NCBI RefSeq assembly: GCF_030063475.1
Contig: NZ_JASIRT010000010.1
Span: 62,001-126,000 of the forward strand
Reading direction: 5' to 3'
Origin: Roseomonas sp. E05
GTDB lineage: Bacteria; Pseudomonadota; Alphaproteobacteria; Acetobacterales; Acetobacteraceae
Length of the DNA: 64,000 bases
Shown: positions 1 through 64,000 of the stretch, in pieces
Numbering within the stretch: the stretch's first letter is position 1
Layout of the letters: each line of letters opens with the position of its first letter
The notes under the pieces: model-generated
What the model was told of the DNA's origin: nothing
The model's input: the letters and a program-made list of their open reading frames with translations, nothing else
Databases searched by the model: none
Position numbers and translations under genes: made by a program

Positions 1-1
1 C

Positions 2-46
2 TTCTTCGAGCGGCTCCGCCGGGAGCGGGTCATCCCACCGCTCTGA
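2..46 (+). CDS. C-terminal tail of an unidentified protein (partial)
   Basis: Reading frame 2 gives 14 residues ending in a TGA at 44-46, with an Arg-rich, amphipathic look (FFERLRRERVIPPL). The gene begins before the window, so the product cannot be named. It ends about 70 bases before the stop of the convergent small gene at 119-322. That this is a real coding tail is an inference from the clean open frame at the edge. Confidence 0.35.
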   Translation, partial: FFERLRRERVIPPL

Positions 47-118
47 GGAGGCCGGGCGGCGGCGCCTGCCCGCCGCGCCGCCTTCCTCAGCGCGGGGGGA
101 GGGCGGCCGGCCGGGCGC

Positions 119-322
119 TCACGGCTCGACGACGGCGAAGGAATAGCTCTGGAACTGCGGCTCGCGGCGCAGCTGGGACAGGGCTTCCTCGGCGACCTTG
201 CGGGAGACGAAGTGCTCGGCGGCCGTGGGGCTGCCCACCCCGGCGCGCCGTCCCTCCGGCTCGCGGCGGGCACCGTAGAGCACGGCCCCGTTGGGGGAGA
301 TGAGCTTGATCAGATAGGGCAT
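119..322 (-). CDS. Small hypothetical protein, 67 aa
   Basis: The frame stays open upstream, but the best start is the ATG at 322, because the extra N-terminal residues of the longer frame are low-complexity Gly/Pro/Arg. The protein begins MPYLIKLISPNGAVLYG, carries a charged middle and ends in a VVEP tail. It has no signal peptide or membrane segment, so it is probably cytosolic. I do not recognise the family. The next minus-strand gene (PAP2 phosphatase) lies upstream, and its stop at 393 is 70 bases away, so the two may be co-transcribed. Confidence 0.5.
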   Translation of the reverse strand: MPYLIKLISPNGAVLYGARREPEGRRAGVGSPTAAEHFVSRKVAEEALSQLRREPQFQSYSFAVVEP

Positions 323-392
323 GGCCTCCCTCTCCTCTGCGGTGACACCAAGGCAACCCCCGCCGCCCCCGGCGGGTTGCGTGCTTCCCGGG

Positions 393-1112
393 TCAGCCCT
401 GCTTCTGGCGCGGGGCATGGTAGCTGATCCAGGCGCGCAGCAGCAGCCAGCAGGCCATGGCCCAGGCGGCGCCGAGGGACCAGCCGGCCAGCACGTCGGT
501 CGGCCAGTGCACGCCGAGATAGACGCGGCTGAGGCCCACCACCAGGACGATGACGATGGCGCAGCCCAGGATATAGGCCTTCAGCCGGCGAGGATGCGTC
601 ACGCCGGCCAGCAGCGTGCCGAGCGTCAGGTAGCAGGTGGCGGAGAGCATGGCGTGGCCGCTCGGGAAGCTGGCCGTGTAGACATCCGCGAGGTGGGAGA
701 CCAGCTCGGGCCGGGGGCGCTCGAAGCCCTGCTTCAGCAGGTTGTTCAGCAGCATGCTGCCGCTGAAGGAGCCCGCCAGCAGCAGCGCCGAGAGCCATTT
801 CCGCAGCATCAGGATGTAGCCGAGCGCCAGCAGCCCGATCAGCAGCAGCACGGCGTAGCTGCCAAGCGAGGTGAAATCGCGCATCATGATCTTCAGCCAA
901 AGAGGGCCGATCGGCTCGGCGGCGTCGCCGGGACGACGCAGCGCCAGCAGCACGGCCTCGTCGAAGGCGCGGGTCTCGCCCTCCATGGTCTCGTCCACCA
1001 GGGCCGCGAAGGCCCAGAGCCCGCCGGCGCAGACCGAGACGGCGGCCAGGGTGGCGAACTGGCCCCAGCTGAAGCGGGCCGCGAGGCGGGAGAGGAAGAG
1101 AGGGAGCATCAT
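393..1112 (-). CDS. PAP2-family membrane phosphatase
   Basis: An integral membrane phosphatase of the PAP2 type, which removes phosphate from lipid phosphates such as phosphatidate or undecaprenyl diphosphate. From the ATG at 1112 it has 239 aa. The three family motifs are present in order: KQGFERPRP near residue 126, PSGH near 149 and SRVYLGVHWPTD near 195, so the catalytic His and Arg residues are intact. Several hydrophobic helices lie around them. An upstream in-frame start is possible, but the added residues are Arg-rich and unlike a membrane protein start. It is divergent from a lipid kinase gene, so opposing phosphorylation and dephosphorylation of lipids is plausible. The substrate cannot be read from sequence. 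Confidence 0.88.
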   Translation of the reverse strand: MMLPLFLSRLAARFSWGQFATLAAVSVCAGGLWAFAALVDETMEGETRAFDEAVLLALRRPGDAAEPIGPLWLKIMMRDFTSLGSYAVLLLIGLLALGYILMLRKWLSALLLAGSFSGSMLLNNLLKQGFERPRPELVSHLADVYTASFPSGHAMLSATCYLTLGTLLAGVTHPRRLKAYILGCAIVIVLVVGLSRVYLGVHWPTDVLAGWSLGAAWAMACWLLLRAWISYHAPRQKQG

Positions 1113-1238
1113 GCCGGGTTCCGTGCGCAATAGGGCAGAGACGCAGCTTTTTCGCCGGGGTTGCGGGCGGCCGCGCATCTCTCCGGCCCTTCATGTGTTT
1201 CACAGCGGCGCGACTGCCGGAAGGGAGAGAGGGGCCGG

Positions 1239-2192
1239 ATGAACGACAGGGCGGGCGAGATAGTCATCGCGGCGGAGCCGGTGTCCCAGGGCGCCGCGCG
1301 CCGTGCCCTGCTGGTCGTCAACGGCCGGGCGCGCAACGGCAATGCGGGCATCGAGATGGCGCTGGAGGTGTTGCGCGGCGCCGGCTGGATCCTGGTCGAG
1401 CACCGCTGCTCGCCCGAGCAGAACGCGGCCGACGTGATCCGCGCCCGCGCGGCGGAGGGCTTCGCCGCCGTCATCCTCGGCGGTGGCGACGGCACGCTGA
1501 ACGGCGCCGCGCCGGCGCTGATGGAAACCGGCCTGCCCTTCGGCATCCTGCCGCTCGGCACCGCCAACGACCTGGCGCGCAGCCTGGGCATCGAGCCCGA
1601 CCTGGTGACGGCGGCGGGCGTGATCGCCGCCGGGCATGTGCGACCGATCGATCTTGGGGAGGTGAACGGCTTGCCCTTCTTCAACGTGGCCAGTATCGGC
1701 TTCAGCGCCACGCTGGCGCAACGACTGGGGCGCAAGGAGAAGCGCCGCTGGGGCAAGCTGGGCTATGCCCTGGCCGCCTTCCGGCTGCTGCGCGAGGTGC
1801 GCCCCTTCACCGCCTGGCTCACGCATGACGGCGTGACCGAGAAGGTGCGGACCATCCAGGTGGCGGTGGGCAACGGGCGGCATTACGGCGGCGGCATGAC
1901 GGTGGAGAGCACGGCCCGCCCGGACGACGGCAAGCTCGACGTCTACAGCCTGGAGCTGGACCACCGCTGGCGGCTGCTGGCGCTGGTGCCCTATCTGCGG
2001 CGCGGCACGCATGGCCAGTGGCGGGACGTGCGCGCCTTTCCCACCACCGAATGCGAGGTGCGCACCCGCAGGCCGATGCCGGTGAACACCGATGGCGAGA
2101 TCAACACCTACACGCCCGCGCGCTTCCGGCTGCTGCCGCGGGCGGTGCGGGTCTATGCGCCCGAGGTGATCCCCGGCGCGGTGGCCGGCTGA
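1239..2192 (+). CDS. Diacylglycerol kinase-family lipid kinase (YegS/DgkB type)
   Basis: 317 aa, soluble, with the catalytic domain of diacylglycerol and sphingosine kinases. The nucleotide-binding loop GGGDGTLNG is near residue 87, followed by [13 protein letters not shown] near 107 and a C-terminal NTDGEI segment, all typical of the family. The family transfers phosphate from ATP to a lipid hydroxyl at the membrane face. The ATG at 1239 follows a GGGAGAGAGGGG ribosome site. Its stop overlaps the start of the TerC gene by one base (TGATG), so the two are translationally coupled. The true lipid substrate is unknown. Confidence 0.88.
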
Positions 2193-2929
2193 TGGAGGCG
2201 CTGCTCGCCCTGGCCGCCGACCCGGCCGCCTGGATCGCCCTCGCCACGCTGGTGGCGATGGAAATCGTCCTCGGCATCGACAACCTGATCTTCATCTCGA
2301 TCATCACCAACAAGCTGCCGGCGGCGCAGCAGGGGCGGGCGCGGCGCATCGGCATCGGGCTGGCGCTGGTGCTGCGCCTGGCGCTGCTGGGCACCGTCGC
2401 GATCATCGTGCGGCTGACGGCGCCGGTCTTCGAGGCCTTCGGGCACGGCTTCTCCTGGCGCGACCTGATCCTGATCGCCGGCGGGCTGTTCCTGGTGTGG
2501 AAGGCGACGAAGGAGATCCACCACAACGTGGACCCGCCGGCCGAGGGCGACATGTTCGCCGGCAAGGGCGCGCGGCTCGGCTTCGGCGCCGCCATCGCGC
2601 AGATCCTGGTGCTGGACCTGGTGTTCTCGATCGACAGCATCATCACCGCGGTGGGCATGACGCCGCATGTGCCGATCATGGTGATCGCGGTGCTCGCCGC
2701 CGTGACGGTGATGCTGCTGGCCGCCGACCCGCTGGCGCGCTTCATCCAGGGCAACCCGACGGTGGTGATGCTGGCGCTGGGCTTCCTGCTGATGATCGGC
2801 ATGACGCTGATCGCCGAGGGCTTCGGCGCGCATGTGCCGAAAGGGTACATCTACGCGGCGATGGCCTTCTCGACGCTGGTGGAGGGGCTGAACATCCTGT
2901 CGCGGCGCGCGAGGCGGCGGCAGGGGTGA
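2192..2929 (+). CDS. TerC-family integral membrane protein
   Basis: 245 aa with about seven hydrophobic helices. It carries the two acidic membrane motifs of the TerC family: [16 protein letters not shown] near residue 22, and [10 protein letters not shown] in the second half. TerC proteins are linked to tellurium resistance and, in better studied members, to manganese export that metallates secreted proteins. The start overlaps the stop of the lipid kinase by one base, so it is read from the same message. A GC-rich hairpin follows the stop. Manganese export is an inference from the family. Confidence 0.87.
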
Positions 2930-2937
2930 GGAAAAGG

Positions 2938-2973
2938 CCGGGGGGGGGGAAAGGGGGCGCCCTTTCCCCCCGG
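2938..2973. terminator. GC-rich hairpin after the terC-like gene
   Basis: A long inverted repeat (G-run, AAAGGG, GGCGCC loop, CCCTTT, C-run) begins 9 bases after the TerC stop. No T-run follows, so it is at best a Rho-assisted terminator or a mRNA-stabilising stem. A second GCCCCTCC/GGAGGGG pairing lies between it and the permease start. Confidence 0.4.
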
Positions 2974-3055
2974 ACGGCGGCCCCTCCTTCCGCAACCGAT
3001 GCCCGGAGGGGGGCATTAGGGTGTGACAGCCGGCCCGAGACCCGAAAGATCTTCG

Positions 3056-4516
3056 ATGAACAGAGCGCCCTATGCCGCGCGCAAGAGCATTTCCGAGATC
3101 ATCGCGGCGGCCGATGGGGGCGAGGTCGGGCTCCGGAAGTCTCTCGGACCGTTCAGCATCACGGCGCTGGGGATCGGGGCCATCATCGGAGCGGGCATCT
3201 TCGTGCTGACCGGCACCGCCGCCGCGCAGTATGCCGGGCCGGCGCTGGTCCTTTCCTTCGTGCTCGGCGGGATCGCCTGCGCCTTCGTCGGCCTCTGCTA
3301 CGCCGAGCTGGCGGCGATGATCCCGGTGAGCGGCAGCTCCTACACCTACACCTATGCGACGCTCGGGGAGCTGATGGCCTGGATCATCGGCTGGGACCTC
3401 ATCCTCGAATACGCCATGGGCGCGGCCACCGTCGCGGTCGGCTGGTCCGGCTACATGCGCAGCCTGCTGGCCAGCCTCGGCCTCCATCTCCCGCCCGTGC
3501 TGACGCAGGCGACGGGCAGCAGCGTGCAACTCGCCGACGGGAGGGAGGCGGTGGCGCTGCTCAACCTTCCGGCCGCGCTGATCGTGCTCGCGCTGACGGC
3601 GCTGCTGATCCTCGGCACGCGGGAATCGATGCGGCTGAACAACGCGATGGTGGTGGTGAAGCTCACCGTCGTGCTGCTCTTCATCCTGATCGGCGCGGCC
3701 TATGTCACGCCGGCCAACTGGCATCCCTTCCTGCCCGCCAATACCGGGGAGTTCGGCCATTTCGGCTGGAGCGGCGTGCTGCGCGGCGCGGGCGTCGTGT
3801 TCTTCGCCTTCATCGGCTTCGATGCCATTTCCACGGCGGCGCAGGAGACGGCCACGCCGCAGCGCGACATGCCGATCGGCATCCTGGCATCGCTCACCAT
3901 CTGCACGGTGCTCTATGTGCTGGTTGCCGGCGTGCTCACCGGGCTGGTGCCGTATCCCGAGCTGAACGTGGCCGACCCGATCGCCCGGGGGGTGGACATG
4001 ATCGGGCTCGGCTGGCTCTCCGGCCTGATCAAGCTCGGCGCGCTGGCCGGGCTCACCACGGTGATCCTCGTCCTGCTCTACGGGCAGGCCCGCATCTTCC
4101 TCACCATGGCGCGGGACGGGCTGCTGCCGCCGGCCTTCGCGCGCATTCATCCGCGCCTGCAGACGCCCTGGGTCAGCCAGATGATGATCGGCTCGGTGGT
4201 GGCCGTCATCGCCGCCGTGGTGCCGATCGGCATTCTCGGCGAGATGGTCAGCATCGGCACGCTGTTCGCCTTCGTGCTGGTCTGCGGCGCCGTGCTCCAC
4301 CTGCGCCGGCACGAGCCGGGGAGGGTCCGCCCCTTCCGCGCGCCGGGCGTTCCCCTCGTGCCCATCCTGGGCATGGGTTTCAGCCTGTTGCTGATGGCGG
4401 GCCTGCCGCTGGACACCTGGCTGCGCCTGGTGATCTGGATGGCGGTCGGCCTGGCCGTCTATGCCCTCTACGGGCGGCACCACTCGGCGCTGCGGCACCC
4501 GGCGCGGCAGGCCTGA
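3056..4516 (+). CDS. APC-superfamily amino-acid permease (cationic amino-acid transporter type)
   Basis: 486 aa from the ATG at 3056; an in-frame GTG at 3023 would add 11 residues. About 12 membrane helices. The first contains GIGAIIGAGIFVLTG, the substrate-binding unwound helix typical of APC carriers, and the second region has GSSYTYTYATLGELMAWIIGW, characteristic of the CAT/YfnA subgroup. It would take up an amino acid with a proton or by exchange. It stands alone, with a hairpin before it and a strong terminator after it. The particular substrate is not predictable. Confidence 0.88.
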   Translation: MNRAPYAARKSISEIIAAADGGEVGLRKSLGPFSITALGIGAIIGAGIFVLTGTAAAQYAGPALVLSFVLGGIACAFVGLCYAELAAMIPVSGSSYTYTYATLGELMAWIIGWDLILEYAMGAATVAVGWSGYMRSLLASLGLHLPPVLTQATGSSVQLADGREAVALLNLPAALIVLALTALLILGTRESMRLNNAMVVVKLTVVLLFILIGAAYVTPANWHPFLPANTGEFGHFGWSGVLRGAGVVFFAFIGFDAISTAAQETATPQRDMPIGILASLTICTVLYVLVAGVLTGLVPYPELNVADPIARGVDMIGLGWLSGLIKLGALAGLTTVILVLLYGQARIFLTMARDGLLPPAFARIHPRLQTPWVSQMMIGSVVAVIAAVVPIGILGEMVSIGTLFAFVLVCGAVLHLRRHEPGRVRPFRAPGVPLVPILGMGFSLLLMAGLPLDTWLRLVIWMAVGLAVYALYGRHHSALRHPARQA

Positions 4517-4568
4517 AAAAAGATGGGGGTCCGAAGGCCCGGGGGGGAATTCCTTCCCCCGGGCTTTT
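4517..4568. terminator. Family 1 repeat arm acting as intrinsic terminator
   Basis: Directly after the permease stop comes AAAAAAGATGGGGGTCCG, then a GCCCGGGGG...CCCCCGGGC hairpin at 4537-4564 with an AATTCCTT loop region, then TTTT. This is a good intrinsic terminator for the plus-strand permease. The convergent SDR gene ends at 4581. The same A-run, GATGGGGG and GGAATTCC hairpin recurs at 13461, 30411, 54733 and 61346, so it is one arm of a dispersed repeat family. Confidence 0.7.
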
Positions 4569-4580
4569 CCCTTGCGCGGC

Positions 4581-5363
4581 TCAGACCCCGCGCTGCAGCC
4601 CGCCATCCACCGCGACGGCCTGCCCGGTGACATAGGCCGAGACCGGCGCGGCCAGGAAGGCGACCATGGCGGCCACTTCCTCCGGCGCGGCGAGGCGGCC
4701 CATCGGGATGTCGGCGGCGACGCGCTGGAGCACGGCCTCCTCGGTGATGCCCTCATCCTGCGCCATGGTGGTGGCGCGGCTCTGCCAGAGCGGCGTCAGG
4801 GCGCGGCCGGGCGAGACGCTGTTCACCCCGATGCCCTCCGGCGCCAGTTCGAGGGAGAGCGTCTTGGCCAGGGCGAGCAGCCCCGCCTTGTGGGTGTTGG
4901 AGACGACCTGGTGCGCCGTCGGCTGGCGGGCCGAGACGGCGCCGAGCAGCACCACCCGTGCCCCGCCGGCGCGGCGGAGCGCGGGCAGCATGGCCCGCAC
5001 GGCGCGCACCGTGCCGAGGATGTTGAACTCGTAGTTCGCCAGCCACTGCGCGTCGGTCAGCGCCTCGAAGGGGGAGCGGTGGCTGCCGCCGGCGGCGCAG
5101 ACCAGCGCATGCAGCGGGCGTTCCTCATAGCGCGCGGCGAGGGCGGCCACCTGGGAGGGGTCCGCCTGGTCGCAGCGGGCGGTCTCGGGGATGGCGCCGG
5201 TCTCGGCGGCGAGGCGCTCGGCTGCCGCGGCGAGCCGGGCGGCGTCCCGCGCGGCGATGGTCACGCGGGCGCCCTCGCGCAGCAGCGCCGCCGCCGTGGC
5301 GAGGCCGATGCCGGAGGAGCCGCCGATCACCAGCGCCTCGCGGCCGTTCAGTTGCAGGTCCAT
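4581..5363 (-). CDS. SDR-family oxidoreductase-like protein with altered active site
   Basis: 260 aa with the Rossmann fold of short-chain dehydrogenases. The cofactor loop reads GGSSGIG at residues 13-19, where most classical members have TGxxxGIG, and the central CAAGG takes the place of NNAG. The usual YxxxK catalytic pair reads SNTHK, so the Lys is kept but the Tyr is replaced by Ser. Some BKR-like SDR subgroups are known to depart from the catalytic tetrad, so this may be a subfamily trait rather than decay. It lies 25 bases downstream of a Bug-type binding protein and is probably co-transcribed with it. Confidence 0.8.
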   Translation of the reverse strand: MDLQLNGREALVIGGSSGIGLATAAALLREGARVTIAARDAARLAAAAERLAAETGAIPETARCDQADPSQVAALAARYEERPLHALVCAAGGSHRSPFEALTDAQWLANYEFNILGTVRAVRAMLPALRRAGGARVVLLGAVSARQPTAHQVVSNTHKAGLLALAKTLSLELAPEGIGVNSVSPGRALTPLWQSRATTMAQDEGITEEAVLQRVAADIPMGRLAAPEEVAAMVAFLAAPVSAYVTGQAVAVDGGLQRGV

Positions 5364-5388
5364 CGCTCGCTCGCTTCCCCTTCGCGGT

Positions 5389-6366
5389 TCATTCCGCCCT
5401 GGCGCCGGAGGATTTCAGGATCGGGCGCCATTTCTCCGTCTCGGCCTTCAGGAAGGTCGCCAGTTCCTCCGGCGTGGAGGGGCGGGCCTCGGCGCCGTGC
5501 TGCGCCAGGTCGGAGGCCAGCTGCGGCTCGCGCAGGCATTCCTGCAGGGCGGCGCTGAGCTTGGTGACGATGGGCTGCGGCAGGCCCTTGGGGCCGAGCA
5601 TGGCGTACCAGTTGGCCACCTCGAAGCCCGGCACCGTCTCCCCCACGGCGGGGACCTTGGGCAGCAGCGCGCTGCGGCGGGCGGTGGGCACGGCCAGGGC
5701 GCGGAGCTTGCCGGCCTCGATCAGCGGCAGGGCGGTGGGGGCGGTGGCGAAGGAGAAGTCCACCTTGCCGCTGACCAGGTCGGTCATGGCCGGGCCGCCG
5801 CCGCGATAGGGGACATGCACGGTCTGGATGCCGGCGAGGTGGTCGAGCAGCGCGCCGCCGAGATGCCCGGCGCCGCCGATGCCGGAAGAGGAGTAGTTCA
5901 GCGCGCCCGGCTTCTGGCGCGCGGTGGCGATCAGGTCCTCCAGCTTCTGCCAGGGCCGGTCGGCGGGCACGACCAGGATGTTCAGCACGTCGGCGAAGAG
6001 GCCGATCGGCGTCAGGTCGGTCTGCGGATTGAAGGGGAGGTCGCTGAACAGGCTGGGATTGATGGCGAGCGCCGAGATGGTGCCCATCAGCAGCGTGTAG
6101 CCGTCGGGCGCGGCGTTGACGACCGCCTGGGTGGCGACGTTGCCGCTGCCGCCCGGCTTGTTCTCGACCACGACGGGCGCGATGCCGCCCAGCGCGGTCT
6201 GCAGCCGCGGCGCCAGCAGGCGGGTGGTGATGTCGGTGGCGCCGCCGGGAGCGAAGCCGACAATGAGGCGGATCGCGTGATCCGGGTAGTCCACCTGCGC
6301 GCGCGCCGTCCGGGCCAGGGCCGGGAGGGCGAGCGCGGCACCGAGCACGGCCCGACGCTGCAACAT
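5389..6366 (-). CDS. Bug/TctC-family periplasmic solute-binding protein
   Basis: 325 aa. An N-terminal signal peptide (MLQRRAVLGAALALPALA, cleavage after an ARA-type site) directs it to the periplasm. The mature part has the family loop IVGFAPGGATDITTR, which binds the carboxylate of the ligand, and the usual VPYRGGGPAMTDLVSGKVD segment. Family members bind organic acids for tripartite tricarboxylate transporters. No TctA or TctB gene is nearby, so it is an orphan binding protein, common in this group of bacteria. A 12-bp palindrome lies about 105 bases upstream. Confidence 0.9.
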   Translation of the reverse strand: MLQRRAVLGAALALPALARTARAQVDYPDHAIRLIVGFAPGGATDITTRLLAPRLQTALGGIAPVVVENKPGGSGNVATQAVVNAAPDGYTLLMGTISALAINPSLFSDLPFNPQTDLTPIGLFADVLNILVVPADRPWQKLEDLIATARQKPGALNYSSSGIGGAGHLGGALLDHLAGIQTVHVPYRGGGPAMTDLVSGKVDFSFATAPTALPLIEAGKLRALAVPTARRSALLPKVPAVGETVPGFEVANWYAMLGPKGLPQPIVTKLSAALQECLREPQLASDLAQHGAEARPSTPEELATFLKAETEKWRPILKSSGARAE

Positions 6367-6470
6367 GGCGTTTCCTTCCTCTGCCGCGCCGGTGTTGTTG
6401 GCTTCGCCCGGAGGCGGGGGGGGGCCGGCTGCGGGTCAGTCCCGGGGCATGCTGGCGCCGAGATTTGGCG

Positions 6471-6482
6471 ACTGTCAACAGT
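6471..6482. promoter_or_regulatory. Palindrome ACTGTCAACAGT, candidate operator
   Basis: A perfect 5+2+5 inverted repeat upstream of the Bug-type binding protein gene (start at 6366). Its size and TGTCAACA core resemble sites used by FadR-type GntR regulators, but no regulator gene is adjacent. This assignment rests on appearance only. Confidence 0.35.
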
Positions 6483-6524
6483 ATGGAAGGGGATACACCG
6501 GCATACGGTCGCGCCTGGCGCCGT

Positions 6525-6980
6525 TCAGCCGGCGAGGCGCGCCGCCGGAATGGCGAAGAACACGCGGCGGAAGCCCTTCTCCTCCCGCCGCTCGATTTCC
6601 GTGAAGCCGAGGCGGCGGTAGAAGTCGAGATTGCGGGTCATCATTTCGTTGGTCAGCAGCCGCAGCCCGGGCAGGCCGCGGCGCAGCGCCTCCCCGGCCG
6701 CGAAGCGCATCAGGCGGCGGCCGGCGCCGGCATGCTGGCGGCCGGGGTCCACGGCGATGTTGTCGAGCCAGAGATGGTCCGGCCGTGCCTCCAGGACGAG
6801 GAGGCCGGCGATGCCGCCATCCTCCTCCAGCACCCAGGCCTCGCCGGCGGCGATGCGGGCGGCGTAGTCGTCGTCCATCGGCGCCGGGCGGCGGCCGATG
6901 GCGGGGACGTAATGGGCATAGGCCCGCTCCACCAGCGCGGCGAGGGCGGGGGCCTCCTCCAGGCGGGCGGGGCGGATCAT
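6525..6980 (-). CDS. GNAT-family N-acetyltransferase
   Basis: 151 aa spanning a single GNAT fold. The acetyl-CoA loop is RQHAGAGRRLM near residue 80, preceded by the LDNIAVDP strand, and the C-terminal part has the common NLDFYRRLGF motif. Members transfer an acetyl group from acetyl-CoA to an amine, and the acceptor here is unknown. It starts 8 bases after the tldD stop and is the last gene of the ctaA, kinase, tldD block. Confidence 0.85.
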   Translation of the reverse strand: MIRPARLEEAPALAALVERAYAHYVPAIGRRPAPMDDDYAARIAAGEAWVLEEDGGIAGLLVLEARPDHLWLDNIAVDPGRQHAGAGRRLMRFAAGEALRRGLPGLRLLTNEMMTRNLDFYRRLGFTEIERREEKGFRRVFFAIPAARLAG

Positions 6981-6988
6981 GGCGCGGC

Positions 6989-8412
6989 TCAGACGGCGGT
7001 GCCGCCGATGGTCAGGCCGGTCATCTTGAGCGTCGGCTGGCCGACGCCGACCGGCACGCCCTGGCCCTGCTTGCCGCAGGTGCCGATGCCGGGGTCGAGC
7101 GCCATGTCGTTGCCGATCATGGTGACGCGGGTCAGCGCCTCCGGCCCGTTGCCGATCAGCATGGCGCCCTTCACCGGGGCGCCCACCTTGCCATCCTCCA
7201 CCAGATAGGCCTCGGACATCGAGAAGACGAACTTGCCGGAGGTGATGTCCACCTGCCCGCCGCCGAAGTTCACGCCCCAGATGCCGCGCTTGACGCTGCG
7301 CAGGATCTCCTCCGGGTCCTTGTCGCCGCCGAGCATGACGGTGTTGGTCATGCGCGGCATCGGCGCATGGGCGTGGCTCTGGCGGCGGCCGTTGCCGGTA
7401 GGGGCCGTGCCCATCAGGCGCGCGTTCTGCCGGTCCTGCAGGAAGCCGGTCAGGATGCCGTCCTCGATCAGCACGGTGCGGCCGGAGGGGGTGCCCTCGT
7501 CATCCACGGTGAGGGAGCCGCGGCGGTCGGGGATGGTGCCGTCATCCACCACCGTCACGCCCGGGGCGGCGATCCGCTGGCCGAGCAGGCCGGCGAAGGC
7601 GGAGGTCTGCTTGCGGTTGAAGTCGCCCTCCAGCCCGTGGCCGATCGCCTCGTGCAGCAGGATGCCGGGCCAGCCGGGGCCGAGCACCACCTCCATCTCG
7701 CCGGCGGGGGCGGGGACGCTCTCCAGGTTCAGCACGGCCTGGCGCAGCGCCTCGTCCACCGCGCCCTTCCAGGCGGCCTCGGAGATCACGCGGTCATAGG
7801 CGAAGCGGCCGCCCATGCCATGGCTGCCGCTCTCGCGCCGCCCGTTGGCCTCGACCACCACATTGACGGAGAGGCGCACCAGCGGCCGCAGGTCGGCGAC
7901 GCGCTGGCCGTCCGGGCGGATCACCTGCACCGCCTGCCACTCGCCGGTGAGGCTGGCCATCACCTGGGTCACGCGGCTGTCGCGGCCGCGGGCATAGGCG
8001 TCGATCTCGGCCAGCAGCGCCGTCTTGGCCGGGAAGGCCATGGCGGCGAGCGGGTTGGCGTCGTCGTAGAGGCGGGCATTGGTGGCGCGCGGGCCGACCG
8101 CCAGCTTGCCGGAGCGGCCGGCGGCGACGGCGCGCACCGTGTCGGCGGCGCGGTTCAGGGCGGCCTCGGAGATCTCGCCGCCATGCGCGTAGCCGGCGGC
8201 CTCGCCCTGCACCGCGCGCAGGCCGAAGCCGCGCGTGGCGTCGAAGCTGGCGGAGCGGATGCGGCCGTCATCGAGGCTGATGGCCTCGCTCTCGACATAT
8301 TCCAGGAACAGCTCGCCATCCTCGGCGCCGGTCAGCGCGCCGGAGAGAATGCGCTCGGCGGCGCCGCGGTCGAGGTCGCGGAAGAACAGCCGGTCAGTGG
8401 TGTCGAGAGCGG

Positions 8413-8416
<4 letters not shown>
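6989..8416 (-). CDS. tldD: Metalloprotease TldD
   Basis: 475 aa, close to the usual length. The zinc site HEAIGHGLEGDFNRK near residue 260 matches the conserved HExxxH motif of TldD. TldD works with PmbA/TldE to digest small peptides and to mature some modified peptides; pmbA is not in this window. Its start overlaps the stop of the upstream histidine kinase by four bases (ATGA), so translation is coupled. In many alphaproteobacteria tldD lies near cytochrome oxidase genes, which fits ctaA two genes upstream. Confidence 0.95.
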
Positions 8417-10646
<2,230 letters not shown>

Positions 10647-10650
<4 letters not shown>

Positions 10651-11717
10651 GTGGTGCTGTTCCGGGGGGGGCGCAGGGCGTGCATCGCGACCAGCACCGC
10701 GGTGAGCACGCCCACCGCCACCGCCTGGTGCAGCGTGCCCAGCCAGACCGGCACCACCAGCAGCAGCGTAGCCACGCCGAGCACGTATTGCAGCGCCACC
10801 GTGCCGCCCAGCGCCAGCAGGGCGCCCCGCGCGAAGCCGGCGGGCAGGGCGCGCGCGCCCCAGATGGCGGCTGCCAGCGCCGCCGCGCCGGCGAGGGTGG
10901 CCAGCAGGCGGTGGTTGAATTGCACGGCGGCGATATTGGCCACCCAGTTGCGCCAGAAGGGGCTGAGCTGGGCATAACCGGGCGGCACCAGCGCGCCATC
11001 CATCAGCGGGAAGGTGTTGTAGGTGAAGCCGGCATGCAGCCCGGCGACGAAGCCGCCGGCCAGCAGCGTCAGCACCACCAGCCCGGCGGTGGCATGCACC
11101 AGCCGGCGCAGTCCGGCCGGCGCCCGCGGCCCGCTGCGCTGCGGCCGCAGCAGGCCGAGCGCGGTCCAGAGGATGGCGCCGTAGAGCAGCAGCGCCAGGC
11201 CCAGATGCACCACCAGCCGGTAGGGCGAGACGGCGGTGCGGTCGGCCTCGAAGCCGGAGGCGACCATGAACCAGCCGACCGCGCCCTGCAGCCCGCCGAG
11301 CAGGAACAGCACCACGAGCCGTGGCTTCAGCCCAGGCGGGATACGGCCGCGCAGCCAGAACCAGACCAGCGGCAGCAGGAAGGCGAGGCCGATCATCCGC
11401 CCCCAGAGGCGGTGGGTCCATTCCAGCCAGAAGATCTGCTTGAAGCCCTCGATGCCGAAGCCCTGATTGACCAGCGCGTATTGCGGGATGGTGCGGTAGA
11501 GGTCGTAGAGCCGCTGCCACTCGGCCTCGGACAGCGGCGGCAGGGCGCCGGAGAGCGGCGCCCATTCCATGATGGAGAGGCCCGAGCCGGTGAGCCGCGT
11601 CGCGCCGCCGAGCGCGACCATGGCCCAGGTCAGCCCGGCGACGATGAGCAGCCAGACGCCGATGGCGCGGCGGCCGGCAAGGCGGTCGGAACCAGGGGGG
11701 TGTGGATCGAAGGGCAT
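10647..11717 (-). CDS. ctaA: Heme A synthase (COX15/CtaA)
   Basis: 356 aa from the ATG at 11717. It has about eight membrane helices in two halves, each with the heme-binding His residues: EWTHRLWGR and HLGLAL in the first half, FNHRLLA and LHQAVA in the second. The GGATRLTGSGLSIMEW segment near residue 40 is diagnostic. The enzyme oxidises the C8 methyl of heme O to a formyl group, giving heme A for aa3-type oxidases. The cox structural genes and ctaB are not in this window. Its stop overlaps the kinase start. Confidence 0.95.
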
Positions 11718-11730
11718 TTGAGGATCTTCT

Positions 11731-11745
11731 AGCACAGCGTGTGCT
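11731..11745. promoter_or_regulatory. 15-bp palindrome in the ctaA / glycosyltransferase divergent region
   Basis: AGCACA, GCG, TGTGCT: a perfect 6+3+6 inverted repeat 14 bases upstream of the ctaA start. It could be an operator for the ctaA block. No matching regulator is adjacent. Confidence 0.35.
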
Positions 11746-11789
11746 GCGGAGGTGGAGTGGGTGCGCCGCATCGGCAATGCGGTCCGGGC

Positions 11790-11820
11790 GGGGCGGGCAA
11801 GGTCTCATCTTGTCCGCCCC
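11790..11820. promoter_or_regulatory. 12-bp stem upstream of the glycosyltransferase gene
   Basis: GGGGCGGGCAAG pairs with CTTGTCCGCCCC across a 7-base loop with one G-T wobble. It ends 26 bases before the ATG at 11847, so it would lie in the 5' leader. It could be a leader hairpin or an attenuator. Confidence 0.35.
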
Positions 11821-11846
11821 GGCGGCGCCTGCTACCCCGCGCCGCC

Positions 11847-12626
11847 ATGCCGGACCATTCGCGCCCCGCCGCCGCCGAGAGCCCCGGCATCGCCGCCGCC
11901 GGGCCTGCCCCGCTGCTCTCCGTCGTCGTGCCGGTGCGCAACGAGGCACCCAACATCGCGCCGCTCGTCGCCGAGATCGGCGCCGCGCTCGCCGCCATCC
12001 CGCACGAGATCATCTACGTGGACGATGGCTCGACCGACGCCACGGCGGCGACGCTGGCCGAGCTGGCCCGCCGCACGCCGACGCTGCGGGTGCTCGGCCA
12101 TGTCGCCTCCTGCGGGCAATCCGCCGCCATCGTCACCGGCGTGCGCGCGGCGCGCGGCGGCTGGATCGCCACGCTGGACGGCGATGGGCAGAACGACCCG
12201 GCCGACATTCCGGCGCTGTGGGATTTCGCGCAGGCCGAATCGGCCGCCGGCGGTCCGCCGCTGATGGTGGCGGGCTGGCGGGTGAACCGGCGGGACACCC
12301 AGGTGAAGCGGCTTTCCTCCCGGCTGGCCAACCGCATCCGCGCCCGGCTGCTCGGGGATGCCACGCCGGATACCGGCTGCGGCCTGAAGCTGTTCCCGCG
12401 CGCACTGTTCCTCAGCCTGCCGGCCTTCGACCACATGCACCGCTTCCTGCCGGCGCTGGTGCTGCGCCAGGGCGGCCGGGTGGTCAGCCGGCCGGTGAAC
12501 CACCGGCCGCGGATGCGCGGGCAATCCAACTACGGCACGCTCGACCGGCTGGCGGTGGGCGTGGTGGACCTGTTCGGCGTGATCTGGCTGCAGCGGCGAT
12601 GGAAGCGGCCCCAGCTCCGGCCATGA
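11847..12626 (+). CDS. Family 2 glycosyltransferase (dolichol-phosphate mannosyltransferase-like)
   Basis: 259 aa GT-A fold. The nucleotide-sugar site VDDGSTD is near residue 56 and the DGDGQNDP metal-binding loop near 110. The C-terminus lacks the two membrane helices seen in ArnC/GtrB relatives, so it is DPM1-like and probably peripheral. It would transfer a sugar from a nucleotide donor to polyprenyl phosphate. An in-frame ATG-like start further upstream would add a Cys/Arg-rich leader and is less likely. Its stop overlaps the start of the following VTT protein (ATGA), a common pairing in Acetobacteraceae-like genomes as far as I recall. Confidence 0.86.
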   Translation: MPDHSRPAAAESPGIAAAGPAPLLSVVVPVRNEAPNIAPLVAEIGAALAAIPHEIIYVDDGSTDATAATLAELARRTPTLRVLGHVASCGQSAAIVTGVRAARGGWIATLDGDGQNDPADIPALWDFAQAESAAGGPPLMVAGWRVNRRDTQVKRLSSRLANRIRARLLGDATPDTGCGLKLFPRALFLSLPAFDHMHRFLPALVLRQGGRVVSRPVNHRPRMRGQSNYGTLDRLAVGVVDLFGVIWLQRRWKRPQLRP

Positions 12627-13345
12627 GGGGCCCGCGACAGGAGGGCACCGCACGGCGCAGGAGCCCGCTGGCCTCGCTGGGCAAGCTGCTGCTGCTGGCC
12701 ACCGGCCTGGCGCTGGGCGGCTGGCTGCTGCGCGAGCTGGGCGGGGCGCCGGGCGGCACGCAGGCCGAGGCCTGGGTGCGCCGCTTCGGCCTGCAGCAGA
12801 CCCTGTGGGGCGAGGCCGCCTTCCTGGCCGTGGGCACGCTCGCCGCCGCCGTGGGCGTGCCGCGGCAGGGTGTCGCCTTCCTCGGCGGCTATGCCTTCGG
12901 GCCGCTCTGGGGTGGGGCGCTGGCGATGGTGGCGCAGGGGCTGAGCTGCGTGCTGGGCTATGGCTGGGCGCGGCTGGTCGGGCGCCGCTGGGCGGAACGG
13001 CGGCTGGCCGGGCGCTTCGGGCGCCGGCTGCGCGGGCTGCGCGACGCACTGGCCGCCAGCCCCTTCGGCGCCACCCTGGCCCTGCGCCTGCTCCCGGTGG
13101 GGAACAATCTGGCGCTCAACCTGCTGGCCGGGCTCTCCGGCATCCCCGCGCTGCCCTTCCTGGCGGGCTCGCTGGTCGGCTACCTGCCGCAGACGGCGAT
13201 CTTCGCCCTGGCCGGCGGCGGCGTGGCGGTGGACCACGCGGCGCAGCTCTGGCTGGCGGGCGGGCTGTTCCTGGGCTCGGCGGCGATCGGGCTCTGGCTG
13301 CTGCGGCGCCACCGCGCCGGGCAGGCCATGGCGACCGAGGACTGA
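12623..13345 (+). CDS. TVP38/TMEM64 (VTT, DedA-like) membrane protein
   Basis: 240 aa with about five hydrophobic helices. The VTT/SNARE-associated pattern is visible as GVPRQGVAFLGGYAFG near residue 75, with the later LRLLPVGNNLALNLLAG and GYLPQTAIF. Some relatives move polyprenyl phosphate or other lipids across the membrane. Coupling to a polyprenyl-type glycosyltransferase by a four-base overlap makes a role in recycling the lipid carrier plausible, but that is inference. An alternative ATG at 12599 would lengthen the overlap. Confidence 0.8.
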   Translation: MRGPRQEGTARRRSPLASLGKLLLLATGLALGGWLLRELGGAPGGTQAEAWVRRFGLQQTLWGEAAFLAVGTLAAAVGVPRQGVAFLGGYAFGPLWGGALAMVAQGLSCVLGYGWARLVGRRWAERRLAGRFGRRLRGLRDALAASPFGATLALRLLPVGNNLALNLLAGLSGIPALPFLAGSLVGYLPQTAIFALAGGGVAVDHAAQLWLAGGLFLGSAAIGLWLLRRHRAGQAMATED

Positions 13346-13349
13346 CCCA

Positions 13350-13508
13350 GACCGGGGGGAAGAGCCGGGGGAGAAAGAATTCTCCCCCGGACCCCCTCTT
13401 CTTTTTTCTGTCCTTTTCGCCGCGCCAGGCTGGCCGGGAGCGCGGCACCAAGCTGGCAGAAAAAAGATGGAGGGTTCGGGAGGAATTCCTTCTTCCCGAC
13501 CTTTTTCA
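13350..13508. repeat. Family 1 repeat, full two-armed copy
   Basis: The left arm is a perfect 11-bp stem (CCGGGGGAGAA, AGAA loop, TTCTCCCCCGG, 13365-13390) followed by ACCCCCTCTTCTTTTTTCTG. The right arm is the mirror image: CAGAAAAAAGATGGAGGG, then a TCGGGAGGAA/TTCTTCCCGA stem at 13478-13501 and CCTTTTT. About 50 bases of GC-rich DNA separate the arms. Each arm has a T-run on the proper side, so the left arm terminates the plus-strand VTT gene. The same layout occurs at 30320-30466. Confidence 0.7.
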
Positions 13509-13553
13509 TACGGCGCTCCGAAACGGCCTTGTCCGCGGCCGACTGCTCCCGAT

Positions 13554-13572
13554 ATTGCGAACGGTTCGCAAT
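13554..13572. promoter_or_regulatory. Perfect 19-bp palindrome, Fur-family-like box
   Basis: ATTGCGAAC, G, GTTCGCAAT: a perfect 9+1+9 inverted repeat 16 bases before the GTG start of the metal-chelate binding protein gene. TGCGAA/TTCGCA palindromes of this size resemble Fur-family boxes described for alphaproteobacteria. An iron-responsive repressor binding here would cover the promoter or ribosome site. The identity of the regulator is inference. Confidence 0.5.
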
Positions 13573-13588
13573 TTCGGGATGGGCTGCC

Positions 13589-14713
13589 GTGCCGCGACGC
13601 CGTATCTTCGTTCTCCTCCTCGCGGCGTTGCTCGGGCTGGCCGGGCCGGCGCGGGCGCAAGCCTGGCCGCGCAGCGTGACCGACGTGCTGGGCCGGGAGG
13701 TCACCATCCCGGCGGAACCGCATGCGGTGCTGCTCGGCGAGGGCTTCCAGCTCCTCAACATGGCGCTGGTGCATCCCGACCCCGTCTCGCTGCTGGTGGG
13801 GATCGGCGGCGACCTGCGGCAGGTGGACCCGCAGAGCTACGCCGCCTTTGAGCGTGCCTTCCCGGCGCTGGCGAAGGTGCCGCGGCTGACCGCCAGCATC
13901 GGCCAGACCCTGCCGGCCGAGGCGGCGCTGGCGCTGCGGCCCGACCTGGTGATCCTGAGCGCCTGGCAGGCCGCCGCCGAGGAGACCAGGCGCAGCCTCG
14001 AGCATTTCGGTACCCTCGGCGTTCCCGTGATCTTCGTGGACACCTTCCAGCAGCCGCTGGCCAATACGCCGAAGACCATCCGCCTGCTGGGCGCCGCGCT
14101 CGGGCGGCAGGCGCAGGCGGAGGCCTATGCCCGCTTCTATGAGGAACGGGTGGCGCATATCCGCGCGCGGGTGGCGGCGGCGCCGGGACCGGGGCCGAAG
14201 GTGTTGTTCACGGCCTTTCCCGGCCGCTGGGCCTGCTGCTGGGCGGCCGGGGGCGGGGGCGGGGGCGAGTTCCTCACGGCGCTCGGCGCGCGCAACGTGG
14301 CGGAGGGCCTGCTGCCCAACCCGCGCGGCGGCACGCTCGGGCTGGAGCAGGTGCTGATGCTGCAGCCGGAGGTGTATGTCGGCACCGGGCTGTTCCGGCC
14401 GGGCGACGACACCGGGCTGCAACTCGGCACCGGGGCGCCGGCGGAAGCCGCGCAGGCCAGCCTGGCGCGGGTGCTGCAGGCGCCGGAACTGGCCAGCCTG
14501 CCGGCCGTGCAGGCCGGGCGGGCGCATGGGCTGTGGAACTACTTCGCGGGCACGGCGATCAACATCGCGGCGCTGGAGGCCGTTGCGCGCTGGGTGCGGC
14601 CCGACCTGTTCGGCGATCTCGACCCCGGCGCCACCCTGGCCGAGATCAACCGCCGCTTCGCCGCGGTGCCCTTCGAGGGCACCTACTGGGTGAGTCAGTC
14701 CGGGCGCAACTAA
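13589..14713 (+). CDS. Periplasmic metal-chelate (siderophore/cobalamin-type) ABC binding protein
   Basis: 374 aa from a GTG at 13589. The signal peptide VPRRRIFVLLLAALLGLAG ends at an ARA/QA site. The mature part is a class III binding protein: VTDVLGREVTIP at its start, then two lobes joined by a long helix (TPKTIRLLGAALGRQAQAEAY). An odd CCWAAGGGGGGEF stretch sits near residue 215, where relatives have a short loop. No permease or ATPase gene is adjacent. A Fur-like palindrome just upstream points to iron chelates as ligand, though cobalamin or other chelates are possible. Confidence 0.82.
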   Translation: MPRRRIFVLLLAALLGLAGPARAQAWPRSVTDVLGREVTIPAEPHAVLLGEGFQLLNMALVHPDPVSLLVGIGGDLRQVDPQSYAAFERAFPALAKVPRLTASIGQTLPAEAALALRPDLVILSAWQAAAEETRRSLEHFGTLGVPVIFVDTFQQPLANTPKTIRLLGAALGRQAQAEAYARFYEERVAHIRARVAAAPGPGPKVLFTAFPGRWACCWAAGGGGGGEFLTALGARNVAEGLLPNPRGGTLGLEQVLMLQPEVYVGTGLFRPGDDTGLQLGTGAPAEAAQASLARVLQAPELASLPAVQAGRAHGLWNYFAGTAINIAALEAVARWVRPDLFGDLDPGATLAEINRRFAAVPFEGTYWVSQSGRN

Positions 14714-14755
14714 AGCAGATCGCGTTCCGGCGGCATCATCGGAACGGGATCTGCT
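14714..14755. repeat. Dispersed hairpin element (AGCAGATC...GATCTGCT)
   Basis: AGCAGATCGCGTTCC pairs with GGAACGGGATCTGCT with a single mismatch across a 13-base loop, starting immediately after the binding-protein stop. This matches a palindrome I recall as widespread after genes in alphaproteobacteria. It is likely a terminator or mRNA-end stabiliser, although no T-run follows. Confidence 0.6.
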
Positions 14756-14793
14756 CTAGCATCCCGGAAGCGAAGAGCGTGGAGGGAGAGGTG

Positions 14794-16203
14794 ATGACCG
14801 ATCGCGTGACGCAATCCTTGTTGGACGACAAGGCGCGCATCCTGGAGCGGCTGATGGAACTGGTGCGGCAGCCCAGCGTGAGCGCCGACCCCGCCTTCGC
14901 CGAGGGCATGGCCGGCGCGCGGGCCTTGCTCATGCGGCGGCTGCACGAGGCGGGGCTGCAGGCCGTGCAGGAACTGGAGGCGCCGGGCGGCCATGCGGCG
15001 GTCTATGCCGAGTGGCTCGGCGCGCCGGGGCGGCCCACGCTGCTGATCTACGGCCACTATGACGTGCAGCCGCCCGATCCGCTGGCGGCCTGGCACTCGC
15101 CGCCCTTCGCCCCGGAGATCCGCGACGGGCGCCTCTATGGCCGCGGTGCCTCCGACACCAAGGCGACCGTGACCATCGCCATCGAGGCCATCGCGGCCTG
15201 TCTGGCGGCGGGCGTCTGCCCGGTGAACGTGAAGCTGTTCCTGGAAGGCGAGGAGGAGGTGGGCAGCCCGAGCCTGCGTCCGCTCATTGCCGCCAACCGG
15301 GAGCGGTTGCAGGCGGATGCGGTGCTCTCCGCCGATGGCTCGCGCGCCAGCGTGCGGCTGCCCACCATCAGCACGGGCACGCGCGGCATGGCGAAGATGG
15401 AGATGCGCCTGAGCACGGCGCGCAAGGACCTGCATTCCGGCCGCTATGGCGGCGCCGCGCGCAACGCGCTGCACGAGATGGCGCGGCTGGTCGCCTCGCT
15501 GCATGACGACGAGGGGCGCATCCTCGTTCCCGGCTTCCTCGACGACGTGCGGCCGCTCAGCGAACGGGACCGCGCCGATGCCGCCGAACTGGCCGCCGAC
15601 GATGCCGACTTCTATGAGGGTTTCGGCGGCAGCCCCTATGGCGACCCGGACTTCACCCTGCGCGAGCGCCTGACGCTGCGGCCGACCATCGAGGTGAACG
15701 GGCTATGGGGCGGCTACCAGGGTGCCGGCAGCAAGACGGTGATCCCCTGTGAGGCGCAGGCCAAGATCACCATGCGCCTGGCGCCGGGGCAGGACCCGGC
15801 GCGCGCGGCCGGGGCGGTGAAGGCGCATCTGCTGGCGCGCTGCCCGGCGGGCGTCTCGCTCGACTTCCAGGCGCTCCAGGGCCAGTCGGCCGCCTCGACG
15901 CTGGAGGATGAGCATCCGCTGCTGGTCGCGGCGGAGAAGGTGATGGGCGAGATCTTCGGCCGGCGGCCGGTGCGGGCGCGGGGTGGCGGCACGCTGCCGA
16001 TCACCAGCGTGTTCAAGGAGACGCTGGGGATCGACACGCTGCGCTTCGCCTTCGGCATGCCGGACGAGGATGTGCACGCGCCCAACGAGTTCTTCCGCCT
16101 TTCCTCGCTGGAGGAGGGGCTGCGCGCCTGGTCGATGATGCTGGCGGAGCTGGGGCGGCTGAAGTCGGAGGATTTCGCGCCGTTCCGGCGGGCGGTGGGC
16201 TGA
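14794..16203 (+). CDS. M20-family metallopeptidase (dipeptidase)
   Basis: 469 aa. The zinc ligands of M20 enzymes are in place: H and D in YGHYDVQPPD near residue 86, D in GRGASDTKAT near 120, EE in LEGEEEVG near 152, and a C-terminal H in PDEDVHAPNEFF. A dimerisation domain (LHSGRYGGAARNALHEMA) sits between the two halves of the catalytic domain. The family hydrolyses dipeptides or acylated amino acids. The ATG at 14794 follows GGAGGGAGAGG. It is near a peptide-type binding protein and an M28 peptidase, so peptide use is a local theme. Confidence 0.9.
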   Translation: MTDRVTQSLLDDKARILERLMELVRQPSVSADPAFAEGMAGARALLMRRLHEAGLQAVQELEAPGGHAAVYAEWLGAPGRPTLLIYGHYDVQPPDPLAAWHSPPFAPEIRDGRLYGRGASDTKATVTIAIEAIAACLAAGVCPVNVKLFLEGEEEVGSPSLRPLIAANRERLQADAVLSADGSRASVRLPTISTGTRGMAKMEMRLSTARKDLHSGRYGGAARNALHEMARLVASLHDDEGRILVPGFLDDVRPLSERDRADAAELAADDADFYEGFGGSPYGDPDFTLRERLTLRPTIEVNGLWGGYQGAGSKTVIPCEAQAKITMRLAPGQDPARAAGAVKAHLLARCPAGVSLDFQALQGQSAASTLEDEHPLLVAAEKVMGEIFGRRPVRARGGGTLPITSVFKETLGIDTLRFAFGMPDEDVHAPNEFFRLSSLEEGLRAWSMMLAELGRLKSEDFAPFRRAVG

Positions 16204-16204
16204 C

Positions 16205-16263
16205 GGCGGGGTCCGGGGGGATACGATCCCCCCGGCGGGGGTCCAGGGGGCAGCGCCCCCTGG
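16205..16263 (+). repeat. Family 2 double-hairpin repeat
   Basis: GGCGGGGTCCGGGG opens a GGGGGGAT/ATCCCCCC stem, then GGCGGGGGTCC leads to a second stem, CAGGGGGC AGC GCCCCCTG. It lies between the convergent M20 peptidase and the binding protein. Other copies are at 23950, 34495, 35835, 46721 and, inside a coding region, 62519. Confidence 0.65.
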
Positions 16264-16270
16264 CGCTTCC

Positions 16271-17848
16271 TCACTGTGCCGGCGTGATGGCGGTGGCCAT
16301 GGTGTACATGTCGCCGCGGGTCTGCATGGTGAGGCCGTTGCGCAGACCCCAGGCGCCCTTGAGGAAGAAGATCGGCAGCACCGCCTGATCCTCCACCGCG
16401 GTGCGGGTGGCCTGGCGCAGCAGGCTTTGCCGCGTGTCGTCATCCAGCGTGGCGGCGGCCTTCTCGATGAGGGTGTTCAGCGCCGGGTTCTCGTAGCGGC
16501 CGCTGTTGCTGCGTCCGGTGCCGGCCTTGGGGTCCCAGCGCTGCACCAGCACGTTCAGCGCGTTGCTGGCGAGCCCCGCGGCGCTGCCGAAGATCGCCAT
16601 GTAGCTGCTGAATTCCGGCTCCGGCCCGGTGGCGCGCTTGAAGAAGAGCGCCGAGGGCATCGCCTCGACCTGCGTGCGGATGCCGACGGCGGTGAGCATC
16701 TGCCCGACGGCCTGGCAGGTGCGCACGTCGCCGGTGAAGCGGTCGTTCAGGCAGTGGATGGTATAGTTGAAGCCCTCGGGATAGCCGGCCTCGCGCAGCA
16801 GGCGGCGGGCGAGGGCGGGGTCGTAGGCGGCGGGCTTCAGGCCGGGGTCGTGGCCGTCGAAGCCCTCCGGCATGAACTGGCCGGCCGGCTCGGCGGCGCC
16901 TTCCATGGCGCGCTCGGCCAGCGCCTGCCGGTTGATGGCGTGGGTGAAGGCCTGGCGCACGCGGGCGTCATTGAAGGGGTTCACCGTCATCGGCCGGCCC
17001 TCCTTGTCGCGCACGAAGGGCGAGGTGGGGCGGCGGTCCACCGTCATGTAGAGCATGAAGAGCGAGGTGCCGGTCTGCAGATGCGCGTTGTCGCTCTCGC
17101 GGACGCGCTGGTGCAGCCCGGCGGGGATGGCATCGGCCATGTCCACGTCGCCGGCCAGCAGCGCCGCCGTGCGGGCGCTGTCATTCGGCACGAAGCGGAA
17201 GGTGACGCGCGCCCAGGGCGGCGCCTCGCCGCGAAAGCGCGGGTTGCGCTCCAGCACCACGTCCTGCCCCGGCGTCCAGCGCACCCAGCGATAGGGGCCG
17301 GTGCCGATGGCGGCGCGGCCGCCGTTGAATTCCTCGGCCGAGGCGCCTTCAACCGCCTTGGCGGAGACGATGGCGATGGTGGCGAGGTTGGCGGGCAGCT
17401 CGGGCTGCGGTCCGTTGGTGCGGATGCGCAGGGTGCGGGCATCCACCACCTCGACGGCGGTGATGTCCTTCACATAGGCGCGGAAGGTGCGCACGCCCTC
17501 GGCGGTCTGCGCGCGGCGGATGGAGAAGGCGGCGTCTTCCGCTGTCAGCGGCGTGCCGTCCTGGAACAGCACGCCCTCGCGCAGGCGGAACTCCCAGGTG
17601 GTCGGGCTGGTGGCATGCCAGGATTCCGCCAGGCCGGGCTGCGGGCGCAGCTTGGTGTCCTGTGCCACCAGCGCCTCGTAGACATGAAGCTGAACATTGC
17701 GGTTGGGGGTGAAGAGCTGGTGCGGGTCGGCGCCATCCACCGCCGCCTTCATGGCGATGCGCAGGTCCTGCGCCTGCGCCGCGCTCCCCAGGCAGGCGAG
17801 CAGCGCCAGCGCGGCGGACAGTCGGGCGGGCCTTCGGGTATGGATCAT
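16271..17848 (-). CDS. Family 5 periplasmic peptide-binding protein (SBP_bac_5)
   Basis: 525 aa from the ATG at 17848; the longer frame adds a Gly/Glu-rich stretch before the signal peptide. The signal peptide RLSAALALLACLGSAAQA is clear. The mature protein shows the family pattern: LAESWHATSPTTWEFRLREG near residue 85, VRQAFTHAINRQAL near 300, and a GFNYTIHCLND strand. Members bind oligopeptides, nickel or glutathione for Dpp/Opp-type ABC transporters. No permease or ATPase genes are adjacent. An IclR regulator gene ends 153 bases upstream on the same strand. Confidence 0.88.
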   Translation of the reverse strand: MIHTRRPARLSAALALLACLGSAAQAQDLRIAMKAAVDGADPHQLFTPNRNVQLHVYEALVAQDTKLRPQPGLAESWHATSPTTWEFRLREGVLFQDGTPLTAEDAAFSIRRAQTAEGVRTFRAYVKDITAVEVVDARTLRIRTNGPQPELPANLATIAIVSAKAVEGASAEEFNGGRAAIGTGPYRWVRWTPGQDVVLERNPRFRGEAPPWARVTFRFVPNDSARTAALLAGDVDMADAIPAGLHQRVRESDNAHLQTGTSLFMLYMTVDRRPTSPFVRDKEGRPMTVNPFNDARVRQAFTHAINRQALAERAMEGAAEPAGQFMPEGFDGHDPGLKPAAYDPALARRLLREAGYPEGFNYTIHCLNDRFTGDVRTCQAVGQMLTAVGIRTQVEAMPSALFFKRATGPEPEFSSYMAIFGSAAGLASNALNVLVQRWDPKAGTGRSNSGRYENPALNTLIEKAAATLDDDTRQSLLRQATRTAVEDQAVLPIFFLKGAWGLRNGLTMQTRGDMYTMATAITPAQ

Positions 17849-17947
17849 CGGGTGCGGTTCCCCTTCTCCTTGGGAGCCGGGCACGCGACGACCGGAAGCA
17901 TGGGGCGCGCCTGGCTGCGGTCTCGGAAGTCCCGTGCATCATTGCAA

Positions 17948-17960
17948 GCAGATCATCTGC
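17948..17960. promoter_or_regulatory. 13-bp palindrome upstream of the peptide-binding protein
   Basis: GCAGAT, C, ATCTGC: a perfect 6+1+6 repeat about 100 bases before the binding-protein start, with TTTCACTGAAA 13 bases further upstream. Either could be an operator for the adjacent IclR-type regulator. Confidence 0.35.
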
Positions 17961-18001
17961 CGGTCCAGAGCGTTTCACTGAAAGAACTGCGGTGATTTGC
18001 C

Positions 18002-18808
18002 TCAGCCTGGCGCGGCGAGCGCCCGGCTGATCTCCGCCGCACCCTCGATGGCCAGCGCCTGCATCTGCTGCAGCTTGGCGCGCGGCACGCGGGCGAGCGG
18101 CGCGGCCACCACCAGCACGGCGATCACCTCGCCGGACGGGTCATGGATAGGGGCGCCGGCGGCGACCGCCTCGGGGTCGTTCTCGCCCTTGCTGACGCAG
18201 GAGCCCTGCGCGCGGATGCGGGTGAGCTCGGCGGCCAGCTTCCCGGGATCGGTCAGGGTCTGCGGCGTGCGCGCGACGAGCTCGCCGCCCAGCACGGATT
18301 GCTGCAGGCGGGCCGGCGCATAGGCCAGCAGGAGCTTGCTGGAACCGACATGGATGGGCGCACGGTTGCCCGGCGCGGCGTGGAAGCGGACGATGCGCGG
18401 CGTTTCCCAGGCGGCGACGCAGACGGACTCGGTGCCTTCGCGCACGCGAACCTGCACCGTCTCGTCGCAGGCCGCACCGATGCGGGCGAGGACCGGGGTG
18501 GCGGCGCCGACGAGGTCCACCTGGCCCCCCGCACGTCCCGCCAGCTGCAGCGCGCGGAAGCCGAGCCAGTAGCGCGGCTCCTGCGCGCGGCGCATCAGGA
18601 AGCCGGAGGCCTCCATCGTCTGCAGCAGGCGATAGGCGCGCGGCTTGGTGCAGCCGGCGGCGCGCGCCAGCTCGGACAGGCCGCGCCCCGGCGTCTCGCC
18701 GACCTGGGCGAGCAGCTTCAGCGCCTGCTCGACGGCGGCGACGGTGTAGTCCTGCGCCGGTTTGGCGGCGGTCTCGGCGTCTGCGGGTATCGCTGTCTGT
18801 TTCGGCAT
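18002..18808 (-). CDS. IclR-family transcriptional regulator
   Basis: 268 aa from the ATG at 18808 (MPKQTA); the longer frame adds only Pro/Arg-rich residues. It has an N-terminal winged helix (VEQALKLLAQV, then LSELARAAGCTKPRAYRLLQTMEASGFL) and a C-terminal IclR effector domain with APGNRAPIHVGSSKLLLAY and the DPSGEVIAVLVVAAPL strand. Such proteins sense small acids or aromatic compounds. The downstream peptide-binding protein gene is the nearest candidate target. Confidence 0.9.
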   Translation of the reverse strand: MPKQTAIPADAETAAKPAQDYTVAAVEQALKLLAQVGETPGRGLSELARAAGCTKPRAYRLLQTMEASGFLMRRAQEPRYWLGFRALQLAGRAGGQVDLVGAATPVLARIGAACDETVQVRVREGTESVCVAAWETPRIVRFHAAPGNRAPIHVGSSKLLLAYAPARLQQSVLGGELVARTPQTLTDPGKLAAELTRIRAQGSCVSKGENDPEAVAAGAPIHDPSGEVIAVLVVAAPLARVPRAKLQQMQALAIEGAAEISRALAAPG

Positions 18809-18888
18809 TCCGGGTGACTGCGCTCTTGGTGGCCGGGCCAGGATAGCACCCGGCCAGCCCACTGCCTAAGCGACAGGCCGGCGCCGGT

Positions 18889-20589
18889 TCAGGCGTGCAG
18901 GGCCTCCAGCGCCTCGCGCGCCTGGCGCAGGGCATGCGCGACGCGGTTGGCGGCGCGCTGCGCGCTGACGCGCAGGAAGGGCTCCGCCGCGCTGCCCGCC
19001 GGGGCCGCGGCAAGGCGGCGCACCGGTTCCAGCACGGGCCAGGGGGCCTGGGCCAGCGCCGGGTCATGCGTGAAGCGGTCGCCGCGGGTGTAGTCCATCG
19101 GCACCAGGGCGCGGGAAACCCGCAGCAGCGCGGCGTTCACGGCGGCCGGCGGCAGCGGCGCGGCCGCGATGCGGGCGGCGGCGGCCTCGAAGGCCGCCAG
19201 CGCATGGTTGAGCGGGGCGAGCGAGAGGCGGTCTCCGAGCTGCCCGGCAAGTTCGGCGAGCAGGCCGGAAAGCTCCCGCGCATGGGCCGTGTAGTCGAAG
19301 GGCAGCCGCTCGGCGGAGAGCAGCGCCCAGACCACATGCACGAAGACGCGGGTGTCGCGCACGAGGTTGTCCGGGTCGATCTTGTCGAGCGTGTCCTGCG
19401 GCGTGTGCCACCACCAGCCCAGCTTCACCGCGCCATGCACGGCGCCGACATTCTCGGCCTGGTGGCTGAGGCTGTTGAAGATGGAGGGGATGCCGATGCC
19501 CCAGAAGGATTCGTCGCCCTGCCGGCCGAAGCGCTTGCCCGTGTAGTCCTGGCCGGCGACGTCGCGGATCGCGGCCCGCGCGACCGCGCGCAGCTCGGCC
19601 GCGCAGCCGGAGCCGGTGAGCACGGTGGCGCCGCGCCCGCCGGTGGAATCGGTGTTCACATGCGCGACGCAGCGGCGCTCCAGCTCGTCCCAGAAGGCGT
19701 CGGCATACCAGGCGGAGCCGGAGTAGCGGCCATGCGAGTGGCCGGACCAGAAGCAGAAGCGCAGGCCGCGCTGCCAGTCCGCGCGGCGCGTGGCGGCGAG
19801 GCGGGCCACCTCCAGCATGGTGGCGTTCGCCGCGCCATTGTCCATGACGCCGTGGTACCAGGTGTCGTGATGGCCGGAGAACAGCACGAAGGGGGCGTCG
19901 TCGCCGGTGGCGCCGGGCGCGTCCATCTCCGCCACCAGGATCGGGGTCTTGCGCCAGCCGGTGTCCACCTCGGCATGCAGGGTGGCGGTCAGCGCCGCGC
20001 CGGCCTGCAGGCGGCCGCGCAGCGCCGCGCCATCCGCGCGGGAGATGGTGCAGACCACGGCCTGCGGCAGTTCCTCCAGCGTCTCCGCCGAGGGGCTGCC
20101 CCAGACCGGGGAGATGCACATCTCGTGGATATGGTCGTCCTGCGTCGCGTGGATCTGGCCGGCGACGCCGGCGCGCAGCCCGCGCGCGGCGACCGCCGGG
20201 GTGGCCATGCCGTCCACCAGGATGATTTTCCCGCGCAGGTCCTGCCCGGCGAAGTCGGCGTCACCGCCGGCTCCGACATAGACCACCGGCGCGGTGAGCC
20301 CGCCGGCGGGGGAGGGGCGGGAGAAGGAATGCGTGATGCAGGTGAGGTCGCGCCCCTCCACCACCACGCGCGCGGCGCCGGGCAGGCTGATGAAGGCGTC
20401 GTGCAGCAGGATTTCGGTGCGGTAGCCATGGGCGGCGATGCGCTGCTCGACGAAGCGCAGGCTTTCCATCTCCTGCGCCGAGCCGGAGAGCTTCACCCAG
20501 TGCTGCAGGCGCTCCAGCGTGCCCATCATCCCGGCGGCGGAGACGCCGTCGCACAGTTCCTGCAAGACCGCCTGCTGATCCATCACCAT
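18889..20589 (-). CDS. M28-family zinc peptidase with PA-like insert
   Basis: About 566 aa from an ATG at 20589 (20583 is also possible). Residues 100-220 resemble a protease-associated domain. The catalytic part has FSGHHDTWYHGVMDNGAANA, giving the first His and the bridging Asp of an M28 aminopeptidase, followed by WSGHSHGRYSGSAWYAD where family members place the catalytic acidic pair. No signal peptide is visible, so it is probably cytosolic. The unusual SGHSHG at the Glu-Glu position makes peptidase activity uncertain. It is upstream of the IclR gene by 80 bases on the same strand. Confidence 0.78.
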   Translation of the reverse strand: MVMDQQAVLQELCDGVSAAGMMGTLERLQHWVKLSGSAQEMESLRFVEQRIAAHGYRTEILLHDAFISLPGAARVVVEGRDLTCITHSFSRPSPAGGLTAPVVYVGAGGDADFAGQDLRGKIILVDGMATPAVAARGLRAGVAGQIHATQDDHIHEMCISPVWGSPSAETLEELPQAVVCTISRADGAALRGRLQAGAALTATLHAEVDTGWRKTPILVAEMDAPGATGDDAPFVLFSGHHDTWYHGVMDNGAANATMLEVARLAATRRADWQRGLRFCFWSGHSHGRYSGSAWYADAFWDELERRCVAHVNTDSTGGRGATVLTGSGCAAELRAVARAAIRDVAGQDYTGKRFGRQGDESFWGIGIPSIFNSLSHQAENVGAVHGAVKLGWWWHTPQDTLDKIDPDNLVRDTRVFVHVVWALLSAERLPFDYTAHARELSGLLAELAGQLGDRLSLAPLNHALAAFEAAAARIAAAPLPPAAVNAALLRVSRALVPMDYTRGDRFTHDPALAQAPWPVLEPVRRLAAAPAGSAAEPFLRVSAQRAANRVAHALRQAREALEALHA

Positions 20590-20690
20590 TGCCCCATGCC
20601 GTCCGGCGCCGCCGGGTGAATGCCCTGCTGGTCTGATAAACGAACCGGGCCGGCTTGTCATGAGAACCGGCTTGACCGGGGAGGGGTGGG

Positions 20691-21425
20691 TCAGGAGGGC
20701 TGCGGCCTCGGGCTTCCCTGGCTGGCCTGGACGCGCAGGCGTTCGGTGTCGTCCAGGTGCTGCTGCATGGCGGCCGCCGCGCCCTCGTGGTCGCCCTCCA
20801 GGATGGCGCGCAGGATGGTGGCGTGCAGCGGCAGCGAGACGCGCCGGTTCTGCTCCGCCTCGGTGTTGGTCACGTGCAGCGAGGCCAGCAGCGTGGTGCG
20901 GATGGCATGCACGATGGGGATCAGGAACTGGTTGCCGCTGGCCTCCAGGAGGGCCGTGTGGAATTCGAGGTCGGCCTGGATGAAGGCCTCCACGTTCTCG
21001 CCCGCCGCCTCCATGGCGGCATAGGCGGCGGCGATGCGGGCGCGGTCCGCCTCGGTGGCGCGCCGGCTGGCCAGCGCCGCGGCCGGCGGCTCGACGATGC
21101 GCCGGACCTCCATGAGCTGTTGCAGGGCGGGATCGTCCGCCGGCAGTTCGCCGTGCCAGTGCAGCAGCAGCGGGTCGAGCTGGCTCCAGGCCGCGCGCGG
21201 GCGGATGGTGGTGCCGCGCCGCGGCCGCGCGTCCAGCAGCCCCTTGGCGGCCAGCACCTGCAGCGCCTCGCGCAGCACCGTGCGGCTGACGCCGTAGCGG
21301 GCGAGCAGGACGTCCTCGCCGGGCAGGGTGTCCCCCGGACGGAGAATCCCCTGCACGATCTTGCGGCCGAGGTCGTCCACCAGCTGGTCGGACAGGGTGC
21401 GCTTGATGGCTGCTGAAAAAGTCAT
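20691..21425 (-). CDS. GntR-family regulator, FadR subfamily
   Basis: 244 aa. It has an N-terminal winged helix (LVDDLGRKIVQGILRPGDTLPGE, then YGVSRTVLREALQVLAAKGLL) and an all-helical FCD ligand domain whose metal-binding pattern includes DLEFHTALLEASGN and HATILRAI. Such repressors respond to organic or sugar acids. It is divergent from an enolase-superfamily enzyme and an MFS carrier, with a 17-bp perfect palindrome between them, so it most likely controls that pair. Confidence 0.92.
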   Translation of the reverse strand: MTFSAAIKRTLSDQLVDDLGRKIVQGILRPGDTLPGEDVLLARYGVSRTVLREALQVLAAKGLLDARPRRGTTIRPRAAWSQLDPLLLHWHGELPADDPALQQLMEVRRIVEPPAAALASRRATEADRARIAAAYAAMEAAGENVEAFIQADLEFHTALLEASGNQFLIPIVHAIRTTLLASLHVTNTEAEQNRRVSLPLHATILRAILEGDHEGAAAAMQQHLDDTERLRVQASQGSPRPQPS

Positions 21426-21453
21426 ATGATATTCTTTATAGCGGCTGGAGCAC

Positions 21454-21470
21454 CGTCAACGCCGTTGACG
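21454..21470. promoter_or_regulatory. Perfect 17-bp palindrome, likely FadR-type operator
   Basis: CGTCAACG, C, CGTTGACG: an 8+1+8 inverted repeat in the 82-base divergent gap, 29 bases from the regulator start and 37 from the enzyme start. A smaller TCATATGA palindrome overlaps the regulator start codon at 21422-21429. The position fits autoregulation plus control of the divergent enzyme and carrier. Confidence 0.6.
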
Positions 21471-21507
21471 GGCCGTTCGGCGGCAGGAACAAGAATGTGG
21501 AGGAAGC

Positions 21508-22641
21508 ATGCGGATTGCGAGCGTTCACACGCACGTCCTGGAAGCGGCGCTCTCCCAGCCCTTCGCCTATTCGCGCGCCTGGTACGGCACGCGCATGGCG
21601 ATGCTGGTGGAGATCGAGACCGACACCGGCCTGACCGGCTGGGGCGAGTGCTACGGGCCGGCCTGGATGACCGAGGCGGTGGTCCGCAATGTCGCCCCCT
21701 GGCTGGTCGGCCAGGACCCGCTCCGCACGGAGCATCTCTGGCAGGACATCTATGCCCGGCTGCGCGACCACGGGCAGAAGGGCCTGGTGATCGAGGGGCT
21801 GAGCGGCATCGACATCGCCCTCTGGGACATCAAGGGGAAGCATTTCGGCGCGCCGGTGCACCAGCTCATGGGCGGCCCGCTGCGCACCGAGGTGCGGGCC
21901 TATGCCACCGGCCTCTACCGGCGCGAGAGCGGCGACCCGCTGCAATACCTCCCCGAGGAGGCCGCCGGCTACGTGGCCGAGGGCTTCCACGCCGTGAAGC
22001 TGAAGGTCGGCTTCGGCGTGGCGGAGGACGTGGCCGTCACCCGCGCGGTGCGCGAGGCCATCGGCCCCGAGGTGGCGCTGATGGTGGACGCCAACCACGC
22101 CTATGACGCCGTCGCCGCCATCCGGCTCGGCCGGCTGATCGAGCCGCTCGACATCGGCTGGTTCGAGGAGCCGGTGCCGCCGGAGGACCTGGCCGGCTAC
22201 CGCGCGGTGAAGGCGGCGCTGGACATCCCGATCGCCGGCGGCGAGTGCGAGTTCACCCGCCTCGGCTTCCGCGACCTGCTGGCGACCCAGGCGCTCGACA
22301 TCGTCCAGCCCGACACCTGCGCGGCCGGCGGTCTCTCGGAATGCAAGAAGATCGCGGACATGTCGGCCGCCTTCGGGGTTCGCTACAACCCGCATGTCTG
22401 GGGCACCGGCATCGGCATCGCCGCCTCGCTGCAACTGCTGGCCGTGGTGCCGACGCATACGCCCACCTCGCTCAACCCGCTTGAGCCCATCCTGGAATTC
22501 GACCGCACCGAGCACCCGATCCGCCAGGCCATCCTGCGCCAGCCGATCGAGCATGATCGCGGCACGGTGCGCATTCCGGACGGTCCCGGTCTTGGCATCG
22601 AGATCGATCGCGAGGCCCTGGCCCGTTTCAAGGTGAACTGA
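21508..22641 (+). CDS. Enolase-superfamily sugar-acid dehydratase/racemase (mandelate racemase subgroup)
   Basis: 377 aa TIM-barrel enzyme. The KxK catalytic pair is in AVKLKVGFG near residue 165. The metal ligands follow in DANHAYD near 196, EEPVPPED near 222 and GECEF near 248, and the general base His is in NPHVWGTG near 298. This set places it in the mandelate racemase subgroup, most of which dehydrate sugar acids. The MFS gene starts 3 bases after its stop, and the FadR-type regulator is divergent. Exact substrate unknown. Confidence 0.9.
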
Positions 22642-22644
22642 CCG

Positions 22645-23931
22645 ATGCCGGACATGCAGACCATGCCCTCCGCCGCCCGCAGCCCCTGGTGGAGCATCGG
22701 CGGCTCGCTCCTGGTCGGGCTCTTCGTCGCCTATCTCGACCGCTCCAACCTTTCCGTCGGCCTGCCGGCCCTCTCGCAGGAGCTCGGCTTCGCCGGCGAG
22801 CGCTTCGCCGTGGTGTCGAGCTGGGCGCTGACGATCTTCCTGATCGGCTATGCCTTCGCCAACATCCTGGGCGGCATCCTGACGCGGCGGCTCGATCCCA
22901 AGACGGTGGTGATCTGGTGCGTCGCCATCTGGTCGCTGGCGACGATCGCCGTCGGCTTCACCGGCTCGGTCGCCGTGCTGCTGGTCTGCCGCTTCATCCT
23001 CGGCGTCACCGAGGGGATCTACTGGCCGCAGCAGTCGCGCTTCGCGCGCGCCTGGTTCGCGCCGGAGGAGCGCACCACCGCCAACAGCCTGATCCAGTAC
23101 TACGGGCAATTCCTGGCGCTGGCCCTCGGCTTCATGCTGCTGACGCCGATCTACGACGCCTTCGGCTGGCGGGTGCTGTTCTTCATCACCGGCGGGCTAG
23201 GCCTGCTGGTCATCGTGCCGCTCTACCTCGCCGCGCTGCGGCCCGAGGCGGAGGCGCCCTACCGCGAGCCGGCCGGCGCGGCGGCGAGCCAGAAGCTGAC
23301 GCTGGCGGCGCTCGGCGGGCCGCCCTTCCTGCTGCTGCTGTTCAGCTACATCACGCAGGGCATGCTGTTCTGGGGCATCACGCTCTGGATTCCGCTGGCG
23401 GTGCGCTCCATCGGCTTCACCGGCTTCTCGCAGGCCATCGCCAGCGCGCTGCCCTACTTCGCCGCGGTGCTGCTGGCGCTGCCCATCGCCAGGATCAGCG
23501 ACCGGACGAACCGGCGCGTGCTGATCGCGGCGCTCGGCCTGCTGATCCCGGGACTGCTGATGATCATGCTGCCGCTGGTGGAGAGCGGGCCGGCGAAGCT
23601 CGCCCTCATCACCGTGGCGCTCGGCTACTACGCCAGCAGCTTCACGCCCAACATCTGGACCATCCTGCAGTCCACCGCGAAGCCCGAGGCGGTCGGGCCG
23701 GCCGCCGGCATCATCAACGGCATTGGCGCGGGCGGCGGCGGCACCATCGCGGGCTTCCTGGTCGGCATGCTCTACAGCGCGACCGGCTCCTACATGTCCG
23801 GCTTCGTCGTGCTCGGCGGGCTGGTGATCCTGGGCGGCGTGTCGCTGCTCGCCTATGGATGGCTGGCGCCGCGCAAGGGCGGCAGGACCACCACGGCGCT
23901 CCCGCCCTCCGGCCAGTCCTCGCCGGCCTGA
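22645..23931 (+). CDS. MFS transporter, anion:cation symporter (sugar-acid) type
   Basis: 428 aa with 12 predicted helices. The early [14 protein letters not shown] segment and the [20 protein letters not shown] loop are typical of the ACS family (D-galactonate, hexuronate, phthalate carriers). It should import the substrate of the preceding dehydratase by proton symport. The two genes are separated by 3 bases and surely share a message. Confidence 0.9.
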
Positions 23932-23949
23932 AGGCACCGCCGCAACACC

Positions 23950-24009
23950 CCGGGAGGCTCCGCCTCCCGGACCCTCCGCCGGGGAGGCAACGGCCTCGCC
24001 GGACCCCGC
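23950..24009 (-). repeat. Family 2 double-hairpin repeat
   Basis: Read on the minus strand: GCGGGGTCCGGCGAGGC, a GCCTCCCCGGC partner, then GGAGGGTCC and a GGGAGGC GGA GCCTCCC stem. It starts 19 bases after the MFS stop. The rest of the 284-base gap to the next gene shows no other feature I can name. Confidence 0.6.
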
Positions 24010-24215
24010 GATCGGTTTTCCCCCGCTTCATCCGGACGCGCCTCCGGCACGCTTGCCGGCCTTCCTGCGGCAGGCCTAGGATCTGCCTGATCGACGAGGC
24101 TTCGCGCGGCCGCTTCGTGACCTGCCTCCGCCTGCGACGGCGGAGGAATGGCCGGTTGGCGGAGCGCTGGCAGAAGCGGCCGGCGGCGCTGGCGCACAGG
24201 AGGTGCCTTCGCAGG

Positions 24216-25487
24216 ATGGCAGCAGGCATCGGCCGGCAACACCAGGCCCGGGTCTTCACCTCCGGCTTCGCCGGGCGGCGGCCGGCGGTTCCCTGCGCGC
24301 CGGAGGCCCTGGAGCATGCGGCGCTGGCGCGGATGAGCCGCAACGCGGCCGCCTATGTCGCCGGCGGCGCCGGGCTCGAGCGCACCATGGCGGCGAACCG
24401 CGCGGCCTTCGACCGCTACCGGATTATCCCGCGCGTCCTGCGCGACGTCACCGCCCGGCAGCTTTCGGTGCGCCTCTTCGGCCGCACCCTGCCTTTGCCG
24501 CTGCTGCTGGCGCCGATCGGCGTGCTGGAGATGGCGCATCGCCAGGCCGATCTGGCGGCGGCGCGCGCCGCGGCTGCCGAGGGCCTTCCCTTCATCACCT
24601 CCAGCCAGTCCTCCTGGCCGATGGAGACGATCGCCGAGGCCGGTGGCGGTCCCCGCTGGTTCCAGCTCTACTGGTCCGCCTGTGACGCCCTGGCGGAGAG
24701 CTTCGTGCGGCGCGCCGAGGCGGCGGGCTATGAGGCGATCGTCGTGACCCTCGACACCACCCAGCTCGGCTGGCGCCCGCGCGACCTGGATCGCGGCTAC
24801 CTGCCCTTTCTCCGCGGGCGCGGCCTGGCCAACTACCTCTCCGATCCGGTGTTCCGCGCCCTGCCTCCGCCGCCGGTCGCGCCGGGGGAGCGGCCATCGC
24901 TCGGGCCGCGCTCCCTGCCGGCCGTCCTTGAGCTTCTGCGCTCCTGGCCGGGCGGCAGGCTGAAGGCGCTGGCCGCCGGGCGGGAGGTGGTGCAGGCGGT
25001 CCAGCGCTTCATCAGCCTCTATTCCCGTCCGGACCTGACCTGGGAGAACCTGCCCGCCCTGCGGCGGATGACGCGGCTGCCAATCCTGCTGAAGGGCGTC
25101 CTGCACCCCGAGGATGCCTGCCGCGCCCTCGAGGCCGGGGTGGATGGCCTCATCGTGTCCAACCATGGCGGGCGGCAGGTCGATGGGGCCGTCGCCGCAC
25201 TCGAGATGCTGCCACCCATTGCTGCCGCCGTCGCGGGGCGTGTCCCGGTGCTCTTCGACGGCGGGATCCGCACGGGCGCCGATGTCATCAAGGCGCTGGC
25301 CCTGGGTGCGACGGCGGTCCTGATCGGGCGGCCCTATGTCTATGGCCTGGCGCTCGCCGGCGAGGCGGGGGTTCGGGAGGTGCTCAGGAGCTTCGCCGCC
25401 GACCTGGATCTGACCCTCGCCCTCATGGGCTGCCGCGGGCTGGATGAGCTGGACGGCACGGTGCTGGCGCAGGCACGGCCCGGCTGA
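24216..25487 (+). CDS. FMN-dependent alpha-hydroxy-acid oxidase/dehydrogenase (lactate 2-monooxygenase-like)
   Basis: 423 aa TIM barrel of the glycolate oxidase/lactate dehydrogenase family. The ATG at 24216 follows an AGGAGGT ribosome site. FMN and substrate residues are evident: [10 protein letters not shown] near residue 95, the [11 protein letters not shown] lysine near 290, [10 protein letters not shown] (catalytic His) near 312 and [19 protein letters not shown] near 347. The inserted loop before the catalytic half (about residues 190-255) is longer than in glycolate oxidase and resembles lactate 2-monooxygenase. It oxidises a 2-hydroxy acid, perhaps linked to the sugar-acid genes upstream. 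Confidence 0.85.
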
Positions 25488-25530
25488 GCGGGGCCGGGGC
25501 TGCAATGCCGCGGGTGGGGCGCGGACCGCC

Positions 25531-27651
25531 TCAGGCGGCCTCGGCAGCCGGCCGGCGCAGCGCGCCCTCCAGCAGCTCGATCTGCCGGGCGATCCGCGCC
25601 AGGGGGTCCAGCAGGGCCGCCTCCAGCGGCGGGGCGGGCCGGGGCGGCACGGGGCCCTCGCCCTCGGCCAGGCCGCGCAGCGAGGCCGTGATCCAGCTGC
25701 GCCAGGCCGCGCCCTCCACCGCCGTCAGCGCCATCCGGGCGGCGGGGTCGTGCCGGAGCGCGGAAAGCCGCCCGGCGATGCGGCGCAGGATGCTGTCCAC
25801 CAGGATCGCACGGCTGACCTCCGGGCGCCGGCTCCCGCGTGGCTCCTGCAGGGCGCGGGTGATGGAGGCCTCCAGGTTGTTGGTCGCCATGCCGGCAGCG
25901 CGGCGGGCGGCCTCCGCGCCGCCGAAGGGCGTCTCGCCGATGATTTCGGAGAGCACGGCACCGGCATAGTCCGCATGGGCCGCCAGGGCGGCGCGGCGCT
26001 CCCGGCGCATTCGCCCCGGCTCCCAGCTCGGCCAGAGCAGCAGGCAGCCGATGACGGCCAGCAGCCCACCCGCCAGGGTGAACAGCGCGCGCAGCGCGGC
26101 CACCTCCCAGGAGCTGTGGCCGGGATGGATCAGCTCCATCAGAACCACCACGACCGGCGTGATGCCGGCGATCCAGGCGGTGAAGCTGACCTGCCGCGCC
26201 CCGAAGGCCAGGGCGCAGAGGGGAAAGAGCACCGCGGCCAGTTCCAGCGGCGCGCGGACGAAGTAGGCGAGCAGCGCCCCGACCAGCCCGCCCAGCACAG
26301 TGCCGCCGATCCGCTCCAGCGCCCGCTGCCAGGTGACGGCGAAGAAGGGCTGCAGCGTGACGACCACCGTGATCGGCAGCCAGTGCGCGAACTGCGCGCC
26401 GTAGTCCAGCGTGAGCGCCAGGGAGGGCGCGCCGATGACGGCGATGCGCAGCGCATGCCGCAGGATGGCCGACTGCCAGGTCAGGTTGGCCCGCAGCGGC
26501 CCCAGCACGCGCTCCCGCCAGGGCTGGGCCTGCGCGGCGCCGACCGGGCCGCCCGGCAGGTAGCCGCCGGGCGTGCTGAGCCGCGCGGCGATGCGCAGGC
26601 GCTCGATGATGGCCTCCGCCAGCGGGCGCAGCAGCGGATCGCCCTGGGCGGCGGCCAGGGCGCGCCCGGCGGCGCGGTCCAGCACCGGCGGGCGCACGGC
26701 GACATCCGTCTCGATGGCATCGGCCAGCACCACCAGCATCGGCCGCACCACGCGCAGCAGCGTCTCCGCCGCCCGCAGCCGCGCCGGGTCCCGCATGCCC
26801 TCCAGCAGGTCCGACAGGGCGATCAGCGAGCCGAAGATCTGGTCGCAGGCTTCCAGCCGGAGCAGCGCCTGCGAGCCGCGCAGCGAGAGCCGGCCGCGCA
26901 TGTTGACCAGGTCGAGCACGATGACGCGGGCATGCTCGATCTCCTCCCGCACGGCGCGGCGGTGGGCGCGGCTATGGGCATCCCAGACTGCGGTGCTCGC
27001 CTCGCCCGCCTGCAACAGGCGGCGCTGGTCGGCCGCCAGGGTGGCCAGCCGGCGCCAGCACTCGGCCACGGCGGTGCGGGCGGGGCGATAGGGATGGAGC
27101 CGCCAGACCACCATGGTCAGCAGCGTGGCCCAGAGCCCGCCGGCGAGGAACATGCCGCCGATCTCCAGCGCCTCCTGCCCGCTCAGCGGCTGGTTGGCGG
27201 CGATGATGAGCACGATGGCGAGGATGTTTCCCACCACCGTGGCGCCCGGGCCCCAGACGCGCGAGAAGCCCAGGCAGAAGAGGCCGGCGAAGGCCAGGGG
27301 CAGGACGACGGCGAGCCCGGCCTCCCGCAGCAGGCCGAAGCCGGCCCAGGTGGCGGCGCCGAGCAGGGTGAAGGCGAGCAGCGCCGGCACGCGGAAGCGG
27401 ATGGGGCCGCCGACATCGCAGAGGCAGGTGAAGAAGGTGGCCATCGCCATGTAGAGCAGCGCCGGCCGGCCCAGCCACTCATGGGCCAGGATGACGAGCG
27501 CGAAGGCCGTCGCGGCGCGGATGCCCTCCACGGCGCGCAGGGCGCGCAGGTCCCACCCCCAGGGCACCCGGGAAAGGTCCGCCCCCGGATCACGGGGCGT
27601 GCCGATGCGACGGGGCGGGGCGGGGGAGGGTCCGGAAGCCGTGGCTTTCAT
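25531..27651 (-). CDS. FUSC-family (aromatic acid exporter-like) membrane protein
   Basis: 706 aa from the ATG at 27651. The layout is that of FUSC/AaeB-type exporters: an N-terminal block of about six helices, a long soluble helical region (about residues 190-350), a second block of six helices, and a C-terminal cytoplasmic helical tail. The second block holds the WLPITVVVTLQPFF segment and the GGTVLGGLVGALLAYF motif. Members export aromatic carboxylates or related compounds. No AaeA-type adaptor gene is nearby. Confidence 0.85.
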   Translation of the reverse strand: MKATASGPSPAPPRRIGTPRDPGADLSRVPWGWDLRALRAVEGIRAATAFALVILAHEWLGRPALLYMAMATFFTCLCDVGGPIRFRVPALLAFTLLGAATWAGFGLLREAGLAVVLPLAFAGLFCLGFSRVWGPGATVVGNILAIVLIIAANQPLSGQEALEIGGMFLAGGLWATLLTMVVWRLHPYRPARTAVAECWRRLATLAADQRRLLQAGEASTAVWDAHSRAHRRAVREEIEHARVIVLDLVNMRGRLSLRGSQALLRLEACDQIFGSLIALSDLLEGMRDPARLRAAETLLRVVRPMLVVLADAIETDVAVRPPVLDRAAGRALAAAQGDPLLRPLAEAIIERLRIAARLSTPGGYLPGGPVGAAQAQPWRERVLGPLRANLTWQSAILRHALRIAVIGAPSLALTLDYGAQFAHWLPITVVVTLQPFFAVTWQRALERIGGTVLGGLVGALLAYFVRAPLELAAVLFPLCALAFGARQVSFTAWIAGITPVVVVLMELIHPGHSSWEVAALRALFTLAGGLLAVIGCLLLWPSWEPGRMRRERRAALAAHADYAGAVLSEIIGETPFGGAEAARRAAGMATNNLEASITRALQEPRGSRRPEVSRAILVDSILRRIAGRLSALRHDPAARMALTAVEGAAWRSWITASLRGLAEGEGPVPPRPAPPLEAALLDPLARIARQIELLEGALRRPAAEAA

Positions 27652-28045
27652 CAAGGCGCTACAACGTCCCCTGTCCATCCCGGTTGTGCGCGCCGCGTGC
27701 CGCATCCCCCGTCCGGCTTGCCGCGGAAGCGGCCGTGGCAGGGTGTCGGAGCCTCTGGCCCCCGCCGCGGTGGAGTGGTCCGATGGGCGCCGGCAAGGGG
27801 CGTCGCCCTGATGACCGTTCCAGGGCCATGGCGCCCTGCGAGCCTTGGCGGGGAGGAATAGGCCGCGGTGATGGCAGCGGCAACGCTGGCGTTGGCTGCG
27901 GCCCGTTGGCGCCCGCAGGAGGTGGCGGCAGGACAATGGCGGGCGGTGCAAGGGCGCCTTGCGGCGGCCATCAGGGCCATTTTTCCCGGCGGTGGCGCCG
28001 CCGGGGGGAGGGCGGTCAGGCACAGGCCTCCCCTGACGGCCGGGC
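27652..28045. other. 394-base gap without a recognisable gene
   Basis: Short open frames exist on both strands but have Arg/Pro/Ala-rich, low-complexity translations typical of GC-rich shadow frames. A CCCGGCGG/CCGCCGGG hairpin near 27995 has TTTTT before it on the plus strand, the wrong side for a terminator in either direction. The gap presumably holds the promoter of the FUSC gene. Confidence 0.5.
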
Positions 28046-28426
28046 TCACCGCGCGATGCGCGGCCACAGCCACCAGATCAGCGCCGCCCCCGCGAGCAGC
28101 CACAGGGCCACGATGACGGCGGCTCCCGCACGGCTGACCGGCCGCCCCTCCGCCTTCAGGGCAGCCGCGCGGTGTTCAGCCATGACCTCCGGCGGCACCA
28201 GCCGGATGGCGAGCAGGATGGCCGGTGGCAGGAGGATGACCTCGTCGAGGTAGCCAAGGACCGGGATGAAGTCCGGGATGAGGTCGATGGGCGAGAGGGC
28301 ATAGGCGGCAATCGCCAGCGCGAAGGCCTTGGCGTACCAGGGCGTGCGGGGGTCGCGGGCCGCGAGGGAGAGCGCGTGCACGTCCCGCCTGATCGCCCGT
28401 GCCCAGCCCTTGATCCGCCGCAACAT
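28046..28426 (-). CDS. DUF1232 (YkvA-family) membrane protein
   Basis: 126 aa. The DUF1232 signature is clear: DPRTPWYAKAFALAIAAYALSP followed by IDLIPDFIPVLGYLDEVILLP. It has two or three membrane helices, including a C-terminal one (VIVALWLLAGAALIWWLW). The family function is not established. It lies 118 bases downstream of modC on the same strand and could be at the end of that message. Confidence 0.88.
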   Translation of the reverse strand: MLRRIKGWARAIRRDVHALSLAARDPRTPWYAKAFALAIAAYALSPIDLIPDFIPVLGYLDEVILLPPAILLAIRLVPPEVMAEHRAAALKAEGRPVSRAGAAVIVALWLLAGAALIWWLWPRIAR

Positions 28427-28544
28427 CAGCCTCGCTCCGATCGTTCCCGCCGTCCTTGTAGCCGACCTGGCCCGGGAAAAGGTCGGCCGCCGGTGACTGG
28501 CGGCCGTGGAGGCGACGAAGGGGGCAGGGGCTTCCCGGAAGCGT

Positions 28545-29624
28545 TCAGCCGCGTTCGCCGCCGACGGCGTTGACCAGCGCCGTCACCGCCTCGCCGGGAT
28601 GCAAGGCCAGGCGCTGCACCGCATCGCGCGTGACGCGCGCGAGCAGGGTGCTGGGACCGATGCCAAGGCGGAGGAAGCATTCGCGCTCGCCGGCCGGCTC
28701 GATGGATTGCAGCAGGGCGGGCAGGGTGTTGTCGGTGGAGAGCGCCGGGGCGGCGCCGCGTGCCACGGCGACGTCGCGCGCCCGCACCCGCAGCCGGACA
28801 TGGCGCCCGGGGAGGGGGTCGCCCAAGGGCGCCAGCAGCGTGCCGCCGGGGAAGGCGAGCCGGGCCAGCCCGCGCTCCATCCCCGTCACCTCGCAGGTCA
28901 GCACCACGCCGGCGTCGCGCCGGGTGGCGAGCAGCGGCAGGTCGGTGCGGGCGGTCAGCGCCTCCAGCGGGCCGGCGGCCTGCACCCGGCCGCCCTGCAG
29001 CAGCACCAGCGTGTCGGCCAGGCGATCCGCCTCCTCCATGGCATGGGTGACGTAGAGCATGGGCAGGCGCGCGGTGTCGCGCAGGGCTTCGAGGAAGGGC
29101 AGGACCTCGGCCCGGCGGGGCGTGTCGAGGGCCGCCAGCGGTTCGTCGAGCAGCAGCAGGGACGGGCGGGCGAGCAGGGCGCGGCCGAGCGCCACGCGCT
29201 GCTTCTCGCCGCCGGAGAGGCGGGCCGGGCGGCGCGCCAGCAGGGGGGCGAGGCCAAGCAGGTCCACCACCTCCCCGAAGCCGGGGCCCTCGGCGCCGCG
29301 TGGTGCCCGGCGCAGGCCGTAGCGCAGGTTGCCTTCCACCGAGCGGTGCGGGAAGAGGCGGCCCTCCTGGAACACCATGGCGCAGCGCCGCGCCTCCGGC
29401 GGGAGGAAGTGGCGGGCGGCGGTGTCGGTCAGGGGCTGGCCGTGCAGGGCGATGCGGCCCTCCTGCGGGCGCAGCAACCCGGCCACCGCCGCCAGGATGC
29501 TGGACTTGCCGCTGCCGGAGGCGCCGAACAGCACCGTGACGCCGGGCGCGGGGGCGGTGAAGGCGGCGTCCAGCAGGAAGCCGGCGGGGCCGGGGAAGCG
29601 GTGCCGCAGCGCGACCTCCAGCAT
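28545..29624 (-). CDS. modC: Molybdate ABC transporter ATP-binding protein ModC
   Basis: 359 aa. The ABC domain has Walker A GASGSGKSS near residue 32, the Q-loop in VFQEGRLFPH, the signature LSGGEKQRVALGRAL near 130, Walker B LLLLDEPLAALD and the H-loop in YVTHAMEE. The C-terminal third is a TOBE/Mop domain (LRVRARDVAVA, then LLARVTRDAV), which binds oxyanion in ModC proteins. The start overlaps the modB stop by one base (TGATG). It powers molybdate uptake for molybdenum cofactor enzymes. Confidence 0.95.
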   Translation of the reverse strand: MLEVALRHRFPGPAGFLLDAAFTAPAPGVTVLFGASGSGKSSILAAVAGLLRPQEGRIALHGQPLTDTAARHFLPPEARRCAMVFQEGRLFPHRSVEGNLRYGLRRAPRGAEGPGFGEVVDLLGLAPLLARRPARLSGGEKQRVALGRALLARPSLLLLDEPLAALDTPRRAEVLPFLEALRDTARLPMLYVTHAMEEADRLADTLVLLQGGRVQAAGPLEALTARTDLPLLATRRDAGVVLTCEVTGMERGLARLAFPGGTLLAPLGDPLPGRHVRLRVRARDVAVARGAAPALSTDNTLPALLQSIEPAGERECFLRLGIGPSTLLARVTRDAVQRLALHPGEAVTALVNAVGGERG

Positions 29625-30316
29625 CAGCCCCGCCCGAGCCGGCGGGCGAGCCAGCGCGACAGCAGATCCGACGCCAGCAGGCCGAGGATGGCGAGGGCGA
29701 AGGAGATGGCCGCCAGCCGCGCCGCCACCGCCTCGCCGCCCGGGCTCTGCGTGGCGCTGTAGATGGCCAGTGGCAGGGTCTGCGTCTCGCCCGGGATGTT
29801 GGAGGCGAAGGTGATGACGGCGCCGAACTCGCCGAGCCCGGCGGCAAAGGCCACCACCGCGCCGGAGAGCAGGCCCGGCGCCATCAGCGGCAGGGTGACG
29901 GTGAGGAAGCGGTCCAGCCGGCCGGCGCCGAGGGTGGCGGCGGCGTCCTCCAGGCCGCGGTCCAGCCCGTCCAGCGAGAGGCGGATGGCGCGGACGATCA
30001 GCGGGAAGGTCATCACGCCCGTGGCCAGGGCGGCGCCCTCGCTGGTGAAGGCGAGGCGGATGCCGAACCATTCGGCGAGCGGCGCACCAACCGGGCCGCG
30101 CAGGCCGAAGACCAGCAGCAGCAGCCAGCCGGTGACCACCGGCGGCACCACCAGCGGCAGATGGACCACGGCATCCAGCAGGGTGCGGCCGGGAAAGCGG
30201 CCGCGTGCCAGCAGCAGCGCCATCGCGGCCGCCAGCGGCAAGGAGACCGCCACCGCGCGAAGGGAAACGGTGAGCGAGAGGCGGAGGGCCTGCCACTCCT
30301 CGGGGGTCAGGTGCAT
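29624..30316 (-). CDS. modB: Molybdate ABC transporter permease ModB
   Basis: 230 aa with about five to six membrane helices. The inner-membrane coupling loop is visible as EDAAATLGAGRLDRFLTVTLPL near residue 140, and LVVPPVVTGWLLL near 75 is typical of ModB. It forms the membrane channel with ModC and receives molybdate from ModA. A full family 1 repeat separates it from modA, so the operon is interrupted by about 156 noncoding bases. Confidence 0.93.
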   Translation of the reverse strand: MHLTPEEWQALRLSLTVSLRAVAVSLPLAAAMALLLARGRFPGRTLLDAVVHLPLVVPPVVTGWLLLLVFGLRGPVGAPLAEWFGIRLAFTSEGAALATGVMTFPLIVRAIRLSLDGLDRGLEDAAATLGAGRLDRFLTVTLPLMAPGLLSGAVVAFAAGLGEFGAVITFASNIPGETQTLPLAIYSATQSPGGEAVAARLAAISFALAILGLLASDLLSRWLARRLGRG

Positions 30317-30319
30317 GCG

Positions 30320-30466
30320 GGGGGAAAAGCCCGGGGGAAGGAATTCCCCCGGACCCCCATCTTCTTTTTGTCGGTTTGGCGGTGCGCGGGCCGCCCGCGT
30401 GGGGACTCGAAGAAAAAAGATGGGGGGTCTGGGGGGAATTCATTCCCCCCGGCCTTCTCGCGCGGC
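30320..30466. repeat. Family 1 repeat, full two-armed copy inside the mod operon
   Basis: The left arm has a CCGGGGGAA/TTCCCCCGG stem (30331-30352) followed by ACCCCCATCTTCTTTTTG. The right arm has CGAAGAAAAAAGATGGGGGG followed by a GGGGGGAAT/ATTCCCCCC stem (30431-30450). About 45 bases lie between the arms. It fills the gap between modA and modB and faces transcription of both with hairpins that could cause partial termination. Confidence 0.7.
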
Positions 30467-30472
30467 ACCGCC

Positions 30473-31240
30473 TCAGCCCGGCAGGGTGAAGCCGAACTGC
30501 CGCCAGCGCGGAGCGGCTTCGGGGCCGGTCAGGAAGTCCAGCAGCGCACCGGCCTCGGGGCGGCCCCTGGCGAGGCGGGTCAGGGCGAAGGGATAGCTGA
30601 TCGGCGGGTGGCTCTCGGCGGGGAAGGTGCCGACCACCGCCACCTTCGCCACGCGCGCATCGGTGCCATAGACGATGCCGAGCGGCGCCTCGCCACGCTC
30701 CACCAGAAGGAGCGCGGCGCGCACGTTGTCGGCGCGGGCAAGGCGCGGTTCCAGCCCTTCCCACAGGCCGAGCGAGGTCAGCGCCTGCTTCGCGTAGATG
30801 CCGGCGGGGACATGCGCCGGGTCGCCCACCGCGAGCCGGCCGTCCGGGCCGAGGCGGGCCAGCAGGTCGACGCCCTCGCGGGGCTCCAGGGGCTGCGCCT
30901 GGTCGGGCGGGGCGATCAGCACGAGGCTGTTGCTCAGGGTGGCGCGGCGGCTGTCCGGCAGGATGAGGTCACGCTTGGCGAGGTAGTCCATCCACTGCTC
31001 GTCGGCGGAGGCGAAGAGGTCCGCCGGGGCGCCCTGCTCGATCTGCCGCGCCAGGGTGGAGGAGGCGGCGAAGGAGATGCGCGGCGCCGGATGGCCCGCC
31101 TTCTCCCAGGCCGCGGCCTGGGCGCGCAGGGCATCCTGCAGGCTGGCCGCGGCGAAGATGGTGAGCGGGGCCTGCGCGCGGGCGACGCGCGGCAGGGCGG
31201 GGGCGGCCAGCAGGGCGGCGAGCAGGGTGCGGCGTTGCAT
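30473..31240 (-). CDS. modA: Molybdate-binding periplasmic protein ModA
   Basis: 255 aa from the ATG at 31240. The signal peptide MQRRTLLAALLAAPALP ends near an ARA/QA site. Oxyanion-binding residues lie in FAAASLQDAL just after it and in FAASSTLARQIEQGAPADLF near residue 65. The VYGTDARVA segment in the second lobe is also typical of ModA. A ModE-like operator lies immediately upstream, so expression should be repressed when molybdate is plentiful. Confidence 0.93.
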   Translation of the reverse strand: MQRRTLLAALLAAPALPRVARAQAPLTIFAAASLQDALRAQAAAWEKAGHPAPRISFAASSTLARQIEQGAPADLFASADEQWMDYLAKRDLILPDSRRATLSNSLVLIAPPDQAQPLEPREGVDLLARLGPDGRLAVGDPAHVPAGIYAKQALTSLGLWEGLEPRLARADNVRAALLLVERGEAPLGIVYGTDARVAKVAVVGTFPAESHPPISYPFALTRLARGRPEAGALLDFLTGPEAAPRWRQFGFTLPG

Positions 31241-31248
31241 GGGGCGGA

Positions 31249-31272
31249 CGTTATGTTTCTTCGGATATAACG
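31249..31272. promoter_or_regulatory. ModE-type operator
   Basis: CGTTATGT, 8 bases, ATATAACG: two inverted half-sites in the short divergent gap between modA (start 31240) and the ModE-like gene (start 31315). CGTTATAT-type half-sites are the known pattern for ModE boxes. The site is AT-rich in a very GC-rich context, which fits a real promoter/operator. Confidence 0.75.
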
Positions 31273-31314
31273 GCAAGCCTGGATTCGGCCCTGGCCGCGT
31301 GCTTTGCTCGGCCG

Positions 31315-31722
31315 ATGGCGGAAGGGCGGGAACGGCTGGTGGCGCATCTGCGCGTGACGGTCGGGGCGAACACGCGGCTCGGCCCCGGCAAGGCCGACCT
31401 GCTGGAGGCGGTGGGACAGGAAGGCTCGATCAGCGCGGCGGGGCGCCGGCTCGGCATGTCCTACGCCCGCGCCTGGCGGCTGGTGAACGAACTGGAGGCG
31501 GGCTTCGGCCGGCCGCTGGTGCAGGCCGCGCGCGGCGGCGGCGGCGGCGGCGGGGCGCGGCTCACGCCGCTCGGCGAACAGGTGCTGGCCGCCTACCGGC
31601 GCATGCAGGCGCAGGCGGAAGCGGCGGTGGCGGCGGAGGTGGAAGGGCTGCGTGCGCTGCTCATGCAGTCCGCTCCGGAGCCGGCCTCCCGCGAGGGCGA
31701 GGCCGGCGCGCGTGATCAGTAG
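31315..31722 (+). CDS. ModE-like molybdate regulator, DNA-binding domain only
   Basis: 135 aa. The ModE/LysR-type winged helix is clear: LLEAVGQEGSISAAGRRLGMSYARAW around residues 29-54, then LVNELEAGFGRPLVQ and LTPLGEQVLAAYRRM. An Ala/Glu-rich helix ends the protein. The C-terminal molbindin (Mop) domains that sense molybdate in full ModE are missing, so either sensing is done by a partner or repression is set by protein level. It is divergent from modA across a ModE box. Its end overlaps the convergent methyltransferase gene by 7 bases. A seven-Gly run sits near residue 78. Confidence 0.88.
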   Translation: MAEGRERLVAHLRVTVGANTRLGPGKADLLEAVGQEGSISAAGRRLGMSYARAWRLVNELEAGFGRPLVQAARGGGGGGGARLTPLGEQVLAAYRRMQAQAEAAVAAEVEGLRALLMQSAPEPASREGEAGARDQ

Positions 31723-32708
31723 CCGCGCTTGAGGTAGAGATAGCCGAGCTGGCCCCGCAGGGTCTGCAGGCACTGCTCGGCCGTCATCGTCTCGCTCAGG
31801 CCCTTGGGCTCGATCAGCGCCAGGGTGAAGCCCTGGTCGATGAAGCTCTGCAGGTACTGGAGCGGCGGCAGGATCGGGCGGGTGCTGCCCTCGTGGAACT
31901 CGACGATCAGCGTCAGGTCCGGGGAGCGCCCAATCAGCGCCCGGGCGCCCTGGAAGACGTAGGGCTCGGAGCCCTCGACATCCACCTTCATCACGTTCAC
32001 CAGGGGCACGTTGGCCAGCAGCGTGTCGAGCGGCGCGGCCTTGACCTCGACCTGGTGCGAGCCCTGCGGACCGCCCATGGTGGAGCCGCCGCCGGAATAC
32101 TCGTCCGTGTAGCTGAAGCGCAGCGTCGCCTCCTCGGAATGGACGGCGAGGTTGTGCAGGGTGACGTGCCCATCGAAGCCGTTGATCGAGACGGACTTGC
32201 GCAAATGCCTGTAGATCTGCGGATTGGCCTCGAAGGAATAGACCTTGCCGGCGGCGCCCACCCAGGCGGCGCCGAGCAGCGTGTAGTAGCCGAAATTGGC
32301 GCCGACATCGAGGAAGGTCATGCCCGGCTTCACCGCCTCGGCGATGATCTTCTCGATCCAGGGCTCCCAGCGGCCTTCCAGCATCAGGTGCGAGCAGATG
32401 CCGACGTCGCGCGTGTCCACATAGACGCGGTGGCCGGTGTGGAGCCGGGTCAGCGCCTCGTGGTCGCCAAGATAGATGGTGTGGGCGTTGCGGAGCTGGT
32501 TCAGCTGGGACTCCAGCCGGGTGATGCGCCGCACCAGGTTGGTCTCGACCTCCGCCAGCTTGCTCTGGACGGCCTTGAGGCCGGTCTCGACGGCTTCGGC
32601 CGAGGTGCCGCCACCCACGGCGAGGCGATCCTGCAATGCCCGGATCCCGGCCTCGACGCTCGCCAGCATCTGCGCGGTGTGGTCGGAAGGTGTCTGCGTC
32701 TCGCTCAT
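31716..32708 (-). CDS. FkbM-family methyltransferase with N-terminal coiled coil
   Basis: 330 aa. Residues 1-70 form a predicted coiled coil (AEVETNLVRRITRLESQLNQL). The SAM-binding motif FLDVGANFGYYTLLGAA is near residue 133, followed by YSFEANPQIYRHLRKSV and the acidic KVDVEGSEPYV loop, all typical of FkbM enzymes. These O-methylate sugars or small molecules, often in surface glycans. It is divergent from a GMC oxidoreductase, and a 9-bp inverted repeat lies between them, so the two may serve one modification pathway. Confidence 0.87.
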   Translation of the reverse strand: MSETQTPSDHTAQMLASVEAGIRALQDRLAVGGGTSAEAVETGLKAVQSKLAEVETNLVRRITRLESQLNQLRNAHTIYLGDHEALTRLHTGHRVYVDTRDVGICSHLMLEGRWEPWIEKIIAEAVKPGMTFLDVGANFGYYTLLGAAWVGAAGKVYSFEANPQIYRHLRKSVSINGFDGHVTLHNLAVHSEEATLRFSYTDEYSGGGSTMGGPQGSHQVEVKAAPLDTLLANVPLVNVMKVDVEGSEPYVFQGARALIGRSPDLTLIVEFHEGSTRPILPPLQYLQSFIDQGFTLALIEPKGLSETMTAEQCLQTLRGQLGYLYLKRGY

Positions 32709-32794
32709 TCAGATTTCCGGCGGCGCCTTTTTGCGCCTAAAAGGGGAGGGCATCGAGCCGGTGGACAGTGCCCGCCAGGATCGGCCAGAGCAAG

Positions 32795-32834
32795 GCATAA
32801 CCGAAAATGCTTCCTATACCCTTTCCGGTTATGC
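32795..32834. promoter_or_regulatory. Inverted repeat in the FkbM / GMC divergent region
   Basis: GCATAACCG and CGGTTATGC, perfect 9-bp arms 22 bases apart, in an AT-richer stretch of the 181-base divergent gap. It could be an operator shared by the two genes. Confidence 0.4.
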
Positions 32835-32889
32835 AAGCAGGGCACCGCCGGCCGGAGGTGGCACGCGACCTCCGGCGGCCGGGCGAGGC

Positions 32890-34488
32890 ATGCCGCGCGG
32901 CAGGGAGAAACCCTTGATCCTTCACGCTGATTCCATTCCCGATGGGGAAATCGTCCAGGCCGATGTCTGCATCGTCGGCGGTGGTGCCGTGGGGCTGCAG
33001 ATGGCCCGCCACCTGACCGCCGCGGGCATGCAGGTGATGATCGCCGAGAGCGGCGAGGAGGAGGCCAACCAGCGGGCGCAGGACCTCAACATCGGCACCC
33101 AGTCCGGCCGCAATGCCGGCGGGCTGCGCGACATCCGGCTGCGCCAGCTCGGCGGCACCATGCATCTCTGGGGCGGCAACTGCCGGCCGCTCGATCCGAT
33201 CGACTTCCAGCCGCGGGACTGGGTGCCGAACAGCGGCTGGCCGCTCTCCTATGCCGACATGGCGCCCTATTTCGAGTCGGCCCACAAGCTGCTGCGGCTG
33301 GAGGAGTTCGCCTACTGGCCGGAGGCGCCGAGCCTGGTGACCGAGCCCGGCCCGGCGCAGCCTTTCGAGGAGACGCTGTTCCGCCTCACCCGCTTCGTGC
33401 CGGGAACCCACGCGCCCTTCCTCGGCGAGTTCGCGCAGTACCACGCGGAGGAGCTGCGGACCTCGGACCGGCTGCGCATCCTGGTCGGTGCCAATGTCAC
33501 GCAGATCTTCCTGACCGAGGACCGCCGCTCGGTGCGCGAGCTTTACGCGCTCACCTTCCAGGGGCGGGAGCTGCACCTGCGCGCCAAGGCCTATGTGTTC
33601 GCCTGCGGCGGCATCGAGACGGCCCGGCTGCTGCTGGCCTCGCGCGAGGACATGCCCGCGGGCATCGGCAACCAGGGCGATTCACTCGGCCGCTACTTCA
33701 TGGAGCACCCGCACGGGCTGGCGGCCTTCCTGATCGCCGAGAAGTCCAAGGTGCCGGCGCTCAGGCCCTTCAGCCCCGGCGTCCGCGTGGGCGACGCGGT
33801 GATCCATCGGCGCATCCGCCTCGCTGACCACACGCAGCGCGAGCTCGGTCTGCTGAACATGATCTTCCAGCTCATCGCGGTGAACATGAAGCCGCATGAG
33901 CTGAACCAGTACGAGCCGCATTTCCGCGCTCTGGAGGCGACGGTGGACGATGCCGCCAACTGGCAGCGCTACTACGTCGTCTTCCTGGCCGAGCAGTTCC
34001 CCTCGCGCGACAGCCGCGTCACGCTCGGGGCGGAAACCGACTTCTTCGGCATACCGCGCGCCGACCTCAACTGGCAGGTGGGCGACCTGGACTTCAAGAC
34101 CGTCTCCACCGCGCTCTCCCTGCTCGGCGAGCATGTCTTCACCGCGCCGCACTTCCGCATCAAGGGCCATGTCGCCAAGACGACGAAGGACTGGATCGTC
34201 GGCCACGGCGCGCACCATCTCGGCACCACGCGGATGAGCCTGACGCCGAAAGAAGGCGTGGTGGACCGCGACTGCCGCATCCACGGGCTGAGCAACGGCT
34301 TCTGCGCCGGCAGCTCCGTCTTCCCGACCGCGGGCATGTCCAACCCGATGCTGACCTCGCTGGCCATCGGCCTGCGCCTGGCCCGGCACCTGGAGACCAA
34401 CCTGCCCTTCATGCCGCCGCCCGAGGCCGGCATGGCGCCGCGCCGGCCGCGCGAGTTCGAGGAAAGCACGGCGCCGGCCATGGCCTGA
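32890..34488 (+). CDS. GMC-family FAD-dependent oxidoreductase
   Basis: 532 aa. The FAD-binding loop VCIVGGGAVGLQMARHL is near residue 24, with GGTMHLWGGNCRPLD near 93 and the C-terminal GMC domain with HHLGTTRMS and FPTAGMSNPMLTSLAIGLRLA near the end. Such enzymes oxidise alcohol groups of sugars, polyols or sterols with FAD. There is no signal peptide. A TTG at 32914 has a better-placed GGGAG site and may be the true start, so the start is uncertain. It pairs divergently with an FkbM methyltransferase. Confidence 0.86.
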   Translation: MPRGREKPLILHADSIPDGEIVQADVCIVGGGAVGLQMARHLTAAGMQVMIAESGEEEANQRAQDLNIGTQSGRNAGGLRDIRLRQLGGTMHLWGGNCRPLDPIDFQPRDWVPNSGWPLSYADMAPYFESAHKLLRLEEFAYWPEAPSLVTEPGPAQPFEETLFRLTRFVPGTHAPFLGEFAQYHAEELRTSDRLRILVGANVTQIFLTEDRRSVRELYALTFQGRELHLRAKAYVFACGGIETARLLLASREDMPAGIGNQGDSLGRYFMEHPHGLAAFLIAEKSKVPALRPFSPGVRVGDAVIHRRIRLADHTQRELGLLNMIFQLIAVNMKPHELNQYEPHFRALEATVDDAANWQRYYVVFLAEQFPSRDSRVTLGAETDFFGIPRADLNWQVGDLDFKTVSTALSLLGEHVFTAPHFRIKGHVAKTTKDWIVGHGAHHLGTTRMSLTPKEGVVDRDCRIHGLSNGFCAGSSVFPTAGMSNPMLTSLAIGLRLARHLETNLPFMPPPEAGMAPRRPREFEESTAPAMA

Positions 34489-34494
34489 GCATGG

Positions 34495-34553
34495 CCAGGG
34501 GGCACCGCCCCCTGGACCTCCGCTGGGATGGCAGTGCCACCCCAGGCCTCGCC
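34495..34553 (-). repeat. Family 2 double-hairpin repeat
   Basis: Read on the minus strand: GGCGAGGCCTGGGGTGGC, a GCCATCCCAGC partner, then GGAGGTCC and a CAGGGGGC GGT GCCCCCTG stem. It sits between the convergent GMC oxidoreductase and MOT1 genes. Confidence 0.6.
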
Positions 34554-34596
34554 AGCAGGCCCTGAGGGGCCGGGCGGAGTGGAGCCGCCCGCGCGC

Positions 34597-35760
34597 TCAG
34601 GCCGTGCGCCGGCGCGGCTTCCCCATGGCGCCCCGCAGGATCTCCACCGCCCACCCGGCCGCAAGGCCCAAAGCGGGGTTCAGGAAGGCCGTCGCGGCGG
34701 CCGCGACGCCAATCGCCGGCCAGCAGTTCGGGCGGGCGTCGAAGAGGCGCCGCGACAGCGCCAGGTCGCTGCCCGCGACCAGCAGCAAGGCTCCCACGGC
34801 GCTCGGAGGAATGGCGGCAAAGAGAGCGGCGGCGCTGCCCGCGAAGCCGAGCGCCAGAATCAGCAGGGCCGTGCCGAGAAGGACCGGCGCCAGCCCCGTG
34901 CGCGCGCCGAAGCGGTGCTGCGCCGCGACGCCGCCGGCGCCGTGGCACATCGGCATGGCACCGAGGGGCGCGAGCAGGAGGTTCGCCACGCCGGAGGTGA
35001 GGGCGAGGTTCCGCGCCGTCGCGCGGGCGGCCCGGTCCGGGTAGAGGTCGCGGCAGAGGGCGGCGGTGACGATGACGGCATTCGTCAGGGTGAGCGGCAT
35101 CTGCGGCAGGACCGCCTGCTCCACCGCCTGCCAGACCGCCTCCCAGCTCTCCGGCAGCACCAGGGCCGGGAGGTGCAGGCTGAAGCCCTGTACCTCCGGC
35201 AGGGCGGTGAGGCCGGAGGCAAGGCCCGCGCCCAGGGCCGCCAGCAGCACCAGCGGCGCCACTGGCGCCTCTGGCCACCGGCGCGGCAGGCCGAACAGCA
35301 AGGCGAGTGCCGGGAGGCCGATCCAGGCTGCCTCCGCGATCATCCCGAGGCCCAGCCACCCCATGGTGATGCCCAGGCCGAGCTGCAGGCCGGCGGTGAC
35401 GGATTGCGGGATGAGCCGCGCCACCCGGCCGATGAGGCCGGTCGAGCCGAGAACCAGGAGGAGGGCGCCGATGATGAGCCCGGCAGCGGCCGTGGCCTCC
35501 GGGGTGAGCTGGCCGCTCAGCAGGACGGCGGAAATGGCCTTCATGGGCTGAACCGCCATGGGAAGGCCGTAGAACAGCCCGGCCGCCACCAGGGACAGGC
35601 CGAAGCCGAAGAGAACCCCCGCCGGAGCGAGCCCTGCCACGGTCATGGCGCCGACGGCATGCGGGATGAAGGTGCCGAGATCCCCGCAGGCCCCCGCGCA
35701 CTCGCGCGCCAGGCGCCGCCACGGGGCGCTTTTGCCGTCAGGAGGCGGGCTGTCGCTCAT
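34597..35760 (-). CDS. Molybdate transporter, MOT1/SulP-like family
   Basis: 387 aa with ten or more membrane helices. The MOT1 signature GACGDLGTFIPHAVGAM is near residue 25, and the second conserved part, PMCHGAGGVAAQHRFGARTG, is near 270. MOT1 proteins are secondary carriers for molybdate. The mod ABC system lies only about 3 kb away, so the region has two independent molybdate uptake routes, perhaps for different affinities. A TGGCAC/GTGCCA palindrome lies 21 bases before the start. Confidence 0.85.
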   Translation of the reverse strand: MSDSPPPDGKSAPWRRLARECAGACGDLGTFIPHAVGAMTVAGLAPAGVLFGFGLSLVAAGLFYGLPMAVQPMKAISAVLLSGQLTPEATAAAGLIIGALLLVLGSTGLIGRVARLIPQSVTAGLQLGLGITMGWLGLGMIAEAAWIGLPALALLFGLPRRWPEAPVAPLVLLAALGAGLASGLTALPEVQGFSLHLPALVLPESWEAVWQAVEQAVLPQMPLTLTNAVIVTAALCRDLYPDRAARATARNLALTSGVANLLLAPLGAMPMCHGAGGVAAQHRFGARTGLAPVLLGTALLILALGFAGSAAALFAAIPPSAVGALLLVAGSDLALSRRLFDARPNCWPAIGVAAAATAFLNPALGLAAGWAVEILRGAMGKPRRRTA

Positions 35761-35780
35761 GGGGCGTCGTAACGCGCCGC

Positions 35781-35794
35781 TGGCACCCGTGCCA
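35781..35794. promoter_or_regulatory. 14-bp palindrome before the MOT1 gene
   Basis: TGGCAC, CC, GTGCCA: a perfect 6+2+6 repeat 21 bases before the MOT1 start. It does not resemble the ModE half-sites upstream of modA, so if it is an operator the regulator differs. Confidence 0.3.
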
Positions 35795-35834
35795 CTGTGA
35801 AGTTGGCATGCCGCGTTTCCGCCCTTCCAGGGAT

Positions 35835-35902
35835 GGCGGGGTCCGGGGTGACACTGTCACCCCGGCAGGAGGGGGCCGGGGAGGGCGGCGCCCTCCCCGG
35901 GG
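35835..35902 (+). repeat. Family 2 double-hairpin repeat
   Basis: GGCGGGGTCCGGGG opens a GGGGTGAC AC TGTCACCCC-type stem, followed by a second, longer GGGGAGGGC/GCCCTCCCC stem. It ends 3 bases before the uvrB stop codon. Confidence 0.65.
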
Positions 35903-35904
35903 GT

Positions 35905-38103
35905 TCAGCGCTTGCGCCGCCCCCCCTTCTTCTTCTCGGGGTCATAGCCGCCGCCGCCCGGCCCGAGCGGCTTCGGCTTCCAGTCCTTCTTCGGCGCGGA
36001 GGGCTGCATGGAGCGCCCGGCGCGGTTCGGCTCCAGCGGCGTGTCGAGGCCGAGCTCCAGGCTTTCCAGGCGCTTGATCTCGTCGCGCAGGCGGGCGGCG
36101 GTCTCGAACTCCAGGTCGGCGGCGGCGGCGCGCATCTTGCGCTCCAGCTCGGCGATCGCGGCGCGCAGGTCCTTGCCGACGAACTCGGCCGGGCCGGCCT
36201 CCTCCGCCCCGGTGGGGGCGACGGTGACGTAGTCCTGTTCATAGACGGACTGCAGCACGTCGCTGATCTGCCGGCGGATGGTCTGCGGCGTGATGCCGTG
36301 CGCGGTGTTCCATTCCTGCTGCTTGGTGCGGCGCCGCTCGGTCTCCTCCAGCGCGTTGCGAAGGCTGTTGGTCATGCGGTCGGCGTAGAGCACCACGCGG
36401 CCCTCGGCGTTGCGCGCGGCGCGGCCGATGGTCTGGATCAGCGAGGTGGTGGAGCGCAGGAAGCCTTCCTTGTCGGCATCGAGGATGGCGACCAGCGCGC
36501 ATTCCGGGATGTCGAGCCCCTCGCGCAGCAGGTTGATGCCCACCAGCACGTCGAAGACGCCCTTGCGCAGATCGCGGATGATCTCGATGCGCTCCAGCGT
36601 GTCCACGTCGGAGTGCAGGTAGCGGACCTTGATGCCCGCTTCCGTCATGTATTCAGTGAGGTCCTCGGCCATGCGCTTGGTGAGGGTGGTCACCAGCACG
36701 CGGCCGCCCCTGGCCATGACGTCGCGGCATTCGGCGAGCAGGTCGTCCACCTGGCCCTCGACGGGGCGGATCTCGCAGACCGGGTCGGTCAGGCCGGTGG
36801 GGCGGATCACCTGCTCGGCGAAGGTGCCGCCGGCGCGCTCCATCTCCCACGGCCCCGGGGTGGCGCTGACGAAGAGCGTGTCGGGACGGAAGCTGTCCCA
36901 CTCCTCGAACTTCAGCGGGCGGTTGTCCATGCAGGAGGGCAGGCGGAAGCCGAACTCGGCCAGGATGGACTTGCGCGCGAAGTCGCCGCGGTACATGCCG
37001 CCGATCTGCGGCACGGTGACGTGGCTCTCATCGACGACAAGGAGGGCGTTCTCGGGCAGGTATTCGAAGAGCGTCGGCGGCGGCTGGCCGGGGCCGCGGC
37101 CGGAGAGGTAGCGCGAGTAGTTCTCGATGCCTTTGCAGGAGCCGGTGGTCTCCATCATCTCCAGGTCGAAGGTGGTGCGCTGCTCCAGGCGCTGGGCCTC
37201 CAGCAGCTTGCCCTCGGCGTTCAGCTTCTCCAGCGTCTGCTTCAGCTCGACGCGGATGTCGCGGATCGCCTGGAGAAGGGTGGGGCGCGGCGTGACGTAG
37301 TGGCTGTTGGCGTAGATGGCGACGTTTTCCATCTCGCCGGCGATCTCGCCGGTCAGCGGGTCGAACTCGCGCAGCGACTCGATCTCGTCGCCGAAGAGGG
37401 AGACGCGCCAGGCGCGGTCCTCCAGGTGCGAGGGCCAGACATCCACCGTCTCGCCGCGCACGCGGAAGGTGCCGCGCTGGAAGCCGGCATCGTTGCGGCG
37501 GTACTGCTGCTCGACCAGCGCCTTCAGCAACTGCTCGCGGCCGATGCGGCCGCCCACCTGCAGCTTGACGACCATGTTGGAGTAGAGCTCGACCGAGCCG
37601 ATGCCGTAGATGCAGGAAACCGAGGCGACGATGATGACGTCGCTGCGCTCCAGCAGCGCCTGGGTGGCGCTGTGCCGCATCCGGTCGATCTGCTCGTTGA
37701 TCTGCGCGTCCTTCTCGATATAGGTGTCGGAACGCGGGACATAGGCTTCCGGCTGGTAGTAGTCGTAGTAGCTGACGAAGTATTCCACCGCGTTTTCGGG
37801 GAAGAAGGACTTCATCTCGCCATAGAGCTGGGCGGCCAGCGTCTTGTTCGGCGCCAGGATCAGCGTCGGGCGCTGCACCTGCTCGATCACCTTGGCCATG
37901 CTGAAGGTCTTGCCCGAGCCGGTGACGCCGAGCAGCACCTGGTCCCGCTCGCCCTGCCGCAATCCTTCCACCATTTGCGCGATGGCGGTGGGCTGGTCGC
38001 CCGCCGGCTCATAGGGCGAGACGACCTGCAGCCGCCGGGTCGGCGGCGGGGCTGGGCGCTTGGGCGGCAGGAAGGGCGTGGCGGCGGGGATGATCAGGTT
38101 CAT
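35905..38103 (-). CDS. uvrB: Excinuclease ABC subunit B
   Basis: 732 aa, slightly longer than average because of a charged C-terminal tail ([20 protein letters not shown]). Walker [14 protein letters not shown] is near residue 47. The beta-hairpin region [12 protein letters not shown] near 105, helicase motif [11 protein letters not shown], and the ARRDVL-like TIGRAARN motif VI are all present. The UVR domain [19 protein letters not shown] near 655 binds UvrC. It is loaded onto damaged DNA by UvrA in nucleotide excision repair. No SOS box was recognised upstream. Confidence 0.97.
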
Positions 38104-38278
38104 GCGGTGCCTACCGGAAGGCGGAGCCCGGATGTGGGGTCAGGGGCGCGGAAACGCCAGCACCCTCCGGGACGTTTAGGGAACATTACCGCCGCCGCCA
38201 CGGGGAGGCGGGCAGTGGGGCATATTTTTGTGAGCTGGTTACCTTCTTTAAGAGTTATTCACCATTAGCCGGCATGAT

Positions 38279-38650
38279 GTGAGCCAGTCGATCGACCACT
38301 GCATCGCCGCGGAGCTGCACAGAATGTGCGAATTGCCTGACGCTTCCAGCCTGACCGAACAGGACATCGCCGAGATCACCACTGGCGCGCGTGCCCTGCC
38401 GGGGGAATGGAGCGTGTTCCCGCATGTCAACTTCTCGGGCGAGGTGATCCTGATGCTGAACCCCCTCGCCTGGGAGGATGGGGACAAGGCCATCCTGCTG
38501 CGGCGCGACCCGGCAGGCATCCGTGTCCTGCTGAGCGAGGGTGACCGGCTTTCCCTGCGGGCCACGGTGGCCGATCCCACGGCGGCGGTCGAGGCCGCCT
38601 GGCGGGCAACGGGCCTGAGCGCCGCCATGGGGCAATGGCGCGTGGCCTGA
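38279..38650 (+). CDS. Hypothetical protein, 123 aa
   Basis: It starts with a GTG at 38279, since no in-frame ATG is suitable. The protein is mixed alpha/beta with a Glu/Asp-rich character and no signal peptide (SVFPHVNFSGEVILMLNPLAWEDGDKAILLRRD in pieces). I do not recognise a family. The 175 bases upstream, divergent from uvrB, contain an AT-rich stretch (38224-38268) that probably holds its promoter. Codon use and length fit a real gene. Confidence 0.55.
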   Translation: MSQSIDHCIAAELHRMCELPDASSLTEQDIAEITTGARALPGEWSVFPHVNFSGEVILMLNPLAWEDGDKAILLRRDPAGIRVLLSEGDRLSLRATVADPTAAVEAAWRATGLSAAMGQWRVA

Positions 38651-38689
38651 TACGCCGGTCGCCCGGCTTCACGGCCGGACGGAGCGCGG

Positions 38690-38716
38690 GGGCCGGGGAG
38701 GCAGCGCCTCCCAGGG
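38690..38716. repeat. Half copy of the family 2 repeat
   Basis: GGGGGCCGGGGAGGC, AGC, GCCTCCCAGG: one stem of the family 2 pattern, placed between the convergent hypothetical gene and gshA. It probably serves as a two-way terminator. Confidence 0.45.
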
Positions 38717-38726
38717 TGGTTCCGGA

Positions 38727-40070
38727 TCAGACCGCCGCTTCGGCGAGGATACGCGAGACATCGCCGCCCCAGACGGTGGCGCAGCGGCGCAGCCATCGGT
38801 CGGCCTGGGTCTCGCCGCTTTCCAGGATGGCCTCCAGCGGCGCGAGGTAGCGTTCCTCGTCCAGGGCACGGGCGCGCAGCCCGCTCCGCGCGATGTCCAC
38901 CACCTCCCGGCCCCAGTCGCGCAGCGGACGGCCGCGGAAAGGGGTGGTGAGGGCACCTTCCGGCACGGCCACCCGCAGCGCCTGCATCTCCGGCACCGTC
39001 CAGTCCCGTACCAGGGCATAGGCGGCCTTCTGCGCCGCGTCGTCATAGAGCAGGCCGGCCCAGAGCGCGGGCAGGGCCTGCATCATCTCCGGGCTGCCGG
39101 CATCGGCGCCGCGCATCTCCAGGAAGCGCTTCAGGCGGACATCGGTGAAGACAGTGGTCACGTGGTCCGCCCAGTCGCCCATGTTGGCGGTGATCTCCGG
39201 GTGCCCGGGCAGGCCACGCGCCATGAACTGGCGGAAGGTGGCGCCGGTGGCGTCGATCCACTTCCCCTCGCGCATGATGAAGTACATCGGCACGTCGAGC
39301 ACGTGCTCGGCGAAGCGCTCGAAGCCGAAGCCCGGCTCGAAGGCCACGGCGGGGATGCCGGTGCGGTCCGGGTCGGTCTCGGTCCAGACGCGGCCGCGCA
39401 GGCTGCGCAGCCCGTTCGGCCTGCCTTCCAGGAAAGGGGAATTGGCGAAGAGCGCGGTGGCCAGGGGCTGCAGCGCCAGGGAGACGCGCAGCTTCTCCAC
39501 CATGTCGGCCTCGTCGCCGAAGTCGAGGTTCACCTGCACGGTGCAGGTGCGCAGCATCATGTCGAGCCCCATGCGCCCGACGCGGGGCATGTAGTTGCGC
39601 ATGATGGTGTAGCGGCCCTTCGGCATCCAGGGCATCTGCTCGCGGGTCGCCAGCGGGTGGAAACCGAGCGGGGCGAAGCCGAGGCCGAGGGGCGCCGCCA
39701 CGGCGCGCACCTCCTCCAGGTGGTTCTCCAGCTCGGCGGCGACGGCGTGCAGCCCGGCCAGGGGGGCGCCGGACAGCTCGAACTGGCCGCCCGGCTCCAG
39801 GCTGACCGAGGCCTCGCCGCGCTTCAGGCCGATCGGGTTGCCATTGTCGAGAATCGGCGTCCAGCCATGCGCCTGGAGGCCTTCCAGCATGGCGCGGATG
39901 CCCTGCGGCTCGTAGGGCGGGGGCGAAAGATCGCCGCGGCGGAAGCCGAACTTCTCGTGCTCCACGCCGATTCGCCAGGCGGAGCGGGGCTTGCTGCCCT
40001 GGGCGAACCACTCGGCCAGCTGCCGCACGGACGTGATCGGCGTGAGATCGGCCTCGCCGGGATTGGACAT
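38727..40070 (-). CDS. gshA: Glutamate-cysteine ligase (plant/alphaproteobacterial type)
   Basis: 447 aa. It makes gamma-glutamylcysteine from glutamate, cysteine and ATP, the first step of glutathione synthesis. The GCS2-type pattern is visible: RIGVEHEKFGF near residue 36, SVSLEPGGQFELSGAP near 110, RTCTVQVNLDFG near 170, and the redox-sensitive region RGLPGHPEITANMGDWADHVTTVF (in pieces) near 285. This is the plant-like form common in alphaproteobacteria rather than the E. coli form. It follows rsmE by 54 bases on the same strand. Confidence 0.93.
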   Translation of the reverse strand: MSNPGEADLTPITSVRQLAEWFAQGSKPRSAWRIGVEHEKFGFRRGDLSPPPYEPQGIRAMLEGLQAHGWTPILDNGNPIGLKRGEASVSLEPGGQFELSGAPLAGLHAVAAELENHLEEVRAVAAPLGLGFAPLGFHPLATREQMPWMPKGRYTIMRNYMPRVGRMGLDMMLRTCTVQVNLDFGDEADMVEKLRVSLALQPLATALFANSPFLEGRPNGLRSLRGRVWTETDPDRTGIPAVAFEPGFGFERFAEHVLDVPMYFIMREGKWIDATGATFRQFMARGLPGHPEITANMGDWADHVTTVFTDVRLKRFLEMRGADAGSPEMMQALPALWAGLLYDDAAQKAAYALVRDWTVPEMQALRVAVPEGALTTPFRGRPLRDWGREVVDIARSGLRARALDEERYLAPLEAILESGETQADRWLRRCATVWGGDVSRILAEAAV

Positions 40071-40124
40071 CGTAACCTTCCGTGCGCACCCGCACGGGCG
40101 GCGGCCCGGCGCGGCTTCAAGAAC

Positions 40125-40853
40125 TCAGGTGGGAGCGGACCAGTCTCCCGCCAATGCCTGGAGCACGGCGAGGCCCGCGACCGCTGCCGTCTCCGCCCGC
40201 AGAATCCGGGGGCCGAGCGCGGCCGGTGAAACAAAGGGGCGCCGGCGCACCGCGTCAAGTTCCTGCTCCGTGAAACCACCCTCCGGGCCGACCAGAAGGC
40301 CGATCGGCAGCGACTGTCCGGCGAGAACCACGCCCACCGGTGGTGCTTTGCCGCGCGCATCGCCGACCAGCAGGGGGGCACCGTCCCAGGCGTCCAGCGC
40401 GGCGTGCAGGTCCAGGGGCGGGGCGATCTCGGGCAGGTCGAGCCGCTCGCACTGCTCGGCCGCCTCGCGGGCGATGCTGGCCAGGCGGTCCCCGTTCACC
40501 CGGCCGACCACGGAGCGCGCGGTGAAGACCGGCTGAATCCGCCGGACGCCCAGCTCGGTGGCCTTCTCCACCACCCAGTCCATGGCGTCCCGCTTGATCG
40601 GGGCGAGCAGCAGGCGGAGGTCGGGGGCGGGCCGCTGCGGGCGGGTCTGCGCCTCGGCCAGGAAGGCTGCGCGGTCCTTGCGCAGGCTGGCGATGCGCGC
40701 CCGCCACTCGCCGTCCCGTCCGTTGAACAGCAGCACGGCGTCGCCCTCCCGCCGGCGCATGACCTGGCCGAGATAGTGGCCCTGGCCGGGCAGGGCCGGG
40801 GCCTCGGCGCCGTCGCTGAGATCGGCCTCGACATACAGGCGTGGGATGGACAT
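40125..40853 (-). CDS. rsmE: 16S rRNA (uracil(1498)-N(3))-methyltransferase
   Basis: 242 aa SPOUT-fold enzyme that methylates U1498 of 16S rRNA. The N-terminal PUA-like domain contains GHYLGQVMRRREGDAVLLFNG (in pieces). The C-terminal knot has LLLAPIKRDAMDWVVEKATELGV near residue 80 and the SAM site LLVGPEGGFTEQELDAV near 190. Its start lies 28 bases from the GTG start of the divergent ubiA. It is followed by gshA. Confidence 0.93.
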   Translation of the reverse strand: MSIPRLYVEADLSDGAEAPALPGQGHYLGQVMRRREGDAVLLFNGRDGEWRARIASLRKDRAAFLAEAQTRPQRPAPDLRLLLAPIKRDAMDWVVEKATELGVRRIQPVFTARSVVGRVNGDRLASIAREAAEQCERLDLPEIAPPLDLHAALDAWDGAPLLVGDARGKAPPVGVVLAGQSLPIGLLVGPEGGFTEQELDAVRRRPFVSPAALGPRILRAETAAVAGLAVLQALAGDWSAPT

Positions 40854-40881
40854 CGGGCACTCCGGCAGGGCTAATGGGGGG

Positions 40882-41781
40882 GTGATTCCGCATACCGATA
40901 TCCGCGCGCGCGGCTGGGTCGCGCAACTCCCCCGGGGCTGGCGGCCCTATGCCCTGCTGATGCGGCTGGACCGGCCGATCGGCTCCTGGCTGCTGTTCCT
41001 CCCCGGCCTCTGGGCCTTCGCCATGGCGGCCCCGGGCTGGGGGGAGGGGCTGCGGCTCGTGCTGCTGTTCGGCATCGGCTCGGTGGTGATGCGCGGCGCC
41101 GGCTGCGTGGTGAACGACCTCTGGGACCGCGATCTCGACCGCCAGGTGACGCGCACCGCCGGGCGGCCGCTGGCCTCCGGGGCGGTGCGGCCGAAGCAGG
41201 CGCTGGCCTTCCTGGCGGCGTTGCTGCTGATCGGGCTGGCCATCCTGCTGCAGCTCAACCCGCTCTGCTGGCTGCTGGGCGTGGTCTCGCTGGTGCCGCT
41301 GGCGCTCTATCCGCTGGCCAAGCGGGTGACCGACTTCCCGCAGGCGGTGCTGGGCCTGACCTTCTCCTGGGCGGCGCCGATGGGCTACGCGGCGGCGACA
41401 GGGCGGCTGGACCTGGCGGCCCTTGCGCTCTACGCCGCCGCCTTCCTCTGGATCCTGGGCTACGACACCATCTATGCCCACCAGGACCGCGAGGACGATG
41501 CGCTGGTCGGCGTCCGCAGCACGGCGCTCCGCTTCGGCGAGCGCACCCGGCCCTTCCTGGTGTTCTGCTATGGCGGCATGGTGGGGCTGATGCTGCTGGC
41601 CGGCGCGCTGGCCGGGGCGGGGCCGTGGTTCTGGCCGGCCATGCTGCTGCCCGCCGCCGTGCTGGCCTGGCAGATCGGGCGACTCGATATCCATGACCCC
41701 GCGCTGTGCCTGAGGCTGTTCCAGCGCAACCGCGAGGTGGGCCTGCTGGTGGCGCTGGCCTTCCTGGCGGGACGGCTGTGA
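40882..41781 (+). CDS. ubiA: 4-hydroxybenzoate polyprenyltransferase UbiA
   Basis: 299 aa from a GTG at 40882; an in-frame ATG at 40846 would overlap the divergent rsmE start and is less likely. It has about eight to nine membrane helices. The two prenyl diphosphate Asp motifs are present: VNDLWDRDLDRQVTRT near residue 78 and YDTIYAHQDREDD near 200. It attaches the isoprenoid tail to 4-hydroxybenzoate in ubiquinone synthesis. Its stop overlaps the following methyltransferase start (GTGA). Confidence 0.94.
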   Translation: MIPHTDIRARGWVAQLPRGWRPYALLMRLDRPIGSWLLFLPGLWAFAMAAPGWGEGLRLVLLFGIGSVVMRGAGCVVNDLWDRDLDRQVTRTAGRPLASGAVRPKQALAFLAALLLIGLAILLQLNPLCWLLGVVSLVPLALYPLAKRVTDFPQAVLGLTFSWAAPMGYAAATGRLDLAALALYAAAFLWILGYDTIYAHQDREDDALVGVRSTALRFGERTRPFLVFCYGGMVGLMLLAGALAGAGPWFWPAMLLPAAVLAWQIGRLDIHDPALCLRLFQRNREVGLLVALAFLAGRL

Positions 41782-42422
41782 GCGAGGCCGAAGGCTTCAT
41801 CGCCGCCCATACCGCGCTGGCCTGCCCCGCCCTGGTGCCGGAGATCGAGCTCTACCTCGCCACCGAGATCACGCCGATCTGGCAGGCGACGGAGGACTGG
41901 CTGGCCGAGCGCAACATCGAGCCGCCCTTCTGGGCCTTCGCCTGGCCAGGCAGCCAGGCGCTGGCGCGGCTGGTCCTGGACGGCGCCATCCCGGTGGCGG
42001 GCCGGCGGGTGCTGGACTTCGCGGCGGGCGGCGGGCTGGCCGCCATCGCCGCGGCGCGGGCCGGGGCGGCTGTCGTGGAGGCGGCGGAGATCGATCCGCT
42101 GGCCATCGCCGCAACGCGGCTGAACGCGGCGCATAACGGGGTGGTGGTGGAGACGGCAGTGGCCGATGTGGTCGGCCAGCCCTGCCGCTGGGACACGGTG
42201 CTGGCCGGCGACGTCTGCTACGAGGCGCCGATGACCGGGCACATCATGCCCTGGCTGCGTGGTCTCGCGGGCCAGGGGGCGGCGGTGCTGCTGGCCGATC
42301 CGGGCCGGGCCTATCTGCCGAAGGCGGGGCTCGTGGCACTGGCGCGGTTCAGCGTGCCGACGACGCGGGAACTGGAGGACCGGGACAGCCGGGACGTGAC
42401 AGTCTATCGGGTGGAGAAGTAG
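41778..42422 (+). CDS. Class I SAM-dependent protein lysine methyltransferase (ETFB-KMT-like)
   Basis: 214 aa from a GTG at 41778 that overlaps the ubiA stop. SAM motif I reads VLDFAAGGGLAAIAAARAGA near residue 78, and AAEIDPLAIAATRLNAAHN follows. The post-motif LLADPGRAYLPKAG matches the METTL20/ETFB lysine methyltransferase group, which methylates the beta subunit of electron-transfer flavoprotein. The seven-beta-strand fold is certain. The target protein is inference from the subgroup. Confidence 0.8.
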   Translation: MSEAEGFIAAHTALACPALVPEIELYLATEITPIWQATEDWLAERNIEPPFWAFAWPGSQALARLVLDGAIPVAGRRVLDFAAGGGLAAIAAARAGAAVVEAAEIDPLAIAATRLNAAHNGVVVETAVADVVGQPCRWDTVLAGDVCYEAPMTGHIMPWLRGLAGQGAAVLLADPGRAYLPKAGLVALARFSVPTTRELEDRDSRDVTVYRVEK

Positions 42423-42454
42423 GAGGCACTGGCCTGCCCTTCGACCGGCAGAGC

Positions 42455-42505
42455 TCAGAACCAGGGGAGAAAGAATTCTCCCCCGGACCCTCTCATCTTT
42501 TTCTG
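42455..42505. terminator. Family 1 repeat, left arm only; terminator
   Basis: GGGGAGAA, AGAA, TTCTCCCC (42463-42483) followed by CGGACCCTCTCATCTTTTTCTG: the same arm as at 13365 but without its mirror arm. It lies after the plus-strand lysine methyltransferase and before the end of the convergent lipoprotein operon. Confidence 0.65.
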
Positions 42506-42551
42506 CCAGTTTGTCGCGCTGCCGCAGGCGCTCGCCCCGGGGAAGCCCGGC

Positions 42552-42974
42552 TCAGCCGATCTGGTTGGTCTGCAGGAAAAGCGCCTGCGAAAGCGCTTCA
42601 TAGAAACGCTGGAACGGCGCCGGGTCGGAGAGCTCATGCTGGTTGAGCTGGCCCGAGGCGCGGACGATCGTCCTGCCCGCCTCGCCCGGCCGGACCGTGA
42701 TGGTGAGGCGCACGAGCCCTTCGCCAAAGCGCGTGGCCGACACGGTGCCGAGCACAGGGTCGGCCCGGTCCACCACGAAGCCGAGGTCCTGGAGCGCAGC
42801 AAGAACGCCCTGGAACACCTTCGGGCAGTCGGCTGTGTCGAACATGCGGGTCGAGATCGCACGCTGCGCTGCCTGGGTGTTCGTCATCGCCAGGACCTGC
42901 TGTCGGCTGTCCGTCTGGCAGGCGCCGAGCAAAGGTATCAGCGTGAGGAGCGCAACAAAAGCCGGGCGATGCAT
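42552..42974 (-). CDS. Lipoprotein of the LQDLGF paralogue set (copy E)
   Basis: 140 aa. The signal peptide ends in a lipobox, LLGAC, with Cys at residue 19, so it is predicted to be lipidated and exported. The conserved core reads ALQDLGFVVDRADPVLGTVS around residues 61-80, then a beta-rich stretch and a PAPFQRFYEALSQALFLQ tail. The same pattern recurs in the products of 42977, 43854 and 44403. It is the last of five coupled genes, 2 bases after its neighbour. Function unknown; I know of no characterised homologue. Confidence 0.75.
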   Translation of the reverse strand: MHRPAFVALLTLIPLLGACQTDSRQQVLAMTNTQAAQRAISTRMFDTADCPKVFQGVLAALQDLGFVVDRADPVLGTVSATRFGEGLVRLTITVRPGEAGRTIVRASGQLNQHELSDPAPFQRFYEALSQALFLQTNQIG

Positions 42975-42976
42975 CG

Positions 42977-43438
42977 TCAGATCTCGTGGGCGGTCAGAAA
43001 GGCAGATTGGGCGACGCGCTCGAAAAAGCCCTGGTAGAGCGCCGCATCATCCAGCGTCTCGCCCAGGGCGAGCATCGCGCCGGGCCGGGCCACGCTGCGT
43101 TGGAACGTCGCCCGGACCAACGTGCCGGCCTGTCCGGGAAGGGAGCGGACGGAAACCTGCGCCCGAACTCGCGCGCCGGCCAGCTTCGAGCCCACGACCA
43201 GGCCCGTGGCCGCCTGGCTTTCCTCGATGGTGAAGCCGAGATCCTGCAAGGCGCCGATGACGGACTGCAGCATCAGCGCCTGATCGCCGGTCTCGAAACG
43301 CCGCGATTGCCGCGACCGGGCCGCCGCCGCCGAGGAGGCCGGGGCCAGGGCGGCCGCCTGCTGCTCGGCCGTCGGCGCGCAGGCGCCCGCCGCGGCGGAA
43401 AGCGCCGCCAGGCCCAGAACCGCCCTGCGCCGATGCAT
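42977..43438 (-). CDS. Lipoprotein of the LQDLGF paralogue set (copy D)
   Basis: 153 aa. The N-terminus HRRRAVLGLAALSAAAGAC gives a lipobox with Cys at residue 20, followed by an Ala-rich linker. The core ALQDLGFTIEESQAATGLVV is near residues 64-83, then GSK, and the tail is ALYQGFFERVAQSAFL. It shares the core with three neighbours, most closely with copy A (44403), which has the same LQDLGFTIEES run. Its start overlaps the stop of the BamE-like gene by one base (TGATG). Unknown function. Confidence 0.75.
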   Translation of the reverse strand: MHRRRAVLGLAALSAAAGACAPTAEQQAAALAPASSAAAARSRQSRRFETGDQALMLQSVIGALQDLGFTIEESQAATGLVVGSKLAGARVRAQVSVRSLPGQAGTLVRATFQRSVARPGAMLALGETLDDAALYQGFFERVAQSAFLTAHEI

Positions 43439-43857
43439 CAGAAGGAGGAGGTCCGGTAGGAGAAGTCCCGCACGCGGCCGTTCTCATCGAAGCGGATGAT
43501 GACGGTCAGCGAGCGCTGCGAGGTCTGCGCGGCGCCCGAACGGCCGCTCGCGCCCGCGAGGAAGAGCGCGTTCACCCCGCCGGACGAGCTGGAATAAACC
43601 TGCTCGGTGGCGATCCGGTCATAGACCCAGGTCTCGCGCCGATGCTCGTCGCCGGTGACGATGTTGGGCGAGCCGAGGACCGCAGCGACCTCGGCGCCGC
43701 TCATCCCCTGGCGGATCTCGCGCTGCACGGTCCCCACGGTCAGGCGGTCGCCGGCGCCTCGGCCGGCGGCGACCTCGCGGGCATGCTCGCTGGCCGGCGT
43801 GCACGCCGCCAGCACGGTGGCCGCGGCGAGCGGCAGGAGGCGGTGGAGGAGGCTCAT
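43438..43857 (-). CDS. BamE/SmpA-OmlA-like lipoprotein
   Basis: 139 aa. Lipobox VLAAC with Cys near residue 19. The BamE-like motif IRQGMSGAEVAAVLGSPNIV is near residues 48-67, then ETWVYDR, and a final strand pair LTVIIRFDENGRVRDFSY. BamE itself is a part of the outer membrane beta-barrel assembly machine. Here the domain sits inside a five-gene lipoprotein operon, and its sequence has a Ser/Gly-rich insert (YSSSSGG). It is coupled to both neighbours (4-base overlap upstream, 1-base downstream). A role in envelope assembly is inference; this is probably not the housekeeping bamE. Confidence 0.78.
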   Translation of the reverse strand: MSLLHRLLPLAAATVLAACTPASEHAREVAAGRGAGDRLTVGTVQREIRQGMSGAEVAAVLGSPNIVTGDEHRRETWVYDRIATEQVYSSSSGGVNALFLAGASGRSGAAQTSQRSLTVIIRFDENGRVRDFSYRTSSF

Positions 43858-44399
43858 TGCAGTTGCATTCCAGCAGGGGACGTGACGGTTGGGGCCGCGG
43901 CGCGGGTGGCGGCGGCCTCGCGCTCCCGGGCGGTGTTCAACTCAGCCACGGGGCGCGGCGCCTCGGGCAGCGGCGCATCCGCGGGGAGTGCCGCCACCGT
44001 GCGGTTCAGCGTGGCCTGAAGCGGCTCGAAGAAGTCGCGCTGATAGAATTCCGGACTGTCCACCTGTGCCTCGCGGGTGAGGGCGACGATGGAGGCATTG
44101 GCGCGGACCGTGCTCTCAGCCGGACCGCGCGGCTGCACGACCACCGCCATCCGCAGACTTGTGCGCCGTGTGGCGGACACGGTGCGCGCCTCCGGTTCCA
44201 CGCGCGTGATCCGGTATCCCAGGTCATGGAGGGTTGCGATCACGCCGCGCATCGTGGCGTCGGCGTCGGCCGGCACCGTGCGCGCCTGCATCGCACGCAG
44301 CTCGACGGCGCTCTTCTGGCTGGGGACGAACTGCGTTCCGGGCGTGGCGCAGGCCGCCACCGGCCCCAGGAGGGCAAGGGCAAGAAGAACTTGGCGCAT
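43854..44399 (-). CDS. Lipoprotein of the LQDLGF paralogue set (copy B)
   Basis: 181 aa. Lipobox PVAAC with Cys near residue 17. The core is the most diverged of the set: TLHDLGYRITRVEPEARTVS around residues 56-75, then ATRR. The SPEFYQRDFFEPLQATLN segment matches the tail of its paralogues, but an extra 45-residue Ala/Pro-rich extension follows. It overlaps the BamE-like gene by four bases and starts 3 bases after copy A. Unknown function. Confidence 0.72.
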   Translation of the reverse strand: MRQVLLALALLGPVAACATPGTQFVPSQKSAVELRAMQARTVPADADATMRGVIATLHDLGYRITRVEPEARTVSATRRTSLRMAVVVQPRGPAESTVRANASIVALTREAQVDSPEFYQRDFFEPLQATLNRTVAALPADAPLPEAPRPVAELNTAREREAAATRAAAPTVTSPAGMQLQ

Positions 44400-44402
44400 G
44401 GT

Positions 44403-44951
44403 TCAGGTCCGCTGTGCGAGGCCCGCGCGGACCTTTTCAAAAAAGCCGCTGGAGAACTCGGGCGCGTTGAGTTCCTCAACGCGGCTGAGGCCCCGGTTGT
44501 TCGTCACGATGCGCTCGAAGGAGACCCGCAGGCTGGTCTCCTGGGTGCTCACCTGCCGCGTGGAGAGGGTCGCGCGGATCACCTGATCGGTGTCCCAGAC
44601 CGGGTTGTACTGCGCGCCGAGCACGGCGAAGGCCACCATCAGCGCGACCTGGCCGACCACCTGTGGCGTCTCGACGGCATCCCGGTCCTTGGAGCCTGCG
44701 AGGACGCCAAAGCGCGGCGCGCTTTCCTCGATTGTGAAGCCGAGATCCTGCAGGACCTGGGTGGCCTCGACGAGAAGACGTTCCTCGGAGGTCGCCGGGA
44801 AGAGCGTGGTCTGGCGCTCGCGGATCTCCGCCGCGTCGGGGCGAGGGGCGCCGACCTGCAAGGCCGTCCGGTTTGCCCAGTCGGGGTCCTGGCAACCAGC
44901 CGCCAGGGCCGCGAGGGGAAGAAGCAGCATCACTTGGCGCAGTACACGCAC
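44403..44951 (-). CDS. Lipoprotein of the LQDLGF paralogue set (copy A), first gene of the operon
   Basis: 182 aa from a GTG at 44951, chosen because it gives a charged start (VRVLRQV) before the hydrophobic stretch and lipobox LAAGC. An ATG at 44930 would leave a signal without charge, and a longer frame begins at a TTG at 44999. The core VLQDLGFTIEESAPRFGVLA is near residues 70-90, then GSKDRDA, a hydrophobic VALMVAFAVLGA stretch, and a PEFSSGFFEKV tail. This is the form I have most often seen as an unnamed lipoprotein in proteobacteria. Confidence 0.72.
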   Translation of the reverse strand: MRVLRQVMLLLPLAALAAGCQDPDWANRTALQVGAPRPDAAEIRERQTTLFPATSEERLLVEATQVLQDLGFTIEESAPRFGVLAGSKDRDAVETPQVVGQVALMVAFAVLGAQYNPVWDTDQVIRATLSTRQVSTQETSLRVSFERIVTNNRGLSRVEELNAPEFSSGFFEKVRAGLAQRT

Positions 44952-44981
44952 AGGAAACCGACCCACGTTATTAGCGGAACA

Positions 44982-45010
44982 AACATGACGAGAATTCAAC
45001 CGTGGGTCAA
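44982..45010 (-). promoter_or_regulatory. Candidate sigma-70 promoter of the lipoprotein operon
   Basis: On the minus strand TTGACC (45010-45005) and CATGTT (44987-44982) are 17 bases apart, in an unusually AT-rich stretch (about 44965-45030). The -10 box is weak. The location, 30 bases before the chosen start of copy A, fits. Confidence 0.35.
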
Positions 45011-45112
45011 TAAATTCGAACTCTCATTCGCCTTCTGGGCGCGCCACCTTCGGCAAAGATGGAAGCGGCTTTTCAGGGTCCTGGAGAGTGGCCGAGGCGC
45101 TGCCGCGGGCCT

Positions 45113-45150
45113 CGCGGAGCAAGGGCTGAGGCCTCAGCCCTTGCTCCGCG
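45113..45150. repeat. Perfect 38-bp palindrome
   Basis: CGCGGAGCAAGGGCTGAGG followed directly by its exact reverse complement, with no loop. It lies in the 293-base gap between the lipoprotein operon and the small gene at 45245. It could extrude as a cruciform, terminate the upstream small gene, or be a binding site. No second copy was noticed in the window. Confidence 0.75.
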
Positions 45151-45244
45151 CCCGCGTCCCGGCAGGCTCCAGCCAGGGTGAGCGGGAACGTCACCCGCGG
45201 CCCGGCGCTTGTTTGCCGGGGGGGCGAGGACCGGGTCCCACCCA

Positions 45245-45481
45245 TCAGTCGAGAGGCGCCGCCGGAGCGCTGCCAGGCAGCCAGGGAAACGGCGCCGAAG
45301 AGTCGGCCGCCAGGGGCTCGGCAACCCGCTCCCGCAACACTCTGCGGACGGCGATCTGGAGCTGCTGCAGGAGAAGATCCGCCTGCTCGACATCCAGTTC
45401 GGAGATCACGGTGGCGGTGGGCATGTCGTGGGTGATGACCACGCGGCCGGAGATGGCCTGGGCACGATAGCTGCTGCTCAT
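45245..45481 (-). CDS. Small hypothetical protein, 78 aa
   Basis: It starts at an ATG at 45481 (MSSSYRAQAISGRVVITHDM). A helical segment LDVEQADLLLQQLQIAVRRVL near residues 29-49 is followed by a Pro/Ala-rich tail. It is probably cytosolic. It lies downstream of pimD, 77 bases away across a small hairpin. I do not recognise it; the mixed composition argues for a real gene. Confidence 0.45.
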   Translation of the reverse strand: MSSSYRAQAISGRVVITHDMPTATVISELDVEQADLLLQQLQIAVRRVLRERVAEPLAADSSAPFPWLPGSAPAAPLD

Positions 45482-45528
45482 GCCGGCAGTCTGGCACAGG
45501 CGGCGCGGGAAAGTCACGTCTCCGTGAA

Positions 45529-45549
45529 GGGGAGGGCCATGCCCTCCCC
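45529..45549. repeat. Hairpin after pimD
   Basis: GGGGAGGGC, CAT, GCCCTCCCC: a perfect 9-bp stem 9 bases downstream of the pimD stop, similar to the second stem of family 2 repeats. Probable transcript end of the pim operon or a processing site. Confidence 0.5.
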
Positions 45550-45558
45550 CGGGGCACG

Positions 45559-46701
45559 TCAGGCCGCGTTGTCCAGGCCGCCGGCCTCGGCCACCACGCG
45601 CAGGTGGCGGTCGGTGTCGCCGAACTGGTTGGCCAGCATGGTCAGCCGCTTGAAGTAGTGGCCGGCCTTGTACTCGATGGTCATGGCGATGCCGCCATGG
45701 AGCTGGATGGCCTCCTTGCCGATCAGGTCGGCCGAGCGGTTGACCAGCGCCTTGGCGGCGGCGATGGCGGGGCGGCGCACCGCCGCGTCCGGGTGCTCGG
45801 CCATCATCGCCGCGTACATCGCCATGGAACGGGCCTGCTCCAGCGCCACCAGCATGTCCGCCGCGCGGTGCTGCACGGCCTGGAAGCTGCCGATGGTGGT
45901 GTTGAACTGCTTGCGCTGCTTCAGGTAGTCGATGGTCAGCTCGTGCAGCGCCTCCATGGCGCCGACCGCCTCGGCGCAAAGGGCGGCAAGGGCCGCATCC
46001 ACCACGCGCTCCATGAGCGGCAGGCCCTGGCCCTCCGCGCCGAGCAAAGCCTCGGCGGGGAGCTTCACCTGTTCCAGGGTGATCTCGGCGGCGCGCAGGC
46101 CGTCCTGCGTCGGGTAGCCGCGACGGCTGAGGCCGGCGGTCTCGGCGGGGAGCAGGAAGAGGGAGATGCCTTCGCGATCCCGCCGGCTGCCGGAGGTGCG
46201 GGCGGAGACGATCAGGTGGCTGGCGGTGTCGCCATGCAGGACGACGCTCTTGGCGCCGTCGAGTACCCAGCCGGTGTCGGTCTTGCGGGCGGTGGTGGCG
46301 ACGTCGAAGAGGTCATCGCGCGACTGGCGTTCGGTGTGGGCGAAGGCGAGGGTGGCGCTGCCCTCGGCGATGGCGGGGATCATGTCCTCGCGCCCGGCGA
46401 GGCGGAGGAAGCCGCCGCCGAGCACGACGGTGGCGAGGTAGGGCTCGACGGCGAGGCCGCGGCCGATGGCTTCCATGACGAGCATGGTTTCCACCGGGCC
46501 GCCGCCGAAGCCGCCCTGTTCCTCCGTGAAGGGCAGGGCGAGCAGCCCCATCTCGGCGTATTTGGCCCAGAGCTCGGGGCTGTAGCCCTGCGGATGGTCC
46601 TGGTGGTGCTTGCGCTTCTCGAAATCGCCGTAGGCGTCGCTCATCAGGCGATCGACGCTTTCCTTGAGCAGGCGCTGTTCCTCGGTCAGGTCGAAGTCCA
46701 C
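45559..46701 (-). CDS. pimD: Acyl-CoA dehydrogenase, pimeloyl-CoA dehydrogenase small-subunit type
   Basis: 380 aa from a GTG at 46701 preceded by AAGGAGAC; the upstream frame is Ser/Pro-rich and not coding. The flavoprotein fold is recognisable: DFDLTEEQRLLKESVDRLM at the start, then GFGGGPVETMLVMEAIGRG near residue 65, and the C-terminal IQLHGGIAMTIEYKAGHYFKRL (in pieces). It most resembles PimD, the small subunit that pairs with PimC to oxidise odd-chain dicarboxylyl-CoA. It ends the pimF-A-B-C-D series. A family 2 repeat separates it from pimC. Confidence 0.82.
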   Translation of the reverse strand: MDFDLTEEQRLLKESVDRLMSDAYGDFEKRKHHQDHPQGYSPELWAKYAEMGLLALPFTEEQGGFGGGPVETMLVMEAIGRGLAVEPYLATVVLGGGFLRLAGREDMIPAIAEGSATLAFAHTERQSRDDLFDVATTARKTDTGWVLDGAKSVVLHGDTASHLIVSARTSGSRRDREGISLFLLPAETAGLSRRGYPTQDGLRAAEITLEQVKLPAEALLGAEGQGLPLMERVVDAALAALCAEAVGAMEALHELTIDYLKQRKQFNTTIGSFQAVQHRAADMLVALEQARSMAMYAAMMAEHPDAAVRRPAIAAAKALVNRSADLIGKEAIQLHGGIAMTIEYKAGHYFKRLTMLANQFGDTDRHLRVVAEAGGLDNAA

Positions 46702-46720
46702 GTTGTTGTCTCCTTCTGAT

Positions 46721-46778
46721 GGGAGGTCCAGGAACCCCGGGGTTCCTGGCGGGGGAGTTTGAGGGGGCGGAGCCCCCT
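46721..46778 (+). repeat. Family 2 double-hairpin repeat between pimC and pimD
   Basis: GGTCCAGGAACCCC directly facing GGGGTTCCTGGC, then GGGGGAGTTTG and a GAGGGGGC GGA GCCCCCTC stem. It lies inside an operon and overlaps the last bases of pimC, so it could modulate the amount of pimD message. Confidence 0.6.
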
Positions 46779-47968
46779 CAGAGGCCGAGGAAGGCCTTGG
46801 CGATGATGTTGCGCTGGATCTCGTTCGAGCCGCCGTAGATCGAGACCTTGCGGAAGTTGAAGAACTGCGGCGCGACGGCATCGGCCCATTCCGGCCCGAC
46901 CGGCGGCTCGTTGTGCGAATGCGACGGCATCGGCGCGGCGTAGGGCCCGGCGACGGTGACCATCAACTCGGTGGTCATCTGCTGCAGTTCCGAGCCCTTG
47001 ATCTTGAGGATCGAGGAGTTCGGATCGGGCTTGTCGGCCGCGCGCGTGCGCTGCGCGGCGACGACGCGCATCTGGGTGATTTCCAGCGCCTTCAGCTCGA
47101 TCTCGGCGATGGCGACGCGGCGGCGGAAATCGGGGTCGTCCCAGAGGGTGCCGTCGCCGGCGGGGGTTTCCTTCGCGCGCTCCTTGACGCGGGCGAGCTT
47201 CTCCTTGGAGAGGCCAATGCGGGCGATGTTGGTGCGCTCGTTGGAGAGCAGGAACTTGGCGTAGTCCCAGCCCTTGTTCTCCTCGCCCACCAGGTTCTCG
47301 ACCGGCACCTTCACCTCGTCGAAGAAGACCTCGTTCACCTCATGGGCGCCGTCGATGGTGATGATCGGGCGGACGGTGATGCCGGGGGTCTTCATGTCCG
47401 CCAGCAGGAAGGAGATGCCCTGCTGCTTCTTCGCCGCCGGGTCGGTGCGGACGAGCAGGAAGATCCAGTCGGCGTGCTGGCCGAGGGTGGTCCAGGTCTT
47501 CTGGCCGTTGACGACGTAGTGGTCGCCCTCGCGGCGGGCGCTGGTCTTGAGGCTGGCAAGGTCGGAGCCGGCGCCGGGCTCGGAGAAGCCCTGCGCCCAC
47601 CAGATGTCGAGGCTCGCCGTCGCCGGGAGGAACTTCTTCTTCTGCTCCTCGCGGGCGAAGTTGGCGATGACGGGGCCGACCATCGCCACGTTGAAGGAGA
47701 GCGGCATCGGCACCGCGTTGCGCTGGATCTCCTCCGTGTAGATGTAGCGCTGCACGGGGGTCCAGTCCTTGCCGCCCCACTGCACCGGCCAGTTCGGCGT
47801 GGCGAGCCCTTCGGCGTGCAGGATGCGGTGCGCCGTCGCGATGTCCTCGCGCTCCAGGTGGCGTCCCTCGCTCACCTTGCGGCGGATCTCGGCGGGAATC
47901 TTCGTCTGGAAGACCTGCCGCAGCTCGTCGCGGAAGGCGACTTCCTCAGGCGTGTAGCGGAGTTCCAT
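46778..47968 (-). CDS. pimC: Acyl-CoA dehydrogenase, pimeloyl-CoA dehydrogenase large-subunit type
   Basis: 396 aa from the ATG at 47968. FAD and substrate contacts are evident: WWAQGFSEPGAGSDLASLKT near residue 130, TWTTLGQHADW near 165, and the C-terminal SIYGGSNEIQRNIIAKAFLGL (in pieces). The usual catalytic Glu position of medium-chain enzymes (YEGT) is Gly here (YGGS), as in partner-dependent acyl-CoA dehydrogenases, where the companion subunit completes the site. It matches PimC of the dicarboxylate pathway. The thiolase gene lies 14 bases upstream. Confidence 0.85.
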   Translation of the reverse strand: MELRYTPEEVAFRDELRQVFQTKIPAEIRRKVSEGRHLEREDIATAHRILHAEGLATPNWPVQWGGKDWTPVQRYIYTEEIQRNAVPMPLSFNVAMVGPVIANFAREEQKKKFLPATASLDIWWAQGFSEPGAGSDLASLKTSARREGDHYVVNGQKTWTTLGQHADWIFLLVRTDPAAKKQQGISFLLADMKTPGITVRPIITIDGAHEVNEVFFDEVKVPVENLVGEENKGWDYAKFLLSNERTNIARIGLSKEKLARVKERAKETPAGDGTLWDDPDFRRRVAIAEIELKALEITQMRVVAAQRTRAADKPDPNSSILKIKGSELQQMTTELMVTVAGPYAAPMPSHSHNEPPVGPEWADAVAPQFFNFRKVSIYGGSNEIQRNIIAKAFLGL

Positions 47969-47982
47969 CGGGCTGCCTCGCT

Positions 47983-49161
47983 TCAGAGGATTTCGAACAG
48001 GCCGGCGGCGCCCTGGCCGGTGGCGACGCACATGGTGACGACGGCGTATCTGACGCCGCGGCGGCGGCCCTCCAGCAGGGCATGGCCGGTGAGGCGCGCG
48101 CCGCTCATGCCGAAGGGATGGCCGATGGAGATGGCGCCGCCATCCATGTTCAGCCGCTCCTGCGGGATGCCGAGCTTGTCGCGGCAGTAGATGGACTGCG
48201 AGGCGAAGGCCTCGTTCAGCTCCCAGAGGCCGATGTCGTCCACCGTCAGGCCGTGGCGCTTGAGCAGGCGGGGCACGGCGAAGACCGGGCCGATGCCCAT
48301 CTCCTCCGGCTCGCAGGCGGCGCTGGCGAAGCCGCGGAAGATGCCGAGCGGCTTCAGGCCGCGCCGCGCCGCTTCGTCAGCGGACATGACGACGCAGGCG
48401 CTGGCGCCGTCCGAGAGCTGGCTGGCGTTGCCGGCGGTGATGTACTGGCCCTCGCGCACCGGCTTCAGCTTGGCGAGACCTTCGAGGGTGGTGTCGGGGC
48501 GGTTGCCCTCGTCGCGCGAGAAGAGGCGCTTCTCCATCCGCGTCTCGCCGCTGGCCTTGTCGGTGACGGCGCAGGTCACCTCCATCGGCGCGATCTCCTC
48601 GTCGAAGCGGCCGGCCTTCTGAGCCTCGGCGGTGCGCTGCTGGCTGAGGAGCGCGAATTCGTCCTGCGCCTCGCGCGAGATGCCGTAGCGCTCGGCGACG
48701 AGGTCGGCGGTCTCGATCATGCTGTCGTAGAGATGCGGCTTGTGCTCGACCAGCCACGGGTTGCGGATGGCGGCGCGGTCCACCTTCGGCACGGTCAGGC
48801 TGATGGATTCCACGCCGCCGGCAACGGCGACGTCCACGCCGTCCACCATCACGCGGCGGGCGGCGGCAGCGATGGCGTCCAGGCCCGAGGCGCAGAAGCG
48901 GCTGACCACCAGCCCGGCGGTGCTCACCGGCAGGCCGGCGCGCAGCAGGCCGGCGCGGGCGATGTTGCCGCCCGTGGCGCCCTCGGGGTAGCCGCAGCCC
49001 ATGACGACCTCCTCCACCTCCGGCGGCGCCACCTCGGCGCGCTGCAGGGCGTGGCGGATGACATGGGCGGCCATGTCGGCGCCGTGGGTGACGTTCAGGC
49101 TGCCCCGGGCCGCGCGGCCAACCGGCGTGCGGGCGGTGGAGACGATGACGGCTTCCCTCAT
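47983..49161 (-). CDS. pimB: Thiolase (acetyl-CoA acyltransferase)
   Basis: 392 aa. The acylated Cys is in [15 protein letters not shown] near residue 87. The His of [16 protein letters not shown] near 345 and the second Cys in [14 protein letters not shown] near 380 complete the active site. It cleaves 3-oxoacyl-CoA with CoA to release acetyl-CoA. The start overlaps the ligase stop by four bases. By operon position it corresponds to PimB. Confidence 0.88.
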
Positions 49162-50819
49162 GCGGGCGTTCCCTCTGTTCCGGCGCCTCGCGCCGTCGCT
49201 TCCTCTTCTTCCTCGCGCAGCCGGGCGGCGAGCAGCTTGCCCGCCGGGCTGCGCGGCAATGCGCCGCGCAGCTCCAGCGCGGCGGGCATCTCGTGGCGGC
49301 CGATGCGGTCGGCCAGGAACAGCTTCAGCCCCTCCAGCGTCAGCACCGGCGCGGTGTCGCGCAGCTTGACGAAGGCCTTGGCCGCCTGGCCGCGATAGGC
49401 GTCGGGCACGCCGATGACGATGCATTCCTCGACATCCGGGTGCTCGTAGATCGCCTGCTCGATGGCCGCCGGATAGACGTTGAAGCCGGAGGAGATGATC
49501 ATGTTCTTCCGCCGGTCCACCAGGGTGAAGTAGCCCTGTTCGTCCATCCAGCCGATATCGCCGGTGCGGAACCAGCCGTCGTCGAAGCAGGCGGCGCTTT
49601 CCTGCGGCTGGTTCCAGTAGCCGACGAACACGTTGGGGCCGCGGATGGCGATCTCGCCCTGCTCGCCGGGCGGCAGCTCCTGGGTCGGGTCATCCAGGGC
49701 GACGACGCGCATCTCGATCCCCGGCAGCGGCAGGCCGATCATGCCGGGGCGGCGCGGGCCGTTCTTGGTCAGACGGGCGCCGGCGGGGCTGGTCTCGGTC
49801 ATGCCCCAGCCGCCGCCGATGCGCTGGCCGAGCAGCGCCTCCAGCTTCTGCTGCACCTCGAAGGGCATCGGCGCGCCGCCGGAGCTGCACTGCTTCAGCG
49901 AGGAAAGGTCGCGCGCCTCGATGCCGGGCAGGTTGAGCAGGCCGATCCACATGGTCGGCACGCCGGGGAAGACGGTGATGCGGTGGCGCTCGATCTCGGC
50001 CGCCGCCGTCTCGGCCTCGAAGCGCGGGTAGAGGTAGAGGCAGTTGCCGTCGGCCATCTGGCGCAGCAGCACGGCGGTCAGCGCATAGATGTGGAAGAGC
50101 GGCAGCACGCCGAGCACGCGCTGCTCCCCGCGCGGCAACGTGTCGCTGTCCTTCCAGGCCTGGTAGATCGAGACCGCCGAGGTCAGGTTGCGGTGCGTCA
50201 GCATCGCGCCCTTGGGCCGGCCGGTGGTGCCGCCGGTGTATTGCAGCAGGGCGATATTCGTCTCGTCGAGCGCCGGCCACGAGGCCGGAAGGGCGTCGGC
50301 GAGCGGCAGCGGCTGGAAGTCGGGCTGCGCGGGGGCGGGGGTGCCGCCCCAGGCGGCGTCGGGCGCGACGAAGGCCGCTTCCACGCCGCCCTCGCGCAGC
50401 AGGCGCAGCGCGTTGGGCAGCAGGGTCGGGAAGTCGGTGGTGATCAGCCAGCGGGCGCCGCTGTCCGCAACCTTGTGCAGCAGCTCGCGCGGGGCATCGA
50501 GCGGCGAGAGGTGCACGACGCGCCCGCCCGCCCGCAGCACGCCGAAGAAGCAGGCCGGATGCCAGGGGGAGTTCGGCAGGTAGAGCGCCACGGCCTCGCC
50601 CGGCCGCAGCCCGGCCTCCATCAGCCCGGCGGCGACGCGGTCGGCGGTGTCGCGCAGGGCGGCGAAGCTGACGGGATGGTCGCGATAGACCAGGGCGGGG
50701 CGCTCGCCCCACTCGGCCGCGACGCGGTCCAGCAGCGCCGGGATGGTGCCGCTGGCGATCGGCGTGTCCCAGCGCGCGCCGGGAGGGTAGGAGGCCTCCC
50801 AGGGATAAGGGCGCGGCAT
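49158..50819 (-). CDS. pimA: Acyl-CoA ligase (dicarboxylate/long-chain fatty acid type)
   Basis: 553 aa adenylate-forming enzyme. The ATP loop is [16 protein letters not shown] near residue 191, followed by [13 protein letters not shown] near 337, the hinge [12 protein letters not shown] near 415 and the C-terminal catalytic Lys in PRSPAGKLL near 530. It activates the acid substrate with ATP and CoA at the start of the pathway. It starts 5 bases after the pimF stop. The pim naming rests on gene order; a general long-chain ligase is the alternative. Confidence 0.85.
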
Positions 50820-50824
50820 GGCGG

Positions 50825-52927
50825 CTAGGCGGCCTTGGTGTTGTTGTTGCCCTGGGGCTTCAGGGAGCCGAAGCCGGCGCCCTCGGCGGCGAGCTGCCGC
50901 AGCAGGGCGGTGGGACGGAGGCTCTCGTCGCCGGTCTGCTCGGCATAGGCGGCGAGGCGCTCGACGATGCGCTTCAGGCCGACGGCATCGGCATGGTGCA
51001 TCGGGCCGCCGCGCCAGGCCGGCCAGTTGTAGCCGTAGAGCCAGACGACATCGATGTCGCCGGGGCGGGCGGCGATGCCTTCCTCCAGGATGCGCGCGCC
51101 CTCGTTGATCATCGGGTAGATCAGCCGCTCGGTGATCTCTTCCTGGCTGATGGCGCGTCGGGTGATGCCGAGTTTCTGCGAGACACCCTCGATGAGGCTC
51201 TGCACCTCGGGGTCCGGCACGCCGGCGCGGGCGCCCTCGGGGTAGGCGTAGTAGCCGCGGCCGGCCTTCTGGCCGATGCGGCCGGCCTCGCAGAGCGCGT
51301 CGGCCACGGGTGCGGTCGCGCCGGTCGCCTTGCGGACGCGCCAGCCGATGTCGAGCCCGGCGAGGTCGGCCATGGCGAAGGGGCCCATGCGGAAGCCGAA
51401 ATCGGTCAGCGCCTTGTCCACCTGCGCGGGCGTCGCGCCCTCCTGCAGCAGGCGCTCGGCCTGCTGGGTGCGGCGGGAGAGCATGCGGTTGCCGACGAAG
51501 CCATGGCAGACGCCGACCACGACCGGCACCTTGGCCAGCTTCTTGCCGATGGCGACGGCGGTGGCCAGCGCCTCGGGCGAGGTCTTCTCGGCGCGCACCA
51601 CCTCCAGCAGCTTCATCACGTTGGCGGGGGAGAAGAAGTGCATCCCCAGCACGTCCTGCGGGCGGGAGGTCGCGGCCGCCATGGCATTGATGTCGAGATA
51701 GGAGGTGTTGCTGGCGAGGATCGCGCCGGGGGCGATGCTGTCCAGCTTGCCGAAGATCTCCTTCTTCAGCCCGAGTTCCTCGAACACCGCCTCGACCACG
51801 AGGTCGGCCCCGGCGGCGGCCTCCAGCCCCACCGCGCCCTCGATCAGCGCGAGGCGGGCGTCGCGCGCCTCCGGCGACAGGCTGCCGCGCTTGACGGAGG
51901 TGGCATAGGTGTCGGCGATGCGCTTCTGCCCGCGCTCCAGCCCGGCCTGGTCGGTCTCGATGATGCGCACGGGGATGCCGGCATTGGCGAAGCTCATGGC
52001 GATGCCGGTGCCCATGGTGCCGGCGCCGAGCACGGCGGCCTGGTTCACCGTGCGCGGCTTGGTCTCCTTCGGCAGGCCGGGGATATGCGCGGCCTGACGC
52101 TCGGCGAAGAAGACATGGCGCAGCGCCTTGGAGCGCGGGTCGTCGCGGAGGGCGACGAACAGCTCGCGCTCGCGCTTCATGCCCTGCTCCAGCGACATGT
52201 CGAAGCTGTTGCGCACGGCCTCGACGATGGCGGCGATCTGCGGCTCGTCCGCCGCCCGCTTCGCGAGGGCCTTGGCGGCCTCCTCGAAGGCCTCGCGGGC
52301 GCCGGGGGCGGTCAGGCGGTCGGTGCGGGTGTTCAGGCGCGCGGGGAGGGGAGCGGCGGCGAGCGCGCGGACCTTGGCGAAGGCGGCCTGCAGCAGGTCG
52401 CCCTCGGCCACGGCATCGGCGAGGCCCATCCCGACCGCCTTTGCGGCGGGGATCTTGTCGCCCGAGGCGATCATCGGCAGGGCGGCGGCGGGGCCGATCA
52501 GGCGCGGCGTGCGCTGGGTGCCGCCGGCGCCGGGCAGCAGCCCGAGCTTCACCTCGGGCAGGCCGAGCTGCGCCTTCGGGCCGAGGATGCGGGCATCGCA
52601 GCCCAGCGCCACCTCCAGCCCGCCGCCGAGCGCCACGCCCTGGATGACGGCGACCACCGGCTTCGGGCAGGCCTCCAGCGCGGCCACCACCTCGGCCAGG
52701 GCGGGCGGAACCGGCGGCTTGCCGAACTCGCTGATGTCGGCGCCGGCGATAAAGGCGCTGCCGGCGCCGGCGAGCACCAGCCCGGCGGCTTCCGGGTCCT
52801 GCGCCGCGCGCTCGGCCGCGGCGAGCAGGCCGGCGCGCACCGCGGCGGAGAGGGCGTTGACCGGCGGGTTCTCCACCGTGGCGACGGCGATGCCGTCCTG
52901 GATCCGGTAGGACACGACCTCTGGCAT
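50825..52927 (-). CDS. pimF: Bifunctional enoyl-CoA hydratase / 3-hydroxyacyl-CoA dehydrogenase
   Basis: 700 aa from the ATG at 52927. Residues 1-190 form the crotonase domain, with the oxyanion hole in AFIAGADISEFG and the catalytic Glu region in LGLPEVKLGLLPGAGGTQR. Residues about 285-480 form the NAD-binding dehydrogenase domain (AVLGAGTMGTGIAMSFANAG), with the catalytic His in LGMHFFSPANVMKLLEVV. The C-terminal domain completes it. It performs the hydration and oxidation steps of beta-oxidation and heads the operon, divergent from an IclR regulator. A fadJ-like role is the alternative name. Confidence 0.9.
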   Translation of the reverse strand: MPEVVSYRIQDGIAVATVENPPVNALSAAVRAGLLAAAERAAQDPEAAGLVLAGAGSAFIAGADISEFGKPPVPPALAEVVAALEACPKPVVAVIQGVALGGGLEVALGCDARILGPKAQLGLPEVKLGLLPGAGGTQRTPRLIGPAAALPMIASGDKIPAAKAVGMGLADAVAEGDLLQAAFAKVRALAAAPLPARLNTRTDRLTAPGAREAFEEAAKALAKRAADEPQIAAIVEAVRNSFDMSLEQGMKRERELFVALRDDPRSKALRHVFFAERQAAHIPGLPKETKPRTVNQAAVLGAGTMGTGIAMSFANAGIPVRIIETDQAGLERGQKRIADTYATSVKRGSLSPEARDARLALIEGAVGLEAAAGADLVVEAVFEELGLKKEIFGKLDSIAPGAILASNTSYLDINAMAAATSRPQDVLGMHFFSPANVMKLLEVVRAEKTSPEALATAVAIGKKLAKVPVVVGVCHGFVGNRMLSRRTQQAERLLQEGATPAQVDKALTDFGFRMGPFAMADLAGLDIGWRVRKATGATAPVADALCEAGRIGQKAGRGYYAYPEGARAGVPDPEVQSLIEGVSQKLGITRRAISQEEITERLIYPMINEGARILEEGIAARPGDIDVVWLYGYNWPAWRGGPMHHADAVGLKRIVERLAAYAEQTGDESLRPTALLRQLAAEGAGFGSLKPQGNNNTKAA

Positions 52928-52953
52928 GGCGCTTACCCCTCCCACACTTTGCA

Positions 52954-52982
52954 AATTCTGCAATGCGGAATTAAATTCCGCA
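52954..52982. promoter_or_regulatory. Operator array of three half-sites between pimF and the IclR gene
   Basis: Three 9-bp half-sites alternate in orientation at exact 10-base steps: AATTCTGCA (52954), TGCGGAATT (52964) and AATTCCGCA (52974). The last two form a perfect 19-bp palindrome, and the first two form another with one mismatch. The array is 27 bases from the pimF start and 63 from the IclR-type gene. Such a site fits an IclR dimer or dimer pair bound on one face of the helix. Confidence 0.7.
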
Positions 52983-53044
52983 GAATTGTGCTGGGTTGGT
53001 CGCGCAAACCGCCCGCGCCGTCAAGCGCCGCGAGAGGATCTTCC

Positions 53045-53863
53045 ATGTCACGCCGCCGTGCCGCCACGCCCCCGCCCGAAGCCGAGGCACCGCAGGACCG
53101 TCACTTCGTCACCGCCCTGGCGCGCGGCCTGCAGGTTCTCGGCTGCTTCCGCCAGGGCGAGCCGCTGCTCGGCAACCAGGAGATCGCCGCGCGCACCGGG
53201 CTGCCGAAATCCACCGTCTCCCGCCTCACCCACACGCTGACCGAACTGGGCTACCTGCACTACGTTCCGGATCTCGGCCGCTATCGGCTGGGCATGGCGG
53301 TGCTGTCGCTCGGCCGTGCCATGCTGGGCGGGCTCGATATCCGACGTGTCGCGCGGCCGCTGCTGGAGCAACTCGCGGTGGAGACGCACAGCGTCGTCGC
53401 GCTGGGCACGCGGGACCGGATGCGGATGGTCTATCTGGAGGTGGCGCGGGGCAATGCCGCGATCGCGGTGAACCTGGAGACGGGCTCGCGCATCTCCCTG
53501 CTCAGCAGCGCCATGGGGCGGGCCTGGCTGGCGACCTGCGCCCCGGAGATGCGGGCGGCGGTGCTGCGGCAATGGGCGGGGGCGCAGGCGGAGCGCGCCG
53601 CGGCGGTGGCGGAGCGCGCCCTGGCCGAGCAGCGCGACTACGGCTGCTGCTGCTCGTTCGGCGACTGGCAGCCGGACGTGAACGCCATCGCGCTCGGCTT
53701 CGATCCCGGCGGCGGGCTGCCGCCGATGGTCGTCAACTGCGGCGCGCCCTCCTTCCTGGTCAGCCCGGAATACCTGCTGCAGGAGGTCCGGCCGCGCCTG
53801 GCCGCCGTGGTGCGGCGGCTGGAGCACAGCCTGGGCCTGGCCGGCATGGCGCCGGCTTCCTAG
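53045..53863 (+). CDS. IclR-family transcriptional regulator of the pim-like operon
   Basis: 272 aa. ATG at 53045 after GAGAGGATC. Winged helix: FVTALARGLQVLGCFRQGEPLL then EIAARTGLPKSTVSRLTHTLTELGYL around residues 20-75. The C-terminal effector domain has SLLSSAMGRAWLA near 155 and a Cys triplet, DYGCCCSFGDWQPDVNAIAL, near 200; the PcaU/PobR subgroup has similar patterns. It is divergent from pimF across an operator array, so control by a dicarboxylate or its CoA ester is likely. Confidence 0.9.
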   Translation: MSRRRAATPPPEAEAPQDRHFVTALARGLQVLGCFRQGEPLLGNQEIAARTGLPKSTVSRLTHTLTELGYLHYVPDLGRYRLGMAVLSLGRAMLGGLDIRRVARPLLEQLAVETHSVVALGTRDRMRMVYLEVARGNAAIAVNLETGSRISLLSSAMGRAWLATCAPEMRAAVLRQWAGAQAERAAAVAERALAEQRDYGCCCSFGDWQPDVNAIALGFDPGGGLPPMVVNCGAPSFLVSPEYLLQEVRPRLAAVVRRLEHSLGLAGMAPAS

Positions 53864-53875
53864 GCTGCCCTGCGG

Positions 53876-54049
53876 TCACCGGGCAGGGGAGGGCGGCTTC
53901 GGCGGCAGGGCGCGGCCGCCGGGCTCACGCTGGCTCACCGCTCCCGGCACCTCCAGCAGCTTCTGCTGGCGGGCTGTCTCCGCCGCGCCCAGGCGCATGG
54001 CGGCGGCATTGTCGGTTCCACGGCTTGGGATGAGGGATATGACAGGCAA
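53876..54049 (-). CDS. Possible small protein, 57 aa, TTG start
   Basis: A TTG at 54049 lies 7 bases after a strong GGAGGAG site and opens a frame reading MPVISLIPSRGTDNAAAMRL, then a Gln/Lys helix (ARQQKLLEVPGAVSQ) and a Pro-rich end (PPKPPSPAR). The composition is more protein-like than nearby shadow frames. It is convergent with the IclR gene, whose stop is 13 bases away. No family is recognised. Confidence 0.4.
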   Translation of the reverse strand: MPVISLIPSRGTDNAAAMRLGAAETARQQKLLEVPGAVSQREPGGRALPPKPPSPAR

Positions 54050-54115
54050 GCGAAGTCTCCTCCAGCAGAGCGATCAGCCTCTGGCCGACCGCGCCTTGAG
54101 AAGCACTTCACGTCA

Positions 54116-54142
54116 GTGATGGTTTGATGATTCCACCATCAC
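54116..54142. promoter_or_regulatory. Hairpin around the cobC start
   Basis: GTGATGGT and ACCATCAC are perfect 8-bp arms with an 11-base loop that contains the candidate cobC start codons. In RNA it would hide the start; in DNA it could be an operator. I could not match it to a cobalamin riboswitch. Confidence 0.4.
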
Positions 54143-54723
54143 GTGTGCGAGATGGGACGAATGCGCGCCGCCCGGGAGCGGGGCGGGGAAGCACGGAGCC
54201 TGCCGTTGCCCTGGTCCGGCACCTGCCGACCGACATGCCGCCGGGCCACTGCTACGGCCGGCTGGACCTGCCGCCCGGCCGCGGGGCCGATCCTGCACCC
54301 GTGCTGGCAGCGCTGGGGGGCTTCCCGGCGGCACGGCTGATCAGCAGTCCGGCCCGGCGCTGCCGGGCGCTGGCGGAGGCGATCGGCGCCGCGCGGAGCC
54401 TGCCGGTGGTGCTCGACGCGCGCCTGCGGGAGCTGGATTTCGGCGCCTGGGAGGGGCTGGCCTGGGAAACCGTGCCGCGTGCCGCTCTGGATGCCTGGGC
54501 GGCCGATCCCTGGGGCTTCGCGCCGCCGGAGGGCGAGAGCGGTGCCGCGCTGGTGGCGCGGGTGCGGGCCGTCCATGCGGAGATCGGCACCGGAACGGTG
54601 GTCGTGGCGCATGGCGGCCCCCTGAAGGTGCTGGCGGCGCTGCTGGAAGAGCGGGCCGTGGATCTGCTGGCGCCCGCGCAGCCGATGGGCTCGGTTCATG
54701 TGGTGAGGGCGGCGAGTCCCTGA
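54127..54723 (+). CDS. cobC: Histidine phosphatase, alpha-ribazole phosphatase-like
   Basis: 198 aa from the ATG at 54127; TTG 54124 or GTG 54145 are alternatives. The N-terminal catalytic motif reads VRHLPTD, keeping Arg and His but with Leu where most relatives have Gly. The remaining family residues are present: SSPARRCRALAEAI, ELDFGAWEGL and the second His in VVAHGGPLKVL. In cobalamin synthesis this enzyme removes phosphate from alpha-ribazole phosphate or adenosylcobalamin phosphate. It is convergent with cobS-cobT-cobB, which supports the name. Confidence 0.82.
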   Translation: MIPPSRVRDGTNARRPGAGRGSTEPAVALVRHLPTDMPPGHCYGRLDLPPGRGADPAPVLAALGGFPAARLISSPARRCRALAEAIGAARSLPVVLDARLRELDFGAWEGLAWETVPRAALDAWAADPWGFAPPEGESGAALVARVRAVHAEIGTGTVVVAHGGPLKVLAALLEERAVDLLAPAQPMGSVHVVRAASP

Positions 54724-54732
54724 ACGAACGGA

Positions 54733-54772
54733 AGAAGATGGGGGTTCGGGGAATTCCTTCCCCCGGCCTTTG
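54733..54772. terminator. Family 1 repeat, right arm; terminator between cobC and cobS
   Basis: GAAGAAGATGGGGGTTCGGGG, then GGAATTCC and CCCCCGG, then CCTTTGTTCTT. It is the same arm as at 4517. It separates the convergent cobC and cobS and probably ends both messages. Confidence 0.55.
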
Positions 54773-54776
54773 TTCT

Positions 54777-55526
54777 TCAGCGCCATGCCACCAGGGCGCT
54801 GAGCGCGGCGCATTCCGCGATGACGGCGCAGGCGCCGAGCACGTCGCCGGTCTGGCCGCCGATCTGCGCCCGCGCCAGCGCCGTGAGCCCCGCTGCGCCG
54901 GCCAGGGCCGAGGCCAGGGCCAGCAGGGCCGCTCCGGCCGGCAGCAGCAGGCCCGCCAGCACCGCGGCGAGGACGGGTGCGGCCAGGGCGGCGCCCAGGG
55001 GCGGCCGGCCCAGCCCGGCGGCGAGGCCGTCGCGTCGCGCCGGGGGAAGGGTCAGCAGCGGCAGGAGCATCGCCGCGCGGGCCAGGGCGCCAGTGGCGAT
55101 CATCGCCGGCAGGGGGGCCGCGAGTTCGGCCAGCGCACCGCCGCGCAGGGTAAGCGCAAGCACCAGGGCGAGGGCGCCGAAGCTGCCGATGCGGCTGTCG
55201 CGCATGATCTCCAGCTTGCGGGGGCGGTCGCGGCCGCCGCCGAAGCCGTCGGCGGTGTCGGCCAGCCCGTCCTCGTGCAGGGCGCCGCTGGCCAGCAGCA
55301 TCACGGCCAGTGCCCATGGGGCGGCGAGGCCGGGCGGCAGGCCGGTGGCGGTGAGCAGGGCCTGCGTGCCGCCGCCGAGCGCGCCCACCACGGCGCCCGC
55401 GAGCGGCCAGGCCCAGGCGGCGCGGGCATGGCCGGCGGCGTCGGCGGGCTGCGGCAGGAAGCCGACCGGCAGGCGGGTGAGCAGGCCGAAGGCGGCGGCC
55501 AGCTCGGCCAGCCGGGCGCGCAGCAT
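54777..55526 (-). CDS. cobS: Adenosylcobinamide-GDP ribazoletransferase CobS
   Basis: 249 aa with six to seven membrane helices. The signature HEDGLADTADGFGGGRDR near residue 93, followed by KLEIMRDSRIGSFGALAL, is diagnostic. It joins adenosylcobinamide-GDP to alpha-ribazole phosphate or alpha-ribazole in the membrane, the last assembly step of cobalamin. The start overlaps the cobT stop by one base. Confidence 0.95.
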   Translation of the reverse strand: MLRARLAELAAAFGLLTRLPVGFLPQPADAAGHARAAWAWPLAGAVVGALGGGTQALLTATGLPPGLAAPWALAVMLLASGALHEDGLADTADGFGGGRDRPRKLEIMRDSRIGSFGALALVLALTLRGGALAELAAPLPAMIATGALARAAMLLPLLTLPPARRDGLAAGLGRPPLGAALAAPVLAAVLAGLLLPAGAALLALASALAGAAGLTALARAQIGGQTGDVLGACAVIAECAALSALVAWR

Positions 55527-56542
55527 CAGGTGCGGTCCGCCACGCCGGCCTCGGCGAAGGTGGCCATCCCCGCGTGGCAGGCCAGCGCCGCCCGCAGCAG
55601 CGGCACCGCCAGCGTGGCGCCGGAGGCCTCGCCGAGGCGCAGGCCGAGGTCGAGCAGCGCCTCCTGCTCCAGGGCGGCGAGCAGGCGCCGATGCCCCGCC
55701 TCGGCGGAGACATGGCCGACCCGGGCATGCTCCAGCCCGCCGGGGGCGAGGCGCGCCAGCGGGGCGGCGGCGGCGGTGCCGGTGAAGCCGTCGAGCAGCA
55801 CGGGAATGCCGCACCGGCGGGCCTCCAGCGTGGCGCCGAGGATGGCCGCCAGCTCGCGCCCGCCGAGGCGGCGCGCGGCCTCCAGCGGGTCCTGCCGCGC
55901 CTCGGGGTGGCGGGCGAGGGCGGCATCCACCGCCGCCTGCTTGCGGGAGAGCCCGGCGCCGTCCACGCCGGTGCCGCGCCCGGCCCAGTCGGCGCCGCCG
56001 CCGCCGAACAGCGCGGCGGCCAGGGCGGCGCCGGCGGTGGTGTTGGCGATGCCCATCTCGCCCAGGCAGAGCAGGTCGGCCTCCGGCGTCACCGCCGCCG
56101 CGCCGGTGGCGAGGGCATCGAGGAACTCGGCTTCCGTCATGGCGGCGGCCTCGGTGAAGTCGGCGGTGGGGCGGTCGAGCGCCAGCGGCACGACGCGCAG
56201 CGTGGCCCCGGCGAGCGCGGCGAGCTGGTTGATGGCCGCGCCCCCGGCGGCGAAGTTGGCCACCATCTGGGCCGTGACCTCCGCCGGATAGGGCGAGACG
56301 CCGCGCGCCGCGACGCCGTGGTTGCCGGCGAAGACCAGCACCTGCACCCGCTCCAGCCGCGGCATCGCCCGCCGCTGCCAGCGCGCCAGCCAGGCCACCA
56401 GCGCCTCCAGCCGGCCGAGGCTGCCGGGGGGCTTGGTGAGCAGCACCTGCCGCGCCTCGGCCGCGGCGGCGGCGGCCGCGTCGCCGGCCGGCGGGGCGAG
56501 GGCGGCGGCGCGGACGGCGGCGAGGCTGGAGAAGTCAGGCAT
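55526..56542 (-). CDS. cobT: Nicotinate-nucleotide-dimethylbenzimidazole phosphoribosyltransferase CobT
   Basis: 338 aa. It makes alpha-ribazole phosphate from nicotinate mononucleotide and the lower-ligand base. Motifs: TKPPGSLGRLEALVAWLA near residue 37, VFAGNHGVAARGVSPYP near 72 and LGEMGIANTTAGAAL near 168. The catalytic Glu region near 300 (HVSAEAGHRRLL) is kept. It overlaps both neighbours by one base, giving a coupled cobB-cobT-cobS series. Confidence 0.95.
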   Translation of the reverse strand: MPDFSSLAAVRAAALAPPAGDAAAAAAAEARQVLLTKPPGSLGRLEALVAWLARWQRRAMPRLERVQVLVFAGNHGVAARGVSPYPAEVTAQMVANFAAGGAAINQLAALAGATLRVVPLALDRPTADFTEAAAMTEAEFLDALATGAAAVTPEADLLCLGEMGIANTTAGAALAAALFGGGGADWAGRGTGVDGAGLSRKQAAVDAALARHPEARQDPLEAARRLGGRELAAILGATLEARRCGIPVLLDGFTGTAAAAPLARLAPGGLEHARVGHVSAEAGHRRLLAALEQEALLDLGLRLGEASGATLAVPLLRAALACHAGMATFAEAGVADRT

Positions 56543-57864
56543 CAGCGATCCTGCAGGGCGATGGCATGGAAGAAGCTGCCGCTGACCAAGCCGCGCCGCC
56601 CGCCGGACGGTCCGAGCGGCTGGCCGTTGGCGTCGGCGAGCTCGGCCAGCGGCGCGTCGGTGCCGGGCTCGGTCACGCGGGCATAGTGGAACTCGTGGCC
56701 GCGCAGCACGGCGCCCGCCGGGCCGAGCACCCCATCGGCCAGCAACCGGGCCTCGCGGTAGCCGAGATGCATCTTCCGCTTGGCGAAGCTGGTGGCGTGG
56801 CCGAGCAGCCCGGCCATGGCGTGGCGGGTGCCCTGGGCGTCCTCCAGCCCTTCGCCCAGCACCATGTAGCCGCCGCACTCGCCATGCACCGGCGCGCGCG
56901 CGGCGAAGCGGCGCAGCCCGCCGAGGAAGCGGCTGGCGGCGGCGAGGGGACCGGCATGCAGCTCGGGATAGCCGCCGGGCAGCCAGCAGGCGTCGCAGGC
57001 GGGCGGTGGCGGCTCGTCGGCGAGCGGCGAGAAGGGGTGCAGCGTGGCCCCGGCGTGCCGCCAGCCCGCCACCACATGCGGATAGAGGAAGCTGAAGGCG
57101 GCATCCTCGGCGACCGCGATGCGCTGGCCCGGCGGTGGCAGGGCGAGACCGCGTCCCGGTGGCTCGGCGGGAGGTGCGCCGGCGGCATGGGCGAGGACGG
57201 CGTCCAGGTCGAGATGCGCCTCGGCGAGGTCGGCCAGCCGCTCCAGCAGGGCGGGCAGCCTGCCCAGCTCACGGGCCTGCACCAGCCCGAGATGCCGCTC
57301 CGGCAGCGTGACGCCGGAGTCGCGCGGCAGGGCGCCGAGCACGGGCAGGCCGGTGGCGGCGATGGCTTCCGCCGCGCCGCGCCGGTGGCGCTCGCTGCCC
57401 ACCCGGTTCAGCACCACCCCCGCCACCCGCACCGCCGGGTGGTGGGTGGCGAAGCCGCGCGCCACCGCCGCCGCCGATTGCGACTGGCCCGAGACGTCCA
57501 GCACCAGCAGCACCGGCCAGCCGAAGCGGGCGGCGAGGTCGGCGGCGCTGCCCTGGCGGCCCGGGACGGGCCCGGCGCCGTCGAACAGGCCCATGGCGGA
57601 TTCGACGAGCAGGACGTCCTGCCCGGCCGCCGCCCCGGCGGCGACGGCGCCGAGCAGGGCGCCGGGCATCGCCCAGCTGTCGAGATTCGGACTCGGCCGG
57701 CCGCAGGCCGCGGCGTGGAAGGCGGGATCGATGTAGTCGGGGCCGGACTTGGCGGCGGCCACGGCCAGGCCGCGCCGGCGCAGCGCGGCCAGCAGGGCCA
57801 GCGTCACCGTGCTCTTGCCGGCGCCGGAGCGCGGCGCGCCGATCATCAGCCCGCGGCCCGCCAT
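56542..57864 (-). CDS. cobB: Cobyrinate a,c-diamide synthase
   Basis: 440 aa from the ATG at 57864. The N-terminal P-loop domain has GAPRSGAGKSTVTLALL near residue 7 and KSGPDYIDPAFH near 38. The C-terminal glutaminase domain has its nucleophile Cys in HGECGGYMVLGEG near 330 and a closing His in GHEFHYARV near 395. It amidates the a and c side chains of the corrin ring. It is the first gene of the coupled cobB-cobT-cobS series. Confidence 0.93.
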   Translation of the reverse strand: MAGRGLMIGAPRSGAGKSTVTLALLAALRRRGLAVAAAKSGPDYIDPAFHAAACGRPSPNLDSWAMPGALLGAVAAGAAAGQDVLLVESAMGLFDGAGPVPGRQGSAADLAARFGWPVLLVLDVSGQSQSAAAVARGFATHHPAVRVAGVVLNRVGSERHRRGAAEAIAATGLPVLGALPRDSGVTLPERHLGLVQARELGRLPALLERLADLAEAHLDLDAVLAHAAGAPPAEPPGRGLALPPPGQRIAVAEDAAFSFLYPHVVAGWRHAGATLHPFSPLADEPPPPACDACWLPGGYPELHAGPLAAASRFLGGLRRFAARAPVHGECGGYMVLGEGLEDAQGTRHAMAGLLGHATSFAKRKMHLGYREARLLADGVLGPAGAVLRGHEFHYARVTEPGTDAPLAELADANGQPLGPSGGRRGLVSGSFFHAIALQDR

Positions 57865-58242
57865 GCTTCCCTCCGCTCCGGGCATCCGCCGCCGCCCTCC
57901 CCATCTGCCTCGCCCGGGATGCGTTAGCACAGTTGGCGCGCAGGGGGAGGCGCAGGGGGAGGCGGAGGGGGAGGCGGAGGGCCCGAGGCGGAACGAAGAT
58001 GACGCCTGAGCAATCCGGGATAAGGGGCTGATTTGCTGCGGATGCAAACTGCGCCGAGGTTGATCGTTACCCTTGCTCTGCGCCGGGGCGGCACGGTATT
58101 CAGCGGCGGGCATTAACGCGCCGGTAGCCAAGGGGCCATACGGCCAGAGGCGTCGGCGCCTTCCTGCCCGACCAGCAGAATCCGCATTTCCGCAGCCAGT
58201 CCGCGGCACCACCGCGCGCAGTACACGATCGGAGAGAGGGGC
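57865..58242. other. 378-base divergent gap; no riboswitch recognised
   Basis: Upstream of cobB and of the exported-protein gene at 58243. It holds the 12-bp tandem repeat below and some AT-richer sequence near 58030-58070 that may hold promoters. I looked for the conserved B12-box pattern of cobalamin riboswitches and did not find it on either strand. Confidence 0.5.
57939..57981. repeat. 12-bp tandem repeat, 3.6 copies
   Basis: Unit CGSAGGGGGAGG (S is C or G) repeated three full times plus seven bases, about 75 bases upstream of the cobB start. The copies differ at one position. It is too short and unspaced to be CRISPR, and may vary in copy number between strains. Confidence 0.75.
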
Positions 58243-58827
58243 ATGGTTCAGCGCCACCTGCTTCCTGAGACGCGTTCCGCCCAACCCAGCCGCCTTGCCC
58301 GTGGCGCCCGCCGCGGGCTCGCCGGGCTGCTGATGCTCAGCACGCTCTGCGCGTCCACCGGCGCCTTTGCCGCGCCCTTCCGCTGCACCTCCGAGGAGCA
58401 GCAGAAGATGTTCGAGCTGTCGGCGCTGAAGACCGAGCTGATGGTGGTCGCCACCACCTGCCGGAATGAAGACGCCTACAACGCCTTCATCACCCGCTAC
58501 CGGCCGGTGCTCAGCAGCAACGACCACTCGGTGATCCAGCACTTCACCAGCCGCGACCGCCGCGCCGGGCAGAAGGCGAACGACACCTTCATCACCAACC
58601 TGGCCAATGCCCGCGCGCAGGAGGCGAACCGAGTCGGCGCCGACTATTGCGCGCGCAACGCCCAGCTCTTCAAGGAAGTGATGTCCCTTCCCAGCGCCAC
58701 TGAGCTGGCTCCCTACGCGGCCGCGAAGGATCTGCTGCCTGCCTCGATGGGCAGCTGTGTCCCCGCCGCCGCTCCCGCCGCCCCTGCCAAGGCGGCGCGC
58801 ACCCCCATCCGCAAGGCTTCCCGTTGA
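58243..58827 (+). CDS. Exported protein of unknown function
   Basis: 194 aa. A long N-region is followed by the hydrophobic GLAGLLMLSTLCASTGAFAA signal with an AFA cleavage site. The mature part starts APFRCTSEEQQKMFEL and contains four Cys (RCTS, TTCRN, DYCARN, GSC), which could make two disulfides, in a mostly helical domain. The C-terminus is Ala/Pro/Lys-rich. I do not recognise a characterised family. It is coupled to the next gene by a one-base overlap. GGAGAGAGGGG precedes the ATG. Confidence 0.75.
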   Translation: MVQRHLLPETRSAQPSRLARGARRGLAGLLMLSTLCASTGAFAAPFRCTSEEQQKMFELSALKTELMVVATTCRNEDAYNAFITRYRPVLSSNDHSVIQHFTSRDRRAGQKANDTFITNLANARAQEANRVGADYCARNAQLFKEVMSLPSATELAPYAAAKDLLPASMGSCVPAAAPAAPAKAARTPIRKASR

Positions 58828-59372
58828 TGCGTCATGCCTTGCTCTGGGCGTCGCTGGCCGTGCCGGCGCTGCTCGCCGCCTGCGCTAAGCCTGAAACGCC
58901 GGTCGTGCAGTCCACCCGCCCGGTCTATGCCATCGACATGATGGGCGCCGCCAAGCTCTGCACCGTCCCCGACGACCCGAAGCTGGTGGACGCGCAGCAG
59001 ACCGAAGTGGCGATGACCGTCGGCAATGACGGCGGCTGGTGCGGCGTGAAGGTCTCCCGCCCAGGCCCGGCGCCCTTCGACGCCGGCCTGCTGGTCGGTC
59101 GCCCGGAGCATGGCCGCGTGCAGGTGCACGCGGTCGGCGACTGGACCCGCGTGGACTATACGCCGGACCCGGGCTTCGTCGGCACGGATGCCTTCACCGT
59201 GCGCCTGCTGCCGGGCTCCACCACCCTGCGCGTCAACGCCACGGTGCAGGGCGTGGCGCAGCCGGTGGCGGCGGCCGCGCCGGTGGTGACGCCGCGGGTG
59301 ACCGCGCCGACGCCGGCCAGCACCAGCAGCAAGCCGGCCGCGAGCAAGACGACGACGCAGCGCAAGCGCTGA
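58827..59372 (+). CDS. Lipoprotein with cadherin-like (Ig-type) repeat
   Basis: 181 aa from the ATG at 58827. Lipobox LLAAC with Cys near residue 19. Residues about 105-135 read VDYTPDPGFVGTDAFTVRL, the closing strand pattern of bacterial Ig/cadherin-like domains, and two Cys (KLCTV, GWCGV) lie before it. The tail is Pro/Thr/Lys-rich, like a cell-wall or membrane-surface linker. Coupled to the exported protein upstream, so the two may act together at the cell surface. The cobalamin genes around them are not an obvious functional link. Confidence 0.72.
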   Translation: MRHALLWASLAVPALLAACAKPETPVVQSTRPVYAIDMMGAAKLCTVPDDPKLVDAQQTEVAMTVGNDGGWCGVKVSRPGPAPFDAGLLVGRPEHGRVQVHAVGDWTRVDYTPDPGFVGTDAFTVRLLPGSTTLRVNATVQGVAQPVAAAAPVVTPRVTAPTPASTSSKPAASKTTTQRKR

Positions 59373-59378
59373 GCGACA

Positions 59379-59408
59379 GGTCCGGGGGAGGAAGCCTTCC
59401 CCCGGACC
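59379..59408. terminator. Bidirectional hairpin between the lipoprotein gene and cobA
   Basis: GGTCCGGGGGA and TCCCCCGGACC, perfect 11-bp arms with an 8-base loop, placed between two convergent genes. It is related to the first stem of the family 2 repeats. No T-run. Confidence 0.55.
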
Positions 59409-59414
59409 CCGGCA

Positions 59415-60206
59415 TCACTCGGGCATCAGGCGCCGCCGCACCGGCACCACGCCGCCGATCGCCACCACCGCCGGAGCCTCCAGCCCGGCGCGGCGTACCG
59501 CCTCCGCCACCTCCGCGAGCGTCGAGACCAGCACCCGCTGGCGTGGCGTCGTCGCCTCCGCCACCACGGCGACCGGCGTCTCCGCCGCGAGGCCGCCGGC
59601 GAGCAGGGCGGCGGTGATCGCCTCCAGGCGGCGCATCGCCATGTAGAGCACCAGCGGCTGGCCGAGCCGCGCCAGCGCCGCCCAGTCCAGCGCCTCGGCC
59701 GCGCCCTCCGCCGCATGGCCGGTGGCCAGCACCACGGCCTGGTTCACGCCGCGCTGGGTCGCGGGGATGCCGGCGGCCGCCAGCCCGGCCAGGCCGGCGG
59801 TCAGCCCGGGCACCACGCGGAAGGGAATGCGGGCCTCGGCCAGCGCCAGCGCCTCCTCGCCGCCGCGGCCGAAGACATAGGGGTCGCCGCCCTTCAGGCG
59901 GACCACGCGGCGGCCGGCGCGGGCCTGCGCGATCAGCGCGGCGGTGATGTCGGCCTGCCGTGCCGAGGGGCGGCCGCCGCGCTTGCCCATGTCGAGCCGC
60001 TCGGCGCCCTCGGGGGCGAGGGCGAGGATGCGCGGGTCCACCAGCTCGTCATGCACCAGCGTCTCGGCCTGGGCGAGGCCGGCGACGGCATCCAGCGTGA
60101 GCTGGCCCGGGTCGCCCGGCCCGGCGCCGACCAGCCACACATGCCCGGCCTCCAGCACCGGGGCGGGGCGGCCGAGCAGGGCCTCCAGGGCGGCCAGCCG
60201 GTTCAT
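59415..60206 (-). CDS. cobA: Uroporphyrinogen-III C-methyltransferase (SUMT)
   Basis: 263 aa. Motifs of the tetrapyrrole methylase fold: VWLVGAGPGDPGQLTLDA near residue 23, LVHDELVDPRIL near 50, and VVRLKGGDPYVFGRGGEE near 98. It adds two methyl groups to uroporphyrinogen III, the branch point from heme to cobalamin and siroheme. No CysG-type N-terminal domain is present. Its start lies only 11 bases from the start of divergent cbiD. Confidence 0.93.
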   Translation of the reverse strand: MNRLAALEALLGRPAPVLEAGHVWLVGAGPGDPGQLTLDAVAGLAQAETLVHDELVDPRILALAPEGAERLDMGKRGGRPSARQADITAALIAQARAGRRVVRLKGGDPYVFGRGGEEALALAEARIPFRVVPGLTAGLAGLAAAGIPATQRGVNQAVVLATGHAAEGAAEALDWAALARLGQPLVLYMAMRRLEAITAALLAGGLAAETPVAVVAEATTPRQRVLVSTLAEVAEAVRRAGLEAPAVVAIGGVVPVRRRLMPE

Positions 60207-60217
60207 CGCGCCCCCGC

Positions 60218-61327
60218 ATGACAGAGCGTGGCGCCGGCGCTAGTGAGGAGGGCGTGTCGCGACAGGATGAACCGCTTCGCCGGGGCTGGACCACCGGCGC
60301 CTGCGCCACGGCGGCGGCGAAGGCCGCCTATGCCGCGCTGCGGACGGGCGCCTTCCCCGATCCCGTGACCATCACCCTGCCGCGCGGCGAGCAGCCGGCC
60401 TTCGCGCTGGCCGAGCACGCGCTGCTGCCGGATGGGGCGGCGATGGCGGCCATCGTGAAGGATGCCGGGGACGACCCGGACGTGACGCATGGGGCGCTGA
60501 TCCGCGTGGCGGTGCGGCTTTTGCCGCGGGGCAGCGGCGTTGCCTTCGCCGCCGGGGAGGGGGTGGGCACCGTCACGCTCCCCGGCCTGCCGCTGCCGCC
60601 GGGCGAGCCGGCCATCAACCCGGCGCCGCGCGCGATGATCCGCGCCGCGCTGGCGGAGGTCGCCGGCGGGGAGCCCGATGCGCGGGTGGAGGTCAGCATC
60701 CCCGGCGGCGAGCGGATCGCGCAGCGCACCATGAACCCGCGGCTCGGCATCCTGGGCGGGCTGTCCATCCTCGGCACCACGGGGGTGGTGGTGCCCTATT
60801 CCTGCGCGGCCTGGATCCACTCGATCCAGCGCGGCATCGACGTGGCGCGGGCGCTGGGGCTGGTGCATGTGGCGGGCGCCACCGGCAGCACCTCGGAGGC
60901 CGCGATCGCCCGGCTGGACGGGCTGCCGGAGCAGGCGCTGATCGACATGGGCGACTTCGTCGGCGGCATGCTGAAGTATCTGCGGGCGCATCCGGTGCCG
61001 CGCGTGACCGTCGCCGGCGGGCTGGCCAAGCTGACCAAGCTGGCGCAGGGGCGGCTGGACCTGCATTCCCGCCGGGGCGGGGTGGACCTGCCGGCGCTCG
61101 CTGAGCTGGCGCGCGACCTCGGGGCGGGCGAGGCGCTGGCCGGGGAGATCGCCGGGGCCAATACGGCGCTGGAGGCCTTCACCCTCGCGGCGCAGGCGGG
61201 GATTGCGCTGCCCGATGCGGTGGCGCGGCGTGCCCGGGCGGTGGCGCAGGGCGTGGTCGAGGGGTCGCCCGTGGCGGTGGATGTGGCGCTGTTCGGCCGT
61301 GACGGTACGCTGCTGGCACGCGCCTGA
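60218..61327 (+). CDS. cbiD: Cobalt-precorrin-5B (C1)-methyltransferase CbiD
   Basis: 369 aa from the ATG at 60218; a GTG at 60254 is an alternative. The diagnostic RRGWTTGACATAAAKAAY stretch is near residues 22-39. NPRLGILGGLSILGTTGVVVPYS (in pieces) near 170 and AGGLAKLTKLAQGRLDLHS near 267 also match. CbiD is the anaerobic-type C1 methylase. Its presence beside cobM and cobL, which are aerobic-pathway names, fits alphaproteobacteria that use CbiD in a hybrid route. Confidence 0.93.
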   Translation: MTERGAGASEEGVSRQDEPLRRGWTTGACATAAAKAAYAALRTGAFPDPVTITLPRGEQPAFALAEHALLPDGAAMAAIVKDAGDDPDVTHGALIRVAVRLLPRGSGVAFAAGEGVGTVTLPGLPLPPGEPAINPAPRAMIRAALAEVAGGEPDARVEVSIPGGERIAQRTMNPRLGILGGLSILGTTGVVVPYSCAAWIHSIQRGIDVARALGLVHVAGATGSTSEAAIARLDGLPEQALIDMGDFVGGMLKYLRAHPVPRVTVAGGLAKLTKLAQGRLDLHSRRGGVDLPALAELARDLGAGEALAGEIAGANTALEAFTLAAQAGIALPDAVARRARAVAQGVVEGSPVAVDVALFGRDGTLLARA

Positions 61328-61343
61328 ACGGCTCCCCGGCAGA

Positions 61344-61404
61344 CGGAAAAAAGAAGGGTCAAACCTATAGGCTTGACCGGGGGAATCCATTCCCCCGATC
61401 TTTT
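61344..61404. terminator. Family 1 repeat right arm with an inserted palindrome
   Basis: GGAAAAAAGAAG leads into a 22-bp near-perfect palindrome (GGTCAAA, CCTATAGG, CTTGACC; 61357-61378) not seen in other copies. Then comes the usual stem CGGGGGAAT CC ATTCCCCCG (61378-61397) and ATCTTTT. It terminates cbiD, and cobM ends on the other side. Confidence 0.6.
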
Positions 61405-61407
61405 CCC

Positions 61408-62160
61408 TCATGGCCGGAACCGCCGCTGATACGCCGCGCTGTAGAGGGCGCTGTCCCGGAACTCCCCCGCCGTCAGTGCCGGCCCGACCAGGATCAGCGC
61501 CGTGCGTTCCGCCGGCTCGGCGGCGAGCTTCGCCACGATATCCCCGAGCGTGCCGCGCAGGATGCGCTCATCCGGCCAGGAGGCGCGCACCACGATGGCC
61601 ACGGGGCAGCCGGCGCCATAGAGCGGGGTGAGGCTTTCGACGATCCGCCCCAGGGCGTGGACCGCCAGATGGATGGCGAGGGTGGCGCCGGTGGCGCCGA
61701 AGGCCTCCAGCGTCTCGCCCGGCGGCATGGCCGAGGCGCGGCCGGAGACGCGCGTCAGCACCACGCTCTGCGCCACTCCCGGCACCGTCAGCTCGCGCCC
61801 GAGCGCGGCGGCGGCGGCGGCGAAGGAGGGGACGCCCGGCGTCAGGGTATAGGGGATGCCGTGGCGCTCCAGGCGCCGGATCTGCTCGGCAACGGCCGAC
61901 CAGACGGAGAGGTCGCCGGAATGCAGCCGCGCCACGTCCTGCCCGGCCCGATGGGCGTGGAGGTATTCGGCCTCGATGGCGTCGAGGTCGAGCGGGGCGG
62001 TGTCCACCAGCCGGGCGCCGGGCGGGCAGTGCGCCAGCAGGGCGGGCGGCACGATGGAGCCGGCATAGAGGCAGACCGGGCAGGCGGCCAGCAGGTCCCG
62101 CCCGCGCAGGGTGATGAGGTCCGGCGCGCCGGGGCCGGCGCCGATGAAATGCACGGTCAT
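61408..62160 (-). CDS. cobM: Precorrin-4 C(11)-methyltransferase
   Basis: 250 aa. [18 protein letters not shown] opens the protein, [17 protein letters not shown] is near residue 55, and [18 protein letters not shown] near 77 is typical of CobM/CbiF. The [21 protein letters not shown] stretch (in pieces) near 105 is also kept. It methylates C11 of precorrin-4. It overlaps the cobL-cobE stop by four bases (ATGA) and is translated from the same message. Confidence 0.94.
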
Positions 62161-63788
62161 GCGTTTGGTCCTGCCGAGAGGGCGCAGGTGACGCCCTCGG
62201 CGGTGATGCGCGGCAGCACCAGCGCACCGCCCGCCGCCAGGGCGCAGCCCTCGGCGACGGAGGCGATGCCGGTGGTGCGCAGGGCCGCTTCGGAGCGGGT
62301 GGGGCAGCGGTCCTGCACGGCAAGCAGCGCGGCGTGGTCGAGGAAGACGAGCTCCACGCCGAGGGCGGATGCCGCCTCGGCAAGGGCGGGAAGGTCACGG
62401 CGGAAGGCGGGGGCGGCGAGGCGGCCGACGCGCAGGCCGGACAGCGTCTCGGCGCGGCGGACCAGGGCGGCGATCGCTTCCGCGGAGGCCGAAGGGCGCA
62501 GGCCGATGCCCGCCGTGGCCAGGGGAGCGCCGCCCCCCTGGACCCCCCGCCGGGGAGACAGGGTCTCCCCGGACCCCGCCACCGGCTTTTCCACGGCGTA
62601 TTGCGTCACCGTCATCGCGGGGCGATAGCCGTGGAAGCCGCCGATGCGGTCCAGGCGCTCGATGCCGATCCGCGTCAGGCTGCCACCCCAGCGGGACTGG
62701 GCGGCGATGAGGGCGGCCTCGGTCTCCAGGGTCACGGCATTGGCCACGAGGCGGCCGCCGGGGCGCAGCGCCGTCCAGGCGGCGTCCAGCACGCCCTCGC
62801 CGCTGGCGCCGCCGCCGAGAAACACCGCGTCCGGCGCGGGAAGGCCGGCAAGGCCCTCCGGTGCGGCCGACGGCACCACCCGCAGCCCGGGCACCCCCAG
62901 CGCCAGCGCGTTGCGGGCGGCGCGGGCGGCACGATCCGCCCGCGGTTCCAGGCCGATGGCGCGGTTGGCGGGGTGACGCAGCATCCACTCGACCGCCACC
63001 GAACCGCTGCCGCAGCCGATGTCCCAGAGCAGTTCGCCCTGGCGCGGGGCGAGCGCCGCCAGCGTGATGGCCCGCACTTCCCGCTTGGTGATCTGGCCGT
63101 CCTGCTCGAAGCAATCCTCGGGCAGGCCCGGGGTGAGCGGGATGGCCCTGGCGCCGGGGCCGGGGATGACCTCCAGCGCCAGCAGGTTCAGCGGGTCAGG
63201 GGCGAGGCCGAAGGCCTCGGCGGTGGTCGTGCGGTGGCGGGCGCGGGGACCGCCCAGGGCTTCCAGCAGATGGAGCCGCGTCGGGCCGAAACCGTACCGC
63301 GTGAGCAGCGCGGCGACAGCGGCGGGGGTGGTGGCATCCGCGGAAAGGGCCAGCAGGCGCGCGCCGGGCTGCAGCAGCGGGAGAAGCGGCTCCAGCGGGC
63401 GGCCGCAGAAGGAGAGCGTGGTGCAATCCTGCATCGCCCAGCCCAGCCGGGCGCAGGCCAGGGCGAAGGCGGAGGGCGCAGGGAGGCAGAGCAGCTCCCC
63501 GGGCGGGATGTGCCGGGCCAGGGTGGCGCCGATGCCGAAGCAGAAGGGGTCGCCCGAGGCCAGCACCGCCGTCGGCTGGCCGCGCCGGGCGAGCAGGGCG
63601 GGGAGACCGTCCAGCATCGGGCTGGGCCAGGGAAGCGCGGTGCCGCGGATCAGCGGCGCGGCGAGCGCCAGGTGCCGCTGGCCGCCGAACACCGTCCCGG
63701 CGGCCGCGAGCAGCGTGGCGGCGGCGGGGGAGAGGCCCTCGACGCCGTCCTCGCCGATGCCCAGGATGGAAAGCCAGGGAGCGCTCAT
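62157..63788 (-). CDS. cobL: CobL-CobE fusion: precorrin-6Y methyltransferase/decarboxylase joined to CobE
   Basis: 543 aa from the ATG at 63788. Residues 1-200 are the CbiE-like methylase ([33 protein letters not shown]). Residues 215-400 are the CbiT-like methylase/decarboxylase ([20 protein letters not shown]). A 22-residue Gly/Pro/Arg linker follows (about 403-424), then a CobE domain ([20 protein letters not shown], about 428-543). CobL methylates C5 and C15 and removes the C12 acetate carboxyl; CobE is a small protein of the same pathway. The linker is encoded by a family 2 repeat that is intergenic elsewhere. Confidence 0.9.
62519..62580 (-). repeat. Family 2 double-hairpin repeat, inside the cobL-cobE reading frame
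   Basis: Read on the minus strand: GGCGGGGTCCGGGG, a GGGGAGAC CC TGTCTCCCC-type stem, GGCGGGGGGTCC, then CAGGGGGGC, GGC, GCTCCCCTG. It matches the copy at 16205 in order and spacing. It contains no stop in the cobL frame and has kept the frame, so it is translated. Confidence 0.75.
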
Positions 63789-63799
63789 CGTGGGGGAAT

Positions 63800-64000
63800 A
63801 TGCGGGTTCTGCTGCTCGGGGGAACAACGGAAGGCGCCGCGCTGGCCCGCGCCCTGGCGGGGAATTCCCGCGTCCGGGCGAGGCTGTCCCTCGCCGGGGC
63901 CACCCGCGCGCCGCGCCCGCAGCCGCTGCCGACGCGGATCGGCGGCTTCGGCGGGGTGGCGGGGCTGGTGGAGTACCTGCGGGCGGAGTGCATCGGCGCG
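63800..64000 (+). CDS. cobK: Precorrin-6A reductase CobK (partial, N-terminus)
   Basis: 67 codons from the ATG at 63800 to the window edge. The start MRVLLLGGTTEGAALARALA is typical of CobK/CbiJ, and the later IGGFGGVAGLVEYLRAE matches the GGFGG...GLxxYL pattern near residue 50. It reduces precorrin-6A with NADPH. Its start is 11 bases from the divergent cobL-cobE start. Confidence 0.88.
   Translation, partial: MRVLLLGGTTEGAALARALAGNSRVRARLSLAGATRAPRPQPLPTRIGGFGGVAGLVEYLRAECIGA

Follow-up and report, generated by a model that had tools for sequence, protein, structure and literature searches.

The minus strand of Roseomonas sp. E05 carries, between positions 42552 and 44951 of the window (the whole 64,000-nucleotide stretch of DNA analysed here), an operon of five lipoprotein genes in which one BamE-like gene (B) is flanked on either side by a pair of genes of two related types, LipX (X) and LipY (Y), giving the order X-Y-B-X-Y. 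The operon defines LipX/LipY as an unannotated protein family, which occurs in several proteobacterial classes and has a remote link to BamC. Our preferred reading, to which we give a probability of roughly 0.45, is that the products would form a self-contained outer-membrane lipoprotein set with BamC-type and BamE-type parts, acting as an optional helper of outer-membrane assembly or of the barrier.

The five genes, with coordinates that include the stop codon, are all on the minus strand: g1 (44403-44951; 182 aa, GTG start) encodes a LipX-type helix-grip lipoprotein with a hydrophobic insert, g2 (43854-44399; 181 aa) a LipY-type lipoprotein whose C-terminal tail is of low complexity, g3B (43438-43857; 139 aa) the BamE-like lipoprotein, g4 (42977-43438; 153 aa) a second LipX copy that has lost the insert, and g5 (42552-42974; 140 aa) a second LipY copy. 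From g1 to g5, the junctions are a 3-base gap, a 4-base ATGA overlap, a 1-base overlap and a 2-base gap, as anticipated by a preliminary description of this DNA, which spoke of five minus-strand genes overlapping or lying 2-3 bases apart. Such tight coupling is suggestive of the hetero-oligomer proposed in that description, whose subunits would need fixed ratios. A lipobox had also been ascribed to every product, and all five indeed have a signal peptide followed by a lipid-attachment Cys, with a slightly atypical lipobox in g4 (A-G-A at -3 to -1). The rule by which an Asp next to the lipidated Cys governs sorting derives from enterobacteria; none of the homologues inspected has an Asp directly after this Cys, which is suggestive of outer-membrane sorting of the five products.

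Between the operon and the upstream gene lies a perfect 28-base palindrome (window 45118-45145; AGCAAGGGCTGAGGCCTCAGCCCTTGCT), present as a single copy in the window where zero would be expected by chance. It could be either a terminator or an operator. Rfam matches near it were far under the gathering scores, no sigma-70-like site was found upstream of g1, and no conserved promoter motif was seen 5' of g1 in 13 loci.

The products of g1, g2, g4 and g5 had been proposed to be four diverged paralogues, and their homology goes beyond chance in the own-genome search, by phmmer and with the family profile. When g5 was searched against its own genome, g4 (E 2.4e-14) and g2 (1.4e-9) were retrieved while g1 gave only 0.48; g1 is connected to the family through g4 (phmmer, 3e-11). 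The family profile detects all four at 5e-31 to 2e-47, g5 being the most conserved (mean column identity 75%). Regarding the core motif proposed earlier, L[QH]DLG[FY]x[IV] proved exact, and the strand V-x-[AG]-[ST]-[KR] applies exactly to g2, g4 and g5 but not to g1, which has L-A-G-S-K. Neither Pfam, NCBIfam, PADLOC nor PHROGs held a family naming LipX or LipY beyond chance or signal-peptide matches, and a PDB sequence search with the four paralogues gave no match. A phage origin of the module was considered and rejected, LipX having no match in phage records.

Elsewhere in the same genome there is a fifth, N-terminally degraded LipY copy (G000:C27:30148-30471; L054 8146-8457), which shares 54% identity with Azospirillum LipY across 103 residues. 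It has neither a LipX nor a BamE-like gene as neighbour and is apparently what remains of a further module copy.

The AlphaFold2 model of g1 (46 relatives; mean pLDDT 91.4) consists of a strand, a helix, five strands and a helix, with an extra hydrophobic helix between two strands (residues 95-110; codons 44622-44669, minus strand). The best 15-residue hydropathy reaches 2.29 in this insert, compared to 0.6-1.7 in g2, g4 and g5, from which the helix is absent. A membrane beta-hairpin was also considered for the LipX insert and was rejected, the model showing a helix. Given that the four paralogues are homologous, all are predicted to be helix-grip lipoproteins of one fold, g1 from its model and g2, g4 and g5 by homology; the unrelated folds that the preliminary description had named as speaking against its proposal did not appear.

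The similarity of this fold to BamC has to be read with some care. In a Foldseek search of the g1 model against the PDB, ranks 1-11 were all BamC (best E 5.8e-5). The VIA comparison gave Flpp3 first (Z 11.3), the BamC N-domain at Z 9.1, and START, Bet v1 and KA1 domains also at Z 7-9. The helix-grip fold is common, and since unrelated helix-grip proteins also score Z 7-9, the fold alone is no proof of kinship with BamC. At the sequence level, the mature-domain family profile matched the first domain of BamC with 87.5% probability; against whole BamC, 100 column-shuffled decoys reached at most 0.4% and the BamE-like family 0.1%, and the profile itself reached 50% when three single-domain bridging relatives were left out. 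These three (L108, L109 and L111) are BamC-family lipoproteins from one proteobacterial family (f41) and have a BamC-like N-terminal segment together with an insert at the position of LipX's own. They possibly bridge BamC and LipX/LipY, and are the clearest sequence link between the two (L111, E 2e-8 among 14 sequences searched). The BamC Pfam model (PF06804) had no match above its cut-off among the window proteins, its best value among 32 relatives was 0.11, and a scan of the whole genome with it found no BamC.

The same structural matches lend themselves to a possible, if doubtful, alternative, namely that the products form a lipoprotein complex with no relation to BAM that serves in envelope stress or lipid handling; its cavity-bearing helix-grip domains would bind lipids or small hydrophobic compounds at the outer membrane. 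Flpp3, the top VIA match ahead of the START and Bet v1 folds, has been likened to Bet v1 and reported to enclose a hydrophobic cavity (PMC4688374); hydrophobic inserts are present in both LipX and the BamE-like protein, and no bam genes lie beside the locus. However, Foldseek puts BamC first, the sequence profile favours the first domain of BamC, and lipid handling would leave the pairing with a BamE-type subunit unexplained.

That the fifth gene is BamE-like, as previously claimed, is borne out by the Pfam BamE match of g3B (4.5e-6), which for the whole protein reaches 26.8 bits, over the curated cut-off of 23.2. In the genome-wide scan, where part of the BamE domain was matched, g3B scored 20.8 bits versus 67.4 bits for another BamE gene of the same genome (G000:C14), and a canonical BamE gene separate from the module was present in 19/19 carriers tested. 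We therefore rejected g3B as the canonical BamE of this genome. In the g3B model (mean pLDDT 69.8), the core resembles both BamE and the type VI secretion system (T6SS) immunity protein BtiO, the latter being the best Foldseek match. Between two BamE strands lies a Gly-rich hydrophobic insertion (residues 91-108; codons 43534-43587, minus strand), which is unstructured in the model (pLDDT <50) and varies in length among homologues.

A search with g4 and then with the LipX profile revealed, outside the bacterial family, a compact trio of BamE-like, LipX and LipY genes in the same direction (B-X-Y). Its carriers are Azospirillum brasilense plasmids, the Acinetobacter baumannii plasmid p4E072658, further alphaproteobacteria, gammaproteobacteria and members of another class. 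Among the gammaproteobacteria (the class of G066, so identified from its strong BamC match), 8 of 323 genomes matched and five have the trio; the remaining matches are an X-Y pair on a short contig (L137) and reduced forms (L138 and L089). Two-gene forms, with a BamE-like gene and one helix-grip lipoprotein gene, were found at six loci (L053, L077, L078, L080, L088 and L138). The best reading of this distribution is that the module has spread horizontally, moving between proteobacteria.

Some of these loci deserve mention in their own right. The trio of the A. baumannii plasmid (CP061710.1; L055:4892-6277) sits on a plasmid of 8 kb, with all three genes annotated as hypothetical, close to a SulP transporter gene and a toxin-antitoxin pair of the RelE/ParE type. 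In an AT-rich 2.0-Mb member of the family (L052:7569-10458), the BamE-like gene is surrounded by five helix-grip paralogues. Two of these lie on the opposite strand, and a signal peptide without a clear lipobox is seen in two of the five. At L051:6881-7786, LipY is fused to an extra C-terminal domain of ~150 residues that, as judged by eye, resembles NTF2/SnoaL.

At one two-gene locus (L053:7658-8429), the BamE-like gene and its partner, a shortened gene for a helix-grip lipoprotein, adjoin genes that by eye resemble those of F-type conjugation. On this basis the products could serve a secretion or conjugation machine as accessory lipoproteins, an explanation we regard as very improbable: this is a single case, and no secretion genes recur at the other trio loci.

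Within the operon, g3B-g4-g5 has the composition of the B-X-Y trio, leaving g1-g2 as an extra X-Y pair. In a tree whose resolution is limited by its 143 columns, g1 and g4 fall with LipX, and g2 and g5 with LipY. The g4 clade has a support of 100/99 and its placement near the alphaproteobacterial trio LipX a modest 83/93, while g5 is placed among the trio LipY proteins with 97/87. The gene at the g4 position of L081 encodes 184 aa and has LipX as its best match, in line with a later loss of the insert in the other g4 copies. The operon is most simply read as a trio to which a second X-Y pair was added on the upstream side; enlargement of the three-gene module to five genes through duplication of its LipX-LipY pair within Acetobacteraceae is supported. 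The tandem duplication suggested in the preliminary description thus holds as far as duplication goes, but not as one gene copied four times, the tree fitting a pre-existing X-Y pair doubled around the BamE-like gene.

The five-gene order is found well outside this strain, and the possibility raised earlier that it is confined to it did not materialise. The same order with all genes intact was found in 11 further loci (L006-L012 and L014-L017); in L018 g1 is split by a stop codon, and L013 is interrupted by a contig end. The carriers are mostly Roseomonas-like Acetobacteraceae/Roseomonadaceae (Falsiroseomonas, Siccirubricoccus, Paracraurococcus, Rubritepida, Roseomonas and metagenome bins), and the order also occurs in six further genomes of the family. 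Overall, the operon was present in 10/150 family genomes and in 0/3 others of the same genus, and this patchy presence indicates that it is dispensable for most relatives. Flanking genes are common only to the Falsiroseomonas-like loci L006, L008 and L010, and partly to L085 and L086, so the operon occupies different sites. No neighbour gene recurs across the module's loci, suggesting that no further dedicated gene is required by the module. The sole recurrent "flank" was rejected, as it was the operon itself read in an antisense frame.

Between close relatives, dN/dS was about 0.09-0.12 for g1, 0.09-0.14 for g2, 0.09-0.10 for g3B, 0.16-0.26 for g4 and 0.08-0.11 for g5. These values of about 0.08-0.26 indicate purifying selection. 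The operon has been lost in a relative, Pseudoroseomonas vastitatis, which has a g5 remnant (L019:5914-6192) 83% identical to the window's g5 over the last 64 residues; the other operon genes are absent there, and a SulP-transporter-like gene, such as that seen on the A. baumannii plasmid, lies nearby.

These data also bear on whether the genes form an immunity cluster, whose lipoproteins would neutralise competitors' toxins delivered to the periplasm or the outer membrane. Among the immunity proteins of Lipocone toxins, BamE-like ones are the most widespread (PMC12419801), and this would agree with BtiO as the best Foldseek match of g3B and with the patchy, plasmid-borne distribution. We nevertheless consider it improbable, as no toxin or other neighbour recurs, strong purifying selection and a fixed gene order contrast with the fast diversification usual for immunity genes, and joint retention of all five subunits would be unexpected.

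A single complex is most likely in view of the conserved gene order, the tight coupling, the joint retention of the genes and the complementary BAM-type folds. According to our preferred reading of an optional helper set, the five products would assemble at the outer membrane into one lipoprotein complex of one BamE-like subunit and two LipX-LipY pairs. Each LipX-LipY pair would be a split equivalent of the two helix-grip domains of BamC, and the BamE-like subunit, which bears a hydrophobic loop, may be the membrane-proximal element. Such a complex might help or safeguard the assembly of outer-membrane proteins or the barrier function; it would be an optional addition and not a core BAM subunit. 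A stronger proposal, which we hold to be rather unlikely, is that of a mobile second set of BAM-type lipoproteins, made of BamC and BamE paralogues, which would remodel BAM or form a separate outer-membrane assembly complex, also where BamC is reportedly absent, with the five-subunit version in Acetobacteraceae. BamC is the least understood of the BAM lipoproteins. A conserved operon that combines BamC-type and BamE-type lipoproteins, travels on plasmids and leaves a separate canonical BamE in place would offer a defined, removable genetic unit with which to probe helix-grip lipoproteins at the outer membrane.

Among known systems, the closest are BamC and BamE, both lipoproteins of BAM (PMC13067283). 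In the open-access literature we found no paper on a trio of BamC-like and BamE-like proteins or on a system of this composition; most subscription journals lay outside this search. LipX and LipY resemble BamC (NlpB, PF06804) as lipoproteins with helix-grip domains, by the top Foldseek match and by the remote profile similarity to its first domain. They differ in having one domain per chain, encoded by adjacent separate genes, where BamC has two in tandem, and in having no Pfam match over the cut-off. In BamC, an N-terminal lasso mediates the binding to BamD (PMC13067283); LipX and LipY have none, only ~27 partly helical residues separating the lipidated Cys from the first strand in g1. Moreover, the module occurs in alphaproteobacteria, from which BamC was reported missing (PMC3359395). 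Given that two trio-bearing gammaproteobacteria also have a full-length BamC, the trio does not simply replace it.

With BamE (SmpA/OmlA, PF04355) and OsmE, g3B shares the BamE domain and the motif GMSGAEV..LGSPN. Its match is much weaker than that of the genome's own BamE, it has the Gly-rich hydrophobic insertion, and it lies in another operon, canonical BamE coexisting with it. Flpp3 (DUF3568, Francisella) is likewise a single helix-grip lipoprotein, yet its Pfam family (PF12092) gave no significant match, just E 0.12 in 1 of 32 relatives. Finally, BamF is a lineage-specific alphaproteobacterial BAM lipoprotein that is said to replace BamC; its presence was reported for every alphaproteobacterium examined, and it was predicted to be without helix-grip domains (PMC3359395). 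The module, in contrast, is patchy in its presence and has predicted helix-grip domains. In view of the separate BamE, the full BamC in two trio carriers and the missing lasso, the operon proteins are neither BamC nor BamE, though they may conceivably have a role near BAM.

Follow-up and report, generated by a model that had tools for sequence, protein, structure and literature searches.

A Dispersed Double-Hairpin Repeat Encodes the Linker of a CobL–CobE Fusion in One Clade of a Pseudoroseomonas-Type Genus

In the 64,000-nucleotide stretch of Roseomonas sp. E05 DNA analyzed here (the window), CobL and CobE are encoded by a single reading frame, and the segment that joins them is a copy of a palindromic repeat that elsewhere in the window lies between genes. 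The locus raises the question of whether this repeat created the fusion or entered a gene that was already fused, and of what has kept its base pairing intact inside coding sequence.

Results

The Fused Gene and Its Linker

The features of the locus and the related repeat copies in the window are as follows, with the orientations of the four intergenic copies given relative to the cobL frame.

62157..63788, minus strand: fused cobL-cobE gene, 543 amino acids, ATG at 63788; the same fusion is found in 12 species of the genus
62583..63788, minus strand: CobL part, from TIGR02467 and TIGR02469 matches and alignment; its end is the conserved Lys401-Pro402
62160..62522, minus strand: CobE part, from the CbiG C-terminal domain (PF01890) starting at residue 425 and from junction comparison
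62519..62581, minus strand: translated copy of the double-hairpin dispersed repeat, encoding linker residues 403-422; family-profile match
62550..62572, minus strand: hairpin 1 of the linker copy, 10-bp stem and 3-nt loop
62519..62541, minus strand: hairpin 2 of the linker copy, 10-11-bp stem
16205..16264, plus: intergenic repeat copy, profile match
23952..24021, minus: intergenic repeat copy, diverged, profile match
34492..34554, minus: intergenic repeat copy, profile match
35834..35901, plus: intergenic repeat copy, profile match

One minus-strand frame stays open from 63788 to 62160, straight across the repeat, and joins CobL (CbiE plus CbiT) to CobE (CbiG_C); the TTG at 63827, further upstream, could also serve as the start. 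The original prediction had the two parts meeting at the repeat, and the domain matches place them there: the CbiE-like match (TIGR02467, residues 8-193) and the CbiT-like match (TIGR02469, residues 232-353) both end before the linker, and PF01890 begins just behind it. The CobE part aligns with the start of free-standing CobE, the ancestral (M)IVAGIG reading LATAGIG here. AlphaFold2, run on 11 fused proteins, gave a moderate model (mean pLDDT 65.5) in which residues 404-421 are among the lowest-confidence positions and are predicted as coil, flanked by strands of CobL (392-400) and CobE (423-430). This predicted pattern is as expected of a flexible linker.

The Linker Is One Copy of an Abundant Intergenic Family

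The 62 bases that encode the linker had been read as a copy of the double-hairpin repeat, an identification whose extent proved accurate and which is supported by both the family profile (nhmmer, E 1.5e-11 within the searched sequence) and a covariance model (E 4.7e-9 against the whole genome). Likewise, the intergenic copies predicted at 16205, 23950, 34495 and 35835 were recovered at 16205, 23952, 34492 and 35834. The element consists of two tandem hairpins over ~60 bp with the consensus TGGCGGGGTCCGGGGTGACACTGTCACCCCGGCGGGGGTCCAGGGGGCGGCGCCCCCTGG, starting with GATGGCGGGGTCC and ending with CCCCTGGCC. In the linker copy, hairpin 1 is CCGGGGAGAC-ccu-GUCUCCCCGG and hairpin 2 is near-perfect; the folding energy of the linker RNA (z -1.15) is not unusual for its composition. 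No part of the window matched Rfam 15 at gathering thresholds.

The genome holds at least 101 copies (the best 150 candidates were scored). By a census that used a simple coding model, 98 of the 99 distinct copies with known context lie between genes, the cobL-cobE copy alone being crossed by a coding frame. L098 and L122, two further copies flagged as partly coding, were rejected after inspection placed both between genes. Matches to the linker peptide do occur in other open reading frames (L068, L070 and L071). Many copies are paired in inverse orientation, GATGG end toward GATGG end, with spacings from 10 bases up to a few hundred (L104 2013-2135; L119 2006-2124; L157 1415-1566; L113 2011-2172; L183 1520-1682; L140-L143 near 8000-8250), an arrangement that resembles composite or REPIN-type units.

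cobL and cobE in Relatives

Comparison of close relatives, which the original prediction had proposed, covered all 18 genomes of the genus that have cobL. The two genes are separate in six. Three of these (G001, G002 and G014) have the genes overlapping by four bases, GTGA/ATGA, and in the family members examined cobL and cobE are likewise separate and often overlap in this manner. In the other three (G003, G007 and G008), 170-466 bases lie between the genes, and this spacer starts and ends with another palindromic repeat, of the GGGGGAAGGAATTCCCCC type. The presence of a different repeat at the same boundary supports the boundary as a tolerated target. The GGGGGAAGGAATTCCCCC-type repeats make up a second dispersed palindromic family, with L062, L013 and L016 being the cobL/cobE junctions of G003, G007 and G008, and further members in the window at 4544, 13361, 30324, 42457, 54748 and 61380.

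The remaining 12 genomes, all of one clade, have a fused single frame. Among the matches listed for 299 genomes sampled across the family, there was no other CobL-CobE fusion of this kind. GC-rich hairpins are prone to sequencing errors, and a missed stop or frameshift could in principle mimic a fusion of two genes; in these 12 independent assemblies, however, every junction is open and in register, which makes such an artefact very unlikely, to the point of being negligible.

Eight of the 12 (G000, G013, G005, G006, G010, G016, G011 and G012) carry the double hairpin, in each case at the same base position, in the same orientation and in the same junction frame. The other four (G018, G015, G004 and G009) are fused without it, and their linkers are different and shorter, although that of G018 retains both element ends (ATGG...CCCCCTTGGC). 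The original prediction had named relatives with the same fusion and an unrelated linker as evidence that would tell against it; taken literally, these four are such relatives, with later loss the most fitting reading for three of them, as discussed below. At-least copy counts per genome are 6-139 in the carriers versus 0, 3, 5 and 11 in the fused noncarriers, a difference with an exact P of 0.008 among species that are not independent of one another. Across related species, copy number ranges from 0 in G009, in whose genome no copy was found, to at least 139 in G006.

A Rare Hairpin Variant Indicates a Single Ancestral Insertion

The eight element-bearing junctions could stem from one insertion or from several independent ones that struck a single favored site in a gene fused since the ancestor. 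The GGGGGAAGGAATTCCCCC-type repeats of G003, G007 and G008 would fit a boundary that is repeatedly targeted, but identity of base position, orientation and junction frame in 8/8 carriers speaks against repeated events, as do the hairpin sequences themselves. An A-T at pair 7 of hairpin 1 is found in the linkers of G000, G005 and G016, which belong to three lineages, versus 4 of 158 intergenic copies in the genus (P about 8e-4 on the assumption of independently drawn linkers), and its combination with an outer T-A pair, present in the G005 and G016 linkers, occurs in 0/158. Moreover, the G016, G005 and G000 linkers differ from each other by 1-3 bases versus a mean of 4.5-4.8 from the copies of their own genomes, a pattern expected if a single linker copy was inherited vertically. 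Rare variants thus unite these three linkers across lineages and set each apart from the copies of its own genome, which indicates, on this sequence evidence, that the element at cobL/cobE derives from a single ancestral insertion; we regard independent insertions as highly improbable.

Conversion from genomic copies could have homogenized the linkers. Those of G006, G010 and G016 do have the CCT loop seen in the copies of their own genomes. The G000 linker differs from its own genome in this respect: the CCT loop occurs in 3/84 G000 copies, and this rarity implies that homogenization of linkers by conversion is at most partial. In the G006/G010/G016 subclade, hairpin-1 loops begin with C (CCT, CGT or CGC) in 34/34 sampled copies, whereas elsewhere they are mostly ACT or ACG, a pattern of lineage-wide homogenization of a subfamily.

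Phylogeny and the Order of Fusion and Insertion

If insertion was a single event, the fusion may still be the older of the two: a short linker, as in G009, G004 and G015, would have arisen through a small indel within the GTGA overlap, and the element would later have entered this already tolerated linker. Four fused genomes indeed have element-free linkers, and G009, whose genome yielded no copy at all, is basal among the fused genomes in some trees. The trees otherwise point the other way. Fused genomes form one group in multigene trees. In cobalamin-gene trees, the element-free G018, with its element-end remnants, is nested among carriers as sister to the element-bearing G005 (100% support), and in the cob-gene tree without cobL and cobE, G015+G004 is also nested, as sister to G000+G013 (100%). 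A tree that adds rpoC, ileS and uvrA agrees with the cobalamin-gene trees. With rpoC, ileS and uvrA alone, G009 and not G015+G004 falls beside G000+G013, but the proteins of this three-gene tree include some out-of-gene sequence at their ends and it does not settle the place of G009. A first tree was discarded because cobA paralogues had been included for five genomes.

Deep nodes of the fused clade are poorly supported (22-74%) in every tree, and the possible basal position of G009 has support of 25-43%. The rare hairpin variants, in turn, imply that the ancestor shared by G000, G005 and G016 already had the element. Collectively, these data suggest that G018, G015 and G004 probably lost the element secondarily from an already fused gene, while G009 could preserve a fusion that predates the repeat. 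A fusion that preceded the element is possible, though we think it doubtful.

Base Pairing Is Kept Inside Coding Sequence

In the eight translated copies, 98.8% of hairpin-1 cells are paired, with 10 double changes at three pairs, and the covariation score was reached by 0/500 shuffles and 0/6 shifted controls. Hairpin 2 varies in length and sequence among these copies, and its pairing is nearly complete. In G000, the reading frame through part of hairpin 2 departs from that of the relatives and returns to register ahead of CobE. Amino acid change in the linker is 18% versus 4-5% in the flanking domains between G016 and G010, and 47% versus 12-15% between G000 and G013; this contrast of 3-4 times, seen in the two closest pairs tested, fades in more distant pairs. 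At the level of the alignments, frame and pairing are conserved, and the linker peptide sequence less so.

Retention of pairing while the residues change this fast in the two closest pairs is what functional hairpins would produce, whether by slowing ribosomes between the domains, stabilizing the transcript or binding a protein, and such a role would be compatible with an origin of the fusion by insertion. However, intergenic copies are equally well paired (99%), so that special selection in cobL-cobE is not needed to explain the pairing and a general palindrome-maintaining process suffices. In addition, G018, G015 and G004 are still fused without the element, and linker divergence is not raised in the more distant pairs. 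A function of the hairpins at this locus appears unlikely.

Discussion

How the Fusion May Have Arisen

Insertion of the repeat at the cobL/cobE stop/start overlap is well supported by the comparison of genomes, and we prefer the reading in which the fusion arose through this very insertion. The ~60-bp element would have entered the 4-base overlap between AAGCC(G) and TGATCGTC in the ancestor of a single clade within this Pseudoroseomonas-type genus. An insert that is 1 mod 3 long and free of stops would remove the cobL stop and bring cobE into frame in one step. Selection may then have retained the fused frame, with the encoded peptide tolerated as a flexible spacer, and the pairing of the palindrome may have been upheld via template-switch correction of quasi-palindromes, conversion from genomic copies or selection on an mRNA hairpin. 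In lineages whose genomes hold few copies of the family, the copy in the linker would in most cases have decayed into unrelated linker sequence without loss of the fusion. We know of no transposase for the double-hairpin element.

One-step fusion is feasible for 28 of 45 measurable copies, whose length fits and whose frame is stop-free. When element sequences were shuffled at constant length, nearly as many (52%) would still join the genes, which implies that the site matters more than the element and that the element has no special fusing ability. An alternative course, in which the element inserted directly after the cobL TGA and one T was then lost, was dropped: many copies of the element themselves begin with GATGG/CGATGG at the 5′ end, so that a missing T cannot be deduced.

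Overall, we consider it rather probable that the repeat, landing in the overlap, made a CobL-linker-CobE fusion that was subsequently kept, with losses of the element. The two-part statement that one event created a two-enzyme fusion that spread through the clade and that pairing is still actively maintained, by conversion, quasi-palindrome correction or selection, seems to us evenly poised between holding and failing. In the original prediction, the repeat created the fusion. Its observational part stands, with separate overlapping genes in relatives and the repeat exactly there in 8/8 carriers, while causation goes beyond these observations; "well supported, order of events open" fits better than the "clear case" that had been claimed.

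Relation to Known Palindromic Elements

As a kind of event, translated palindromic repeats are not new, as Rickettsia palindromic elements (RPEs) and intragenic REPs are already established. RPEs are short dispersed elements that occur in intergenic DNA and also, translated in frame, inside protein genes whose products tolerate them (Ogata et al. 2000, 2002; PMC2229807, PMC10969869); the double-hairpin element is similarly found both intergenic and translated in frame. RPEs are 105-150 bp, interrupt single genes and are translated at many sites per genome (PMC2229807, PMC10969869), whereas the element here, likened to them by description, is ~60 bp, has two tandem hairpins and is translated in 1/99 copies, at the junction of a two-gene fusion.

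GTAG/CGTC-tagged REPs are 20-40-bp palindromes of high copy number, located mostly behind genes and often in inverted pairs; some lie inside open reading frames, and location in flexible linkers has been suggested for such inserts (PMC3733652). The double-hairpin repeat resembles them in being short, palindromic, abundant and nearly always intergenic, but its unit comprises two different hairpins and it occupies a fusion boundary. Neither a GTAG nor a CGTC tag is present at the element ends, and no RAYT transposase (Y1_Tnp, PF01797) was found in 18 of 19 genus genomes, G006 having one short weak match near the cutoff. Because it lacks both the tag and a convincing RAYT in the genus, we describe the element as REP-like and do not class it as a REP.

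ERIC/RU and Correia/NEMIS elements are small mobile sequences fused in frame to genes, of MITE type with terminal inverted repeats (PMC2229807, PMC2759123); the double-hairpin element is likened to them for its in-frame position in a gene, and its own ends are only approximate. Nematomorpha mitochondrial genes contain perfect inverted repeats of up to 284 bp inside coding sequence (PMC6649704), a likeness in placement, and they are not reported there as a dispersed intergenic family at a fusion. Within the open-access literature, we found no report of a CobL-CobE fusion and none of a repeat serving as the junction of a two-gene fusion that is conserved in a clade with later losses. Translated palindromic elements are thus known, and the novelty here lies in one that stands at the point where two genes have fused.

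The genus provides a natural series of separate genes, genes fused with the element and genes fused after element loss, in which a noncoding repeat can be followed as it becomes the linker of an enzyme. In addition, inside coding sequence the palindrome has held its pairing even as the peptide it encodes changes between close relatives, and this opens the process of repeat maintenance to testing.
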